DNA of 51,594 bases, taken from positions 579,715-631,308 of the forward strand of contig NZ_BCNO01000001.1 of assembly GCF_001514535.1 (NCBI RefSeq), given 5' to 3'. This document shows positions 1 through 51,594 of this stretch, one piece after another. The translations under genes and the position numbers were made by a program. Within the stretch, counting starts at the first letter, position 1. The number at the start of each line of letters is the position of its first letter. The stretch comes from Thermodesulfovibrio aggregans (lineage in GTDB: Bacteria > Nitrospirota > Thermodesulfovibrionia > Thermodesulfovibrionales > Thermodesulfovibrionaceae). The notes beneath the pieces are model-generated. The model had not been told where the DNA came from and ran no database searches. It was given only the letters and a program-made list of their open reading frames with translations.

Positions 1-378
1 TATCTTAGAAAGAAAGATGAAAAGGAATGTCTTTTTGAAGCTAAGAAGATATATAGTGCAGAGAATTTAAAAGAGGCAAAGAGAAATTTTCAGTTATGGG
101 AGAGCAAGTGGGGCAGACTTTATCCTAAAGCAGCAGAGTGTATAAGGAAGAACTGGGAGCAATTGACAGCTTTTTACAAGACACCTAAGGCATTATGGAA
201 GAAGTTAAGGACAACAAACATAATAGAGAGGGCATTTAGGGAAGTAAGGCGAAGAACGAGAACTATGAGTTGTTTTAATAATGTTGAAAGTATTGAAAGA
301 ATAGTTTTTGCAGTGATAAGCCATTTAAACGAAAAATGGAGGAATACACCTATTTATGAATTTACACAAAGTTATTGA
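1..378 (+). CDS. IS256-family (mutator-type) transposase, C-terminal fragment
   Basis: The frame is open from the first base, so the gene is cut by the window edge; 125 residues remain. The segment around residues 66-110 (TNIIERAFREVRRRTRT, then a helical stretch ending LNEKW) is the typical C-terminal end of IS256/mutator transposases, which move DNA with a DDE catalytic triad. The conserved glutamate region ('NIIER') is visible; the two aspartates would be upstream. The TTG at 163 is not a genuine start, because the same frame continues upstream with transposase-like sequence (for example WESKWGRLYPKA). The fragment is probably from the same IS family as the N-terminal fragment at the right end of the window. 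Confidence 0.88.
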   Translation, partial: YLRKKDEKECLFEAKKIYSAENLKEAKRNFQLWESKWGRLYPKAAECIRKNWEQLTAFYKTPKALWKKLRTTNIIERAFREVRRRTRTMSCFNNVESIERIVFAVISHLNEKWRNTPIYEFTQSY

Positions 379-385
379 CATTACC
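1..385 (+). mobile_element. IS256-family insertion sequence, right part
   Basis: This is the 3' part of an IS whose 5' part lies outside the window. The transposase stops at 378. The putative outer end is at 385: read inwards on the minus strand it starts GGTAATGTC and, after about 28 nt, resembles the start of the other IS copy at 50984 (GGTAGTGTA). A subterminal GGAGGAATACACC at 338-350 matches the inverted copy near the other element's start. The element inserted 13 bp downstream of the diguanylate cyclase stop. The exact end and target duplication are inferred. Confidence 0.8.
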
Positions 386-398
386 GGCTTAATCACAT

Positions 399-1301
399 TC
401 AAATTTTGTCTATATCAAAAATAAATCTATTTTTACCTTGACATTTAGCTTTATACATCATTTCATCTGCTCTTCTAATTGTCTGTAAAATAGTTTCATT
501 TTCCTTTAAAAAGGTCCCACCACCTGATACTGTGAATTTGATAATACTTTGATTGCAATCTACAAATGTGCTTTCAATTAATTTGGTTAATTTCTCACCT
601 ATCGCTTGAATGTCCTTGAAGTCTTTTACAAAAATTATTAAGACAAACTCTTCTCCTCCCCAGCGAACAATAATATCTTCATGCCTTAAGGATTTGACAA
701 AAATTTGAGCAACTGCGTATAGAATTTTATCTCCTGCATCATGTCCATAGGTATCATTTATTCTTTTAAAATCATCTATGTCAAAAAACAATACACCCGT
801 GTGAAAATTTAGCATAGTCATCTCTCTTTGACGAATTGGATATAAAAAATCAAAACCCTTTCTGTTATAGACCTTTGTTAGAGTATCCTTTAAAGCTAAG
901 TTGAAAAGGTCATCATCATAGTCAGAACTTGATATTACCGGAGTAAATAATTCTATTACTCCTTTTGATTCTTTTCCATTTTCTAAGATTGGAATGCCCT
1001 TTACCTTAACAAGAAGCCTAAATCCACTTTTATGATGAAGATATACTTCATCTGATACAGCAACATTATTTTTCATTGCATAAAGCATGGGACATTCACT
1101 AGTGCATAGCTCCTTGCCTTGTTTGTCAACATGTTTCAATATGTTATCCTTACAGCTTTTACCTAAGACTTCATCTGATTTATAACCGGTTATATCTTCT
1201 GCTGCTTTATTCCAAAATATTATATTTCTGCTTTTATCCAGAATATAGACTCCTTCATATAGTTCATTAAGCACAGTTAAAAAATTTGAGTCAATAATCA
1301 T
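399..1301 (-). CDS. PAS-GGDEF diguanylate cyclase
   Basis: Predicted to make cyclic di-GMP from two GTP; soluble, since no membrane segment is seen. The 300 residues hold an N-terminal PAS sensor domain (about residues 8-120, with the typical GVYILDKSRNIIFWNKAAE segment) and a GGDEF domain from about residue 135. The active-site motif reads GGEEF (about 214-218), an accepted variant. An inhibitory I-site RxxD (RHED) lies five residues before it, so product inhibition is expected. The FFDIDDFKRINDTYGH substrate/metal loop is intact. It is a single-gene unit: a perfect TATAAT box lies 5 nt before the ATG with no Shine-Dalgarno, so the mRNA is probably leaderless. An IS end sits 13 bp after the stop. 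Its signal is unknown; c-di-GMP control of the nearby flagella is plausible but unproven. Confidence 0.92.
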   Translation of the reverse strand: MIIDSNFLTVLNELYEGVYILDKSRNIIFWNKAAEDITGYKSDEVLGKSCKDNILKHVDKQGKELCTSECPMLYAMKNNVAVSDEVYLHHKSGFRLLVKVKGIPILENGKESKGVIELFTPVISSSDYDDDLFNLALKDTLTKVYNRKGFDFLYPIRQREMTMLNFHTGVLFFDIDDFKRINDTYGHDAGDKILYAVAQIFVKSLRHEDIIVRWGGEEFVLIIFVKDFKDIQAIGEKLTKLIESTFVDCNQSIIKFTVSGGGTFLKENETILQTIRRADEMMYKAKCQGKNRFIFDIDKI

Positions 1302-1306
1302 AGTTA

Positions 1307-1312
1307 ATTATA
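1307..1312 (-). promoter_or_regulatory. -10 box of the diguanylate cyclase gene
   Basis: Perfect TATAAT on the minus strand, 5 nt before the ATG at 1301. The -35 region is weak. The spacing puts transcription start at or next to the ATG. Confidence 0.6.
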
Positions 1313-1449
1313 ACAAAATGCAGAGTCAGATTAGATAAAATAATCAATTTTGGGGCATAAGAAAATATGACAAAGCAGAAAATTCAATAGAAAAAAGCGA
1401 ATAAAAACATAAATAAATATTGAAGGCATCAAAAGAGGCTTTTTTCAAT

Positions 1450-1569
1450 TCACTCTCCATATGGTCTGTATTGAATTTCTCCCTCCACATCAGACACACT
1501 CCAGTGTCTTGGCAAAGTATCTGCCTTTGTTCTTACATATCCAACTGGTTTAAATTTATACTCCTGCAT
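1450..1569 (-). pseudogene. Truncated TrmO/TsaA-like N-terminus
   Basis: A 39-residue reading frame starting ATG at 1569. It contains YKFKPVGYVRTKADTLPRHW followed by SVSDVEGEI, which matches the start of the TsaA/TrmO-like family (YxPIGYVRT...PRHW.VSDVEG). TrmO proteins methylate N6-threonylcarbamoyladenosine in tRNA; related short TsaA-like proteins have unclear roles. A full family member is well over 100 residues, so most of the domain is missing; the frame stops at 1450 after RPYGE. I found no continuation in the other frames between 1302 and 1450. It is most likely a remnant of a deleted gene, less likely a live micro-protein. The rest of 1302-1652 holds only AT-rich spacer and two promoters. 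Confidence 0.6.
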
Positions 1570-1621
1570 TATTTGTAAAATTATAACAAAATTCAGTGTT
1601 ATTAGATTATGAAGTAAAAAT

Positions 1622-1649
1622 TTGACTTTTAAGGCAGTATTGTTATAGT
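1622..1649 (+). promoter_or_regulatory. Sigma-70-type promoter of the tol operon
   Basis: TTGACT (1622-1627), 16-nt spacer, TATAGT (1644-1649). The ATG of tolQ is 9 nt further on, with no Shine-Dalgarno, so the mRNA would have a leader of at most a few nucleotides. Confidence 0.65.
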
Positions 1650-1658
1650 ATTTTGTTT

Positions 1659-2282
1659 ATGGAACTTACAGTTATTGACCTTATAAAACAGACAGGAATT
1701 GTTGCGAAGGCTGTTTTACTTATACTACTTTTCTTTTCCATATTTTCATGGGCTATCATATTTTACAAATGGAAGATATTTAAAAACATTAAAAGAGAGA
1801 ATCAAAAATTCTTTGAGGCTTTTTTAACCTCCAATGGAGCAAAAGAGCTTTTTTCTATAGCCAAAAGATTTGAGTTAAGCCCCCTTGCTTCTCTTTACAG
1901 AGGAGTTTTTTCTGAAGCTTATGGTAAAAATCCCAACAATATTGAAGCTATAGTAAGAAAATACTCTTCTGATGAAGCAAATAAGGTAGAAAGTTATCTC
2001 GGTTTTCTTGCAACAACAGGTTCAACTACACCATTTATAGGGCTTTTTGGAACGGTATGGGGAATTATGGATGCTTTCAGAAGTATTGGGATAAAGGGCT
2101 CAGCTTCAATTGCAACAGTTGCACCGGGTATTGCAGAGGCATTAATTACAACTGCTGCCGGTCTTTTTGCAGCTATTCCAGCAGTAATTGCCTACAATTA
2201 CTTTACATCGCAAGCTAATAAAATAATTAATGAAGTTCAGGACTTTTCTGAAACTCTTTTAAAATACCCATGGCAGGATTAG
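1659..2282 (+). CDS. tolQ: TolQ/ExbB-type proton channel subunit
   Basis: Inner-membrane channel protein that, with TolR, uses the proton gradient to drive TolA and pull the outer membrane inward during division. It has 207 residues from the ATG at 1659; an in-frame TTG at 1653 would add two residues but falls inside the promoter spacing. Membrane segments are seen near residues 15-36, about 118-142 and 155-178. The family signature is present: [22 protein letters not shown], then [13 protein letters not shown]. First gene of an operon with tolR (13-nt overlap), a TolA/TonB-like gene and tolB, which favours TolQ over ExbB. Confidence 0.93.
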
Positions 2283-2674
2283 CACCTCGCAGAAGATCTT
2301 CAATAGCAGACATAAATGTTACTCCTTTAGTTGATGTTATGCTTGTATTGCTCATTATTTTTATGATTACTGCTCCTCTCTTAAAACAGGGAATTGATGT
2401 AAACCTTCCAAAAGCAAAGGGTAAGAGCCTTGAAGAGGCTGAGAAAATAAGCATTGTTATTAACAAAGATGGTAGAATATTCCTGAATGATAAAATAATT
2501 AACAAAGATGAGCTTCCAGCACTGCTCACTTCATACAAAGACAGCAATACTGCTGTGCTTTTAAAAGCTGATAAAGATGTACCCTATGGTCTCGTTGCTG
2601 AAGTTATGGGAGAGATTAAAGCTGCAGGAATAGAAAGAATAGGAATGGTAACAGAGCCAAAAGAGAATCGATGA
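2270..2674 (+). CDS. tolR: TolR/ExbD-type protein
   Basis: Partner of TolQ in the proton-driven motor of the inner membrane. It has 134 residues: a short basic cytoplasmic start, one membrane helix (about residues 20-38) with the expected protonatable aspartate Asp22 in [16 protein letters not shown], and a periplasmic domain ending [19 protein letters not shown], the usual fold of the ExbD/TolR family. Overlaps tolQ by 13 nt and the next gene by 4 nt (ATGA), so translation is probably coupled. Length is normal for the family. Confidence 0.94.
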
Positions 2675-3312
2675 CAGGAAAAATTTATCCTTCTTTGTTT
2701 TTGTCTCTCTTTTTTCATGGTTTGTTTATTCTGGCATTAATCTTCGGAGTAAGAAATTCTGTTAAAGATTTTAAGAATCTGACATATGTAACACTAATTC
2801 ACCAGGCAGGTAATTCATCGCAACCAGCCTCATTGAATGAGGAAAATAAAACACAAACCTCATCGACAAAGCAATCAGTTCAGGAGTCAAAAGAAATTTC
2901 AAAAAAACCTGTTGAAAAAACTCAGAAAACTTCAAGGGAAGATGAACAACTTCTTCAGGAAAGAATTGCTGCTCTTAGAGCTAAGAAGAAAATTCTTGAA
3001 AGAGCACAGGCTGGTTCAGTAGAACTTAAAAGTGGACAAACTTCTAAAGGTGCTGAAGTCTCATCAAGTTATTTAGCTCTGATTTCAGGCATCATAAGAC
3101 AGAACTGGAGCGTTCCTGATACAGTTTCTAAAAATCTTGAAGCAGTTGTATCAGTGCGAATCCTGTCAAATGGGCATGTGATTGTCGAAGGATTTGAAAA
3201 AAAATCAGGTAATATTGTCTTTGATTCATCTGTATTGGTAGCTATCAGAAACTCTTCTCCTCTTCCACCTCCAAGAAGTGAGGTAGTGGTTGGATTGAGG
3301 TTTAAACCATGA
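2671..3312 (+). CDS. TolA/TonB-like energy-transducing protein
   Basis: Likely the periplasm-spanning arm that carries force from TolQR to the outer membrane. It has 213 residues: an N-terminal membrane anchor (about 8-27), a low-complexity charged and Ser/Gln/Lys-rich linker (about 45-125) and a C-terminal TonB/TolA-like domain (about 130-213: SGIIRQNWSVPDTV...VSVRILSNGHVIVEG...SPLPPPRSEV). The linker is much shorter than the long helix of E. coli TolA, so it could equally be called a TonB-family protein; position between tolR and tolB supports the TolA role. The ATG overlaps the tolR stop by 4 nt and its own stop overlaps tolB by 4 nt. Confidence 0.85.
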   Translation: MTGKIYPSLFLSLFFHGLFILALIFGVRNSVKDFKNLTYVTLIHQAGNSSQPASLNEENKTQTSSTKQSVQESKEISKKPVEKTQKTSREDEQLLQERIAALRAKKKILERAQAGSVELKSGQTSKGAEVSSSYLALISGIIRQNWSVPDTVSKNLEAVVSVRILSNGHVIVEGFEKKSGNIVFDSSVLVAIRNSSPLPPPRSEVVVGLRFKP

Positions 3313-4499
3313 AATTCTTAAAAATCTTTTTTTTCTTAGTCTGCTTTCATTTTCTATCTTTAAGCTTTGCATGGGCAGAAAAAATTTATCTTGATATAAC
3401 TCAACCGGGAATTAAAAAACTTTCTTTGGCTGTTGAAGGATTTGATAGATTTCCAACTCTTTTTGATACTTTAAAAGAAGATCTTGAATTTACAGAGTAT
3501 TTTAAAGTTTACGGACCTTTCCCTTATAGAGCAGAGCAGTTTGATCCTAATTTATGGAAATCCTCTAATGTAGAGATTGTTGTAAGGGCTGAAACTTATG
3601 AGAAGATTTTAATTAAGATTTTTTCAGTTGCTTCCACATCACCGATATTTGTAAAAGAGTATTCTTTAAAAGATGATCAGCACACAGGAAAACTTATTGC
3701 ATCAGACATATACAAACTCCTGACAGGTAAAGAATCACCTTTTTTTAATAGATTTGTTTTTGTGAGAAAAATCTCCAAATCAATGGGACTTTTTTTAAGC
3801 AACTGGAACGGAAAAAATGTTATAGATACAGGACTGAGAAGAGAGATCATATCAAGAGTTGTCCTCAGAGGGAATAAAATTTTTTATTCCTGTCTTGATG
3901 GAAAATTCTGGAAAATAGAAGTGTTTGATATGGCAAACAGGATAAATAAGGAACTTATAAAGAGCAGATCACTCCTTATGCTTGGCGACGTATTGAATGA
4001 TAGAGAGTTGCTCTACTCAGAAAGCGATGGTGAGATATCGGAAATAAAGATTTTCGATATATCTGGGAAAACAAGAACCATATCCTCATCAAGATGGATT
4101 GATACTTCTCCAAGATTGAAAGGCTATAAAGTATTTTTTGTTTCAAATAGAAGTGGTCAGCCTCAGATTTATGAAATGTCTCATTCAGGATTAAATATAA
4201 AAAGAGTAACATATCGGGGAAGATACAACACAGAACCATCTATAAGTCCTGATGGCAGCAAATTAGCTTTTTCTTCTCTAAATGGTAATTTTCAGATTCA
4301 TATTATGGATAAATCCACAGAAAGCCAAAATCAGATAACAAAAGAAGGTAACAATGAGCAGCCTTCTTTCTGCCCAGATGGTCATTTTTTAACGATAATG
4401 TCAGACAGAAGAGGGAAAAAGGAAATATATCTAATAAGTGCTGATGGTGTTGTTCAGAAGTCTTTAACTTATGGATATCTTCCCTATTGTACCAGATGA
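3309..4499 (+). CDS. tolB: TolB periplasmic beta-propeller protein
   Basis: Periplasmic protein that links the Tol motor to the outer membrane. It has 396 residues: a signal peptide (residues 1-23, ending AWA before EKIYLDI), an N-terminal alpha/beta domain to about residue 140, then a propeller built of repeats such as PSISPDGSKLAFSS and PSFCPDGHFLTIMSD. Length is slightly short of the roughly 430 residues of E. coli TolB. No pal gene follows, although pal usually lies next to tolB; either it is elsewhere or another lipoprotein serves. Overlaps the tolA-like gene by 4 nt and the next gene by 4 nt. Confidence 0.92.
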   Translation: MKFLKIFFFLVCFHFLSLSFAWAEKIYLDITQPGIKKLSLAVEGFDRFPTLFDTLKEDLEFTEYFKVYGPFPYRAEQFDPNLWKSSNVEIVVRAETYEKILIKIFSVASTSPIFVKEYSLKDDQHTGKLIASDIYKLLTGKESPFFNRFVFVRKISKSMGLFLSNWNGKNVIDTGLRREIISRVVLRGNKIFYSCLDGKFWKIEVFDMANRINKELIKSRSLLMLGDVLNDRELLYSESDGEISEIKIFDISGKTRTISSSRWIDTSPRLKGYKVFFVSNRSGQPQIYEMSHSGLNIKRVTYRGRYNTEPSISPDGSKLAFSSLNGNFQIHIMDKSTESQNQITKEGNNEQPSFCPDGHFLTIMSDRRGKKEIYLISADGVVQKSLTYGYLPYCTR

Positions 4500-5668
4500 T
4501 GAAGGTTTATTCTGGAATCGATATATTTGAAAAGGTTCTTCCAAAGAAATTTTATGGGTTACGGGCTGGTGTTCTTATCCATCCAGCATCGGTAAATAGA
4601 AAGCTTGTTTACACCAAAGATGTTTTTCTTAAAAGTAAAAAAATTCAAATTAAGGCTTTTTTCGGACCTCAACATGGTATATTTGGAGATACGCAGGACA
4701 ATATGATTGAGTGGGAAGGCTTTATTGATAAGACGACAGGGTTGCCAGTCTATAGCCTTTATGGAAAAACAAGAAAACCCACAGAACAGATGCTTGAAGG
4801 TATTGAAGTCTTTATAATTGATTTACAGGATGTTGGAGCAAGGTACTACACCTATATATGGACAATGGCATTATGTATGGAAGCGTGCGAGAGGAAAATT
4901 TCTTTAATTGTTCTTGATAGAGTTAATCCAATCGGAGGACATATTGTAGAAGGACCTGTGCTAAAGTCAGAGTTTTCATCTTTTGTAGGACTTTATCCCC
5001 TACCTATACGTCATGGAATGACAATTGGTGAAATCGCTATGTATTTTAAAAGTAGATTTTATCCAGAAGTAGATCTTACTGTAATTCCTCTTCGTGGTTG
5101 GAGAAGAAATCAATGGTTTGACAGTACAGGACTTCCTTGGGTAATGCCTTCTCCAAACATGCCAACTCTTGAAACTGCCACAGTCTATCCAGGAATGTGC
5201 CTTCTTGAAGGAACTATTTTGAGCGAAGGAAGAGGTACTACAAGACCTTTTGAAATATTTGGTGCTCCCTTTATAGAACCAGAAAGGCTTGTTAGAAGGC
5301 TTAACGACTTTAAACTAAAGGGAGTATTTTTTAGACCTCTTTACTTTAGTCCCACCTTTAATAAGTTTGCTGGTAAACTATGTGGAGGAGCTCAAATTCA
5401 CGTAATTGATAGAGAAAAATTCAAACCATTCAAGACAGCCATTGCAATTCTTCTTGCAATAAAAGAACTCTATCCTGAGATTAATCTATGGCGTCAACCT
5501 CCATATGAGTATGAGTTTGAAAAACTTCCTTTTGACATTCTTGCTGGTTCAGATCGTGTGAGAAAAGATATCGAAGAGGGAAAATCTCTCAAAGATATGG
5601 AGAGCTGGTGGAATGAGGAAGTTCAGATGTTTGAACAAATAAGAAAACAATATCTTCTCTATGATTAA
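4496..5668 (+). CDS. namZ: DUF1343 / NamZ-like exo-N-acetylmuramidase
   Basis: The family (DUF1343) includes NamZ, which removes terminal MurNAc residues from peptidoglycan fragments. It has 390 residues from the ATG at 4496, which overlaps the tolB stop; ATG 4499 is an alternative and TTG 4487 is unlikely. Signature stretches are GPQHGIFGDTQDNM (about 60-73), LIVLDRVNPIGG (about 141-152) and MPSPNMPT...YPGMCLLEGT...SEGRGTTRPFE (about 220-260). No signal peptide is seen, so unlike secreted family members it may act in the cytoplasm or use another export route. The next gene looks like a MurNAc kinase/uridylyltransferase fusion, which fits a MurNAc-salvage operon. The symbol is by family; activity is inferred. 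Confidence 0.85.
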   Translation: MMKVYSGIDIFEKVLPKKFYGLRAGVLIHPASVNRKLVYTKDVFLKSKKIQIKAFFGPQHGIFGDTQDNMIEWEGFIDKTTGLPVYSLYGKTRKPTEQMLEGIEVFIIDLQDVGARYYTYIWTMALCMEACERKISLIVLDRVNPIGGHIVEGPVLKSEFSSFVGLYPLPIRHGMTIGEIAMYFKSRFYPEVDLTVIPLRGWRRNQWFDSTGLPWVMPSPNMPTLETATVYPGMCLLEGTILSEGRGTTRPFEIFGAPFIEPERLVRRLNDFKLKGVFFRPLYFSPTFNKFAGKLCGGAQIHVIDREKFKPFKTAIAILLAIKELYPEINLWRQPPYEYEFEKLPFDILAGSDRVRKDIEEGKSLKDMESWWNEEVQMFEQIRKQYLLYD

Positions 5669-7442
5669 AGGATTTATTCTTGCTGCTGGATATTCAACGA
5701 GACTGAGACCTATTACAGAACATATCCCCAAACCCTTGATGCCTATTGCTGGTGAAGTATTACTTGACTATATTGTTAAGAATTTAAGCGTTTTCACTAA
5801 AGAGATTGGTATAAATCTTCATTATAAAGCAGATGAGATGCAGGATTATATAAAAAAGCAAAATCTTCCCCTGAAAACATTTTATGAAAAAGAGATTCTT
5901 CTTACTGGTGGTGCACTATGGAACGCAAAAGAATTTCTTAAAGACTCTGTTTTTGTTGTCCATAATGGAGATATATACTCTGATGCAGATATTAAAGAAG
6001 CATTAAACTGGCATATAGAAAATGAAAATGCAATAACTCTCTTAGTTCATGACTGTAAAGCTCACAATAAATTGATTATTGATGAAAGTGGAAATCTGGT
6101 AGGTATTGGGAGTTCAGAAAATAGTCTTGCATTCTCGGGAATTGCTATTTATAGCCCTCAAATTCTTGATTTTTTACCTGATGGTCCTTCATCAATCATT
6201 GATCTATGGTTTAAAGCTGCGGAAAAAAGATTAAAAGTAAAGATCTTTAGAATAAAATATAACTTTTGGTTTGACATAGGCAGTGTAGAAGGATATGTAA
6301 ATGCGGTCTTTGATAAACTAAGAAGAAATTTTACTTCTATATATATCCATTCTTCAGCATCTGGATGTGAACTTATTGAACCTGAAGGCAAAGTTGTGGT
6401 GGAAAGAGATGTAAAGATAAAAAAGCCATTCAGAGCGAAAAATATCATAGTATTACCTGAGACTGAACTGGCGCCTGAAAGTAGATATCTTGCAGACTTA
6501 ATAATTGGCAGAGGTTTCAAAATATCCATCGGGAAAATAAATGATACTGAATCATTAATATCCGGTGGTTCAGATAGAAGATACTTTAGAAAAGACAATA
6601 AAGTTTTTTGTGAATGGGTAAAACTATCAGAAGATTTTGAAAAAACAATCCTATTAAACAGATTTTTTAGTGAGAAAAAATTACCTTTGCCTAAGATTAT
6701 TGAAATAGACAGAGATAGAAAAACAATTGTTTTTGAAGATCTTGGAGATTTAACTCTCTATAGCTGGCTTCAGTGTAAGAGAAAAGATGAAGATATTGAG
6801 TCGATTTATAAAAAAATAGTTGAAACTATTGGGAGACTTCACTGGAAAATCTCTAAAGAGGCGATAGATTTAAATCTACCAGAATTTGATTACTCCTATT
6901 TTTTATGGGAAAGTAACTATTTTTTGAAAGAGTGTGTAAAGGAATTTTTCAAAATCTACGAAGACTTAGACGAAGACTTTGAGAGAATTGCTGAAATTTT
7001 ATCAAAAGCAGAGAAGGTTATATTGCACAGAGATTTACAAAGCCAAAATATTATTTTAAAAAATGGAAAAATATATTTTGTTGATTATCAAAGTGCAAGA
7101 TGGGGACCAGCAGCTTATGATATTGCCTCTTTACTTTGGGATCCCTATGTAAAGATTAAAGATGAAATAAGAAAGAGAGTTGTTGATTTTTATATTAAAA
7201 TACACGGGCTTGATGAGGAGAAATTCCTTAAAGAGCTTTACCTATGCAGAATTCAAAGACATATGCAGGCTCTTGGCGCATATGGTTTTTTATCTTTGAA
7301 AAAAAGAAAGAAAAGCTTTTTGAAATTTATTCCCTACGCAATAGATTTACTGTTAAATGATTTTGAAGACTGCCACATTCATCTGCCCAAGATAAAAGCT
7401 ATCACACTCAAACTTAGACAAAAGTGCAAGTTCTTATTATGA
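5661..7442 (+). CDS. Fused sugar-1-phosphate nucleotidyltransferase and sugar kinase (MurU-AmgK-like)
   Basis: It has 593 residues and two enzymes in one chain. The N-terminal part (1 to about 225) is a nucleotidyltransferase with the signature LAAGYSTRLRPITEHIPKPL (7-26), as in MurU, which makes UDP-MurNAc from MurNAc-1-P. The middle (about 225-290) is a linker. The C-terminal part (about 295-593) is an aminoglycoside-phosphotransferase-fold kinase: GGSDRRYFR nucleotide loop, catalytic LHRDLQSQNI (about 455-464) and metal-binding FVDYQSARWGPAAYDIASLL (473-492), a pattern seen in AmgK, the anomeric MurNAc/GlcNAc kinase. Pseudomonads encode AmgK and MurU as adjacent separate genes; here they are fused in reverse order. 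The upstream NamZ-like gene (8-nt overlap) supports the MurNAc route. A mannose-1-P or glucose-1-P role cannot be ruled out from sequence alone. Confidence 0.85.
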   Translation: MIKGFILAAGYSTRLRPITEHIPKPLMPIAGEVLLDYIVKNLSVFTKEIGINLHYKADEMQDYIKKQNLPLKTFYEKEILLTGGALWNAKEFLKDSVFVVHNGDIYSDADIKEALNWHIENENAITLLVHDCKAHNKLIIDESGNLVGIGSSENSLAFSGIAIYSPQILDFLPDGPSSIIDLWFKAAEKRLKVKIFRIKYNFWFDIGSVEGYVNAVFDKLRRNFTSIYIHSSASGCELIEPEGKVVVERDVKIKKPFRAKNIIVLPETELAPESRYLADLIIGRGFKISIGKINDTESLISGGSDRRYFRKDNKVFCEWVKLSEDFEKTILLNRFFSEKKLPLPKIIEIDRDRKTIVFEDLGDLTLYSWLQCKRKDEDIESIYKKIVETIGRLHWKISKEAIDLNLPEFDYSYFLWESNYFLKECVKEFFKIYEDLDEDFERIAEILSKAEKVILHRDLQSQNIILKNGKIYFVDYQSARWGPAAYDIASLLWDPYVKIKDEIRKRVVDFYIKIHGLDEEKFLKELYLCRIQRHMQALGAYGFLSLKKRKKSFLKFIPYAIDLLLNDFEDCHIHLPKIKAITLKLRQKCKFLL

Positions 7443-7525
7443 ATTTTGTTGACTTTAAAATATTAAAAACTACTAACTATTTTGAACACCTTAAAAGTAA
7501 ACATAAAGACGATTGTGAAGATAGG

Positions 7526-8182
7526 TTAGAGTTTTAGTTCTTTTTCCAATTTTTCCATAAATTCTTTATAATTTTTTTCACCAAAGAAGGCTGAGCCCAT
7601 AACAAGAATGTCAGCTCCTGCATTTACAATTTCTCTTGCATTTTCAAGCTTTACACCACCATCAACTTCTACTAATGCCCTGTAGCCTCCTTTTAAAATC
7701 ATTGATTTAGCTCTCTTTATTTTATCTATTGAGGATGGTATAAACTGTTGTCCTCCAAATCCTGGATTAACTGACATTATTAATAGTAAATCAACCTCAT
7801 GAAGTATTTCCTCAACTGTATTTAAAGGTGTTGCTGGATTTAGAGAAATTCCCACTTTAATCCCGTGTTCTTTTATCTGCCATACTATTCTGTGCAAATG
7901 AACACATGCTTCAACATGAACTGTAAGGCAATCTGCACCGGCTTTTACGAAGTCTGATATGTATTTTTCAGGATTTGTTATCATCAGGTGAACATCAAGA
8001 GGAAGGCGTGTAGCTTTTCTTACAGCTTCTATTACTAATGGTCCAATTGTAATATTTGGAACAAAGTGACCATCCATTACATCAATATGAATCATGTCAA
8101 CACCAGCCTCTTCTGCAAGTATAACCTCTTCAGCAAGTTTTCCAAAATTAGCTGAGAGAATTGATGGAGCTATCAGTGTCAA
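7526..8182 (-). CDS. rpe: Ribulose-phosphate 3-epimerase
   Basis: Interconverts ribulose-5-P and xylulose-5-P in the pentose phosphate pathway; a cytoplasmic TIM barrel. It has 218 residues from a TTG at 8182, which has an AGGAGG 7 nt upstream and gives the usual family start (TLIAPSILSANFGKL). Longer starts would extend far into the preceding gene without need. Metal and phosphate signatures are present: MIHIDVMDGHFVPNITIG, DVHLMI, MSVNPGFGGQQF and EVDGGV. It overlaps the 3' end of the oxidoreductase gene by 35 nt and is cotranscribed with it. Confidence 0.95.
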   Translation of the reverse strand: MTLIAPSILSANFGKLAEEVILAEEAGVDMIHIDVMDGHFVPNITIGPLVIEAVRKATRLPLDVHLMITNPEKYISDFVKAGADCLTVHVEACVHLHRIVWQIKEHGIKVGISLNPATPLNTVEEILHEVDLLLIMSVNPGFGGQQFIPSSIDKIKRAKSMILKGGYRALVEVDGGVKLENAREIVNAGADILVMGSAFFGEKNYKEFMEKLEKELKL

Positions 8183-9140
8183 TTTTGTCCTCCTTAAGTA
8201 TGTATTTTTCAACAATTCTTTTAACTGCCTTATGCGCTGTGTTAAAGGCATACATAATGCTTCCACGGTCTGTAGCTATATCACCGATTAAAAAAATTCT
8301 CTCTAAATTGCTTTCTCCAAATTCGTCTATTTTGGGTTTTCCATTAATAAATTCTATCCCAATTTTTTTAAGAAAATCTTTCGGGGTGCTACCGCCAAGA
8401 CAATAAAAAATTTTTGAAAAAATTTCTTCAGAACCGTCTTTAAATATTACTTTAACCTGTTGAGCTGCAGGCTCTAATCTCTCTATATCACTTCCTAAAA
8501 GAAATCGGATTTTGTTTTTTCTTTTTTCAAGCTCTTTAAGGTTTTCTTCATTTATACGAAAAAATTTTTTTCTTCTGTAAGAAAGAAAAACATCACAGCT
8601 TCCAGAAAGAGCACAGGCTGTCTCAACTGCTGAGTTCCCTCCTCCCACAACGAGTATTTTTTCGTTTTTTGGAAGTTCTTTTGGAATCCTAAAAAATACT
8701 TTGTTTTTTACTTCTTCAGGAATTGGATATGAAGGCTTTTTTGGATTATCAAAAACTCCAGTTGCCACTATTACTATAAAACTTTCTGCAATTGTAGAAT
8801 TTTCGTGTTTAAGCTTATATAGGTCATTAATTTTTTCCACTCCGTCAACTCTTGTATTAAACTTAATTTCTATATTGTAATCTTTTATGTATTTACGCAT
8901 TCTTTCAAGAAAAGCTTCTTTTGTCTCCGTCTCAAAATCACATATACCTTGAGCATTTAAATTCAACCCTTTAAACACTTTATCAACTCTTTTTTGAGGA
9001 GGATAAAATTTTCTTATTGTTGAGCATATATCACCTTCTTTTTCAAATACAACGACCTCCTTAATTCCATTTGCCTTTAGTTCAACTGCTGCTGCCAGCC
9101 CTGCTGGACCAGCTCCTACTATGCTTACAAATGTTTTCAT
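8148..9140 (-). CDS. FAD/NAD(P)-binding oxidoreductase, YpdA/thioredoxin-reductase-like
   Basis: It has 330 residues. There is an N-terminal FAD-binding Rossmann motif (VGAGPAGLAAAVEL, about 7-20), a second dinucleotide motif (VVGGGNSAVETA, about 163-174) and a C-terminal FAD contact (IFLIGDIATDRGSI). This two-Rossmann layout is shared by thioredoxin reductases, YpdA/Bdr-type disulfide reductases and related ferredoxin reductases. There is no CxxC redox pair in the NADPH domain, which argues against a true thioredoxin reductase and favours a YpdA-like enzyme; the substrate is unknown. Start: ATG 9140 with GGGTGA 6 nt upstream; an in-frame GTG at 9149 lacks that support. Leads a two-gene unit with rpe. 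Confidence 0.85.
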   Translation of the reverse strand: MKTFVSIVGAGPAGLAAAVELKANGIKEVVVFEKEGDICSTIRKFYPPQKRVDKVFKGLNLNAQGICDFETETKEAFLERMRKYIKDYNIEIKFNTRVDGVEKINDLYKLKHENSTIAESFIVIVATGVFDNPKKPSYPIPEEVKNKVFFRIPKELPKNEKILVVGGGNSAVETACALSGSCDVFLSYRRKKFFRINEENLKELEKRKNKIRFLLGSDIERLEPAAQQVKVIFKDGSEEIFSKIFYCLGGSTPKDFLKKIGIEFINGKPKIDEFGESNLERIFLIGDIATDRGSIMYAFNTAHKAVKRIVEKYILKEDKIDTDSSINSLS

Positions 9141-9457
9141 AAATTTCACCCTATTTCATGTAATTTTAAGGTGTTTGACTGTCCAGATACAATTACTATT
9201 TTATCAGAACTATTTGCAATGTTAAAATTTTTAATAGTTTTTTCTCAATTTCTTCTATAGAAAAATTTTTATTTCACATGGGAATTATCCCAAAAAAGAG
9301 AAAGGAAAGCACTCTTGTGGTTGACGCAAATTCAGTAAAAATTGCCTTTGCATTAATATCTTGAGCAACTTTGACTGCACGGAGGCAATTGATTCGATAA
9401 AAGAACTCGCAAATGACTTTATCAATTAAAGACCAAAAATTGACATTTTAGTCTCAC
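9141..9457. other. Gene-free stretch with a possible decayed reading frame
   Basis: This 317-nt stretch separates the oxidoreductase gene from the integrated element. A plus-strand frame opens with ATG at 9278 and reads 28 codons (ending KIAFALIS) to a stop at 9364. A different frame then carries on with NILSNFDCTEAIDSIKELANDF to a stop at 9429. Joined by one frameshift they would give about 50 residues. I do not recognise the product and composition alone could explain it, so this is only a weak pseudogene candidate. Nothing else is apparent. Confidence 0.25.
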
Positions 9458-9519
9458 AAACCCTTGATTTTACTTATGGAGCTGAGGGGAGTCGAACCCC
9501 CGACCTCTTGAATGCCATT
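9458..9519. repeat. Left attachment repeat (displaced tRNA-Ala 3' part)
   Basis: Matches 19061-19123 over its whole length except one missing base just outside the tRNA (acttatgg here, acttgatgg at the right). It covers the tRNA 3' half up to the middle of the anticodon loop and then diverges after GCCATT, placing crossover in or before the anticodon stem-loop. By geometry this is the displaced original 3' end and not a functional tRNA. Confidence 0.9.
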
Positions 9520-9566
9520 TATAAAAAGGCATTATCTGTTGTTATCTACTGTTATCTTTTGCTATA

Positions 9567-9580
9567 AAAATCAAGGGTTT
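9567..9580 (-). repeat. Inverted copy of the outer att-flank sequence
   Basis: The 14-mer AAACCCTTGATTTT that begins both attachment repeats (9458, 19061) occurs here in inverted orientation, about 50 bp inside the left end. It could be an integrase or excisionase arm site. Confidence 0.5.
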
Positions 9581-9625
9581 TCACCTGTCTTATTTTCTGA
9601 CATTACCCCTTGTTAGTTAGTATTA

Positions 9626-9650
9626 AGTGACACAGTTACTGACACAGTCA
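9626..9650 (+). repeat. Putative integrase arm site, copy 1
   Basis: Two-part direct repeat GTGACACA-N5-TGACACAGT near the left end of the element. Same spacing as the copies at 15843 and 19007; only the five middle bases and flanks vary. Confidence 0.6.
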
Positions 9651-9876
9651 AGGAATGGCAATGAATTACCAGAGCGTTTTTCTTTGCCGATAAGCAAAGT
9701 GTTTAATAAACAGACATTGCGTTTTTAGAGTTTATCTAAAAAAGCTATCAAATGGCAATAAATTGCCTTTTGTTTGTTTTTCTTAACCAATTCTTATCTA
9801 ACAACCATTCCTTTGCTTCTGTCAAAAAATAAACCCTTTTTAATAAAGACCCTATGCTTAACATAGGCTTTGACTA

Positions 9877-9940
9877 TAAAGAGGCTCAGGATTGATTTTA
9901 TGAAAAATTGGTCTCTGTAAAGGGTTGAGAATGCTTGATG
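9877..9940. repeat. Diverged non-coding repeat, copy A
   Basis: About 64 nt, roughly 70% identical by eye to 10896-10959. Shared blocks include AAAGAGGCT, ATTGATTTT and TGCTTGAT. Just upstream is a small hairpin, CCTATG-cttaa-CATAGG (9851-9867). It might be a regulatory RNA or a duplicated 3' flank; no coding potential is seen. Confidence 0.5.
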
Positions 9941-10089
9941 TCTGTTTTAGCAGAAAGTTGTTGTTCCTGTTTAACATCATCTCAAAGCAGAATACCTCTA
10001 CAATGTTTCTGGTTCACTGCTGGTTGACCACTGGTCATTCAAGGCTCAGGTATGCGATGTCTATCCCAATCTTCCCCCCATAGAAAAAA

Positions 10090-10450
10090 ACAGGGTTACA
10101 CTGTTACAAATGTCTGTTACAGTCTGTTACACTGTTACAAAATCTGGCAAAGTTATTGAGAAATAAGGGAAATTAGGTCTGTTACAAGCCTGTTACACTG
10201 TTACAGGTCTGTTACCTTGTTACCCTGTTGTTACCATATCACAAAATTCTTTAACATCAATAACTTTCACTAAGTTTGTTACCCTGTTACCTTGCTTGTT
10301 ACCCTGTTACAGGCGTTTCACTTAGCGTTTCATCCAGCGTTTCAGTTGTTTCACTCTGTTTCAGGTATTGGTAAGTTATTGAAAAATAAAGGGAAATTAA
10401 GCGTTTCATTTAGTGTTTCAGTGTTTCAGTCAGTGTTACCCTGTTAAGGG
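10090..10450. repeat. Iteron-like repeat region, putative replication origin
   Basis: From 10095 to about 10310 GTTAC occurs some 15 times, often as CTGTTACA or TGTTACCCTGTTAC; from 10315 to about 10430 GTTTCA occurs about nine times. Two nearly identical AT-rich 25-mers (AGTTATTGAGAAATAAGGG... at about 10151 and AGTTATTGAAAAATAAAGGG... at about 10374) sit within or between the arrays, like melting elements. No reading frame of note is present. Iteron arrays beside AT-rich DNA, in an element that encodes its own primase-helicase, are typical of plasmid-style origins. The rest of 9520-10958 is gene-free, with GTTAAC/AACCTG-rich DNA at 10577-10755. Confidence 0.6.
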
Positions 10451-10895
10451 AAAGACAGATAGCAAGCTCTATCTCTTTTTCTTACTAACTTGATGGATAT
10501 TTGAAAAAAAGGGAAAAGATAAATAAAAGTGCTGGCTGTTAGATTATGCTTTGCTCATCTTACATGAGCGTTGATATAGTTAACCTGCAAGATTATAAGC
10601 AATACCTGTGGTTAATAGCTAATTCTCTTAACCTGCCTTTTGTTAACAGGCTCTTCTCACTAATTAATTTACTCTTTTAACTTACTCTTCAGGATGCTCT
10701 CACTTTATTGATTGTTAGTAGTTAACCTGTCTGTTAACAGGTAACTGTTCATTTACAGATACAACTAAAAAATCAGATTTTCTCAACTTGTAGTAATTGC
10801 CATTACCAGACAATCACTTTCAATGTTACCTGTTGTTTTTAATCAATTCTGAGACATTTTTTTACCAGAGCCTATACTTTTATACCCCCACTTTA

Positions 10896-10959
10896 AAAAG
10901 AGGCTTAGAATTGATTTTCAGGAAAACAACTTCTCGGAAAGTGTTGATAGTGCTTGATT
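10896..10959. repeat. Diverged non-coding repeat, copy B
   Basis: Second copy of the 9877-9940 repeat, just downstream of the minus-strand gene that ends at 10959. Its CTTAGAATTGATT (10904-10916) pairs with AATCAATTCTGAG at 10841-10853, giving a 13-bp stem with one G-U pair around a 50-nt loop. Confidence 0.5.
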
Positions 10960-11813
10960 TAGTTTTTTGCTTTTTTTCTTTTTAAGGGAGTTATTCTAAA
11001 AAGAACTGGATACTTCTGCTTTAGTTCTATCCATTCTGTTCTATCCTCAGGGTATATTCCTAATCTCTGAAGTCTTCTCTGTATGGTTGCTTTGTGCATT
11101 CTACACTCAGAACAGAATAAAGCCCACTTTCCTTTTTTTGGAACAAAGTATCTACCGCATACTATACATTCAACACCATAAGCAATGTCCTCTTCCTGTT
11201 TACTCTCAACATACTCTATACAGGCATCTACAAAAGCATTTATTGAGATGAGATTACCCTCTTCATCAATAGCGTTCCTCTGATATAAAAAGTTGCGGAT
11301 GTTTAAAAAGAGAGATTGCAAGACAGGGTTGTCTGGTAAAGAGAGAGAGGATTTAAGAGATTTAAACTTTTTTCTGGCTTTATCAATCATCTCAACCAAT
11401 CCTTTAAAGCTAACTGTCTTTTGTCTTCTAAAAAGGTCAAGAAAGGGTTCTTTTAAGAGGTTAATAAGACCTTCAAAAGATACAAAGGGTGGTTCCTTGC
11501 CTTCTCTATCTGCCTGTTTAAAGTGTTCCTCATAGTGTGAAATAACAGGAGCATATTCTTTATTCCTGTTTACATAACTGAGACCACACAAAACATAACC
11601 AAAGAACCGAACATACTCAGCTATCTCTTTAACATTCCAGAGACAATATCCATCTGTTGTTTTGTGAAGCAGACAGCATCTTTTATCCCATTGAAGCTCA
11701 GAACAAATTCTATCCTGAAGCTTTATTAACGTATCCCTGTCTGCAAAACTACCCTTTACTAAAACGACTCCCTCAGCAGCATACCAAACTACTTTTAAAA
11801 GCTCTTTTTTCAT
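10959..11813 (-). CDS. Uncharacterised protein with a C-terminal zinc-finger-like motif
   Basis: It has 284 residues; I do not recognise the family. The N-terminal two thirds are mixed helical with no membrane segment. Near residues 213-235 is a four-cysteine cluster, CIVCGRYF...LFCSEC, which looks like a treble-clef or ribbon zinc site, followed by a basic helical stretch HKATIQRRLQRLGIYP; together they suggest nucleic-acid binding. Good Shine-Dalgarno (AGAGGTG) before ATG 11813. It is transcribed divergently from the AbrB/replication gene block, with three direct repeats in the shared upstream region, so it could be the regulator or copy-control protein of the element. That role is inference. 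Confidence 0.7.
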   Translation of the reverse strand: MKKELLKVVWYAAEGVVLVKGSFADRDTLIKLQDRICSELQWDKRCCLLHKTTDGYCLWNVKEIAEYVRFFGYVLCGLSYVNRNKEYAPVISHYEEHFKQADREGKEPPFVSFEGLINLLKEPFLDLFRRQKTVSFKGLVEMIDKARKKFKSLKSSLSLPDNPVLQSLFLNIRNFLYQRNAIDEEGNLISINAFVDACIEYVESKQEEDIAYGVECIVCGRYFVPKKGKWALFCSECRMHKATIQRRLQRLGIYPEDRTEWIELKQKYPVLFRITPLKRKKAKN

Positions 11814-11834
11814 TTTTGCACCTCTTTAATCTAT

Positions 11835-11902
11835 GTTCATTCAATAAAGCATTGATTGTATTAGAAAAAAGTTCGTTCATTCAATTTTTCTGTTCATCCA
11901 AT
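11835..11902. promoter_or_regulatory. Triple direct repeat between divergent genes (operator candidate)
   Basis: Three copies of GTTCATTCAAT (the third is GTTCATCCAAT) at 11835, 11875 and 11892, spaced 40 and 17 nt, between the zinc-motif gene and the AbrB-like gene. Likely binding sites for an element-encoded regulator. Confidence 0.5.
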
Positions 11903-12015
11903 AAAATGCTAATAATTCTATTCTTCTAATTTGTTTACTCTATAACAAAAAAACCTATAAGAAAGTTTACACTAAAAGCATAGGAAAGTCAACAAAACAA
12001 AAAGGAGGTGAGAGG

Positions 12016-12219
12016 ATGAAAAACATCCCTTTCAAAGGAACTCAAAAGGTTACGAGAATAGGCAATGGATACTACTTTTTAATTCCAGCTCTATGGATAA
12101 GGTTAAACGGACTTTGGAGTGCTAAATCTCCAGTTGTTGAAATGGACATAACGGAAAAAAGGATTGTGATTAAGCCAATTAAAAAGACAAGAGAGCCTCA
12201 GAACGAGGCTCATGAGTAA
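12016..12219 (+). CDS. AbrB/SpoVT-type DNA-binding protein
   Basis: It has 67 residues with the swapped-hairpin AbrB pattern: TQKVTRIGNGYYFLIPALWIRL at the start and a second strand pair EMDITEKRIVIKPI. Such proteins are transition-state regulators, antitoxins or plasmid regulators. No toxin-like partner lies next to it, so a regulator of the replication block is more likely than an antitoxin. Strong Shine-Dalgarno (AAAGGAGGTGAG). It is followed 23 nt later by the replication gene and is probably cotranscribed with it. Confidence 0.78.
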   Translation: MKNIPFKGTQKVTRIGNGYYFLIPALWIRLNGLWSAKSPVVEMDITEKRIVIKPIKKTREPQNEAHE

Positions 12220-12242
12220 AACAAAAAGGAGGGTTTTAAACG

Positions 12243-14717
12243 ATGCTTGCTAACATTTTAACACTTCCAAAATGTAAAATGCAAAGTGTAGCTCATTGTT
12301 ATCTGAGAGGTGGCTACTCCATAGTTCCTCTAAAACCAGATTCAAAGGAACCTGCCGTAAAGTGGAAAGATTACACGGAAAGTCGCATGATTGAGGGGTT
12401 AGTCCCCAAATTTTTCACAGATACCTCCAACATCGCTATAGTAACAGGTAGGATAAGCAACCTCATCGTCATTGATGTAGATGATGTTGAAAAGTTCTCA
12501 AAAATTTATGACTTTGAAAGATTGATGGAAGAGGCAAAAACAGTGGTTAAGTCGCCGAATGGCTGGCACTTCTGGTTCTCATATAATCCAGAATTTAGGT
12601 CAAAACAATTCCAAAAATTTGGTTTTGACATAAAGAGTGATGGATGCCTAATCACCGTTTCACCGTCAAAAGTTGATGGTAAAGTTTACAGCTTTATTAA
12701 ATCCGAAGGGCTTAATGAAATGCCACAAGAACTGAAAGAAAAAATCTTGAAACTTCAAAACCCAAAACCTGTTAGTAAAGATGAGTTGATGCTTCAAGAA
12801 GTTCTGAGCAGGGTTAGGGTTGACAAACAACTTCCTGATGGTGTCTATCGTTGTTATTGTCCAGCGCACGACGACCACGAACCAAGCCTTGATGTGGGGT
12901 TGAAAGACGGCAGGCTTTTCATTCGTTGTTGGGCGGGATGCACAAAGGAAGAGGTATTACAAGCAATTGGTTTGGAAAAGGGAGCAGAGAGGGATAGCAC
13001 ATCCCAGAAACTACTCAAGATTGCTGAAGGTTACGAATATTGGCGAAACAAAAACCAAGAGGAGTTTGTAACAGTTACTGTTGGCGGTGAAATTAGGAAT
13101 TTAAGAGTTAATTCAACCGAATTTAAAAAATTGTTGCTATTTGAATTCTGTCAGCGTTATGGCAAAGCCGCTCATACACAGGCACTCTATGAAGTGATTA
13201 CTGCACTTGCAGGCAAGGCACTTGTAGAGGGGAAAGAGTATCAGACATTTGTTAGAGTAGGCAAAATAGATGATTTAATAGAGCTTGACCTCTGCAATGG
13301 CAAAGTTGTTCAGATAACAAAAGAGAAAATTAAAATTGTTACTACGCCTTTTTTGAAATTTGAAAGAACGACAAGTTCATTACCTCTTCCTGACCCTGAT
13401 TTGAATGTTGAAAAAGAAGAATGGGAACTTTTAGCACAGATTATTAATACGAGTAGAAACGACTTAATCCTCATGCTTGCATGGCTTCTGGGCTGCTTCA
13501 ACATTGACGGGGAATTTCCAATAATGAATATCACTGGCGAGCGTGAAGGAATTGGTAAGACCACTGCTACTGCTTTTCTAAAGTCCATAGTTGACCCATC
13601 AGTGGTGAACATCAAGCCGCTACCGAAGACTGAGGACGATTTCGTTGTGGTTTGTCTACACAACCACATTGTTGCATTCGATAACCTCAGCCACATAACA
13701 GATACCATGAGTGATGCTTTATGTAGGATATCCACAGGCTCAGCATTAGCAAAAAGGAAGTTATTTACTGATACAGAAGCGGTCCAGTATTTTGTTAAAA
13801 AGCCTGTAATCTTGAATGGAATAGATTTGTTTGCAGAAAGGAGAGACTTAAGAAGGCGTTGCATACATGTTGAGCTTGAGAGGATAGACAATCCCAAACC
13901 TATTGAATGGTTGAGAAAACAATTTCAAGCCATACATCCAAAGATATTGGGCTGGCTTGTGAGGGCTGTGCAACTGGCTTTAAGAGAAAAGATAGATGAA
14001 TCGTTGAATCTTACTGATTTGGCCTCATTCGTTAGCTTCGTATGTAAAACGGAAAAGCTTTTCCCAGTTAGTGGACAGGAATTCATTGACCTGTTTAAGA
14101 CTAATAGACTAAGGGTGAGTGTATCCACAATCTCAGAGAACCCACTTGTTACCTTTCTTAATGAACTGTTAAGGGATAAAGAAAAATGGTCTGGGTCAGT
14201 GTCAGAGCTGTATGACCTGTTTTACCAGAAGTATGCTCCCACTTCCTTTAAAAACCAAATTCCAAAGGATGTAAAGAGCTTTAGCAAGAAGATAAGGAGG
14301 CTCCTTACTGACCTTGAGAATATAGGAGTTGAGATTTCATTTTCCAGAGACCAAAAGGTTAGAACTATACACATTAAAAAGAGTAGGGATTTTAATGTCA
14401 CAGATGTCATCTTGTCATTTTCCCAAGAAAATCAAGCACTTACGGGTGACAAGAAAGGTGACAACAAAAATTTTGATGTCATCTTAATGTCACCCGATGA
14501 CAAGAAACCTGATAGTGGTGACAACAAAAATCTTTTCTTGTCATCCCGTAACCCATTGAAAAATAAGGAAAATGACGATAATGACGATAATGACGTTAAT
14601 TTTCCAACTTTTTTTAAAAAGGATATTGAAAAAGAAATGAATAAATGGAGCGAGATAGACTGGAGCGAGATAGACCTTGACGACATAGAAGTTTTAGAGG
14701 AGGAAGAGAAAAAATGA
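12243..14717 (+). CDS. Prim-pol / zinc / helicase replication protein
   Basis: It has 824 residues with the layout of plasmid, phage and satellite replication initiators. The prim-pol domain (about 12-165) shows GGYSIVPLKPDSKEPAVKW, metal-binding VIDVDD (about 79-84) and SPNGWHFWF. A CHC2-type zinc motif follows (about 203-241: CYCPAHDDHEPSL...FIRCWAGC). An ATPase/helicase domain has a P-loop-like GEREGIGKTT (about 431-440) and a Walker-B-like VAFDN (about 475). The tail (about 715-824) is low-complexity and very acidic, with repeated GDNKN and NDDND units. Predicted to prime and unwind DNA for replication of the element. Shine-Dalgarno AAGGAGG; its stop overlaps the next ATG by 4 nt. Confidence 0.85.
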   Translation: MLANILTLPKCKMQSVAHCYLRGGYSIVPLKPDSKEPAVKWKDYTESRMIEGLVPKFFTDTSNIAIVTGRISNLIVIDVDDVEKFSKIYDFERLMEEAKTVVKSPNGWHFWFSYNPEFRSKQFQKFGFDIKSDGCLITVSPSKVDGKVYSFIKSEGLNEMPQELKEKILKLQNPKPVSKDELMLQEVLSRVRVDKQLPDGVYRCYCPAHDDHEPSLDVGLKDGRLFIRCWAGCTKEEVLQAIGLEKGAERDSTSQKLLKIAEGYEYWRNKNQEEFVTVTVGGEIRNLRVNSTEFKKLLLFEFCQRYGKAAHTQALYEVITALAGKALVEGKEYQTFVRVGKIDDLIELDLCNGKVVQITKEKIKIVTTPFLKFERTTSSLPLPDPDLNVEKEEWELLAQIINTSRNDLILMLAWLLGCFNIDGEFPIMNITGEREGIGKTTATAFLKSIVDPSVVNIKPLPKTEDDFVVVCLHNHIVAFDNLSHITDTMSDALCRISTGSALAKRKLFTDTEAVQYFVKKPVILNGIDLFAERRDLRRRCIHVELERIDNPKPIEWLRKQFQAIHPKILGWLVRAVQLALREKIDESLNLTDLASFVSFVCKTEKLFPVSGQEFIDLFKTNRLRVSVSTISENPLVTFLNELLRDKEKWSGSVSELYDLFYQKYAPTSFKNQIPKDVKSFSKKIRRLLTDLENIGVEISFSRDQKVRTIHIKKSRDFNVTDVILSFSQENQALTGDKKGDNKNFDVILMSPDDKKPDSGDNKNLFLSSRNPLKNKENDDNDDNDVNFPTFFKKDIEKEMNKWSEIDWSEIDLDDIEVLEEEEKK

Positions 14718-15157
14718 GAGTGAAAGTATTAAAAAGCTTCAGAACAAAGAACAGGGTCTTTCATACTGGAGAGGTCGGGGAAATACCCGACTCTCTTTTT
14801 CACAAACTAAGTTTAAAAGGCATTGTTGAGCCTCAACCGTGCTTATTAGGGAAAATCAGATACAAAGATAGAGAACTCCTTTTTGAGGATGCACAGAGAC
14901 TGATGCATCTGTTCCAGAAAGCAGGTGTTAAAGAAGAAGAGTTAATTGCTCTTTTTGAAGAGGAATTACAGGTTCATGAAAACTTCTGTTCTAATCCTCA
15001 ACTTGTTCTTGAGATTAAGGATAACTACGACCTTGTGTTCAGTTGCCTTAGTTGTGGTGGCGGGATTTCATACTTCTATCGCAACTGGTTAAGAGACAAG
15101 CTCAGACAGGTAGGGACTGCCTCTTTAAACAGAAGATATGCTGTCGCAAGGAGGTGA
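14714..15157 (+). CDS. Hypothetical protein downstream of the replication gene
   Basis: It has 147 residues and I do not recognise the family. An N-terminal all-beta start (MRVKVLKSFRTKNRVFHTGEVGEIPDSLFHKL) resembles small SH3-like modules seen in element-encoded proteins. A CLSCGGGISYF stretch near residue 115 has two cysteines, not a complete zinc site. The C-terminus is basic. It overlaps the replication gene by 4 nt (ATGA) and has a GAGGAGG Shine-Dalgarno, so it is translated with it; an accessory replication or regulatory role is possible but unproven. Confidence 0.7.
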   Translation: MRVKVLKSFRTKNRVFHTGEVGEIPDSLFHKLSLKGIVEPQPCLLGKIRYKDRELLFEDAQRLMHLFQKAGVKEEELIALFEEELQVHENFCSNPQLVLEIKDNYDLVFSCLSCGGGISYFYRNWLRDKLRQVGTASLNRRYAVARR

Positions 15158-15161
15158 GTTA

Positions 15162-15245
15162 ATGGACTGGATTATCAAAGCAACTTTACTTGTTCTTATC
15201 TTTAACATGGTCTATCTTGTTATTGATTACAGGAACTGGAGGTAA
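15162..15245 (+). CDS. 27-residue single-pass membrane micro-protein
   Basis: Too short for ordinary gene callers but well supported. A perfect Shine-Dalgarno (AAGGAGGTGA) lies 4-5 nt before ATG 15162. The product (start MDWIIKATLLVLIFNMVYL, end VIDYRNWR) is one hydrophobic helix with charged ends. It lies 4 nt after the previous stop and its own 3' end supplies the GGAGG of the next gene, so it fits the operon exactly. Function unknown; holin-like, exclusion or transport-regulator roles are all possible. Confidence 0.6.
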   Translation: MDWIIKATLLVLIFNMVYLVIDYRNWR

Positions 15246-15251
15246 GAAAGG

Positions 15252-15503
15252 ATGCCTAACATCCAGTTTACAGAACAGGAACTGGAGGAACTGGCAAACA
15301 AGCTTGCAGACAAACTCTTCTTAAAACTAAAGGAACGCCTTAATCAGGAAGGGGAACTCTTAACCTTAGAACAGGCATGTGATTATCTCAAGTGTAATAA
15401 GGGCTGGTTATACAAGAAGGTTCAACAGAAAGAGATACCATTCATCAAAATAGGCAAATATCTGAGGTTTAGAAAAAAGGAGCTTGACAAGTGGATGAAG
15501 TAG
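15252..15503 (+). CDS. Excisionase-family helix-turn-helix protein
   Basis: It has 83 residues. The C-terminal part (about 35-83) is a MerR-like winged helix of the excisionase type: LLTLEQACDYLKCNKGWLYK, then IPFIKIGKYLRFRKKELDKW. The N-terminal part is a short acidic helix. Such proteins bend DNA at attachment sites to favour excision, or act as small repressors; in an element with a tyrosine integrase the first role is attractive. It is not adjacent to the integrase gene, which is unusual for xis. Shine-Dalgarno GGAGG 10 nt upstream. Confidence 0.82.
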   Translation: MPNIQFTEQELEELANKLADKLFLKLKERLNQEGELLTLEQACDYLKCNKGWLYKKVQQKEIPFIKIGKYLRFRKKELDKWMK

Positions 15504-15700
15504 TAGAGAGATTTAACAGGCTTAAGAGAGCTAATCCACATACTGGTAATGTTCTTATCCTTGCTCAAATAGTCTCTGAACACTCTTTAACAAAAAGACA
15601 GATAAAGAAGTATTTGCACCTGCTCTGCAGAAAAGACTACGATTACTTTGAAGATGAAAAGGGTCTGATTGACTTTCTTTATTCTTTTAGTAAAAAATAA
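15491..15700 (+). CDS. Small hypothetical protein
   Basis: It has 69 residues, helical and mostly charged, and starts with GTG at 15491, which has GGAG 8 nt upstream. It overlaps the end of the excisionase-like gene by 13 nt. The segment SLTKRQIKKYLHLLCRKDYDY could form a helix-turn-helix-like pair, but I do not recognise a family. It is the last gene of the rightward replication block. The next 300 nt (15701-16002) are gene-free and hold a GTGACACA repeat and a promoter. Confidence 0.55.
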   Translation: MDEVVERFNRLKRANPHTGNVLILAQIVSEHSLTKRQIKKYLHLLCRKDYDYFEDEKGLIDFLYSFSKK

Positions 15701-15842
15701 AGTTGAACTTAAGAAAAGAGCAACAAGTAAACTTTAGTGAACCATGACAAAAAAGCAACATTTTTCGTGAGTGTGTTTTATAAACCTGTGTTTTCAATCT
15801 GTTTCACTTTGTAGCTTAACTGGGTCTTTCTGTTAAAAAGTT

Positions 15843-15867
15843 AGTGACACACTTACTGACACAGTTT
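15843..15867 (+). repeat. Putative integrase arm site, copy 2 (internal)
   Basis: GTGACACA-cttac-TGACACAGT, same layout as the copies near both ends of the element. It sits in the intergenic space before the cargo genes. Confidence 0.5.
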
Positions 15868-15965
15868 ACTTTTTTTGTTTATCTATCAATAACTTACAAC
15901 CCTGTTTCAAGATATGCTATCAAGAGGTCATCTTGACAATATGAATGTTTATCTAATTATTTCTA

Positions 15966-15994
15966 TCGACAGATTCTTATTTTTTGGCTAAAAT
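15966..15994 (+). promoter_or_regulatory. Promoter of the first envelope cargo gene
   Basis: TCGACA (15966-15971), 17-nt spacer, TAAAAT (15989-15994), 8 nt before ATG 16003. No Shine-Dalgarno, so an almost leaderless transcript is expected. Confidence 0.6.
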
Positions 15995-16002
15995 TTAGAA
16001 AA

Positions 16003-16533
16003 ATGATAAGCAAAAAGAATAAAAAAATAGCAGTTCTGGTTTTTGTTTTATTAGGTGGTATTGGCTATCTTTATCTTGTAAGCTATATTTCTCAAAATAG
16101 TAAGAATACTCCAGAGTGGATATATATTGGGCAGAATAAGGAAGGAGACAGCATCTATTATTATAAAGACATTCAAAAAGTGAAAGGCTCTGGTTCAGTT
16201 TTTAGAGTTTGGATAAAACTTATTTTTACAAAAGAAGAATCAATTTCAACAGGAATTCTTTCAATTTTGGATCCGGTTCAGACAAAACTTATTCTTAAAG
16301 AAAATCCCAAAATAAAAATAGTAAAAACGGCAGAGGAAAAGGAGTTGCTTAAGATTGATTGCGAAAACCGAACTTTTGAATTACTTGAAGTAATTTGGTA
16401 CGATAAAAAGGGAAATGTAATATTTTTTTTAAAAATACCTTCTTTCCCAGAGGAAAGTATAATAGTTCCTGACACACAGTTCGAACAGATATATAAAGTA
16501 ATATGTAAAAAAGTAATTAAACATAAAAAGTAA
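16003..16533 (+). CDS. Membrane-anchored protein, surface-adhesin-E-like fold
   Basis: It has 176 residues: an N-terminal membrane anchor or uncleaved signal (about 8-28), then an extracytoplasmic domain. The pattern WIYIGQNKEGDSIYYYKDI, VFRVWIKLIF, a later KIDCENRTFELLEV and a final Cys resembles the Surface-adhesin protein E-like family, small envelope domains often of unknown role. The two cysteines (about residues 123 and 170) could form a disulfide. Its own near-leaderless promoter lies just upstream. First of three consecutive envelope-directed cargo genes; function unknown. Confidence 0.65.
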   Translation: MISKKNKKIAVLVFVLLGGIGYLYLVSYISQNSKNTPEWIYIGQNKEGDSIYYYKDIQKVKGSGSVFRVWIKLIFTKEESISTGILSILDPVQTKLILKENPKIKIVKTAEEKELLKIDCENRTFELLEVIWYDKKGNVIFFLKIPSFPEESIIVPDTQFEQIYKVICKKVIKHKK

Positions 16534-16679
16534 TATAAACTAAAATATTACAACGAACTTTTTCTTTCTTTTGTAATTAAAAAAGCCTGCTCAGTGTTTA
16601 TTTCGGTATTAAATATCCTTATAAATTGTTAAATATTTTTTATTTTACTTCTATTGAGAGTTTTGTTAAATTTTTTAGT

Positions 16680-17147
16680 ATGAGATTAGTTTCAGTTTTA
16701 ATGATCTTGCTTTTCTTTGTATTACTAATAAGTCTTAGTGCCTGTATGACTCCAGCCCAGCACTATCAAAACCTTCCTTCTACTCAGGAAAGACAGCTAA
16801 CAGTTGGTATAGTTCAAAAGGAAATTAAGACTGGAATGTCTCAAGCTGATGTAGTTGCTGTTTTAGGTTCTCCAAATATTGTTACAAGAGATAGTGAAGG
16901 AAGGGAAACATGGGTTTATGATAAAGTAGCTACTGAATATTTTTACTCAAAAGATGTTGGTGGAGTTGGTGGAGGTGCTGGTGGAGGTGGAACACCAGGA
17001 ACATCTTTAATACTTGGGTTGCTTGGAGGAAGTTATAGCAGAGAAGCAGGTGCTTACTCACAAACACAGAGAACACTAACAATAATAATAAAATTTAACA
17101 AGGAAGGCAAAGTTGAGACATTCTCTTACCATGCAAGTAAGTTTTAA
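16680..17147 (+). CDS. Lipoprotein with SmpA/OmlA (BamE-like) domain
   Basis: It has 155 residues from ATG 16680. A longer frame starting 54 nt upstream would place extra residues before the signal peptide and is unlikely. The signal peptide ends in a lipobox (LSAC, Cys about 22), so this is an envelope lipoprotein. About residues 45-85 match the BamE-like pattern KEIKTGMSQADVVAVLGSPNIV...GRETWVYD. A Gly-rich loop (about 93-118) follows. True BamE is essential in outer-membrane assembly; this copy lies on a mobile element, so it is probably a cargo paralogue. It overlaps the next gene by 17 nt. Confidence 0.78.
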   Translation: MRLVSVLMILLFFVLLISLSACMTPAQHYQNLPSTQERQLTVGIVQKEIKTGMSQADVVAVLGSPNIVTRDSEGRETWVYDKVATEYFYSKDVGGVGGGAGGGGTPGTSLILGLLGGSYSREAGAYSQTQRTLTIIIKFNKEGKVETFSYHASKF

Positions 17148-17634
17148 AGTTGCTATTGCTCTGATTTTAGTTTTCTCATTGATATTAGCTGGATGTGTTA
17201 CTCCACCGCCTAAACCGCCAGAAATGACTGAACTTCAAATAAGAGAAATACAAACAAGACAATATGAAGGTGCAAACTTCAATGAAGCAATGAAAGCAGT
17301 TGTGGCATCACTACAGGATCAAGAATTTATAGTCACAAATGCAAATGAAAATTTAGGATTAGTTACCGCTTATAAAGATATTGAAGAAACAGATGAATGG
17401 ACAAGATTTTGGGTAGGTGCCCAAGGAAGTTATCAAACTATAAGAAGAATTGAGGTCAATGCAACAGTAAGACAAGAAGGTAAAATCATAAAAATTAGAA
17501 TTAACTTAGTTGCTAAAGGGATGACTAATACTGGTGGAGTTATTTGGACAAGACCCATATATGATTTAGAAGCTTACCAGAAAATTTTCTCTAAAATAGA
17601 CAAATCTTTATTTATTGAAAAAGAAAAAATTTAA
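17131..17634 (+). CDS. Envelope lipoprotein of unknown function
   Basis: It has 167 residues from ATG 17131 (a TTG at 17113 is possible but spoils the signal peptide). The signal peptide ends in lipobox LAGC (Cys about 21), followed by a Pro-rich stretch VTPPPKPPEM. The mature part has a NFNEAMKAVVASLQDQEFIV segment and beta-rich NLGLVTAYKD, resembling small lipoproteins that hold an alpha/beta domain; no family is assigned with confidence. Overlaps the BamE-like gene by 17 nt, so the two are translated together and may work together at the outer membrane. Confidence 0.7.
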   Translation: MQVSFKVAIALILVFSLILAGCVTPPPKPPEMTELQIREIQTRQYEGANFNEAMKAVVASLQDQEFIVTNANENLGLVTAYKDIEETDEWTRFWVGAQGSYQTIRRIEVNATVRQEGKIIKIRINLVAKGMTNTGGVIWTRPIYDLEAYQKIFSKIDKSLFIEKEKI

Positions 17635-17742
17635 GTTTTACAAATCCTGTTCTAACATTTTTCAAAACAGCAATTAAAACTTAGTTGTGTTTAGTAAAGA
17701 GCTTTTTGCTTTTAATGAACCTTTCTTTTTAGAAATTTTTTC

Positions 17743-17771
17743 TTGACAATATGACCATAGTCATGTATAAT
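17743..17771 (+). promoter_or_regulatory. Consensus promoter with operator in the spacer
   Basis: TTGACA (17743-17748), exactly 17 nt, TATAAT (17766-17771). The spacer contains the inverted repeat ATGAC-CATA-GTCAT (17751-17764), a likely operator. The ATG of the XRE gene is 6 nt after the -10 box, so the transcript should be leaderless. Confidence 0.8.
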
Positions 17772-17777
17772 TTAAAC

Positions 17778-17969
17778 ATGGACTGGAACAAAGAAGAGAT
17801 AAAATGGTTCAGGCAATTGTTAGGACTAACTCAAGAACAGATGGCTAAGACCTTAGGAGTAACACAGAGTTATATATCTCACCTTGAGAGAGGTAAAAAA
17901 ATACCAAATGTTTTAAAAAGGCTTCTTGACTGTCTCTATGAAAAATACAGAAAGGAGGGAAAGTTATGA
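17778..17969 (+). CDS. XRE-family repressor-like regulator
   Basis: It has 63 residues, almost only a helix-turn-helix domain: FRQLLGLTQEQMAKTLGVTQ, SYISHLERGKKIPNVL. The start at ATG 17778 is chosen because an upstream in-frame ATG (17751) lies inside the promoter. It overlaps the integrase start by 4 nt (ATGA), so the two are one unit. Probably represses its own promoter through the inverted repeat between -35 and -10, thereby controlling integrase level like a lysogeny switch; that is inference from the layout. Confidence 0.85.
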   Translation: MDWNKEEIKWFRQLLGLTQEQMAKTLGVTQSYISHLERGKKIPNVLKRLLDCLYEKYRKEGKL

Positions 17970-19042
17970 AAACAAGAGGAGTGTTTAAACGGGGTGGTGT
18001 TTACTGGATAAGGTATGCTGACCCTACAGGTAAGATAGTTAGAGAAAGTGCAAGAACCAGAAACATCAACGAGGCTTTAAAACTGCTTGCAAAGAGAAAA
18101 GCAGAAATAGCAGAGGGTAAGTTTCCAGAGAAGCTTGTTATCAAAAACCATACTTTCTCTGAGCTATGCGATAGATATTCAGAATGGGCTTGTATTCAGA
18201 AATGCTTTAACAGAAGCAAGCTTTATATTATCAAAGAACTCAAAGAAAGATTTGGCAGTCTTATTCTGAGAAGATTTACCACACAGCTTGTTGAACAGTT
18301 TCAGGTTGACTTGATTAAGCAGGGGCTTAAACCTGCTACCATTAACAGAAAGCTTGCCTGTCTTAAGCATATGTTCACCAAAGCTCAGCAGTGGGATATG
18401 GTAGAGGAAGAAGTTTTAAAGAGAATCAGAAAGGTTAAGTTTCTTAAAGAAAACAACAGAAGACTTAGATACCTTTCAGTAGAAGAGATTCAGAGATTGC
18501 TTTCCTGTTGTGACAGACATTTATATCCGATTGTCTTTACTGCTTTGAATACAGGAATGCGTAAAGATGAGATACTGTCTTTAAGATGGAGCAATGTTGA
18601 CCTTAAGAACGGATACATCCACATTGAGAAAACAAAAAACTCAGAAAGAAGAGACATTCCAATGAACGATGCTTTACTGTCTTTGTTCAGAAAGCTTTTT
18701 ACAGAAAGAAAGATTGATGTTGATTATGTTTTTGTGAATCCTCTAACAAATACAAGATACTATGATGTAAAAAGAAGCTTTAATCATGCTTTAAGAAAGG
18801 CTGACATTAAAGACTTCCACTTCCACGACTTAAGACACACCTTCGCAAGCCAGCTTGTTATGAACGGAGTTGACCTTACAACTGTTAAAGAACTCTTGGG
18901 GCACAAAGACATTAAGATGACCTTAAGATACTCACACCTTGCACCAGAACATAAATCCAGAGCTGTAAGCTGTCTCAGCCGCATTTTTTCAACATCAAAA
19001 AAAGTAAGTGACACAAAAACTGACACAGTCACTAATTTTTAG
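17966..19042 (+). CDS. int: Tyrosine recombinase (integrase) of the element
   Basis: It has 358 residues. N-terminal Arm-type segment (about 1-55: GVFKRGGVYWIRYADPTGKIVRES), core-binding SAM-like domain (about 60-150) and catalytic domain (about 165-340). Catalytic residues are visible: Arg in NTGMRKDEILSLRW, HxxR in HDLRHTFASQLV, His in LLGHKDI and Tyr in TLRYSHL. Directs integration into the adjacent tRNA-Ala. Its last codons (SDTKTDTVTNF) are written over a GTGACACA...TGACACAG repeat that also occurs twice elsewhere in the element. Shine-Dalgarno GGAGGG; overlaps the XRE gene by 4 nt. Confidence 0.94.
   Translation: MKTRGVFKRGGVYWIRYADPTGKIVRESARTRNINEALKLLAKRKAEIAEGKFPEKLVIKNHTFSELCDRYSEWACIQKCFNRSKLYIIKELKERFGSLILRRFTTQLVEQFQVDLIKQGLKPATINRKLACLKHMFTKAQQWDMVEEEVLKRIRKVKFLKENNRRLRYLSVEEIQRLLSCCDRHLYPIVFTALNTGMRKDEILSLRWSNVDLKNGYIHIEKTKNSERRDIPMNDALLSLFRKLFTERKIDVDYVFVNPLTNTRYYDVKRSFNHALRKADIKDFHFHDLRHTFASQLVMNGVDLTTVKELLGHKDIKMTLRYSHLAPEHKSRAVSCLSRIFSTSKKVSDTKTDTVTNF
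19007..19031 (+). repeat. Putative integrase arm site, copy 3
   Basis: GTGACACA-aaaac-TGACACAGT inside the 3' end of the integrase gene, 30 bp from the attachment repeat. Mirrors the copy near the left end. Confidence 0.6.
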
Positions 19043-19060
19043 GATTGTGCTATGTGGTGG

Positions 19061-19153
<93 letters not shown>

Positions 19154-19164
19154 GACTTTTAAAG

Positions 19165-19192
19165 TTAACATATCTATACATTTATTTGTCAA
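19165..19192 (-). promoter_or_regulatory. Putative promoter of tRNA-Ala
   Basis: Minus-strand TTGACA (19192-19187), 16-nt spacer, TGTTAA (19170-19165), 11 nt before the tRNA 5' end. Confidence 0.5.
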
Positions 19193-19259
19193 TTCCTATT
19201 AATTTTTCCGACTTTTTTAAGGTATAATTAAAAAACTGCTAAACTGAGAGGTATTTGAT

Positions 19260-20573
19260 ATGTCAAAGTTTCTTATCTTTCTGTTACTTGTTTTTCTAAC
19301 TATTATTGGACTCTTTGCCATGGAAAATAAAGAAATGGTAATTCTTAAAGTACCTTTTGGTGCATCCTATGAAATGCCCAAGATAGGATTAATGCTGCTT
19401 TCTTTAAGTTTTGGAGCTTTTTTTGTTTTTATCGTTTTCTTTATTAGAGATACTTCTAATTTAATAAACAGATTTCAGTTACAGAAAAAACAGAAAAAAG
19501 AGGAAAAAATAAAGGATTACTATGCAAAGGCACTTAATGCAATAATGAGAGACAAAGTTCAGGAAGCAAAGGAAGCATTAAAAGAAATATTAAAAGAGGA
19601 ACCAGAACACATAGATGCTCTTATCAGACTTGGAGACCTCTCAATGAAAGAGGAAGACTATAAGACTGCACTAAAATATTACAAAAAAGCTTATGAGCTT
19701 GACCCTAAAAACATTGTGCCTCTTTTCTCTTTAGAAAGTGTTATGGAAAAGATGAATGAAAACGAACTTGCTTTAAAATACATTGAACAGATTATAAGTC
19801 TTGAACCAGACAGTCCTCTTGCTCATTACAAAATGAGAACTATTCTGGAGCGACTTGAAAAATGGGAAGAGTTGATCACTCTTCAGAAAAAGATTCTAAA
19901 GCTTGTTCCTGAATATAAAAGAGCAGAAGAAGAGAAAAGGCTTGTAGGATATACATACGAATACGGCAGAGTAAATCTTGAATCAGGCGATATTGAGCAG
20001 GCTGAAAAGATTTTTTCCAGTCTTGTTAAGAATTATCCAGAGTTTGTCCCTGCATATCTTGGAATGACAGAGGTTATTCTTTCCAAAGAAGGAGTTGAAG
20101 AAGCCATTGATTTTCTCCAAAAATCTTACGATACCTTAAAATCAAAGCTTTTGCTTATAAGACTTGAAGACTTACTTATAAGTATAGGTGATCCTAAAAG
20201 GTTGATACAATTTTATCTTAAAGCAATAAATGAAAAACCCGATGATGTGGAACTTAAATTTCTCCTTGGAAGACTTTATTATCGTCTTGAGATGATTGAT
20301 GATGCCATAGAAACTTTATCTTCCATTGATCCAGCCATATGTTCAACACCAAAACTTCACTGCATAAAGGGATATCTCTATTTAAGGAGAAATCAGATTC
20401 CAAAAGCTGTGTCTGAATTCAAAGAGTTATGTCCTGAAAGCAAGGTATCAAATCTCTCATATTTATGTAAAGAGTGTCATTCAACATTTGAAGAATGGAC
20501 TGGAAGATGTCCAGTATGTGGTACATGGAATAGCTTTGAGGTTGATTTGAGAGGCTGTGAAATTCTAAAATGA
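19260..20573 (+). CDS. lapB: LapA-LapB-type fusion (TPR protein with zinc ribbon)
   Basis: It has 437 residues. The first 70 resemble LapA (two membrane helices, about 3-20 and 42-64, around ENKEMVILKVPFG). TPR repeats fill about 85-400 (for example ALIRLGDLSMKEEDYKTALK). The C-terminus carries a rubredoxin-like zinc ribbon, LCKECHSTFEEWTGRCPVCG (two CxxC pairs), as in LapB/YciM. In E. coli LapA and LapB are separate, adjacent proteins that set LPS amount through LpxC proteolysis. The fusion reading is by domain order. Preceded by TATAAT (19223-19228) and a GAGAGG Shine-Dalgarno; overlaps the next gene by 4 nt. Confidence 0.85.
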   Translation: MSKFLIFLLLVFLTIIGLFAMENKEMVILKVPFGASYEMPKIGLMLLSLSFGAFFVFIVFFIRDTSNLINRFQLQKKQKKEEKIKDYYAKALNAIMRDKVQEAKEALKEILKEEPEHIDALIRLGDLSMKEEDYKTALKYYKKAYELDPKNIVPLFSLESVMEKMNENELALKYIEQIISLEPDSPLAHYKMRTILERLEKWEELITLQKKILKLVPEYKRAEEEKRLVGYTYEYGRVNLESGDIEQAEKIFSSLVKNYPEFVPAYLGMTEVILSKEGVEEAIDFLQKSYDTLKSKLLLIRLEDLLISIGDPKRLIQFYLKAINEKPDDVELKFLLGRLYYRLEMIDDAIETLSSIDPAICSTPKLHCIKGYLYLRRNQIPKAVSEFKELCPESKVSNLSYLCKECHSTFEEWTGRCPVCGTWNSFEVDLRGCEILK

Positions 20574-21160
20574 TCAATTTTTTCTTTAAAAAAAGAAAGA
20601 TAGTCCTTGATACAAGCGTTTTTGTTAATCCAGATATAAGAAATCTCTTTGGAGATAGTCCAGAAAAGGCTATTGAAGAATTTGTAAAGATAGCTAAAAG
20701 AACAAGGAATCTTGAATTTTACATTCCCTCCTCTGTGTTTAAAGAGTTGATGTATTTCGTTGATGAAAAAAAAATTCCAAAGGATTTTTATTTTATAATT
20801 CGAATTAAGTCTCCTGATAAACACAGAAATGTATGCCCTGCCATATTTTTCTATGAGCTTGTTGAAGAGATGAGACATAGAATAAATAAGGGTTTGAGGG
20901 TTGCAGAGAATGCTGTAAGAAATGCTATACATAAAGAAACTGACGAAATAATCAAAGACTTGAGAAAAAAATACAGGGAAGCTCTTCGTGAAGGTATCAT
21001 TGATAGTAAAGAGGATGTTGATCTAATATTTCTTTCTTTGCAACTTCAAGCATCGCTTGTTACAGGGGATCAGGGACTGATTAAGTGGGCTGATAAATTG
21101 GGAATTGAATGGATTGTCCCTGAAAAATTTAGAGATTTTCTACTTTCTGCGATTGATTGA
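20570..21160 (+). CDS. PIN-domain 'RNA ligase partner' protein
   Basis: It has 196 residues. PIN-fold acidic residues are visible: [11 protein letters not shown] at the start, SVFKEL in the middle and [12 protein letters not shown] / LVTGDQGL near the end. The [19 protein letters not shown] opening is characteristic of the UPF0278 / RNA-ligase-partner family, found mostly in thermophiles and archaea, usually beside an ATP-dependent RNA ligase gene. No such ligase is in this window, so here the partner gene stands apart, after lapB. Presumably a ribonuclease; substrate unknown. Convergent with accA, 21-nt overlap. Confidence 0.83.
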
Positions 21161-22126
21161 ACTCCAGAAGTTACCAATTTTTCTGAATTTTTCATATCTT
21201 CTCTTAATAAGTTCTTCAGTTGGAATTTTAGCAAGTTCTGCTATTGTACTCAATATTTTAGCTTTAATTTTTTTGCCTACTTCCTGAGGGTCTCTATGAG
21301 CTCCTCCAAGAGGTTCACTGATAATGTCGTCAATAATTCCGAATTTCTTTAAATCCTGCGCTGTAAGTTTAAGTGCTTCTGCTGCTCTCATGTAATCTTC
21401 TACACCAACATCTGAGTTTTTTTTCCAGAGAATTGCGGCACATCCTTCGGGCGAAATAACTGAATAAATCGAATGTTCAAGCATAAAAATTCTATCACAT
21501 ACACTGAGAGCAAGAGCTCCTCCACTGCCCCCTTCTCCAATTACAAATCCAATGAGAGGTGTTTTAAGTAAAGACATCTCCATAAGATTCGTGGCAATTG
21601 CTTCAGCTTGACCTCTTTCCTCTGCACCTATACCAGGAAAAGCACCTGGAGTGTCAATCATTGTAATAACAGGTATGGAAAATCTTTCTGCTAGTTTCAT
21701 TACTCTTAAAGCTTTTCTGTATCCTTCTGGATGAGCCTGACCAAAGTTTCGGTAAATTCTTTCTTTTATTGTTCTGCCCTTTTGATGCCCGACAACTGCA
21801 TATGACTTTCCATCAATTTTACCAACTCCTGCTACTACAGCTGGATCATCGCCAAATCTACGATCTCCGTGAAGTTCAATAAAGTCTTCAAAAATCATTG
21901 AAATATAATCAAGGGTATAAGGCCTTTCTGGATGTCTTGCAATCTGAGTTTTCTGCCAGGGAGTTAGATTTGAGTATACTTCTGTTTTTAGTTCTTTTAG
22001 TTTTTTATTAAGTCTTTTTATTTCCTGAGAAAGGTCAATCTCACTACCATCAGATAGTTTTTTTAACTCCTCAATTTTTATCTCCAATTCCTGTATGGGT
22101 TTTTCAAAATCAAGATAATAGGTCAT
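21140..22126 (-). CDS. accA: Acetyl-CoA carboxylase carboxyltransferase, alpha subunit
   Basis: Transfers the carboxyl group from biotin to acetyl-CoA, making malonyl-CoA for fatty acids. It has 328 residues from ATG 22126, with AGGTGAGA upstream and a 4-nt overlap with the dnaE stop; a start 18 nt earlier is less likely. Family signatures: [56 protein letters not shown] and [12 protein letters not shown]. Full length. Follows dnaE in one unit, an arrangement also seen in other bacteria. Confidence 0.97.
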
Positions 22127-25100
22127 ATAATTCTCACCTGACAATTTTCAATTTTTTGTATTTTTGTCTCAAAATCAAGAGACGGCTCAAAAGGACTTAA
22201 AATTATAACATGACAATCAGGCAGATTTAAACATATATATATCTTACCTTCTCCATTACGGGTTTCTTCAAGACATTGCCTGATTTCCTTCAAAGTTTTG
22301 TAAGCTTTTTCAGTATCTGAACAATCAATGCTTAATTCATACTTTATTTTTAGATCTATATTTTTCAAATCTTCTATTTGTCTTGCAAGAAATTTAGTTG
22401 AATCAGGTGATTTAAATATGATGCCTTTAATTAGAATTAAATTTTTTTCTGTCAAAATACTGCTACATTTTTTAAAAAGTTCAGGATAAATTACGACTTC
22501 CAATCTACCTGTCTCATCCTCTATTGTTATATAAGCAGTCACTCCCTTTTCTTTTGCTTTACTTTTAACTTCTTCTACGATGCCTGCTATCTGGATTTCC
22601 TGTTCCTGCTGTTCAGTATCAACAATGTCATCTTCTGCTGTATCAAAAATTTCAGCAATTGTTGAGATATTCATCTTATTCAAAGCAGGTCTTAGAGGTT
22701 TCAAAGGATGACCTGTAAGATAAAACCCGAGTGCAGCCTTTTCCTCGCTCAAAAGTTTTTCATTATCCCAAGGCTTTATATGTTGCTCATTAAAAAATAG
22801 TCCACCTGCCAAATTTTTACCCTTAAATGACAGAAGTTCGTGCATGGCAAAAGCTCTTGCCTGATTTGGAGTGCATTGAGGATAAAGAGAATCAAATGCT
22901 CCTGCTTTGATAAGAGACTCTATGACTTTTTTATTAACTTTTCTTGTATCAATTCTGCTCAGGAAATCAGCCATTGATGTAAACTTTTTCTTTTTCCTCT
23001 CACTGAGAATGCTCTGAAGGGCTGAAAATCCAACCCCTTTAACAGCTTCAAGTCCGAACCTGATAAAATTTTCTTTTACAGTAAAAATTCTGTCACTTTC
23101 ATTTATATCAGGTCCTTTAATCTCAATGCCCCATGCTTTACATTCGTTAATAAACTTTACAATCTGATTTGTATCTCCCATTTCATTGGAAAGGTTTGCT
23201 GCAAAAAATTCCTTAGGATAATGGGCTTTTAAATAGGCAGTAATATATGATAGATAAGCATAGGCTGCAGAGTGAGATTTATTAAATCCGTATTCACCAA
23301 AAGCTGCCATTATGTTGAATAAAGATTCTGCTTTATCCTGAGGAACTCCATTTTTTTGAGCTCCTTGAACAAACTCTTCCTTAAGGCTTGCCATAAGCTC
23401 TGGAATCTTTTTCCCCATTGCCTTTCTTAAAACATCAGCCTGTCCCATTGTGAAGCCTGCAATTTTATTGGCAATTCTCATAACCTGTTCCTGATAGAGA
23501 ATTACACCATAGGTTTCATTGAGTATTTCCTTTAATTCGGGGAGATCATACTCTACAGGCACCAGTCCTTTTTTTCTCTTTATAAAATCATCAACCATTC
23601 CACTACCAAGAGGTCCTGGTCTGTAAAGGGCAACAAGTGCAATGAGGTCCTCAAATCTCTCGGGCTCCATTCTTTTCAGGAGCTCTCTCATTCCTCTACT
23701 TTCAAGTTGAAATACTCCTGTTGTATGACCTGAACAAAGAAGTTGGTAAGTTTTTGGATCATCGAGAGGAATTTTCTCTAAATCTATATATTTGCCTTGA
23801 GCTTTAGCATAGTTTATTGTTTCATCAATAACAGTAAGAGTTTTTAATCCTAAAAAGTCAAATTTGAGCAGTCCAACATCTTCAAGAGCTTTCATATCAA
23901 ATTGAGTTATTATAGTTTCTTCACCGGAATTTTTATACAGAGGCATTAAATTCTGAAGAGGCTCTGGAGAGATAACAACTCCTGCAGCATGTTGAGAGGC
24001 GTGTCTCACAAGTCCCTCAAGTCTTAAAGCTATGTCAATCAGTTCTTTAACCTTTTCAGATTTATTATAAAGCTCTTTAAGTCTTGGTTCTAAATTTAAA
24101 GCCTGCTCCAGAGATGGGCATGCAAATGGTATCATTTTCGCAATTTTATCCACATCACCATAGGGAATATTCAATGCTCTTCCTACATCTCTTACTACTG
24201 CCCTTGCTGCCATTGTTCCGAAAGTTATGATATGGGCTACTTTATCACTTCCATATTTTTCAGCAACATATCTAATCACTTCTTCTCTTCTTGTTTTGCA
24301 AAAGTCCACATCAATATCAGGCATACTTATTCTTTCAGGATTTAGAAATCTCTCAAAAAGAAGTCCATATTTTATAGGATCAATATCTGTAATTTTAAGT
24401 GCATAGGCAACAAGACTTCCTGCTGCTGAACCCCTGCCAGGTCCAACAGGAATATTTTTCTTTCTTGCATAGTTTATGAAATCCCATACAATAAGGAAAT
24501 AGGAGGCAAATCCCATCTCTGTTATAACTTTGAGCTCTTCATCGAGACGCTTTATATAGTCTTCAGGCACACTGTCTTTAAATCTTTCCTTTAACCCTTC
24601 CTGAGCAAGTTTTTTCAGATATTCTTCTGGTGAGTATCCTTCAGGAACATGATATTTGGGGAGCTTGTATTCGCCAAGTTTAAAGTTGAAATTACATCTA
24701 TCGGCGATTTCCAGAGTATTTTTCAATGACTCTGGAATTTCCCGAAAGGCTGAGTACATCTCCTCAGATGATTTAAAATAAAACTCATCTGTCTGAAATT
24801 TCATTCTTTTTTCATCTTTTATGGTTTTTCCTGTCTGAATGCATAGCAAAATTTCATGTGCTCTTGCATCGGATTTATGAAGATAGTGACAATCATTTGT
24901 AGCAACCAGAGGGATGTTAAATTTTTTTGAAATCTCTATTAGTCCTTTGTTTGCTTTATCCTGGTCAGAGAGTCCATTTGACTGGATTTCAAGGAAAAAA
25001 TTCTCTCCAAAAATTTCTTTCAAATTTTTTGCTATGCTTTCAGCTTTTTCCATATTTCCATAGACAATATTGTATGGAATCTCTCCTTTGAGACATCCTG

Positions 25101-25530
25101 AAAGAGCGATAAGTCCTTTATTGTATTGACTTAAAAGTTCCATATCGACTCTTGGTTTATAGTAAAATCCTTCAATATATGAAAGACTTACAAGACGGTT
25201 GAGATTTCTATATCCCTCTTCATTTTCCACTAAAACAGTAAGATGAAATGAAGCTTCCTCTGGCGTGCCAGAGTCTTTGCTTATCTTGGCTTTGTCAAAA
25301 CGGCTTTCAGGTGCTACATATATTTCGCAACCTATAATTGGTTTTATTCCTGATTTTTTGGCTTTTTTAAAAAATTCTACTACTCCAAAGAGATTTCCAT
25401 GATCAGTAATAGCTACCGCTGGCATTTGATATTTTTTTACCTGTTCAAGCAGTTCATCAATTTTTATTGCGCCATCAAGAAGGCTATACTCTGTATGAAC
25501 ATGAAGATGGACAAATTCGTGTACGCTCAT
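22123..25530 (-). CDS. dnaE: DNA polymerase III alpha subunit
   Basis: Replicative polymerase, 1135 residues. N-terminal PHP domain ([16 protein letters not shown]), polymerase core with catalytic MPDIDVDFC (about 390-398) and a later [10 protein letters not shown], helix-hairpin-helix region and an OB fold (about 985-1060). The start at 25530 ([16 protein letters not shown]) aligns with the start of other DnaE proteins (MS..RFVHL); an in-frame ATG at 25560 would add ten residues that fall in the promoter. A -35/-10 pair ends 8 nt before 25530, so the transcript is probably leaderless. Overlaps accA by 4 nt. Confidence 0.96.
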
Positions 25531-25538
25531 ATTATGAA

Positions 25539-25568
25539 ATGTTAAAATTTTGCTTTCCATTAAGTCAA
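25539..25568 (-). promoter_or_regulatory. Putative promoter of dnaE-accA
   Basis: Minus-strand TTGACT (25568-25563), 18-nt spacer, TAACAT (25544-25539), 8 nt before ATG 25530. No Shine-Dalgarno. Confidence 0.5.
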
Positions 25569-25640
25569 TTTGTGAAAAACTTGAGATTTTTTAATAAAGC
25601 TTGCTACTATAAAAAGATTTAAAATTTTAGGAGGTGAATT

Positions 25641-25991
25641 ATGTCTATTTTGAATCTTATATCAGATGCCCATGCCATGGGTACTCCTCCACAGGGAGGT
25701 GCACAGGGTGATCCAATAATGAGCCTGATTGCCAGTTTATTACCACTATTTTTAATCATCGTTGTCTTCTACTTTTTACTTATCAGACCACAGCAGAAAA
25801 GAGCCAAAGAACACAGGCAGATGCTTGAGAATTTAAAAAAAGGAGACAAGGTAATCACTGTTGGAGGAATATACGGAGTTGTTGAGAGTGTTACCCCTAA
25901 TACAGTGGTTTTAAAGATTGCTGATAATGTAAAGGTTAAATTTTCGAAGCAATCAGTGGCTGCATTAAGACCACCCACAGATGAGGACTAA
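25641..25991 (+). CDS. yajC: YajC, preprotein translocase accessory subunit
   Basis: Small inner-membrane partner of SecDF. It has 116 residues: a Gly-rich start, one membrane helix (about 29-48, LIASLLPLFLIIVVFYFLLI) followed by the diagnostic RPQQKRAKEHRQMLENLKKGD and the beta-rich VITVGGIYGVVESV domain. Strong Shine-Dalgarno AGGAGGTGA. Head of the yajC-secD-secF-recJ-panB series, which runs with gaps of 21 nt or less and overlaps. Confidence 0.95.
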   Translation: MSILNLISDAHAMGTPPQGGAQGDPIMSLIASLLPLFLIIVVFYFLLIRPQQKRAKEHRQMLENLKKGDKVITVGGIYGVVESVTPNTVVLKIADNVKVKFSKQSVAALRPPTDED

Positions 25992-26012
25992 TTTTACTGG
26001 AATAGAAAAGTT

Positions 26013-27635
26013 ATGAGAAAAGGTATTTATATCAGGATTGCATTGATTCTGGCAACTGTCATTATAGCGTTTATTTTCTTTCTACCAAATACACCTCTTT
26101 TTGAGTTTATGCCTGATTGGTGGAAGAAAAATATGCCCCATAAAGGAATTGTTCTTGGTCTTGACTTAAGAGGGGGCTCCCATCTTATTTTTGAAGTTGA
26201 CATCAAAAGAGCACGGCAGATAACAGTTGAAAGAACAGGAATGCACCTCGGAAGCCTTCTTGAAAAAAAAGGTATAAAAGCCTCTGTAAAAACTGAAGGT
26301 GAAAAAATAATTATCCAACCAGTAAACGATGAAATAAAAAAGCTTGTAAAAGAAAATTATCCTGACCTTTCTATCTCTCAACAAAATGATGTATATGTTT
26401 GTGAATTTCCTGAATCAGCTTTCAAAAGAGTTGAGACCACATCAGTTGAACAGGCAATTGAAGTAATTCGTAATAGAATTGACCAGCTTGGAGTTGCTGA
26501 GCCAGCAATACATAAGCAGGGAGAAAATGAGATAGTGGTGCAACTTCCAGGGGTAAAGGATCCTAAGAAAGCCCTCGAAATAATCGGAAAAACCGCTCAG
26601 CTTGAGTTTAAACTTCTTGATGAAGAAACTACTCTATGGAATGAACTTCCTTCATTGATAAAGGCTGGGGAAGAAGAAGCATTTTTAAATCAGTGGAAGA
26701 ACAAACTTCCAGAAGGTGATGAAATAGTTTTTCAAAAAATTGTAAACAAAGAAACGGGCGAAGTTTACAAAAGACCCTACATTGTAAAAAAAGAAGCCTT
26801 ACTTACAGGAGACCTTCTTGCAGAGGCTCATGTAAGTATTGACCAGAGATTTAACGAACCTTACGTATCTTTGAGATTCAATGATGCTGGGGCAAAGATT
26901 TTTGAAGAGATAACAGCCAAATATGTCAAACACAGACTTGCCATAATACTTGACGGAACTCTTTATTCGGCACCTGTAATTCAGGAAAGAATTGAGGGTG
27001 GCAATGCCCAGATTACAGGAAGCTTTACACTTGAGGAAGCAAAAGACCTTGCAATTGTCCTCAGAGCTGGAGCACTGCCAGCTCCTGTAAGGCTTATTCA
27101 GAATGTAACAGTTGGTCCAACTCTTGGAAAAGACTCAATTGAAGCAGGCAAAAGGGCTGTAATCATTGCGGCCGTATTTGTCTCTTTATTTATGGTCTTT
27201 TATTATCGTTTAAGTGGAGTTATTGCTGACTTTGCTTTGATACTGAATATAGTTCTTCTTATTGGAGCACTTGCTGCATTGAATGCGACTCTTACATTAC
27301 CAGGTATCGCAGGAGTGGCTTTAGCAATTGGTATGGCTGTCGATTCCAATGTTTTAATGTTTGAAAGGATAAGGGAAGAACTCAGGCTTGGAAAAACTCC
27401 TAAAGCAGCAATCGAGTCTGGATACAAAAAAGCATTCTGGACCATATTTGACTCCCATGTTACAACTCTTATAACTGCAGCAGTGCTTTTCCATTTTGGT
27501 TCAGGACCTATTAAGGGATTTGCAGTAACACTTTCACTTGGCGTTGCAATAAATCTATTTACAGCACTAATAGGGACAAAAACAGTCTTTGACTTTATAT
27601 ATCTTGGAAAGGAGCGCAGGAGTCTTAGTATATGA
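26013..27635 (+). CDS. secD: SecD protein-export membrane protein
   Basis: Proton-driven accessory part of the Sec translocon that helps release exported proteins into the periplasm. It has 540 residues: first membrane helix (about 7-26), [16 protein letters not shown] motif (about 48-63), large periplasmic P1 domain with [14 protein letters not shown] and VQLPGVKDP, then five helices in the last 190 residues including [26 protein letters not shown]. Full length. Overlaps secF by 4 nt. Confidence 0.97.
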
Positions 27636-28537
27636 TACAGATACTTGGAAAAACAAACATTGATTTTCTCGGGAAAAAATATATTGCTCTCGGATTTTCC
27701 TGTTTAATGATAATTCTTGGAATATTTGCGATCTTTCAGATTCATGAAGGAAAAGCAAATCTTGGAGTTGACTTTGCTGGAGGATTGAGTCTTCAGGTAA
27801 GATTTTCTCAGCCTGTAACACTTTCCGAGATTAGAACAATACTTGATAAAGCAGGGATAAAAGATGCTGATATACAGGAACTTCCAACAGAAAAAAAGAT
27901 TCTCATAAAGCTAAAAAAACAACAGGAGGGTGCACAGGATGCAGTTGAAAAAACCCTTAAAGAAAACCTTGCAAACAAAGAACCTTTGATAGAGTCAATT
28001 ACTGAAATTGGTCCAAAGATTGGTGAAAGAACAAAAAGAGATGCACTCCTTGCAATTGCTGCTGCTACGCTTGGAATACTTATATACATTGCCATAAGAT
28101 TTAGATTCCACTTTTCAATCGGTGCAACTGTGGCAACCTTTCACGATGTTATGGCTGTTCTTGGAATCTTCTATATTCTGAACAAAGAGATAAATCTAAT
28201 TTTCATAAGTGCTCTGTTAACAATCGCAGGATACTCTCTCACTGATACTGTAGTAGTCTTTGATAGAATCCGTGAAAATCTTGGTAAAGTAGCAAAAGGA
28301 ACGATGAGCCTTGAGGCATTGATGAATAAAAGCATAAATGAGGTTTTATCAAGAACAATTGTAACATCTCTTACCACATTTCTGTCAGCAGTAGCACTTT
28401 TTTTCTTCGGAGGAGAAGTTTTGCATGACTTTGCTCTTGCCATGATGATTGGAATAGTAATTGGAACTTATTCATCCATATTTGTGGCAAGTCCTGTAGT
28501 GCTTCTGCTTGGCAAGAATTCTCTTATAAAGAGATAA
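27632..28537 (+). CDS. secF: SecF protein-export membrane protein
   Basis: Partner of SecD. It has 301 residues with six predicted helices. Signatures: [14 protein letters not shown] (about 49-62), [20 protein letters not shown] and [19 protein letters not shown]. One base separates its stop from the recJ start, so the unit continues. Full length for the family. Confidence 0.97.
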
Positions 28538-28538
28538 A

Positions 28539-30212
28539 ATGCAATACAGTGAATGGGTTGTTGTAAAAACGAATCAGGATTATCTTCAGTATCTGTCAAG
28601 GGCTTTAAATATATCAATTCCTGTGGCACAGACTCTTGTCTCCAGAGGACTCAAAGATGTAGAGGAAATTTATTCCTTTTTAAATCCATCGATTGACCTG
28701 ATTGATCCCTTTAGCATTTCAGGAGTTTACGAAGCTACTAAAATAATAAATGAAGCCATTCGTTCAGGTATAAAGATTCTTATAAATGGTGATTATGATG
28801 CTGATGGTTTGACTTCAACGGCAATTCTCTATGACATTTTAAAAAAGATGGGAGCTTCGGTCTACTATCACATTCCTCATAGAATTCATCATGGATATGG
28901 TTTAACTCAGACAGGTATTGAAGAGGCAAAGAGGATAGGAGCAAAGCTTATAATTACTGTTGACTGCGGAATAAGAGATTTTGAGATTGTTCAATATGCA
29001 AAAAAAGAGGGAATTGAGACAATAATTACAGATCATCATGAACCTTTAAGAATAGATGGAGAAACTGTGCTTCCCGAGGCTTTGACTGTAATAAATCCTA
29101 AAATTGATGAAAACTCACCATATATATCTTTGGCAGGTGTTGGAGTTGCCTTCATGCTTGCTATGGCATTAAATCGTGAAGAGGCAATGCAGTATCTTGA
29201 CCTTGTAACCTTAGGAACATATGCGGATATGGTTCCTCTTGATACTATGAATAGAGCATTGGTGAAGCCTGGTTGGAAACTTATTGAAAATCCTGTAAGA
29301 ACTTCAATAAAAATATTGAAAGACATAGCAGGAGTAAACTCAAGCTGTTTAAAAAATTTTCATTTGAGCTATTGTCTCATACCAAGAATTAATGCTCCTG
29401 GAAGAGTTGATCATGCAGCAGATGTGGTAAAATTTTTAACTTCTGATATCATTGAAGAAGCTGAAAATATCGGACAGTGGATTAATCAGATAAATTCCTT
29501 TAGACAGAAAATAGAAGAAAAAATCATAGAAGAGATTGAGCAAAAACTGAAAAGAGAGTTTAACGATGAGCCAGCTGTTGTGCTATGGGGAGACTGGCAT
29601 CTTGGAGTCGTTGGAACAGTTGCAAGCAAACTTCTTGAAAGATTTAACAGACCCGTATTTATAATGGCAATAGATAAAGACAGGGTAAAGGGTTCTGCAA
29701 GAGCTCCTCAGGGTATTGATTTACAGAAAATTCTTTTTGACTGCAAGGATCTGCTAATACGTTACGGCGGTCACAAGCAGGCAGCAGGAGTAATGCTTTA
29801 TAGAGAAAAACTTGAAGAGTTTAAGGATAGGCTTTGTAAATTGTTAGAAAACATGGATATGGAGCGGATTAATATACTTCAATTAGACGCTGCTGTAAGT
29901 CTTGAAGAGATTAATGAGAAAGTGACAGAAGAGATAAAACTTCTCGAACCTTTTGGACCAGGGAATCGTGAACCTCTTTTTGGAGCAAAGGAGCTCACTG
30001 TGGTAAATTTAAGAAAGGTGGGGAGTAATCATCTTAAGATGTTTTTAAAACAGAACGGAAGAACTATTTCTGCTATAGGTTTTGATATGGCAGAAGAGCC
30101 AGTTCTTGAAGGATGCCTGATTGATGCAGCATTTACTCCAACAATAAATGAATGGGAAGGAGGAAGAACTCTTCAACTTCAACTTAAGGCAATAAGAAGG
30201 ACTCAAAGATGA
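28539..30212 (+). CDS. recJ: Single-stranded-DNA-specific exonuclease RecJ
   Basis: 5'-3' exonuclease of the DHH family, used in recombination and mismatch repair. It has 557 residues. Metal-binding motifs: NGDYDADGLTST (about 86-97), TVDCGI, TDHHEP (about 166-171, the DHH triad), WGDWHLGVVG and the DHHA1 region YGGHKQAAGVML. A C-terminal OB-like domain follows. Overlaps panB by 4 nt. Confidence 0.96.
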   Translation: MQYSEWVVVKTNQDYLQYLSRALNISIPVAQTLVSRGLKDVEEIYSFLNPSIDLIDPFSISGVYEATKIINEAIRSGIKILINGDYDADGLTSTAILYDILKKMGASVYYHIPHRIHHGYGLTQTGIEEAKRIGAKLIITVDCGIRDFEIVQYAKKEGIETIITDHHEPLRIDGETVLPEALTVINPKIDENSPYISLAGVGVAFMLAMALNREEAMQYLDLVTLGTYADMVPLDTMNRALVKPGWKLIENPVRTSIKILKDIAGVNSSCLKNFHLSYCLIPRINAPGRVDHAADVVKFLTSDIIEEAENIGQWINQINSFRQKIEEKIIEEIEQKLKREFNDEPAVVLWGDWHLGVVGTVASKLLERFNRPVFIMAIDKDRVKGSARAPQGIDLQKILFDCKDLLIRYGGHKQAAGVMLYREKLEEFKDRLCKLLENMDMERINILQLDAAVSLEEINEKVTEEIKLLEPFGPGNREPLFGAKELTVVNLRKVGSNHLKMFLKQNGRTISAIGFDMAEEPVLEGCLIDAAFTPTINEWEGGRTLQLQLKAIRRTQR

Positions 30213-31003
30213 GATTTAATGTCAATGATTTGTTAAGTAAAAAAAAGCAGGCACAAAAGATCACCATGCTTACAGCCTATGACTATCCTTTTGCCCATAT
30301 TGTTGATGAAGCAGGGATAGACATTATTCTTGTTGGAGACTCTCTTTCGATGGTTGTTCAGGGAAATGATACAACACTGCCTGTAACAATGGAGGAGATA
30401 ATCTATCACACTAAGATTGTGGTTAAATCAACAAAGAGAGCAATGATAGTTGCTGATATGCCTTTTATGTCTTATCAGGTAAGTGTTGAAGAAGCTGTAA
30501 GGAATGCGGGCAGAATAATAAAAGAAACCGGTGCCCATGCTGTAAAGCTTGAAGGTGGAAGGGAAATTCTTTCACAGGTTAAAGCCTTGACTGAGGCAGA
30601 GATTCCTGTAATTGGACATCTCGGACTTACTCCTCAGGCAGTACTCAGAATGGGAGGATATAGACTTCAGGGAAAAACCGAGGAACAGGCAAGGAGAATA
30701 AAGGAAGATGCACTAAGACTTCAGGATAAAGGTGCAGTAGCAATAGTTCTTGAGGTAATTCCTTCAGAACTTGCAAGAGAGATTACTGAAAGTCTTGAAA
30801 TTCCTACAATAGGAATTGGCGCAGGTCCATACTGCGATGGACAGGTTCTGGTAATACATGATTTGCTTGGACTTTTTGAGAAGTTTACTCCAAAATTTGT
30901 AAAGAAATATGCCAATTTAAAAGATGAAATTATGAAGGCAGTAAAACAGTACAAAGAAGAAGTTGAAAAGGGTATATTCCCAGATAAAGAACACTCATTT
31001 TAA
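30209..31003 (+). CDS. panB: 3-methyl-2-oxobutanoate hydroxymethyltransferase
   Basis: First step of pantothenate synthesis, forming ketopantoate from 2-oxoisovalerate and methylene-THF. It has 264 residues. Motifs: MLTAYDYPFAHIVDEAGID, LVGDSLSMVVQG, ADMPFMSY, VKLEGG, GHLGLTPQ and IPTIGIGAGPYCDGQVLV. Full length. Last gene of the yajC-to-panB run. Confidence 0.97.
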   Translation: MRFNVNDLLSKKKQAQKITMLTAYDYPFAHIVDEAGIDIILVGDSLSMVVQGNDTTLPVTMEEIIYHTKIVVKSTKRAMIVADMPFMSYQVSVEEAVRNAGRIIKETGAHAVKLEGGREILSQVKALTEAEIPVIGHLGLTPQAVLRMGGYRLQGKTEEQARRIKEDALRLQDKGAVAIVLEVIPSELAREITESLEIPTIGIGAGPYCDGQVLVIHDLLGLFEKFTPKFVKKYANLKDEIMKAVKQYKEEVEKGIFPDKEHSF

Positions 31004-31004
31004 A

Positions 31005-31091
31005 ACTTTGAACTTTGAATTTTGAACCTTGAATCACCCGTTAGGGTGGTTGAATTGCCGTAAGGCGGTTGAACCTTGAACTTTGAATTTT
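31005..31091. repeat. TTGAANN heptad repeat with two embedded hairpins
   Basis: Between panB and tyrS. Read as units: TTGAACT TTGAATT TTGAACC TTGAATC, then hairpin ACCC-gtta-GGGT, TTGAATT, hairpin GCC-gtaa-GGC, then TTGAACC TTGAACT TTGAATT. The same heptads occur, inverted, inside ubiE at 49813-49842. It looks like a dispersed repeat family; the hairpins may also act on the panB-tyrS transcript. Confidence 0.75.
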
Positions 31092-31108
31092 AAAAAGGGG
31101 GATGAAAG

Positions 31109-32320
31109 ATGCTGACACCGGAAAAACAGCTTGAAATCATAAAAAGAGGAACTGTTGAGATAATCCTTGAAGAAGACCTCAAGAAAAAACTTGAAAAAGC
31201 TTACAAAGAAGGTAAACCCCTGCGAATAAAAGTTGGATTTGATCCAACTGCACCGGATATTCATCTTGGTCATACTGTTCTTTTAGAAAAAATGAGACAG
31301 TTTCAGGAACTTGGACACGAAGTTATTTTTCTTATTGGCGATTTTACAGGAATGATAGGAGATCCCTCTGGTAAAACAGAAACAAGAAAACCTCTTACAA
31401 GAGAGGAAGTTCTTAAAAATGCTGAAACATACAAGGACCAGGTTTTTAAGATTCTTGATCCTGAAAAAACATTGATAATGTTTAACAGTGAGTGGTTTAA
31501 CAAAATGACAGCCCTTGATATGTGTCGTCTTGCTGGAGCAGAGACTGTTGCAAGAATGCTTGAAAGAGAAGATTTTAAAAAGCGATTTACAGAAGGTCGT
31601 CCAATTACAATTCTGGAATTTCTATATCCACTACTTCAGGCTTATGACTCAGTTTATCTTAAAGCAGACATAGAACTTGGAGGCACTGATCAGAAGTTTA
31701 ATCTTCTTATGGGAAGACAGTTAATGAAAATGTACGGTATGGAAGAGCAGGTTGTCATAATGATGCCTCTTCTTGAAGGACTTGACGGTGTGCAGAAGAT
31801 GTCAAAGAGTCTCGGAAACTACATTGGAATTAATGAGCCACCAGATGAGATGTTTGGCAAGATAATGTCAATTAATGATGAATTGATGCTTAAATATTAT
31901 GAACTTCTAAGTCACATATCTATTGAAGAGCTTAATGAACTTAAAAAAGGTATCAAGGAAGGTAAGATTAATCCAAGGGATGCTAAAGAATCCCTTGCAG
32001 TTGAGATTGTTACAAGATATCATGGTAAAGAGCTGGCAGAGAAGGCAAGGGAGAATTTTATTAAGCTTTTTAGAAAGAAAGAGATTCCTGAAGAAATTGA
32101 AACTGTAGAGTTGAAAGATGAAGGAGAAGGAATCTGGCTTCCAAAGATATTGAAAGAACAGGGACTTACTAAAAGCACATCAGAGGCAATAAGGCTTATA
32201 AAGCAGGGTGGTGTCAGAGTTAATAATGAGCCTCTGGTCAATCCTGATATAAAAATCAAGGCTGGTGAATATATTGTAAAAGTTGGCAAAAGAAGATTTA
32301 TCAGAATAAAGGTGAGTTAG
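31109..32320 (+). CDS. tyrS: Tyrosyl-tRNA synthetase
   Basis: Charges tRNA-Tyr. It has 403 residues. Class I motifs: HLGHTVLL (HIGH equivalent, about 51-58) and KMSKS (about 231-235). [15 protein letters not shown] binds substrate. A C-terminal S4 RNA-binding domain is present (about 340-403: [19 protein letters not shown]). The organisation matches the TyrZ-like class. Shine-Dalgarno GGGGGATG. Separated from panB by the heptad repeat. Confidence 0.96.
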
Positions 32321-32357
32321 CCATTTCGTTGCAATGTTTGAAAATAATTGAAATTCC

Positions 32358-32430
32358 TTAGATTGTTTTGCAAGCTCAGAATGGTAGAGGAGAGACTGCT
32401 TCGGGGCATTGAGCCCCTCGCAGTGACAGA
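32358..32430. repeat. Dispersed palindromic repeat / possible bidirectional terminator
   Basis: Holds AGATTGTTTTGCAAGCTC and the hairpin CTGC-ttc-GGGGC-attga-GCCCC-tc-GCAG (32396-32423) followed by TGACAG. This resembles the widespread 'GATTGCTTCG...CTCGCAATGACAG' intergenic repeat type. It lies between convergent tyrS and flgE, so it may end both transcripts. Confidence 0.6.
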
Positions 32431-32495
32431 AAAGATATTGTCAGGCATTGTTCAGGTTTGCTTTAACTATCAGAGTATCGCCTTAATTAGAAACA

Positions 32496-33812
32496 TTACC
32501 TTATTATGTTCATTAATTCGTTTAGCATGTTGTCAGTCGTTGTAATTACCCTCACATTTGCCTGATAGGCTCTCTGGGCAGCAATCATTCTTATGAATTC
32601 TTCAGCAAGGTCAACATTGCTTGACTCAAGAGAATTCGCATAAACTTTGCCGACACCAACAGTTCCTGGTGCACCGTATGTTGGTCCGCCTGAACCGTAT
32701 GATTCAAGATAGAGATTATTCCCTACCTTTGTTAAATTATGTGCAGCAACAAACTTTGCAAGTACAACCTGCGCAACTTTTTTAACTTGACCATTCGTGA
32801 ATACTCCTGAGACTACACCATCCTGATCAACTGTTACTGCAATCAGGTTTCCTGAGGAATAACCATTTTGAGTCTGAAATACAACAGCATTAGGTGAACC
32901 GTACTGAGTTGAGTTAGAGAAACTTAAATTAACATTTTGAGGAGATGTTACTCCCCAACTTGAAAAATTCAGGCTTGCTGTAGGTGTGAAATTTGGATTA
33001 GGAGGAACATGGGGCGTTGTAACATAAACATCTGATAGAGCGCCATCGGTATTGAAAGATAAGGTTATAGGTTGAACTCCAGTTGTGCTGCTATCAAAAT
33101 CAACTTCAACATAATTGGTACCCGTGGCGCTGTCATTGTAAACAACATGTGCCTCCCAGGTATTTTGAGCAATTTTGCGAAAATATGTATAAACAAGATG
33201 AGGATTACCCTGACTGTCATATATTGTAATGGCTGTAGAGAAGTTATATGTGTTAGAAGCTGGTAGGTTTGTCCCTGAGGGGGGTGTCCATGGTGCTGAT
33301 GGTATATCATCTCTTGAATCCAAATTCATCTGCATGGATATTTTATTGGTTGCTGATGGGTCACTCATCAGTCCTGCAAGATATACATCACCAATCTCAC
33401 CTGTGACACTGCCAGTTGCATCCATTTGATATGCTTGAAGTCTGTATCCATTTGGATCAACCACATAGCCTTCTTTATCAAGTCTGAACTGACCTGCACG
33501 GGTATAATAGGTTGGTCCATTAAGTTGCCTTACTACAAAAAATCCATCTCCCTCTATTGCCAGATCAAGAGGATTGGATGTGGTCTCAAGAGTTCCCTGC
33601 GTAAACATCTTTTGAATGTCAATGATCATAGTTCCACGACCAACCTGCATTGCTGATGCTCCACCAAGTGTCTGACTCAGTATATCTCCAAAATTAGCTC
33701 TGCTTGCTTTAAAACCAACAGTGTTTGCATTGGCAATGTTATCTCCTATTACTGAAAGGGCAAGTCCATTTGCATTCAGTCCACTTATTCCTGTAAAAAG
33801 TGATGTTAACAT
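32496..33812 (-). CDS. flgE: Flagellar hook protein FlgE
   Basis: Builds the flagellar hook outside the cell. It has 438 residues. Both ends carry the rod/hook family motifs: N-terminal SGLNANGLALSVIGDNIANANTVGFKASRANF and C-terminal SSNVDLAEEFIRMIAAQRAYQANVRVITTTDNML. The middle is beta-rich and Thr/Ser/Asn-rich, as in exported hook domains. Shine-Dalgarno GGAGGTGA; follows flgD with a 12-nt gap. Last gene of the flagellar block in this window. Confidence 0.95.
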   Translation of the reverse strand: MLTSLFTGISGLNANGLALSVIGDNIANANTVGFKASRANFGDILSQTLGGASAMQVGRGTMIIDIQKMFTQGTLETTSNPLDLAIEGDGFFVVRQLNGPTYYTRAGQFRLDKEGYVVDPNGYRLQAYQMDATGSVTGEIGDVYLAGLMSDPSATNKISMQMNLDSRDDIPSAPWTPPSGTNLPASNTYNFSTAITIYDSQGNPHLVYTYFRKIAQNTWEAHVVYNDSATGTNYVEVDFDSSTTGVQPITLSFNTDGALSDVYVTTPHVPPNPNFTPTASLNFSSWGVTSPQNVNLSFSNSTQYGSPNAVVFQTQNGYSSGNLIAVTVDQDGVVSGVFTNGQVKKVAQVVLAKFVAAHNLTKVGNNLYLESYGSGGPTYGAPGTVGVGKVYANSLESSNVDLAEEFIRMIAAQRAYQANVRVITTTDNMLNELMNIIR

Positions 33813-33824
33813 AGTATCACCTCC

Positions 33825-34238
33825 TTAGGCTTTTATCTCTTTAATCTGATTCATGGAAATATAATCATCACCAATGTTTATCTTAAGTTTACCCTCTTCA
33901 ATAGCAATTCCTTTTACCACATATTCCCTGCCGTCAGTGGTTGTAACTGTTTTTCCTATTATTGTTGAGCCAACCATTAATGCATTTGAGTAAATCTGAT
34001 AGGTTGATAGATCTTCAAGTGTTTTGTTTATATTCATAACCTGTTCAAGTGCCGAAAACATTGTAAGCTGTCCCATGAACTCTACATTATCCAATGGATT
34101 TAGAGGATCCTGATACTTAAGCTGTGCTGTGAGAAGTTTTAAAAATGCCTCTTTGTCTATATTGTTATTGCCGGTAGCATTTGATTTCGGTTGCACCGTG
34201 TAAAGTGGATTGTCAAATATTGTTGTTAAATCTGCCAT
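33825..34238 (-). CDS. flgD: Flagellar hook-capping protein FlgD (short form)
   Basis: Scaffold at the growing hook tip. It has 137 residues with the conserved N-terminal FlgD region (DKEAFLKLLTAQLKYQDPLNPLDNVEFMGQLTMFSALEQV) and one small beta segment (MVGSTIIGKTV...). E. coli FlgD is about 230 residues, so the Ig/Tudor-like C-terminal domains are largely missing; such short forms occur in other phyla. Shine-Dalgarno GGAGG; 14-nt gap after fliK. Confidence 0.92.
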   Translation of the reverse strand: MADLTTIFDNPLYTVQPKSNATGNNNIDKEAFLKLLTAQLKYQDPLNPLDNVEFMGQLTMFSALEQVMNINKTLEDLSTYQIYSNALMVGSTIIGKTVTTTDGREYVVKGIAIEEGKLKINIGDDYISMNQIKEIKA

Positions 34239-34252
34239 TTTAGTTCCTCCTT

Positions 34253-35251
34253 TTATACGAAATACTCAAAAAATTTCTGATTACCTTTGTGTTTTCTCTG
34301 TCCCTGACCATTGTATGAATCGGAGTATCCACGATTTTCCTTCATTAAATCAAGCAGAAAATCAGATACCTTTACTCCTGAAGATTGAAGATTACTCTTG
34401 ATTTCAGGAATAAGTCCTGTAAGAGCTTCCTTAACATGGGGATAGTCAACTTTCATATCAGCCCTGATACCTGCATTATCCATGGAAAGCTTAATTAGTA
34501 TTTTGCCAAGCTCTGGTGGTTCAAGCTGTACTATAAGTGTTTTCTGAGAGTTTGATAGAGCTTTGAAAACTATATTTGAGATTTCCTTTAGCTGAGTAAA
34601 AGGCAGTTCAACCTTTTGTTGAACATCATTTATATCACTACTTTTACTTTGAATCGTGTGAAAAATATTTAGTTTTGTGTCATTTTCAATCGTTAGACTT
34701 TTTTCTATCAATATTTTTGAGTTGTTGCTTTGATTTTTTGATGTAGATTCATTAATAACAACTGAGTCTTTAACTGGAAACTCATTCTGGTCTAATTTAG
34801 ATAACTCTAAAGAATGACTCAGCCTGGCTTTTAGAGGTTCTAAAGAGTTTAGTTGATTAACGGAATCATCTGTCTGATTGTTTACCTGATTTGATAGGTT
34901 TTTTAAATCAATTTTTTCAATCAAATTTTGAAATTCACTTTTATTGAGATGTAAATTTTGCAAAACACTTTTTAGTTCCTTCATATCTATCTGCCCTGAT
35001 TTAAAAAGGTTGAGAAGAGAGAGTTTTAGGTCCTGTGGAAGTTGTTCAATCTGAGTCTGGGTAAATGTAATTTCCTGTGTTTGTAAAAAGGGAAAGGGAA
35101 AAACAAAAAAGTTATAGTTTACTGAATTATTAGTTGAGTTTTTTTGATTTTCAAAGAGGATTTTAAAAAGTTCATTTAAGATATCTTCAAATCCTGCCAG
35201 TTGTTTTGTTGAAGCAGTAGAATTTTGGTTAATTAAGTTTAAGCTATTCAT
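34253..35251 (-). CDS. fliK: Flagellar hook-length control protein FliK
   Basis: Measures hook length and switches export specificity. It has 332 residues from ATG 35251; an ATG at 35275 and a TTG at 35287 lie at or before the predicted sigma-54 transcription start, so they are less likely. The long N-terminal part is Asn/Gln/Ser/Leu-rich low complexity, as expected. The C-terminal FliK domain is seen at about 225-305 (LIVQLEPPELGKILIKLSMDNAGIRADMKV...). No clear Shine-Dalgarno. Leads fliK-flgD-flgE. Confidence 0.83.
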   Translation of the reverse strand: MNSLNLINQNSTASTKQLAGFEDILNELFKILFENQKNSTNNSVNYNFFVFPFPFLQTQEITFTQTQIEQLPQDLKLSLLNLFKSGQIDMKELKSVLQNLHLNKSEFQNLIEKIDLKNLSNQVNNQTDDSVNQLNSLEPLKARLSHSLELSKLDQNEFPVKDSVVINESTSKNQSNNSKILIEKSLTIENDTKLNIFHTIQSKSSDINDVQQKVELPFTQLKEISNIVFKALSNSQKTLIVQLEPPELGKILIKLSMDNAGIRADMKVDYPHVKEALTGLIPEIKSNLQSSGVKVSDFLLDLMKENRGYSDSYNGQGQRKHKGNQKFFEYFV

Positions 35252-35287
35252 ATCTATGTTTGTTGGTAGTATCATGCAAAAATACAA

Positions 35288-35303
35288 TACAAACTATGTG
35301 CCA
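35288..35303 (-). promoter_or_regulatory. Sigma-54 promoter upstream of fliK-flgD-flgE
   Basis: Minus-strand TGGCAC-N5-TTGTA: a perfect -24 half and a -12 half with GT instead of GC, with the required ten bases between. Transcription would start near 35278, just before the chosen fliK start. Confidence 0.65.
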
Positions 35304-35369
35304 GTCTTAATGTGTTAATTTTTGAGAATTTTTCTATTGAAAAGATTGATTAAAGGAGGAAAAAATTTC

Positions 35370-35822
35370 CTACCTGGATGCTTTTTCTTTTATTTCCACC
35401 ATTCTTTTAGACAGTACTGCAGCCTTTTCAGGTGATACATTGGCAAGAATTTTCCCTGCCTGACGGGGCTTTATTGCAAGAAGAAGAGTTACTGCAGTTT
35501 CATTGTCAAGTTTTTCAATTCTGGCTGCAGCTTCTTCAGGAGGCATAGATTCGTATATCTTTGCAAGTCTTTGATAGTTCTCCTGTTGTGCTCTTTCAAG
35601 TTGGGCTTTAATTTCCTCCTGTTGTTTTATCTTTGCTTCAATTTCACTTTTAAGTTTTTTTAACTCCTCAGTTTTTTTAGCAAGGTCTTCCTGAAGTATT
35701 TTTAATCTTTCTTCCTCTATGGATGTAGCCTGTTTAGTTGATGTCTGTTGACCAATTAAGGTGCCTGCAGCTATTCCTAAAACGAGAATTAATACGGCAA
35801 AAATAACTGCTTTTTTAAACAT
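35370..35822 (-). CDS. MotE-like flagellar protein
   Basis: It has 150 residues: N-terminal membrane helix (about 5-25), long coiled coil (about 35-88) and a C-terminal MgtE-N/FliG-like helical repeat (about 90-145: YESMPPEEAAARIEKLDNETAVTLLLAIKPRQAGKIL). This is the layout of MotE-family proteins, periplasmic chaperone-like factors for stator components in some bacteria. It sits directly after fliJ, 1-nt overlap, within the export gene run. Family assignment is fairly firm; function in this organism is inferred. Confidence 0.78.
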   Translation of the reverse strand: MFKKAVIFAVLILVLGIAAGTLIGQQTSTKQATSIEEERLKILQEDLAKKTEELKKLKSEIEAKIKQQEEIKAQLERAQQENYQRLAKIYESMPPEEAAARIEKLDNETAVTLLLAIKPRQAGKILANVSPEKAAVLSKRMVEIKEKASR

Positions 35823-36238
35823 TATTCGCTCCTTATTCTGCCTGTGAAAACATCTAAGATAAGTTTTTCTTCCAATTTTTCTCTTTGCATCTTTATTGTG
35901 GTAATGAGTTTATCATAAAGTTGCTCAATCTTTTTTCTCTCTTTAAAGGCTTCTTCATAAAGTTGTCTCTGCTTTTCAACTTCCTCATCTATTTTTTTTA
36001 TTAATTCCTGAACTTCAATCAATTGATTTGTAAGATACTGGATTTCATCGAAGATTGAAACAATTTTTTCTGAAGTTGCCTCTTTGAGAAATGTAACCGA
36101 ATCCAATCTTCCCTTAAGTTCTTTTAGATATAGTTCCAGTTTGTGTCTCTCTGAAAGCATTTCTACGAATTTCTGTTTTTCAAGTTCTTCCTGCCACTGC
36201 TTCAATTTTAATATCATATTTAGTGTATTCGTATTCAT
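35822..36238 (-). CDS. fliJ: Flagellar export protein FliJ
   Basis: Coiled-coil subunit of the flagellar export ATPase complex. It has 138 residues, almost entirely charged helix (LKQWQEELEKQKFVEMLSER...), typical FliJ length. Sequence is weakly conserved in this family, so the call relies on length, coiled coil and position: 2 nt after fliI and before the MotE-like gene. Confidence 0.85.
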   Translation of the reverse strand: MNTNTLNMILKLKQWQEELEKQKFVEMLSERHKLELYLKELKGRLDSVTFLKEATSEKIVSIFDEIQYLTNQLIEVQELIKKIDEEVEKQRQLYEEAFKERKKIEQLYDKLITTIKMQREKLEEKLILDVFTGRIRSE

Positions 36239-36240
36239 CG

Positions 36241-37554
36241 TTATTCAAATAAACTGTAAAGCTGATCAAGGCTTTCCTGAAAACTAACCTTTTCGTTTAA
36301 ATCCTGCCTCAAGAAGTTATTTATTTTGTCAATCATCTTAATTGCGTAATCAACCTGAGGATTTGTTCCTTCCTTATAGGCACCAATACTTATAATGTCC
36401 TCATATCTTGCATAGGTTGCAAGAACTTCCAAAAGTCTCTGAGAATATTTAAGGTGTTTTTCATCAATTATATCTTTCATTAATCTGCTAATACTTTTAA
36501 GTATATCAATTGCTGGATAGTGGTTCCTGTTTGCAAGTTCTCTACTTAGTACTATATGACCATCAAGAATCGATCTTGCAGCATCAGCAACAGGATCCGT
36601 AAGGTCGTCTCCTTCAACAAGAACTGTATATATTCCTGTTATTGAGCCACCATTTTTGGTAACCCCAACTCTTTCAAGAAGTTTAGGCATCAAATTGAAA
36701 ACACTTGGAGGATATCCTTTCATTGTAGGAGGTTCACCTGCAGCAAGCCCTATTTCTCTCTGAGCCATTGCAAAACGGGTAAGTGAGTCCATAAGTAAGA
36801 GGACATCTTTTCCTTTTTCTCTAAAGTACTCTGCTATTGCAGTTGCCAGAAAAGCTCCTCTAATTCTTGCCAGTGCTGGGGTATCAGATGTTGAAACAAC
36901 TACAACTGACTTTTTTAATCCTTCCTCTCCCAGATCATTCTCAATAAACTCTCTTACTTCTCTTCCGCGCTCACCAATGAGTGCTATCACATTTACATCT
37001 GCAGCTGTATATTTCGCAATCATTCCAAGAAGAACACTTTTTCCAACTCCACTTCCTGCCATAATTCCTATCTTTTGTCCCTTACCGCATGTTATCAATG
37101 AATTTATCGCTCTAATTCCGAGATCAAGAGGTTCTTTAATGATTTCTCTTTCAAGAGGATTTAAGGCTTCCCTGTAAATTGGGAAAGGTTTACCTCTTAG
37201 CGGTTCTCTACCATCAATAGGATTTCCTGTTCCATCAATTATTCTCCCAAGAATCTCATTGCTTATAGGAATATAGCTCTGTTTGCCTTTTACAGCAATT
37301 CTTGCTCCTGTTCTGATTCCATAGATCTCACCAAGAGGAGAAAGCAAAACTGTTCCATTCTTAAATCCTACGACCTCAGCTTCAACAGTATTTTCATCAG
37401 TAATTATCTCACATATATCTCCAATACTTGCAGTTATACCAACACTCTCAACAATGAGTCCAACAGCCTTTGTTACTTTACCATAAATTTTTACAGGATT
37501 TGTTTGTTCTAAAACTTTTTCAGCCTCATTGAGAAAGGACTGAATTGAGAGCAT
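36241..37554 (-). CDS. fliI: Flagellum-specific ATP synthase FliI
   Basis: Export ATPase related to the F1 beta subunit. It has 437 residues. Walker A GIMAGSGVGKSVLLGMIAKY (about 163-182), then ALIGERGREVREFIENDLG, Walker B DVLLLMDSLTRFAMAQREI and PPSVFNLMPKLLERVG. Full length. Starts 29 nt inside the end of fliH. Confidence 0.96.
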   Translation of the reverse strand: MLSIQSFLNEAEKVLEQTNPVKIYGKVTKAVGLIVESVGITASIGDICEIITDENTVEAEVVGFKNGTVLLSPLGEIYGIRTGARIAVKGKQSYIPISNEILGRIIDGTGNPIDGREPLRGKPFPIYREALNPLEREIIKEPLDLGIRAINSLITCGKGQKIGIMAGSGVGKSVLLGMIAKYTAADVNVIALIGERGREVREFIENDLGEEGLKKSVVVVSTSDTPALARIRGAFLATAIAEYFREKGKDVLLLMDSLTRFAMAQREIGLAAGEPPTMKGYPPSVFNLMPKLLERVGVTKNGGSITGIYTVLVEGDDLTDPVADAARSILDGHIVLSRELANRNHYPAIDILKSISRLMKDIIDEKHLKYSQRLLEVLATYARYEDIISIGAYKEGTNPQVDYAIKMIDKINNFLRQDLNEKVSFQESLDQLYSLFE

Positions 37555-38191
37555 TTTCTATCTCCTTGAGTCTTTGCTCAATTGTTGAGACTATATGCTG
37601 TGATTGAGTCTCTATTGAACAGCCTCCCTTAGTAACTTCAGTTGATGGTTCTATTTGAAAGCGTGTGCTGTCAATTTCAAGCTCTCCAATCTTTTTAGAG
37701 ATAAGACTATAATCGTCGGGATGAACTTTTATAATTATTTTTTCCTCGTTTATTGGAACTGATTCCAGAGCATCTTTAACTATTGATAAAGTAACTTCTC
37801 TGTCAAGTGAGATTTTTGTTGCCACCACTTTTTCAGCTATCTTAAACGAGAGTTTTAAGATTTGTGGAAGAAAAAACTCTATCTGCTTCTGTTTAAATTC
37901 TTTCAGTTCTTGAATAATCTTTTTAAAAATTTCTATGACCATTACAACTTCATTTGTTCTCTCTTTTATTTCATTCTGACTTTTTTCTAACCCTTCTTTA
38001 TAACCTTTTGCGAACCCTTCATTAAATCCTGCTTCATAGCCTTTTTTAACTCCTTCAGCATAACCTTTTTTAAAACCCTCATCATAACTTTCCTTTATAT
38101 TTTTTCCTCTGTTAAGTTTGTTATCATTGTTTTCAGGTGATTTTTCATCAAAGGAAAGAAGTGTATAAGGTTTTATTTCTTCAGGTGACAA
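37526..38191 (-). CDS. fliH: Flagellar assembly protein FliH
   Basis: Regulator of FliI and stator of the export ATPase. It has 221 residues from a TTG at 38191, chosen because GGAGGAG lies just upstream; a TTG at 38215 would add eight residues without such support. The middle has the FliH glycine repeat pattern (EGFKKGYAEGVKKGYEAGFN..., about 40-75), followed by a V-type ATPase E-subunit-like domain (VVATKISLDREVTLSIVKDAL). Overlaps fliG by 11 nt and fliI by 29 nt. Confidence 0.9.
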   Translation of the reverse strand: MSPEEIKPYTLLSFDEKSPENNDNKLNRGKNIKESYDEGFKKGYAEGVKKGYEAGFNEGFAKGYKEGLEKSQNEIKERTNEVVMVIEIFKKIIQELKEFKQKQIEFFLPQILKLSFKIAEKVVATKISLDREVTLSIVKDALESVPINEEKIIIKVHPDDYSLISKKIGELEIDSTRFQIEPSTEVTKGGCSIETQSQHIVSTIEQRLKEIENALNSVLSQ

Positions 38192-39161
38192 CTGCCTCTC
38201 CTCCTCTCTTGGCAACTACTATTTTGCCTTCTTCCTCAAGTTTTCTTGCTACTCTTACAATATTCATTTGAGCTTTTTCTATATCACTAACTCTAACTGG
38301 TCCTTTTGCTTCCATCTCTTCCTTGAGTATCTCAACTGCTCTACTTGACATATTTTTGAAGATTTTCTCTTTTAGTTCGTCAGAAGCCATTTTGAGTGCC
38401 AGTGCAAGATCATCAGTTGAAACTTCTTTAAGAATTGTCTGAATTCCTCTGTCATCAACATAAAGAAGGTCTTCAAATGTAAACATCAGTTTTCTTATTT
38501 CTTCAGCCAAAATTGGATCTTTTTCCTCAATGTTTTTGAGAATAAGTTCTTCACTTGTTCTATCCAGTTGATTAAGTATTTCAGCAACTGTTTTTACACC
38601 ACCAATTCTTCTTGACTGTGTATATGAGCGAAGTTGACTCTGTAAAACATCTTCTAATTCACTCAAAATTGTAGGAGAAATTTGATCAAGATTTGCTATT
38701 CTTTCAGAGACTTCTATTTTAAGCTGTTCTGGAAACTTACTTAAAACTTCAGCTGCCTGAGTTGGCTCCAGATGAGCAAGCACTATTGCAATTGTTTGAG
38801 GATGCTCTCTCTGAAGCATTGTTGCAATTGATGCTGAGTCAAGCCATCTGAGAATATCAAAAGCACTCGCTCCACTTTCAATCTTACTTATGAGTTTTGC
38901 AGCCTGTTCTTCTCCAAAAGCTTTTGTAAGAATTGTTTTTATGTATTCTTCGTCAACTGTTACAGGAGCTGCACCGATTTTTTCTGAAAATTCTTTAAGT
39001 ATTGCCTCTGCTTCCTCTGGGGTAAGTTTTATCCTTGACATCATGGGAATAATTCGGGCAAGTTCTATTGGATCAAAATGTTTAAAAAGTTCTGTTGCCG
39101 CATCTTCCCCAATTATGGAAAGAAAAGCTGCTACTTTTTCTATACCTGAAAATTTTCTCAT
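38181..39161 (-). CDS. fliG: Flagellar motor switch protein FliG
   Basis: Rotor protein that meets the stator and sets direction. It has 326 residues with N, middle (EHPQTIAIVLAHLEPTQAAEVL, the EHPQ motif) and C-terminal armadillo-like domains; the C-terminal torque helix reads VDDRGIQTILKEVSTDDLALALK. Starts right at the end of fliF. Normal length. Confidence 0.96.
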   Translation of the reverse strand: MRKFSGIEKVAAFLSIIGEDAATELFKHFDPIELARIIPMMSRIKLTPEEAEAILKEFSEKIGAAPVTVDEEYIKTILTKAFGEEQAAKLISKIESGASAFDILRWLDSASIATMLQREHPQTIAIVLAHLEPTQAAEVLSKFPEQLKIEVSERIANLDQISPTILSELEDVLQSQLRSYTQSRRIGGVKTVAEILNQLDRTSEELILKNIEEKDPILAEEIRKLMFTFEDLLYVDDRGIQTILKEVSTDDLALALKMASDELKEKIFKNMSSRAVEILKEEMEAKGPVRVSDIEKAQMNIVRVARKLEEEGKIVVAKRGGEAVVT

Positions 39162-40673
39162 TTACTCACTTATCCATTCTCTAAGAATTGCAACAACTTT
39201 CTTTGGATTAGTTTTAGCTATTTCTCTAATTTCTTCTTTTATATCCCTCTCTGACACTGAAGGAACGGCTTCTTCAGATATGATAACCTCTTTTTCTAAA
39301 ACTTTTTTCTCAACAGGTTTTTTGAGTAATTCAATTAATGGTTTTACGATAAATAGAATTATCAACAAAACTATAATTATCGGTATTAGATATTTGAGAA
39401 TCATTTTTGCCAGACCAATGTAATCAATCCCTGGTTTTTCCTCTGGTATAACTTCAAAGGGCATGCTTTCAACTATTACATAATCACCTCTTTCTTTATT
39501 ATATCCGATAGCTGCCTGAACAAGCTCTTGATATTTTTTAACTTCCTCCTCACTTCTTGGAACATAAACTTTTTTCCCTTTTTCTTCCTTGTATGTTCCA
39601 TCAACCAAAACTGCCACTGATAATTTTTTTATCTGTCCTGTAGATTGTAAGATTTTACTTATAGTTTTACTAACTTCGTAGTTTATATTTTCTTGTTGTT
39701 TTTGAGACTGTACACTTTGAGTAGTTGTCTGAGCAGCCTGACCGGGCTGATTTGAAAGAACTCCTGGAATTCCTCCTGTTTGAGGACCCATTGTTTTTTC
39801 CTGCATGCGCTGTTCCTGTCTGATAGCAATTGTGTCAGGATCAAACTTTTCTTCAAGTTTTTCAACTTTTGAAAAATCAATATCAGCAGAGACCCTTACA
39901 ATTGCCTTTCCTTTTCCAACGATATTTTCAAGCATACTTTGAATATTTTTCTCGTATGTTTTTTCAATGTTTCTTTTATATTCAATCTGGGTGGCATCAA
40001 CAAGTTGCGCAGGATCTTTAGGTGCAGAAAGAAGATTTCCGTATTGGTCAACGACAGTTACATACTGAGGAGAAAGACCTTCTACACTGCTTGATACAAG
40101 ATGGATTATGCTTGAGACCTGTTCTTTTGAGAGACTTCTGCCTGGCTTGAGTTTGAGCACAACAGAGGCTGTTGGATGGTCTTCCTTTTCTGTAAAAATT
40201 GTTTTTTCTGGAATTGCTATATGAACTCTTACCTGATCAACTTCTTGAAGTTGCTTTATTGTTCTTTGAAGTTCACCCTGGAGAGCCCTTATATAGTTTA
40301 CACGTTGAGAAAACTCTGTAAGTCCTATCTGAGTTTTGTCAAATATTTCAAAGCCTACTCCACCTCCTGATGGAATTCCTTGAGCAGCTAGTTCAAGTCT
40401 TAGTTCATGAACTTTGTCTGAAGGAACATAGATTGCGTTGTCTTTAACCTGATAGGGCACTTTTTTCTCTTTTAGCTTATTTATTACATTTCCTGCGTCT
40501 TCTGCAGTAAGATTTGTGTATAAAATCTGGTAATCCTGTTTTGGTAACCATAGAAGTAAAGTTAAAAGCATGGCAAAAACAATAACAACAAGACCGGCAA
40601 GAGCAAGCTTTCTGTTAAGAGGCATGTTTTTGATATTTTCTATGGTTGTTTTTATTCTGTCTGTAAGTGGCAT
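39162..40673 (-). CDS. fliF: Flagellar MS-ring protein FliF
   Basis: Forms the MS ring in the inner membrane. It has 503 residues: two membrane helices (about 23-45 and 416-438), periplasmic ring-building motifs (YQILYTNLTAEDAGNVINKL and RVHIAIPEKTIF...HPTASVVLKL) and a cytoplasmic FliG-binding tail (EEIREIAKTNPKKVVAILREWI). Somewhat shorter than E. coli FliF. Follows fliE by 6 nt. Confidence 0.96.
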   Translation of the reverse strand: MPLTDRIKTTIENIKNMPLNRKLALAGLVVIVFAMLLTLLLWLPKQDYQILYTNLTAEDAGNVINKLKEKKVPYQVKDNAIYVPSDKVHELRLELAAQGIPSGGGVGFEIFDKTQIGLTEFSQRVNYIRALQGELQRTIKQLQEVDQVRVHIAIPEKTIFTEKEDHPTASVVLKLKPGRSLSKEQVSSIIHLVSSSVEGLSPQYVTVVDQYGNLLSAPKDPAQLVDATQIEYKRNIEKTYEKNIQSMLENIVGKGKAIVRVSADIDFSKVEKLEEKFDPDTIAIRQEQRMQEKTMGPQTGGIPGVLSNQPGQAAQTTTQSVQSQKQQENINYEVSKTISKILQSTGQIKKLSVAVLVDGTYKEEKGKKVYVPRSEEEVKKYQELVQAAIGYNKERGDYVIVESMPFEVIPEEKPGIDYIGLAKMILKYLIPIIIVLLIILFIVKPLIELLKKPVEKKVLEKEVIISEEAVPSVSERDIKEEIREIAKTNPKKVVAILREWISE

Positions 40674-40679
40674 TTTTTA

Positions 40680-40973
40680 CTAAACCTGCATACGAGAAAT
40701 TTCTTCATATGCTGTTATAACCTTGTTTCTGACCTGAATTAGTGTCTGAAGTGTAAGGTCAGCCTTTTGCATTGCCATAACAACTTGATGAATGCTTAAT
40801 TCACCCTTGGCAAAGGCTTCAATTGCATTTTGAGCTTCTTTTTCTATCTGAGAAGCTTCCTTTATAGCATCCTTTAGAACCTGTTCAAAAGATTCTTTTT
40901 GAGCACCCTTTAAATTTTTTAGCTCTTCCAGACTCTTCCCTAAAATTTCACTTATGTTTTTTATCTCTGTCAT
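40680..40973 (-). CDS. fliE: Flagellar hook-basal body protein FliE
   Basis: Joins the MS ring to the rod. It has 97 residues and is all helical, with the conserved C-terminal half FAKGELSIHQVVMAMQKADLTLQTLIQVRNKVITAYEEISRMQV. Normal length. Lies between flgC (11-nt gap) and fliF; AGGAGG Shine-Dalgarno. Confidence 0.95.
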   Translation of the reverse strand: MTEIKNISEILGKSLEELKNLKGAQKESFEQVLKDAIKEASQIEKEAQNAIEAFAKGELSIHQVVMAMQKADLTLQTLIQVRNKVITAYEEISRMQV

Positions 40974-40984
40974 CTATAAACCTC

Positions 40985-41395
40985 CTAAACCTTTAATATA
41001 TCAACGGTTCTCATGAACATATCCTTGTATGAGTTTATCATTGTAAGATTTGCCTCATATGCCCTTGATGCAGAAATAAGATTGATCATTTCCTCCATTG
41101 GATTTACATTTGGATATCTTACATATCCGTCTTTATCTGCATCAGGATGTGATGGTTCATAAACAAGCCTCGGCGGTCTTGGATCTTCAACTATTTTGTA
41201 AACATCAACACCCTGAGAAATCTGATCATACATGTAAGTGATAAATAAAACATCCTTTCTGCGATAGGGACCTCCTTCAGGAGTTCTTGTAGAATTAATA
41301 TTTGCAAGATTTGATGCAATAACATTGAGTCTTATTTTTTGTGCTTCAAGCCCTGTTGCCGATACTTTAAGAGGTAAAAAAAGATCTTTCATCAT
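40985..41395 (-). CDS. flgC: Flagellar basal-body rod protein FlgC
   Basis: Proximal rod subunit. It has 136 residues with rod-family termini: SATGLEAQKIRLNVIASNLANINSTRTPEGGPYRRK and PMEEMINLISASRAYEANLTMINSYKDMFMRTVDI. Overlaps flgB by 4 nt (ATGA). Normal length. Confidence 0.96.
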   Translation of the reverse strand: MMKDLFLPLKVSATGLEAQKIRLNVIASNLANINSTRTPEGGPYRRKDVLFITYMYDQISQGVDVYKIVEDPRPPRLVYEPSHPDADKDGYVRYPNVNPMEEMINLISASRAYEANLTMINSYKDMFMRTVDILKV

Positions 41396-41727
41396 CTACC
41401 TCCTTTAATTGCATCTTTAAGCATGCGAATTCTTGTTGAAAGAAGTTGTGTTGCCGTATTATACATAAGCATCGTCTCTGCCACTTTTGTCATCTCTACT
41501 TCTATATTAACAGTATTCCCATCTCTGTTTGGCATTGTTGTCGGTGATTCGATGATTTCAAAACTGGAAGTTCCATCTTCAACTGCTTTTTTTAACTCTT
41601 CTTTGAAATTTATATCCTTTGCCTTGTAACCAGGAGTGTCTGCATTTGCTATGTTAGAGGCGAGAATTTTTTGCCTGTAGGTACATAAGTCCATTATTTT
41701 TTCAAGAATTTTTATTGAATTATCCAT
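41392..41727 (-). CDS. flgB: Flagellar basal-body rod protein FlgB
   Basis: Proximal rod subunit. It has 111 residues with LCTYRQKILASNIANADTPGYKAKDINF near the start and VEMTKVAETMLMYNTATQLLSTRIRMLKDAI at the end. GGGTGGAG Shine-Dalgarno. First gene of the structural operon flgB-flgC-fliE-fliF-fliG-fliH-fliI-fliJ, directly below a sigma-54 promoter. Confidence 0.95.
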   Translation of the reverse strand: MDNSIKILEKIMDLCTYRQKILASNIANADTPGYKAKDINFKEELKKAVEDGTSSFEIIESPTTMPNRDGNTVNIEVEMTKVAETMLMYNTATQLLSTRIRMLKDAIKGGR

Positions 41728-41752
41728 ATTTCTCCACCCTCATTAAAAATTT

Positions 41753-41770
41753 AAGCAAAATTGATGCCGA
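41753..41770 (-). promoter_or_regulatory. Sigma-54 promoter of the flgB operon
   Basis: Minus-strand CGGCAT-N5-TTGCT with exactly ten bases between the -24 GG (41768-41767) and the -12 GC (41756-41755). Transcription would start about 41743, 16 nt before flgB. It lies just after the stop of the NtrC-type regulator gene. Confidence 0.75.
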
Positions 41771-41772
41771 AA

Positions 41773-43044
41773 TTATAGATCTTTAAGTCCATATTCGTTT
41801 ATCTTATTTCGCAGTGTTCTTACGCTTATTCCAAGAATTTTTGCCGCTTTTGTGCGATTTCCTCCAGTTTTTTTAAGGGCATCGATTATTAGATCTTTTT
41901 CTGCATCCTTTATTCTGCCAGCTTTTAATGATTTTTTCTCTTCATAAAAGACCTCATCTTCCGGAACTCTCAACTGCCCATCTGTACTGAGTACAGCAGT
42001 TCTATATATAAAGTTTTCAAGCTCTCTAACATTTCCCTGCCATTGTCTGTCAAGCAGATATTTTTTCATCTCCTCTGTAATTGTAAAACTTTTTGACATC
42101 TTATTTGAGAGTCTCTTTACGAAAAACTCAGCAAGTGGAATTATATCCTCAGTTCTTTCTCTGAGAGGAGGAATTCTTATTGGAAAAACATTTATTCTGT
42201 AAAAAAGATCTTCCCTGAAATTTCCTTTTTTTACTTCTTCCCACAGATCTCTGTTAGTTGTTGCGATGATTCTCACATCTACTGGAATAGGCTTTGTCCC
42301 ACCAACTCGGTCAACTTCTTTTTCCTGAATGACTCTCAACAGCTTTGCCTGAAGCCTATATGCCATCTCACTTATTTCATCAAGAAGAATTGTTCCTTTA
42401 TTGGCAAGTTCAAATTTGCCAGGTTTTCTTTCCGAAGCTCCTGTGAAAGCTCCTTTTTCGTGTCCAAAAAGTTCTGCTTCAAGAAGTGTTTCAGTTATAG
42501 CTGCACAATTTATTGCTACAAAAGGTTGATTTGCTCTTGGACTGTGTCTGTGAATATATCTTGCGATGACCTCTTTACCAACTCCGCTTTCTCCTGTAAG
42601 CAGAACTGTAATATCTGTTTTTGCTATCTCTCTTGCAATTTCAAGAATCCTTCTCATCTGCTTTGATTCCGCTACAATTTCACTCTCTTCAGGAATAAGT
42701 CTGAAAACAAGAGATTTAAGAGTATCCATTGAAAATGGTTTCATGATGTAGTCTACTGCACCAAGTTTCATTGCTTTTACAGCATCCTCAACTGAGCCAT
42801 ATCCTGTAATTACAATTACAGGAGTATAGATGCCTCTTTTCCTTATCTCAGCGAGAAACTCTAAACCATTCATCTTTGGCATCTTTACATCGGTTATTAT
42901 CAGCGAAAAATCACTTAGATTAACTGTTGAAAGAACATGAGTTGGGTCTCTATAAAATTGAGGATTAAAACCAAAACGGGACATTGCCTCTTTAAGGGCA
43001 AAGCCCATGTCAGGTTCATCATCTATTATCAGAACTGACTTCAT
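41773..43044 (-). CDS. NtrC-family sigma-54 response regulator (FlrC/FleR-like)
   Basis: It has 423 residues: receiver domain (1 to about 120; acidic DDEPD and phospho-acceptor Asp in LIITDVKMP), AAA+ domain (about 135-365; Walker A GESGVGKE, sigma-54-contacting GAFTGA) and a C-terminal Fis-type helix-turn-helix (KTGGNRTKAAKILGISVRTLRNKI). Activates sigma-54 promoters when phosphorylated, presumably by the kinase encoded just upstream (4-nt overlap). The flgB promoter immediately downstream is the obvious target. Confidence 0.92.
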   Translation of the reverse strand: MKSVLIIDDEPDMGFALKEAMSRFGFNPQFYRDPTHVLSTVNLSDFSLIITDVKMPKMNGLEFLAEIRKRGIYTPVIVITGYGSVEDAVKAMKLGAVDYIMKPFSMDTLKSLVFRLIPEESEIVAESKQMRRILEIAREIAKTDITVLLTGESGVGKEVIARYIHRHSPRANQPFVAINCAAITETLLEAELFGHEKGAFTGASERKPGKFELANKGTILLDEISEMAYRLQAKLLRVIQEKEVDRVGGTKPIPVDVRIIATTNRDLWEEVKKGNFREDLFYRINVFPIRIPPLRERTEDIIPLAEFFVKRLSNKMSKSFTITEEMKKYLLDRQWQGNVRELENFIYRTAVLSTDGQLRVPEDEVFYEEKKSLKAGRIKDAEKDLIIDALKKTGGNRTKAAKILGISVRTLRNKINEYGLKDL

Positions 43045-44123
43045 CTCAAAGGTAAATAAATTGCAAATTCTGTGCCTGCATTAATTTCGCTTTTTACCTC
43101 TATTTTCCCTGAATGAGCAGAGACTATGCTCTGTGTTATACTCAAACCAAGTCCTGTACCTCTATCTTTTGTGGAAAAGAATGGATCAAAGATTCTTTCA
43201 ACTATCTCACTGTCAATTCCATGACCTGTATCTTTTATACTGATTTTGACAAATTCTACATCATTGAATGCATCAAATATAATTTTTCCACCTTCTGGCA
43301 TTGCCTGATAGGCATTAACAATAATATTTATCAAAGCCTGCCTAATAAGAGCATAATCAAGATTGAGAAAAATTTTATCTTTTATTCTATTTTCTATCTC
43401 AATTGAGGCTCTTGTGAAGAGTTCATGAAAGTCATTAATTATCTCATTAATCAAATCATTCAGGCATACAGGACTTTTTTTTGGAACAATTCCTCTTGTA
43501 AAGCTGAGCATGTTTTCAAGGGTATTTCTTAACATCTTAACAGAACTTGAAATCCTTTTTGCATAATCTCCATGAATTGACTCTTTCAGGTCTTCAGCTA
43601 TCATATTGGCAAAAAGTTCAATACTTCCAAGAGGATTTCTTATTTCATGAGCTATTTTCATAACAAGAGAACCCATTGCACTGAGTCTTCTGTTTCTCTC
43701 ATTTTCTGCTTCAAGTTCTTTTATTCTTGTAATATCTTTACAGAGAAAGACATGTCCTATCTTGTTTCCTTCTGAGTCAACAACATCTGATTGAGAAACT
43801 ATTGCATAAAAAGGCTTTTTAGAATTGGGATAAATGAGATCACCTTCTATTTTTATAGGCAATTCTCTTTTGCCTATAACATCTTCTGCTTTAACATTAA
43901 AAAGTTTCTCTCCTGCCCTATTGATTAATCTGATGACACCTTCACTGTCAAAAAATACAACAGCTATGTCAATGCTTTCAATTATGCTGCTTAGGAGTCT
44001 TTTTTTCTGCTCAACTTCCTCAGTAAGAAGCCTGACTTTTTCCTCAAGAAGGCTGTAATATTTTATTAAAGCTTCTGAGGCTGTGTTAATCTTTAATATT
44101 GCTTCATTTAAAAGCTCTTTCAT
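43041..44123 (-). CDS. PAS-containing sensor histidine kinase (FlrB/FleS-like)
   Basis: It has 360 residues: N-terminal coiled coil (about 1-45), PAS domain (about 47-140: LSSIIESIDIAVVFFDSEGVIRLINRAGEK), HisKA with phospho-acceptor His in MKIAHEIRNPLGSIELF and HATPase (VNAYQAMPEGG, DTGHGID, TKDRGTGLGLSI). No membrane segment is seen, so it probably senses a cytoplasmic signal such as assembly state. Overlaps both neighbours by 4 nt, so it pairs with the response regulator. Confidence 0.9.
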   Translation of the reverse strand: MKELLNEAILKINTASEALIKYYSLLEEKVRLLTEEVEQKKRLLSSIIESIDIAVVFFDSEGVIRLINRAGEKLFNVKAEDVIGKRELPIKIEGDLIYPNSKKPFYAIVSQSDVVDSEGNKIGHVFLCKDITRIKELEAENERNRRLSAMGSLVMKIAHEIRNPLGSIELFANMIAEDLKESIHGDYAKRISSSVKMLRNTLENMLSFTRGIVPKKSPVCLNDLINEIINDFHELFTRASIEIENRIKDKIFLNLDYALIRQALINIIVNAYQAMPEGGKIIFDAFNDVEFVKISIKDTGHGIDSEIVERIFDPFFSTKDRGTGLGLSITQSIVSAHSGKIEVKSEINAGTEFAIYLPLR

Positions 44124-45706
44124 GGCTTATGAAGAAGTGCCTTTGCTGCTTCTGAGAGTTGTCCGCCTGAATTTGCAACTTTTTCAAGATATGTTTTGTC
44201 AGGAGCAAGCTTTCCATACTGATAATATGCCCACATCAGAGAATTGCTGTCCTTTATTCCAGTGTCTATTGCTCTTTTGTAGTACTTAACTGCTTCTTTT
44301 ATTTTTTTTGAAAGATAAAAGTAGTCAGCTGCTTTAAGGGACGCCTCTGCATTACCAAGTTTAGATGCTTCAAGCCAGTAGTGAATGGCTTTTTTGCTAT
44401 CTCCATTTGAGTATTCAAGATCTCCAAGAAGGGTTAAAATTTCAGGGTCTTTTATTGATTTTGAAATTTTTCTTAGTAAAGTGAGTGCAGTTTGCCTGTC
44501 TCCTTCCCTGTCAAGTATCTGTGCATAAAGGGCAGTTGCTTCAGGATTTTTATCTTTAACAGACTCTAAAATTTTCTTCGCCTCTTTGAGATTACCCTCT
44601 TTTATCAAAATTTTTGAGTAAGGAATGATTGCTTCTGCCTTTCTTGGTCCTGTCTGAATTTTTCTCAGCAGATTTTTAGCTTCCCTGTATTTTCCCTGAG
44701 AAATGAGAAATTGAGCTGCCTGAGAAAGTAAAGCTGAATCTGCAGATAAAAAAGGATAGATTTTAACGATATAATCTGAAGCTTTTTGAGGATTGTCGTG
44801 CATAACAGTTTTTAAAAAATCCTCAATTTTTTCGTTTTTAAGCTTTCTATCTCTAAATACGAAAAGCATTTTTAATGCCTCATCATAGTCTTTAATGTTC
44901 ATGTATATCGAATAAATCTTCAACTTAACATCATCATTAGGTATATAAAAATAAATCTCTTTTCCTATTTTCAGTGCTTCTTGAGTTTTCCCCTGCTCAA
45001 GATAAATGTCAAATAGCATTCTTTTCGCTTTAACAGTATCATAGAGTTTTTTTGATTTTTCAATGTATTTTTTCAAAACATTTTCTGCCTCTGAAAATTT
45101 CTTTGCTTTTATTAAAATGTCAGCCCTATCAAGTTCATAAATAGTTTGTTTCAGTTTCACATTTTTATTGAACTCCTTTAGAGCTTCTTCTGTTTTGCCT
45201 ATGGCAGCAAGGTATTTTATCCTCAAAAGTGCTGTTTCTGGCTCATTGAAATCTTTTTTATCAAGTTTTTGAAGGACTGCCTCTACTGTTTTCAAATCAC
45301 CTTTGTAAAAAGCCACCCAGCCTTTGCCAATCAATGCCTGTTTTTCAAAAGGTTGTTGAACTTTCTCAAGATATTGCTCTGCTTCTTTTAGTTTTCCTAA
45401 CTTTAAATAGGTTAATCCCATATAGAGATTTGCTTCATTCAAAGTTGGAGAATCTTTAAAATCTCTCAAAAGTCGCTTTAGAGGAATTGTTACCTCATAG
45501 TAATTTCCTAAAAAGTATTCTGCCTTTGCAAGCCCCAAAAGAGCTCTGTCTGCAAGTTTGGGGTCTTCAATGAATTTCTTAAAAAACTCCTTTGCCTGCA
45601 AGTAGTTTTCAGTTTTTAAAAAATCTTCACCTCTTTTAAGAGGATCTTCTGCATAGGCAAAAGCAGAAATAAAAAAAATGAGAATGATGCTAATCAAAGT
45701 TTTCAT
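44120..45706 (-). CDS. Exported TPR-repeat protein in the flagellar regulatory operon
   Basis: It has 528 residues: an N-terminal signal peptide (residues 1-19, ending AYA before EDPLKRGEDF), then TPR-like helical repeats throughout (such as LNEANLYMGLTYLKLGKLKEAEQYLEK) and Sel1-like repeats near the end (LGNAEASLKAADYFYLSKKIKEAVKYYKRAID). Predicted periplasmic scaffold. It sits inside an operon of three regulators, overlapping the sigma-54 activator by 17 nt and the kinase by 4 nt, which suggests a link to flagellar assembly or checkpointing. No specific family is recognised. Confidence 0.78.
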   Translation of the reverse strand: MKTLISIILIFFISAFAYAEDPLKRGEDFLKTENYLQAKEFFKKFIEDPKLADRALLGLAKAEYFLGNYYEVTIPLKRLLRDFKDSPTLNEANLYMGLTYLKLGKLKEAEQYLEKVQQPFEKQALIGKGWVAFYKGDLKTVEAVLQKLDKKDFNEPETALLRIKYLAAIGKTEEALKEFNKNVKLKQTIYELDRADILIKAKKFSEAENVLKKYIEKSKKLYDTVKAKRMLFDIYLEQGKTQEALKIGKEIYFYIPNDDVKLKIYSIYMNIKDYDEALKMLFVFRDRKLKNEKIEDFLKTVMHDNPQKASDYIVKIYPFLSADSALLSQAAQFLISQGKYREAKNLLRKIQTGPRKAEAIIPYSKILIKEGNLKEAKKILESVKDKNPEATALYAQILDREGDRQTALTLLRKISKSIKDPEILTLLGDLEYSNGDSKKAIHYWLEASKLGNAEASLKAADYFYLSKKIKEAVKYYKRAIDTGIKDSNSLMWAYYQYGKLAPDKTYLEKVANSGGQLSEAAKALLHKP

Positions 45707-46676
45707 TGTCTTTTATTCCAAGTCTTTTCATCTTTTCAATGAGTGTTGTCCTATTAATATTCAGATACTTTGCTGCTCTGCTTTTAACCCATCCATTTAA
45801 GTTTAGTGCGTGTAGAATTAATTTTTTCTCGTAATCCCTTAAAACTTCGTTAAGATCTATTCCAGAACTAAAGGGGTTTAAGTCGTCGGAGACTGCCTTT
45901 GGAAGTAAATTCTCGCCAAATCTTATTCTTTCAGGAATGTCTTCGACGCTTACTGTTCCACCATCATTTAAAACATAAAGTCTTTCAATTAAATTTTCAA
46001 GTTCTCTAACATTTCCAGGCCAGTGATAGTTTAAGAAAATCTCCATCACCTGTGAGTTAATTTTGAGTGAATAACCAAATTTTTTTGAAAATTTATCAAT
46101 AAAATAGTCACAGAGAAGTGGAATATCTTCTTTTCTTTCCCTTAAAGGAGGAATTACCACAGGAACAACATTCAGTCTCCAGAAAAGGTCTTCTCTGAAC
46201 CTTCCTTCTTTTACTTCATTTTCTAAATTTTTGTTTGTGGCTGCTATGATTCGGACATCAACCTGTATAGATTTCGTTCCTCCTATTCTTTCAAAGCTTC
46301 TGTCCTGAATTACTCTCAATATCTTTACCTGAAGATGAAGTGGCATATCACCTATCTCGTCAAGAAAGATTGTGCCTTCATTGGCAAGTTCAAATCTTCC
46401 CTGACGGGTAGTGGAAGCTCCTGTGAAAGCTCCTTTTTCGTATCCAAAAAGTTCTGCTTCAAGAAGTTCTGAAGGTATGGCAGCACAGTTTACAGGAATA
46501 AAAGGTTTTTCACCTCTTTGACTTTTCTGATGAATCATCTTCGCAACAAGCTCTTTACCTGTTCCAGACTCTCCCATTATTAAAACAGTGCTATCTGTTT
46601 TTGAGAGTTTATCAATGAGTGTTAGAACTCTCTGAATTTGAATAGACTGCCCAACAATAACAACTTTATCATTCAT
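45690..46676 (-). CDS. Sigma-54 activator without receiver domain (FlrA/FleQ-like)
   Basis: It has 328 residues. An AAA+ domain almost from the start (Walker A GESGTGKE about 34-41, GAFTGA about 84-89, Walker B TIFLDEIGDMP) and a C-terminal Fis-type helix-turn-helix (VKSRAAKYLNINRTTLIEKMKRLGI). There is no receiver or FleQ domain, so control is likely by expression level, as for PspF-type activators. Heads the regulatory operon; a TTGAAA-N17-TCATAT promoter ends 7 nt before the ATG and no Shine-Dalgarno is seen. Confidence 0.9.
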   Translation of the reverse strand: MNDKVVIVGQSIQIQRVLTLIDKLSKTDSTVLIMGESGTGKELVAKMIHQKSQRGEKPFIPVNCAAIPSELLEAELFGYEKGAFTGASTTRQGRFELANEGTIFLDEIGDMPLHLQVKILRVIQDRSFERIGGTKSIQVDVRIIAATNKNLENEVKEGRFREDLFWRLNVVPVVIPPLRERKEDIPLLCDYFIDKFSKKFGYSLKINSQVMEIFLNYHWPGNVRELENLIERLYVLNDGGTVSVEDIPERIRFGENLLPKAVSDDLNPFSSGIDLNEVLRDYEKKLILHALNLNGWVKSRAAKYLNINRTTLIEKMKRLGIKDNENFD

Positions 46677-46750
46677 GTCATAAATATGACATATAGAAAA
46701 CTAATTTTTCAATAAGAATTTTCAAATGATTTAATCTTCTGAGTAACTTT

Positions 46751-47281
46751 TTATCTTGTTTCGTAATGATTTATTTTGCTGATAAGATATTGAAGTTTTT
46801 TTCTAAAAAAAAGAGTCTCCGGATCCTTTGGATATTTAATGAGATTAGCTCTCTTAAGAATTTCATCTTTTGAAATTTTGTATTTTTCTACAATTTTTAT
46901 AATATCACTGAAATCTTCTTCTGTTCCTCTGAGAAGTTTGCTGAAGATAAAATCTAAAGGGTCAAGAATTTTCAATCTTAAATTTTCTGTTTCATATACT
47001 GTTTTAGCTCTTTTTCTATAACCTTCTGGCAAAGGTATTATCCCCCATCCACTTATATTTTCACTCAAATTAAAGCTTAGTTTCTCATTTTTTAAAAAAT
47101 CTATCAGCTCAAAGTATATTTCTTCACTGCATTGGATTTCTCCATCAATATCTGTTGTATATCTGGAACTTCCGTAAAACTCCATTGCAAGTCCTCCAAT
47201 CAGAATTATTTCAGCAAAAGCTCCTTTGCTCTTTAGAAAATTTTCTATCTTTTCTATGTAAAACTTAGCATAGCCCTTCAT
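46751..47281 (-). CDS. Nucleotidyltransferase-fold protein (AbiEii/DUF6036-like)
   Basis: It has 176 residues. The polymerase-beta-type nucleotidyltransferase motif is visible at about 27-49: ILIGGLAMEFYGSSRYTTDIDGEI (Gly-Gly, then TxDID metal site), with DPLDFIFSKLLRG later. Related proteins act as AbiEii-type toxins, MNT antitoxins or housekeeping transferases. It overlaps an upstream small helical gene by 17 nt; the two-gene layout is like a toxin-antitoxin or abortive-infection cassette. Whether it is toxic is unknown. Confidence 0.72.
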   Translation of the reverse strand: MKGYAKFYIEKIENFLKSKGAFAEIILIGGLAMEFYGSSRYTTDIDGEIQCSEEIYFELIDFLKNEKLSFNLSENISGWGIIPLPEGYRKRAKTVYETENLRLKILDPLDFIFSKLLRGTEEDFSDIIKIVEKYKISKDEILKRANLIKYPKDPETLFFRKKLQYLISKINHYETR

Positions 47282-47615
47282 GAATTAAACCTTTGATAAA
47301 GTTTCTTCTATTTTGCATGTAATTTTTGAGCTTTACTCTATAGTAAGATATGATACCTTTTTTATGTAATTGTTCCAGTGGAATATTTGTCGGAAAAATC
47401 CAATTAAAGGCAAGATACCAGCTAAGAGCATCCTCAAATGCTTTTTTAATCTTTGCGTTTTCAACATAAGGGAACAAAACATTTACAATATCTGGATTAA
47501 CTATTATCTCTATCCAGAGATGATTTAAAAGTCTTTCATCACAAATAAGTTCCTCAATACTCTCTATATGTTTCTTTGATATAGATTGGAGATATTTAAA
47601 ATTAATTGCGTTCAT
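47265..47615 (-). CDS. Small helical partner of the nucleotidyltransferase
   Basis: It has 116 residues, mostly helical, with no recognised family and no HEPN Rx4-6H motif. TAAAAT lies 5 nt before the ATG with no Shine-Dalgarno (probable leaderless start), divergent from tgt. Overlaps the nucleotidyltransferase gene by 17 nt, so the two products are made together and are likely partners. Confidence 0.6.
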   Translation of the reverse strand: MNAINFKYLQSISKKHIESIEELICDERLLNHLWIEIIVNPDIVNVLFPYVENAKIKKAFEDALSWYLAFNWIFPTNIPLEQLHKKGIISYYRVKLKNYMQNRRNFIKGLIHEGLC

Positions 47616-47676
47616 GGTTTATTTTAGCTGCTTTTTATAGAGTTTTTCAAAAATGTTATTATTCTCTTCAAACTGT

Positions 47677-47682
47677 TAAAAT
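47677..47682 (+). promoter_or_regulatory. -10 box of tgt
   Basis: TAAAAT 6 nt before the tgt ATG, no Shine-Dalgarno, weak -35. Divergent to the TAAAAT (47626-47621) of the partner gene on the other strand. Confidence 0.5.
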
Positions 47683-47688
47683 ATTTAA

Positions 47689-49648
<1,960 letters not shown>

Positions 49649-49653
49649 AAATT

Positions 49654-49666
49654 ATTATGCTATAAT
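49654..49666. promoter_or_regulatory. Back-to-back -10 boxes of the radical SAM gene and ubiE
   Basis: Plus strand: extended TGCTATAAT (49658-49666) 5 nt before the ubiE ATG. Minus strand: CATAAT (49659-49654) 5 nt before the radical SAM ATG. The two boxes share this 13-bp segment, so the -35 regions lie within the opposite genes. Confidence 0.6.
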
Positions 49667-49671
49667 TTCTG

Positions 49672-50388
49672 ATGTATATGAAAGAGGAGAAAACAATAAA
49701 AACAATGTTCGACAGAATTGTCCTTAGATATGACCTCCTAAATCACCTTCTTTCATTTGGGCAGGATATTATCTGGAGAAAAAAGATGGCAGAAGAGGCA
49801 GTAAACAATTTTAATTCAAGGTTCAAAGTTCAAGGTTCAAAGATTGTTTTGGATCTTGCAACAGGCACAGCAGACTCTGCCATAGCAATTTTAAAAAAAA
49901 GAGTTAAAGTTGTAGGTGTTGATATAAGTTATGAGATGTTGAAGGCTGGAAATAAAAAGATAAAAAATAAGTTCGAAAACTGCCTTTTTTATCCTATCGT
50001 TGCTTCTGGTTATCAACTGCCTTTTAAGAATAACAGTTTTGATGCAGTTACTTGTGCTTTTGGAATAAGAAATATGCATGAAACAAAGCTTGCTCTGGCT
50101 GAGATTTACAGAATACTTAAAAACGGAGGAAGAATTGTTATTCTTGAATTTTCCCTGCCTGAAAATATATTTCGTAAACCCTATCTGTTTTATCTGAAGA
50201 AAATAATTCCAGCTATAGCATCCCTTTTTTCTGTACGTTCTGCCTATGAATATCTTGGCTCTTCAATTGAGAGATTTTATAAACCTCGGGATTTTGTAAG
50301 ATTACTCGAAGACTCTGGATTTAAAAATCCTAAAGCCATTCCCTTAAGCTATGGGTGTGTGTATATTTATATTGGGGAAAAGTTTTAA
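49672..50388 (+). CDS. ubiE: Demethylmenaquinone/ubiquinone methyltransferase
   Basis: C-methyltransferase of quinone synthesis (menG/ubiE); menaquinone is the likelier quinone here. It has 238 residues. Motifs: MFDRIVLRYDLLNHLLSFGQDIIWR, SAM-binding VLDLATGTADSAIAI (about 59-73), GVDISYEMLKAG, FGIRNMHE and YEYLGSSIERFY. Residues 48-57 (NSRFKVQGSK), just before the SAM motif, are encoded by a TTGAANN heptad repeat (49813-49842) found elsewhere between genes, so the repeat appears to have inserted in frame into a surface linker. Leaderless promoter. Overlaps the PAS gene by 4 nt, convergent. Confidence 0.93.
   Translation: MYMKEEKTIKTMFDRIVLRYDLLNHLLSFGQDIIWRKKMAEEAVNNFNSRFKVQGSKIVLDLATGTADSAIAILKKRVKVVGVDISYEMLKAGNKKIKNKFENCLFYPIVASGYQLPFKNNSFDAVTCAFGIRNMHETKLALAEIYRILKNGGRIVILEFSLPENIFRKPYLFYLKKIIPAIASLFSVRSAYEYLGSSIERFYKPRDFVRLLEDSGFKNPKAIPLSYGCVYIYIGEKF
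49813..49842 (-). repeat. In-frame TTGAANN heptad repeat inside ubiE
   Basis: On the minus strand: TTGAACC TTGAACT TTGAACC TTGAATT. Same units as the intergenic repeat at 31005-31091, here translated on the plus strand as part of the methyltransferase. Confidence 0.8.
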
Positions 50389-50982
50389 ATAATATCTTTA
50401 GTTTTTCTTGTCTCTTCTATTTCCTTTTTCATTTTTTCATAACAGTCAGGGCAGATGCTGTGAGAGAAATCTGCTTCTGTATGTTCTTTTAAATAAGTTT
50501 CAAGCTTTATCCAGTACCCTTCATCATTTCTTATTTTCTTGCACCATGCGCAAATTGGAATTAAGCCTTTCAATGTTTTTACGTTTTCCAGGGCTTTTTG
50601 AAGTTCTTTAATGAGTTTTTCCCTATTTTCGTCATAAACCTTTTTATCTGTTATGTCCTCTCCTGCACTAACTGTAGCAACTATATTGCCCTTTGCATCT
50701 CTTAAAACAGTATTATGCCAGACAAAAATTCGTTCGGAGCCATCTTTTCTTAAAACTTTATTTTCAAAGTAACCAGCAATTTCAGTCTCTCCCGAGATTA
50801 CACTCTCAAAAACTATTTTAACGCCTTCCCTTTCCTTTTCAGGGATTACAGTCTCAAACCAATTTTTCCCTAACAATTCTTCCTTTGTATAGCCTAATTT
50901 TTCTGCACCTTTTTGGTTAATTAGAATAATATTTCCATTTTTATCCAAAACAACGAAAACGAGTTCAAGAACTTCTATATAT
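50385..50982 (-). pseudogene. PAS-domain protein cut by an IS insertion
   Basis: The remaining 3' part encodes a PAS/PAC domain (IEVLELVFVVLDKNGNIILI, then NQKGAEKLGYTKEELLG to VSAGEDITDKK) and a C-terminal Cys-rich module, CAWCKKIRNDEGYWIKLE...SHSICPDCY, often seen after PAS or receiver domains. The PAS reading frame stays open past the nearest possible start (TTG 50948) right up to the IS end at about 50983, and then hits a stop inside the IS (51000-51002). So the gene lost its 5' part to the insertion; any expression would need an IS-derived start. The full protein was probably a multi-PAS sensor. Confidence 0.8.
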
Positions 50983-51011
50983 GGGTAGTGTAAAATTTTT
51001 TATGTGTAAAA

Positions 51012-51087
51012 TTGACAGAGCAATAAAAGAGGGTGTATCCTCCATTAATTTAACCAAAAATCAAACAAAGAAAGGAGGAATACACCC
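51012..51087 (+). promoter_or_regulatory. Transposase promoter and Shine-Dalgarno-hiding hairpin
   Basis: TTGACA (51012-51017), 18-nt spacer, TATCCT (51036-51041). GGGTGTATCCTCC (51031-51043) pairs with GGAGGAATACACCC (51074-51087), which contains the transposase Shine-Dalgarno. A transcript begun at this promoter would start about 51048 and lack the first arm; read-through RNA from outside would form the hairpin and block translation. Confidence 0.6.
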
Positions 51088-51594
51088 ATGAAAGAAAAAC
51101 CTTTAACTAATTTAAGATTACCAGATTTATGGAAAGAATTCAACAGTAATTTTAATGAATCCTTCTGGGAAGAATTTGAACAAAAAATGAAGTTAATGAA
51201 GAAAAAGTTTATTGAATTAGCATTACAAGAGGAGATAACAGCACTTACAGGGGCTCAAAAATATGAAAGAACCCCAGAGAGAGTTTACCGTAGGAATGGA
51301 TACTGGAAGAGATACATAAGAAGGCAAAGCCAGATAGATGAGATACTAAAGCAGATATTTATTTATGGAGCATCAACACGACTTACAGCTAAAGCCTTAA
51401 AACCACTTATTGGAGAAGTATCAGCTCAAACAATATCAAACATAGCAAAAAGTCTTGATGAGGATGTAAAGAAATTTCATCGGAGAGAAATTACTGAAAA
51501 GTATATGTATCTATTTTTAGATGCCATAGTTCTTAAGATTAAGACAGGTATAGGTTCTAAGAGCAGGGCTGTTTTAGCGGCATATGGAGTAACA
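51088..51594 (+). CDS. IS256-family transposase, N-terminal part
   Basis: It has 169 residues from ATG 51088 (AAAGGAGG Shine-Dalgarno, 9 nt upstream) to the window edge, without a stop. The N-terminal FWEEFEQKMKLMKKKFIELALQEEITALTGAQKYER and YRRNGYWKRYIRRQ segments and the later YMYLFLDAIVLKIKTG (which includes the first catalytic aspartate, DAI) are typical of IS256/mutator transposases. Intact as far as visible. Confidence 0.9.
   Translation, partial: MKEKPLTNLRLPDLWKEFNSNFNESFWEEFEQKMKLMKKKFIELALQEEITALTGAQKYERTPERVYRRNGYWKRYIRRQSQIDEILKQIFIYGASTRLTAKALKPLIGEVSAQTISNIAKSLDEDVKKFHRREITEKYMYLFLDAIVLKIKTGIGSKSRAVLAAYGVT

Follow-up and report, generated by a model that had tools for sequence, protein, structure and literature searches.

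What is the function of a tandem array of 24 short words in the non-coding DNA near one end of a mobile element of Thermodesulfovibrio aggregans? The array lies at positions 10095–10440 of the window (the whole stretch of DNA that was analysed, 51,594 nucleotides in length), and the initial annotation had read it as an iteron-like array at an origin of the element, whose two repeat words would reflect two binding proteins or two binding modes. Its spacer recurs in repeat clusters that lie at or directly after two replication genes, so that the array is probably a protein-binding site that aids copying of the element; signals of this kind are known, but both the location and the form are unusual.

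Layout of the word array

Every word of the array, 16 GTTAC and 8 GTTTCA, reads along the + strand, with none reversed; the two-class tandem array first described is therefore real, with its counts amended from about 15 and about nine. The words form four blocks parted by three AT-rich spacers: block 1 (10095–10138) holds five GTTACA words at spacings of 8, 13, 10 and 8 bp; block 2 (10180–10235) holds three GTTACA followed by three GTTACC words at spacings of 11, 8, 11, 8 and 11 bp; block 3 (10277–10363) contains three GTTACC words, one GTTACA, the change-over and five GTTTCA words; and block 4 (10402–10440) contains three GTTTCA words and one GTTACC. Fifteen GTTAC words precede the change-over at 10315 and one follows it, at 10435, and the GTTTCA words extend from 10315 to 10423. 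In order along the array, GTTACA occurs eight times, GTTACC six times, GTTACA once, GTTTCA eight times and GTTACC once, such that the variants switch in runs (GTTACA to GTTACC to GTTTCA). Spacings of 8 bp alternate with spacings of 9–13 bp inside the blocks, and 45–48 bp are spanned over each module. A single core base separates the two words and the variants change in runs, which favours one word family, seemingly diverged from one core via local duplication, and one binding protein rather than two; the suggestion of two binding proteins or modes is left unsupported.

The three spacers bear the AAGTTATTGA module. Two copies on the + strand, namely module 1 (AAGTTATTGAGAAATAAGGGAAATTAG, 10150–10176) and module 2 (AAGTTATTGAAAAATAAAGGGAAATTA, 10373–10399), confirm the paired AT-rich modules noted at the outset, and a third, partial copy lies inverted between them (TCAATAACTTT, 10257–10267, − strand). 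The modules are moderately AT-rich, with a GC content of 21–31% compared with 35% for the window.

The array far exceeds what chance would produce. In the region 9520–10958, TGTTAC was observed 16 times, compared with a mean of 0.75 and a maximum of 5 in 300 dinucleotide shuffles, and the maximum for any 6-mer per 371-base window was 15, compared with 5 for the shuffles. Across the 2.0-Mb genome, GTTAC triplets occur in the array only, and GTTTCA triplets occur four times in the array and once as a loose copy elsewhere; apart from that copy, the repeats are confined to the element rather than scattered through the genome, in keeping with the initial reading. Coding does not explain the array, as had been stated, since no ORF of at least 60 aa was found in 9149–10797. 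A structured non-coding RNA was also considered and rejected, because an Rfam scan of the array matched no family and its predicted fold (z = −1.56) was equalled in stability by 10 of 100 shuffles. Among the checks originally proposed, that of periodicity gave weak helical phasing (R at best 0.61, near 10.7 bp; p = 0.04 with the gaps permuted and 0.22 with random gaps), and GC skew simply tracks gene direction. The control-region DNA was sought in 16 genomes of the genus and was present in this genome alone; no match was found in E. coli genomes.

Other repeats occur in the same region. A pair of 33-base direct repeats with 82% identity (9875–9907 and 10894–10926), approximately 1 kb apart, brackets the non-coding control region and may mark the borders of an older duplication or insertion. 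A repeat family, TTAACCTG / TTAACAGG, with a near-palindromic GTTAAC, occupies 10580–10840 between the array and the adjacent gene for a zinc-motif protein.

The integrative element and its initiator gene

The array belongs to a complete-looking integrative element of 9.6 kb, which is bounded by a 63-bp direct repeat (98.4%) holding the 3′ end of tRNA-Ala(GGC). The copy of this tRNA 3′ end at attL (9458–9519, + strand) is 98.4% identical to attR (19061–19123, + strand), which overlaps the tRNA-Ala(GGC) gene (19081–19153, − strand), and the array is located 575–920 bp from the att core. Arm-type integrase repeats of the form GTGACACA-N4/5-CTGACACAG flank the core on either side, with one more inside the element; they include one with N4 at 9627–9647 (+ strand) and further copies at 15844 and 19008. 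Beyond the element, a single copy was found across 16 genomes of the genus, next to an integrase remnant with 96% identity in this same genome. This remnant of a sister element at tRNA-Ala(CGC) (L042; G000:C2:96955–97386) retains the 3′ part of the integrase gene together with the arm-type repeat.

The initiator gene (12243–14717, + strand) encodes an 824-aa protein of the Prim-Pol and helicase type (PF09250, E = 3.5e-15), in which residues 245–713 form a region common to plasmid helicase proteins; its sole matches in the PDB are 1rni/3m1m, the Prim-Pol structures of ORF904 (E = 0.006). Peptide-pattern scans for close relatives of this initiator in GTDB genome contigs and viral contigs found none. 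Upstream of it lies the gene for an AbrB-like protein of 67 aa (12016–12219, + strand), a candidate DNA binder on the basis of position and resemblance, with no family match. The zinc-motif protein of 284 aa, with a C-terminal CxxC...CxxC, is encoded on the − strand (10959–11813) such that the 3′ end of its gene faces the array, and it has relatives at the equivalent place in the G010 and G015 elements of the genus. The remaining genes include those for an excisionase-like HTH_17 protein of 83 aa (TIGR01764; 15252–15503, + strand), a tyrosine integrase (17966–19042, + strand), an HTH_3 regulator and lipoprotein-like cargo. Three direct GTTCAT(T/C)CAAT repeats of operator-like appearance are found at 11835–11900, where the zinc-motif and AbrB-like genes have their divergent promoters. 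In a circularised element, the array would fall in 1.4 kb of non-coding DNA onto which the integrase and zinc-motif genes both face with their 3′ ends, so that an operator role for the array is less likely.

Word clusters at initiator genes and a common AT-rich module

A second word cluster was identified inside the 3′ end of the initiator gene (14396–14600), comprising ten TGTCA/TGACA words in both orientations that span 150 bp, three CGTCAT words and a module core at 14555 (ATTGAAAAATAAGG). In the element, only the array surpasses it as a 5-mer and 6-mer cluster, and the local p for 14396–14600 is below 1/200; an earlier, coarser 6-mer test over 800 bp had given p = 0.245. This cluster is the position-equivalent of the initiator-linked clusters in related replicons.

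Such clusters were found among genus loci with the same kind of integrase, which served as comparison elements, and beyond them. The G010 element contains six TGTTACA words in both orientations 3′ of its primase-helicase gene (p below 1/200), and GGTGGTAACA words come after a VapE-type Prim-Pol gene in G005. On contig 44 of G015, which carries a second Prim-Pol gene of the genus, 15 ATTCCC words are located approximately 290 bp downstream of that gene, eight in one direction and seven inverted, in blocks of direct runs with a spacing of 9–12 bp that are interrupted by a module. In a Chlorohelix plasmid, a dozen GTGACGC words follow the gene for an initiator-related helicase. In a scan of stop sites, significant word clusters were present just past the initiator stop in approximately half of the well-described cases (YeP5, tp310-2, GaryLarson, Javan429, Chlorohelix, G245 and G005, with G010 by a separate test), and among the VapE/D5-type genes taken from phages, which supplied YeP5, tp310-2, GaryLarson and Javan429 as well, no significant cluster was found past the stop in Mica, FoX1, Ln-9 or Javan21; members were picked regardless of any word, with the exception of G245, which was fetched with the word. 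The cluster words are mostly of the form TGTNRC, which TGTTAC fits. Scans for CTGTTAC triplets returned many loci, among which word sharing is biased by the query and was hence left out of the evidence; some of these loci (for example L106 and L177) carry unrelated tandem CTGTTACT...TGTGTCTTT arrays outside any recognised replicon.

The array and two of these clusters have the AT-rich module in common. Its core, ATTGARAAATAA(A)GG, i.e., ATTGA(A/G)AAATAA(A)GG, has five matches in 260 kb of genus loci and none in 20 shuffles, and three matches in the window compared with 0.03 expected, statistics that carry the bias of a pattern picked by looking, after the fact. Two of the five matches are in the array, one is in the cluster at the end of the element's own initiator gene, one is in the G015 cluster and one is intergenic, with no recognised initiator. 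In the G015 cluster, AAGTCATTGAAAAATAAGG is located among the direct words and has one mismatch to the array module over 17 bases; the full module pattern had no match in viral contigs. The recurrence of the module in two other Prim-Pol-linked clusters lends support to the iteron-like, origin-related part of the initial annotation, but the array is neither the sole nor the best-placed origin candidate of the element. The region 14396–14600 is the better candidate for the main origin because its position matches that of initiator-linked clusters and published origins, and the main origin more probably lies there, in the 3′ end of the initiator gene, than in the array.

A non-coding gap at 15790–15910 holds a small echo of the array, in which an arm-type repeat accompanies a pair of GTTTCA words and an inverted module (TATCAATAACTTA). 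The inverted module matches the consensus for IHF exactly, at 15884, and four exact matches to this consensus occur in the origin region of G005. The modules of the array fit the consensus only in part, so that IHF sites within them are a guess.

From the attachment site to the zinc-motif gene, no such array was found in the G010 and G015 elements. The G015 element contains the closest relative of the initiator and an integrase with 81% identity, and the G010 element contains an integrase with 66% and an HTH_17 protein with 54% identity, along with arm-type repeats. Given that both lack an equivalent, the array is not obligatory.

Other repeats of the genus loci were also recorded. Integrase-linked, iteron-like 21-bp tandem repeats with ATCAGGA are present on opposite strands in this genome (L043, 6192–6284) and in G005 (L046, 8959–9051). 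Beside related integrases, evenly repeated words (GTTTCAATTCC... and GTAAGAAAC...GGGATTGCGAC) were found in G010 near tRNA-Ala(GGC) (L053) and in G001 (L045, from 3979), respectively; both are probably CRISPR arrays. In G005 (L051, 11657–11855), a TrwC-type relaxase gene is separated from an origin-like cluster by three to four copies of GTGACACTTGGGGAAG in direct orientation, possibly another two-word arrangement.

Function of the array and comparison with known systems

The reading that we favour, and consider reasonably likely from these comparisons, is that the array serves as a cis-site for replication, as a second or accessory site rather than as the origin. A role in replication is preferred over excision or partition mainly because the module core links the array to replication clusters. 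Against this reading, the array is located approximately 1.8 kb upstream of the initiator gene, at the opposite end from the usual place of an origin; its words (TGTTAC and GTTTCA) differ from that of the initiator-end cluster (TGTCA), so that one protein need not bind both; they all point one way, unlike the usual cluster of this class with its inverted halves; and the helical phasing is weak. The unusual place, the differing words and the absence of the array from the G010 and G015 elements are the reasons for the term “second or accessory site”.

Excision and partition each account for part of the evidence. As an accessory array for excision or integration, the words would be coated by the excisionase-like HTH_17 protein, or by the integrase with a bending protein, beside attP, thereby setting the direction of recombination. 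The proximity of the array to the att core, the arm-type repeats that flank this core, and the echo, which unites GTTTCA words, an arm repeat and an inverted module with an exact IHF match, are consistent with such a role. Nevertheless, the array lies beyond the arm sites, outside the arm repeat at 9627–9647, whereas an excisionase or arm site array would be expected inside attP, between the core and these sites; the related G010 element has arm-type repeats, yet no array near its att site; and, to our knowledge, sets of excisionase sites are far smaller than 24 words. We regard this role as unlikely. Somewhat less likely is a copy-control, partition or regulatory site that is bound by the AbrB-like or the zinc-motif protein and acts by titration or in a centromere-like manner, independently of initiation. 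Tandem direct repeats of 8–12 bp are typical of such sites, and these two uncharacterised, putative DNA-binding proteins are encoded beside the array, but the element proteins scanned included none recognisable as ParA, ParM or TubZ type, the two genes have a different triplet of their own at their divergent promoters, and the module is common to initiator-linked clusters, not to genes of this kind.

It is less probable again that the array is a relic, an origin array left over from a replaced initiator, or a decoy that titrates the initiators of competing elements. The TGTTAC core is the origin-like word of two elements of the genus (TGTTACA in G010 and TGTTACCACC in G005), and the element's own initiator-end cluster uses TGTCA instead; against this, the bases flanking the words are unlike those in G010 and G005, the array is intact, without traces of decay, and this genome has no known element with an initiator of that kind. 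AT-rich non-coding DNA often holds short repeats, but low-complexity or chance sequence without function is scarcely credible for 16 words where 300 shuffles gave at most five, for GTTAC triplets that the genome has nowhere else, and for a spacer module that is also present in two other clusters.

On the replication reading, which remains the preferred one, the observed array, element, second cluster, common module and 3′-end word clusters of related initiator genes may be joined as follows. The integrase and excisionase would first release the element as a circle; the Prim-Pol/helicase initiator, either by itself or together with an accessory protein of the element, would then load as oligomers on the tandem TGTT(A/T)C words; and the AT-rich modules between the blocks would serve as bend or melting sites. 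The main origin would lie in the 3′ end of the initiator gene, and the array on the attL side would act as a second, accessory or copy-control site, or as an alternative origin; here, we infer both the protein that binds the array and the cluster that fires. A speculative extension, to which we give little weight, is a bipartite replicon whose single Prim-Pol initiator, or this initiator and a second element protein, would use two remote clusters that have different words and share the AT module, namely an origin inside the gene and the array of 24 direct words in two variants on the attP side; in its stronger form, the attP-side array would be a decoy titrating rival initiators of TGTTAC origins. 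The origins of small integrative elements beyond well-studied hosts are mostly unmapped. The common AT module, together with clusters at the 3′ ends of Prim-Pol, VapE and D5-type genes, offers a simple rule for finding them, and the two-cluster organisation becomes directly testable.

With an integrase, an excisionase-like protein and a fused primase-helicase, the element resembles PICIs, SaPIs and SCCmec, which use Rep/Cch2 initiator helicases, and it shares with whole PICIs the int gene, an AlpA/Xis-like regulator, pri-rep and a unique att site. The origins of SaPIs, PICIs and SCCmec are located directly 3′ of the helicase gene and are made of short iterons, with AT-rich DNA between the iteron sets in PICIs (PMC7581432, PMC6092414). 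The array likewise consists of sets of short iterons flanking AT-rich DNA; it differs in that it is not immediately 3′ of the initiator gene and lies at the other end of the element, with one orientation, two word variants and three AT modules. The cluster at 14396–14600 is nearly at the right place, but inside the gene rather than after it. In Gram-negative PICIs, all genes run in one direction with int at the left end (PMC6092414), whereas here the zinc-motif gene is divergent and the integrase gene follows the replication and cargo genes. SaPI/PICI-type origins are further defined by specific binding of the C-terminal domain of the initiator, and PICIs by helper-phage induction and packaging. 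The plasmid pRN1 is similar in that its ORF904 is a Prim-Pol and helicase initiator, and its essential origin is downstream of the initiator gene (PMC4234260). Unlike the clusters described here, that origin lacks iterons and consists of a 100-bp stem-loop. Tandem direct repeats and AT-rich DNA are features that the array shares with classical iteron plasmid origins of the RepA/TrfA type. The iterons of these plasmids are about 17–22 bp, whereas the units of the array are 8–12 bp, and no RepA/TrfA-type initiator was recognised among the element proteins scanned. Phage P4, with ori, crr and the alpha protein, resembles the element in having a fused primase-helicase initiator and two separate cis clusters approximately 4 kb apart. 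In P4, ori and crr carry an identical iteron, whereas the words here are unlike between the two sites (TGTTAC/GTTTCA and TGTCA). The alpha protein has a Toprim primase, not a Prim-Pol (PMC4234260), in contrast to the PF09250 Prim-Pol of the element. In its role, the attL-side array would be comparable to crr of phage P4.
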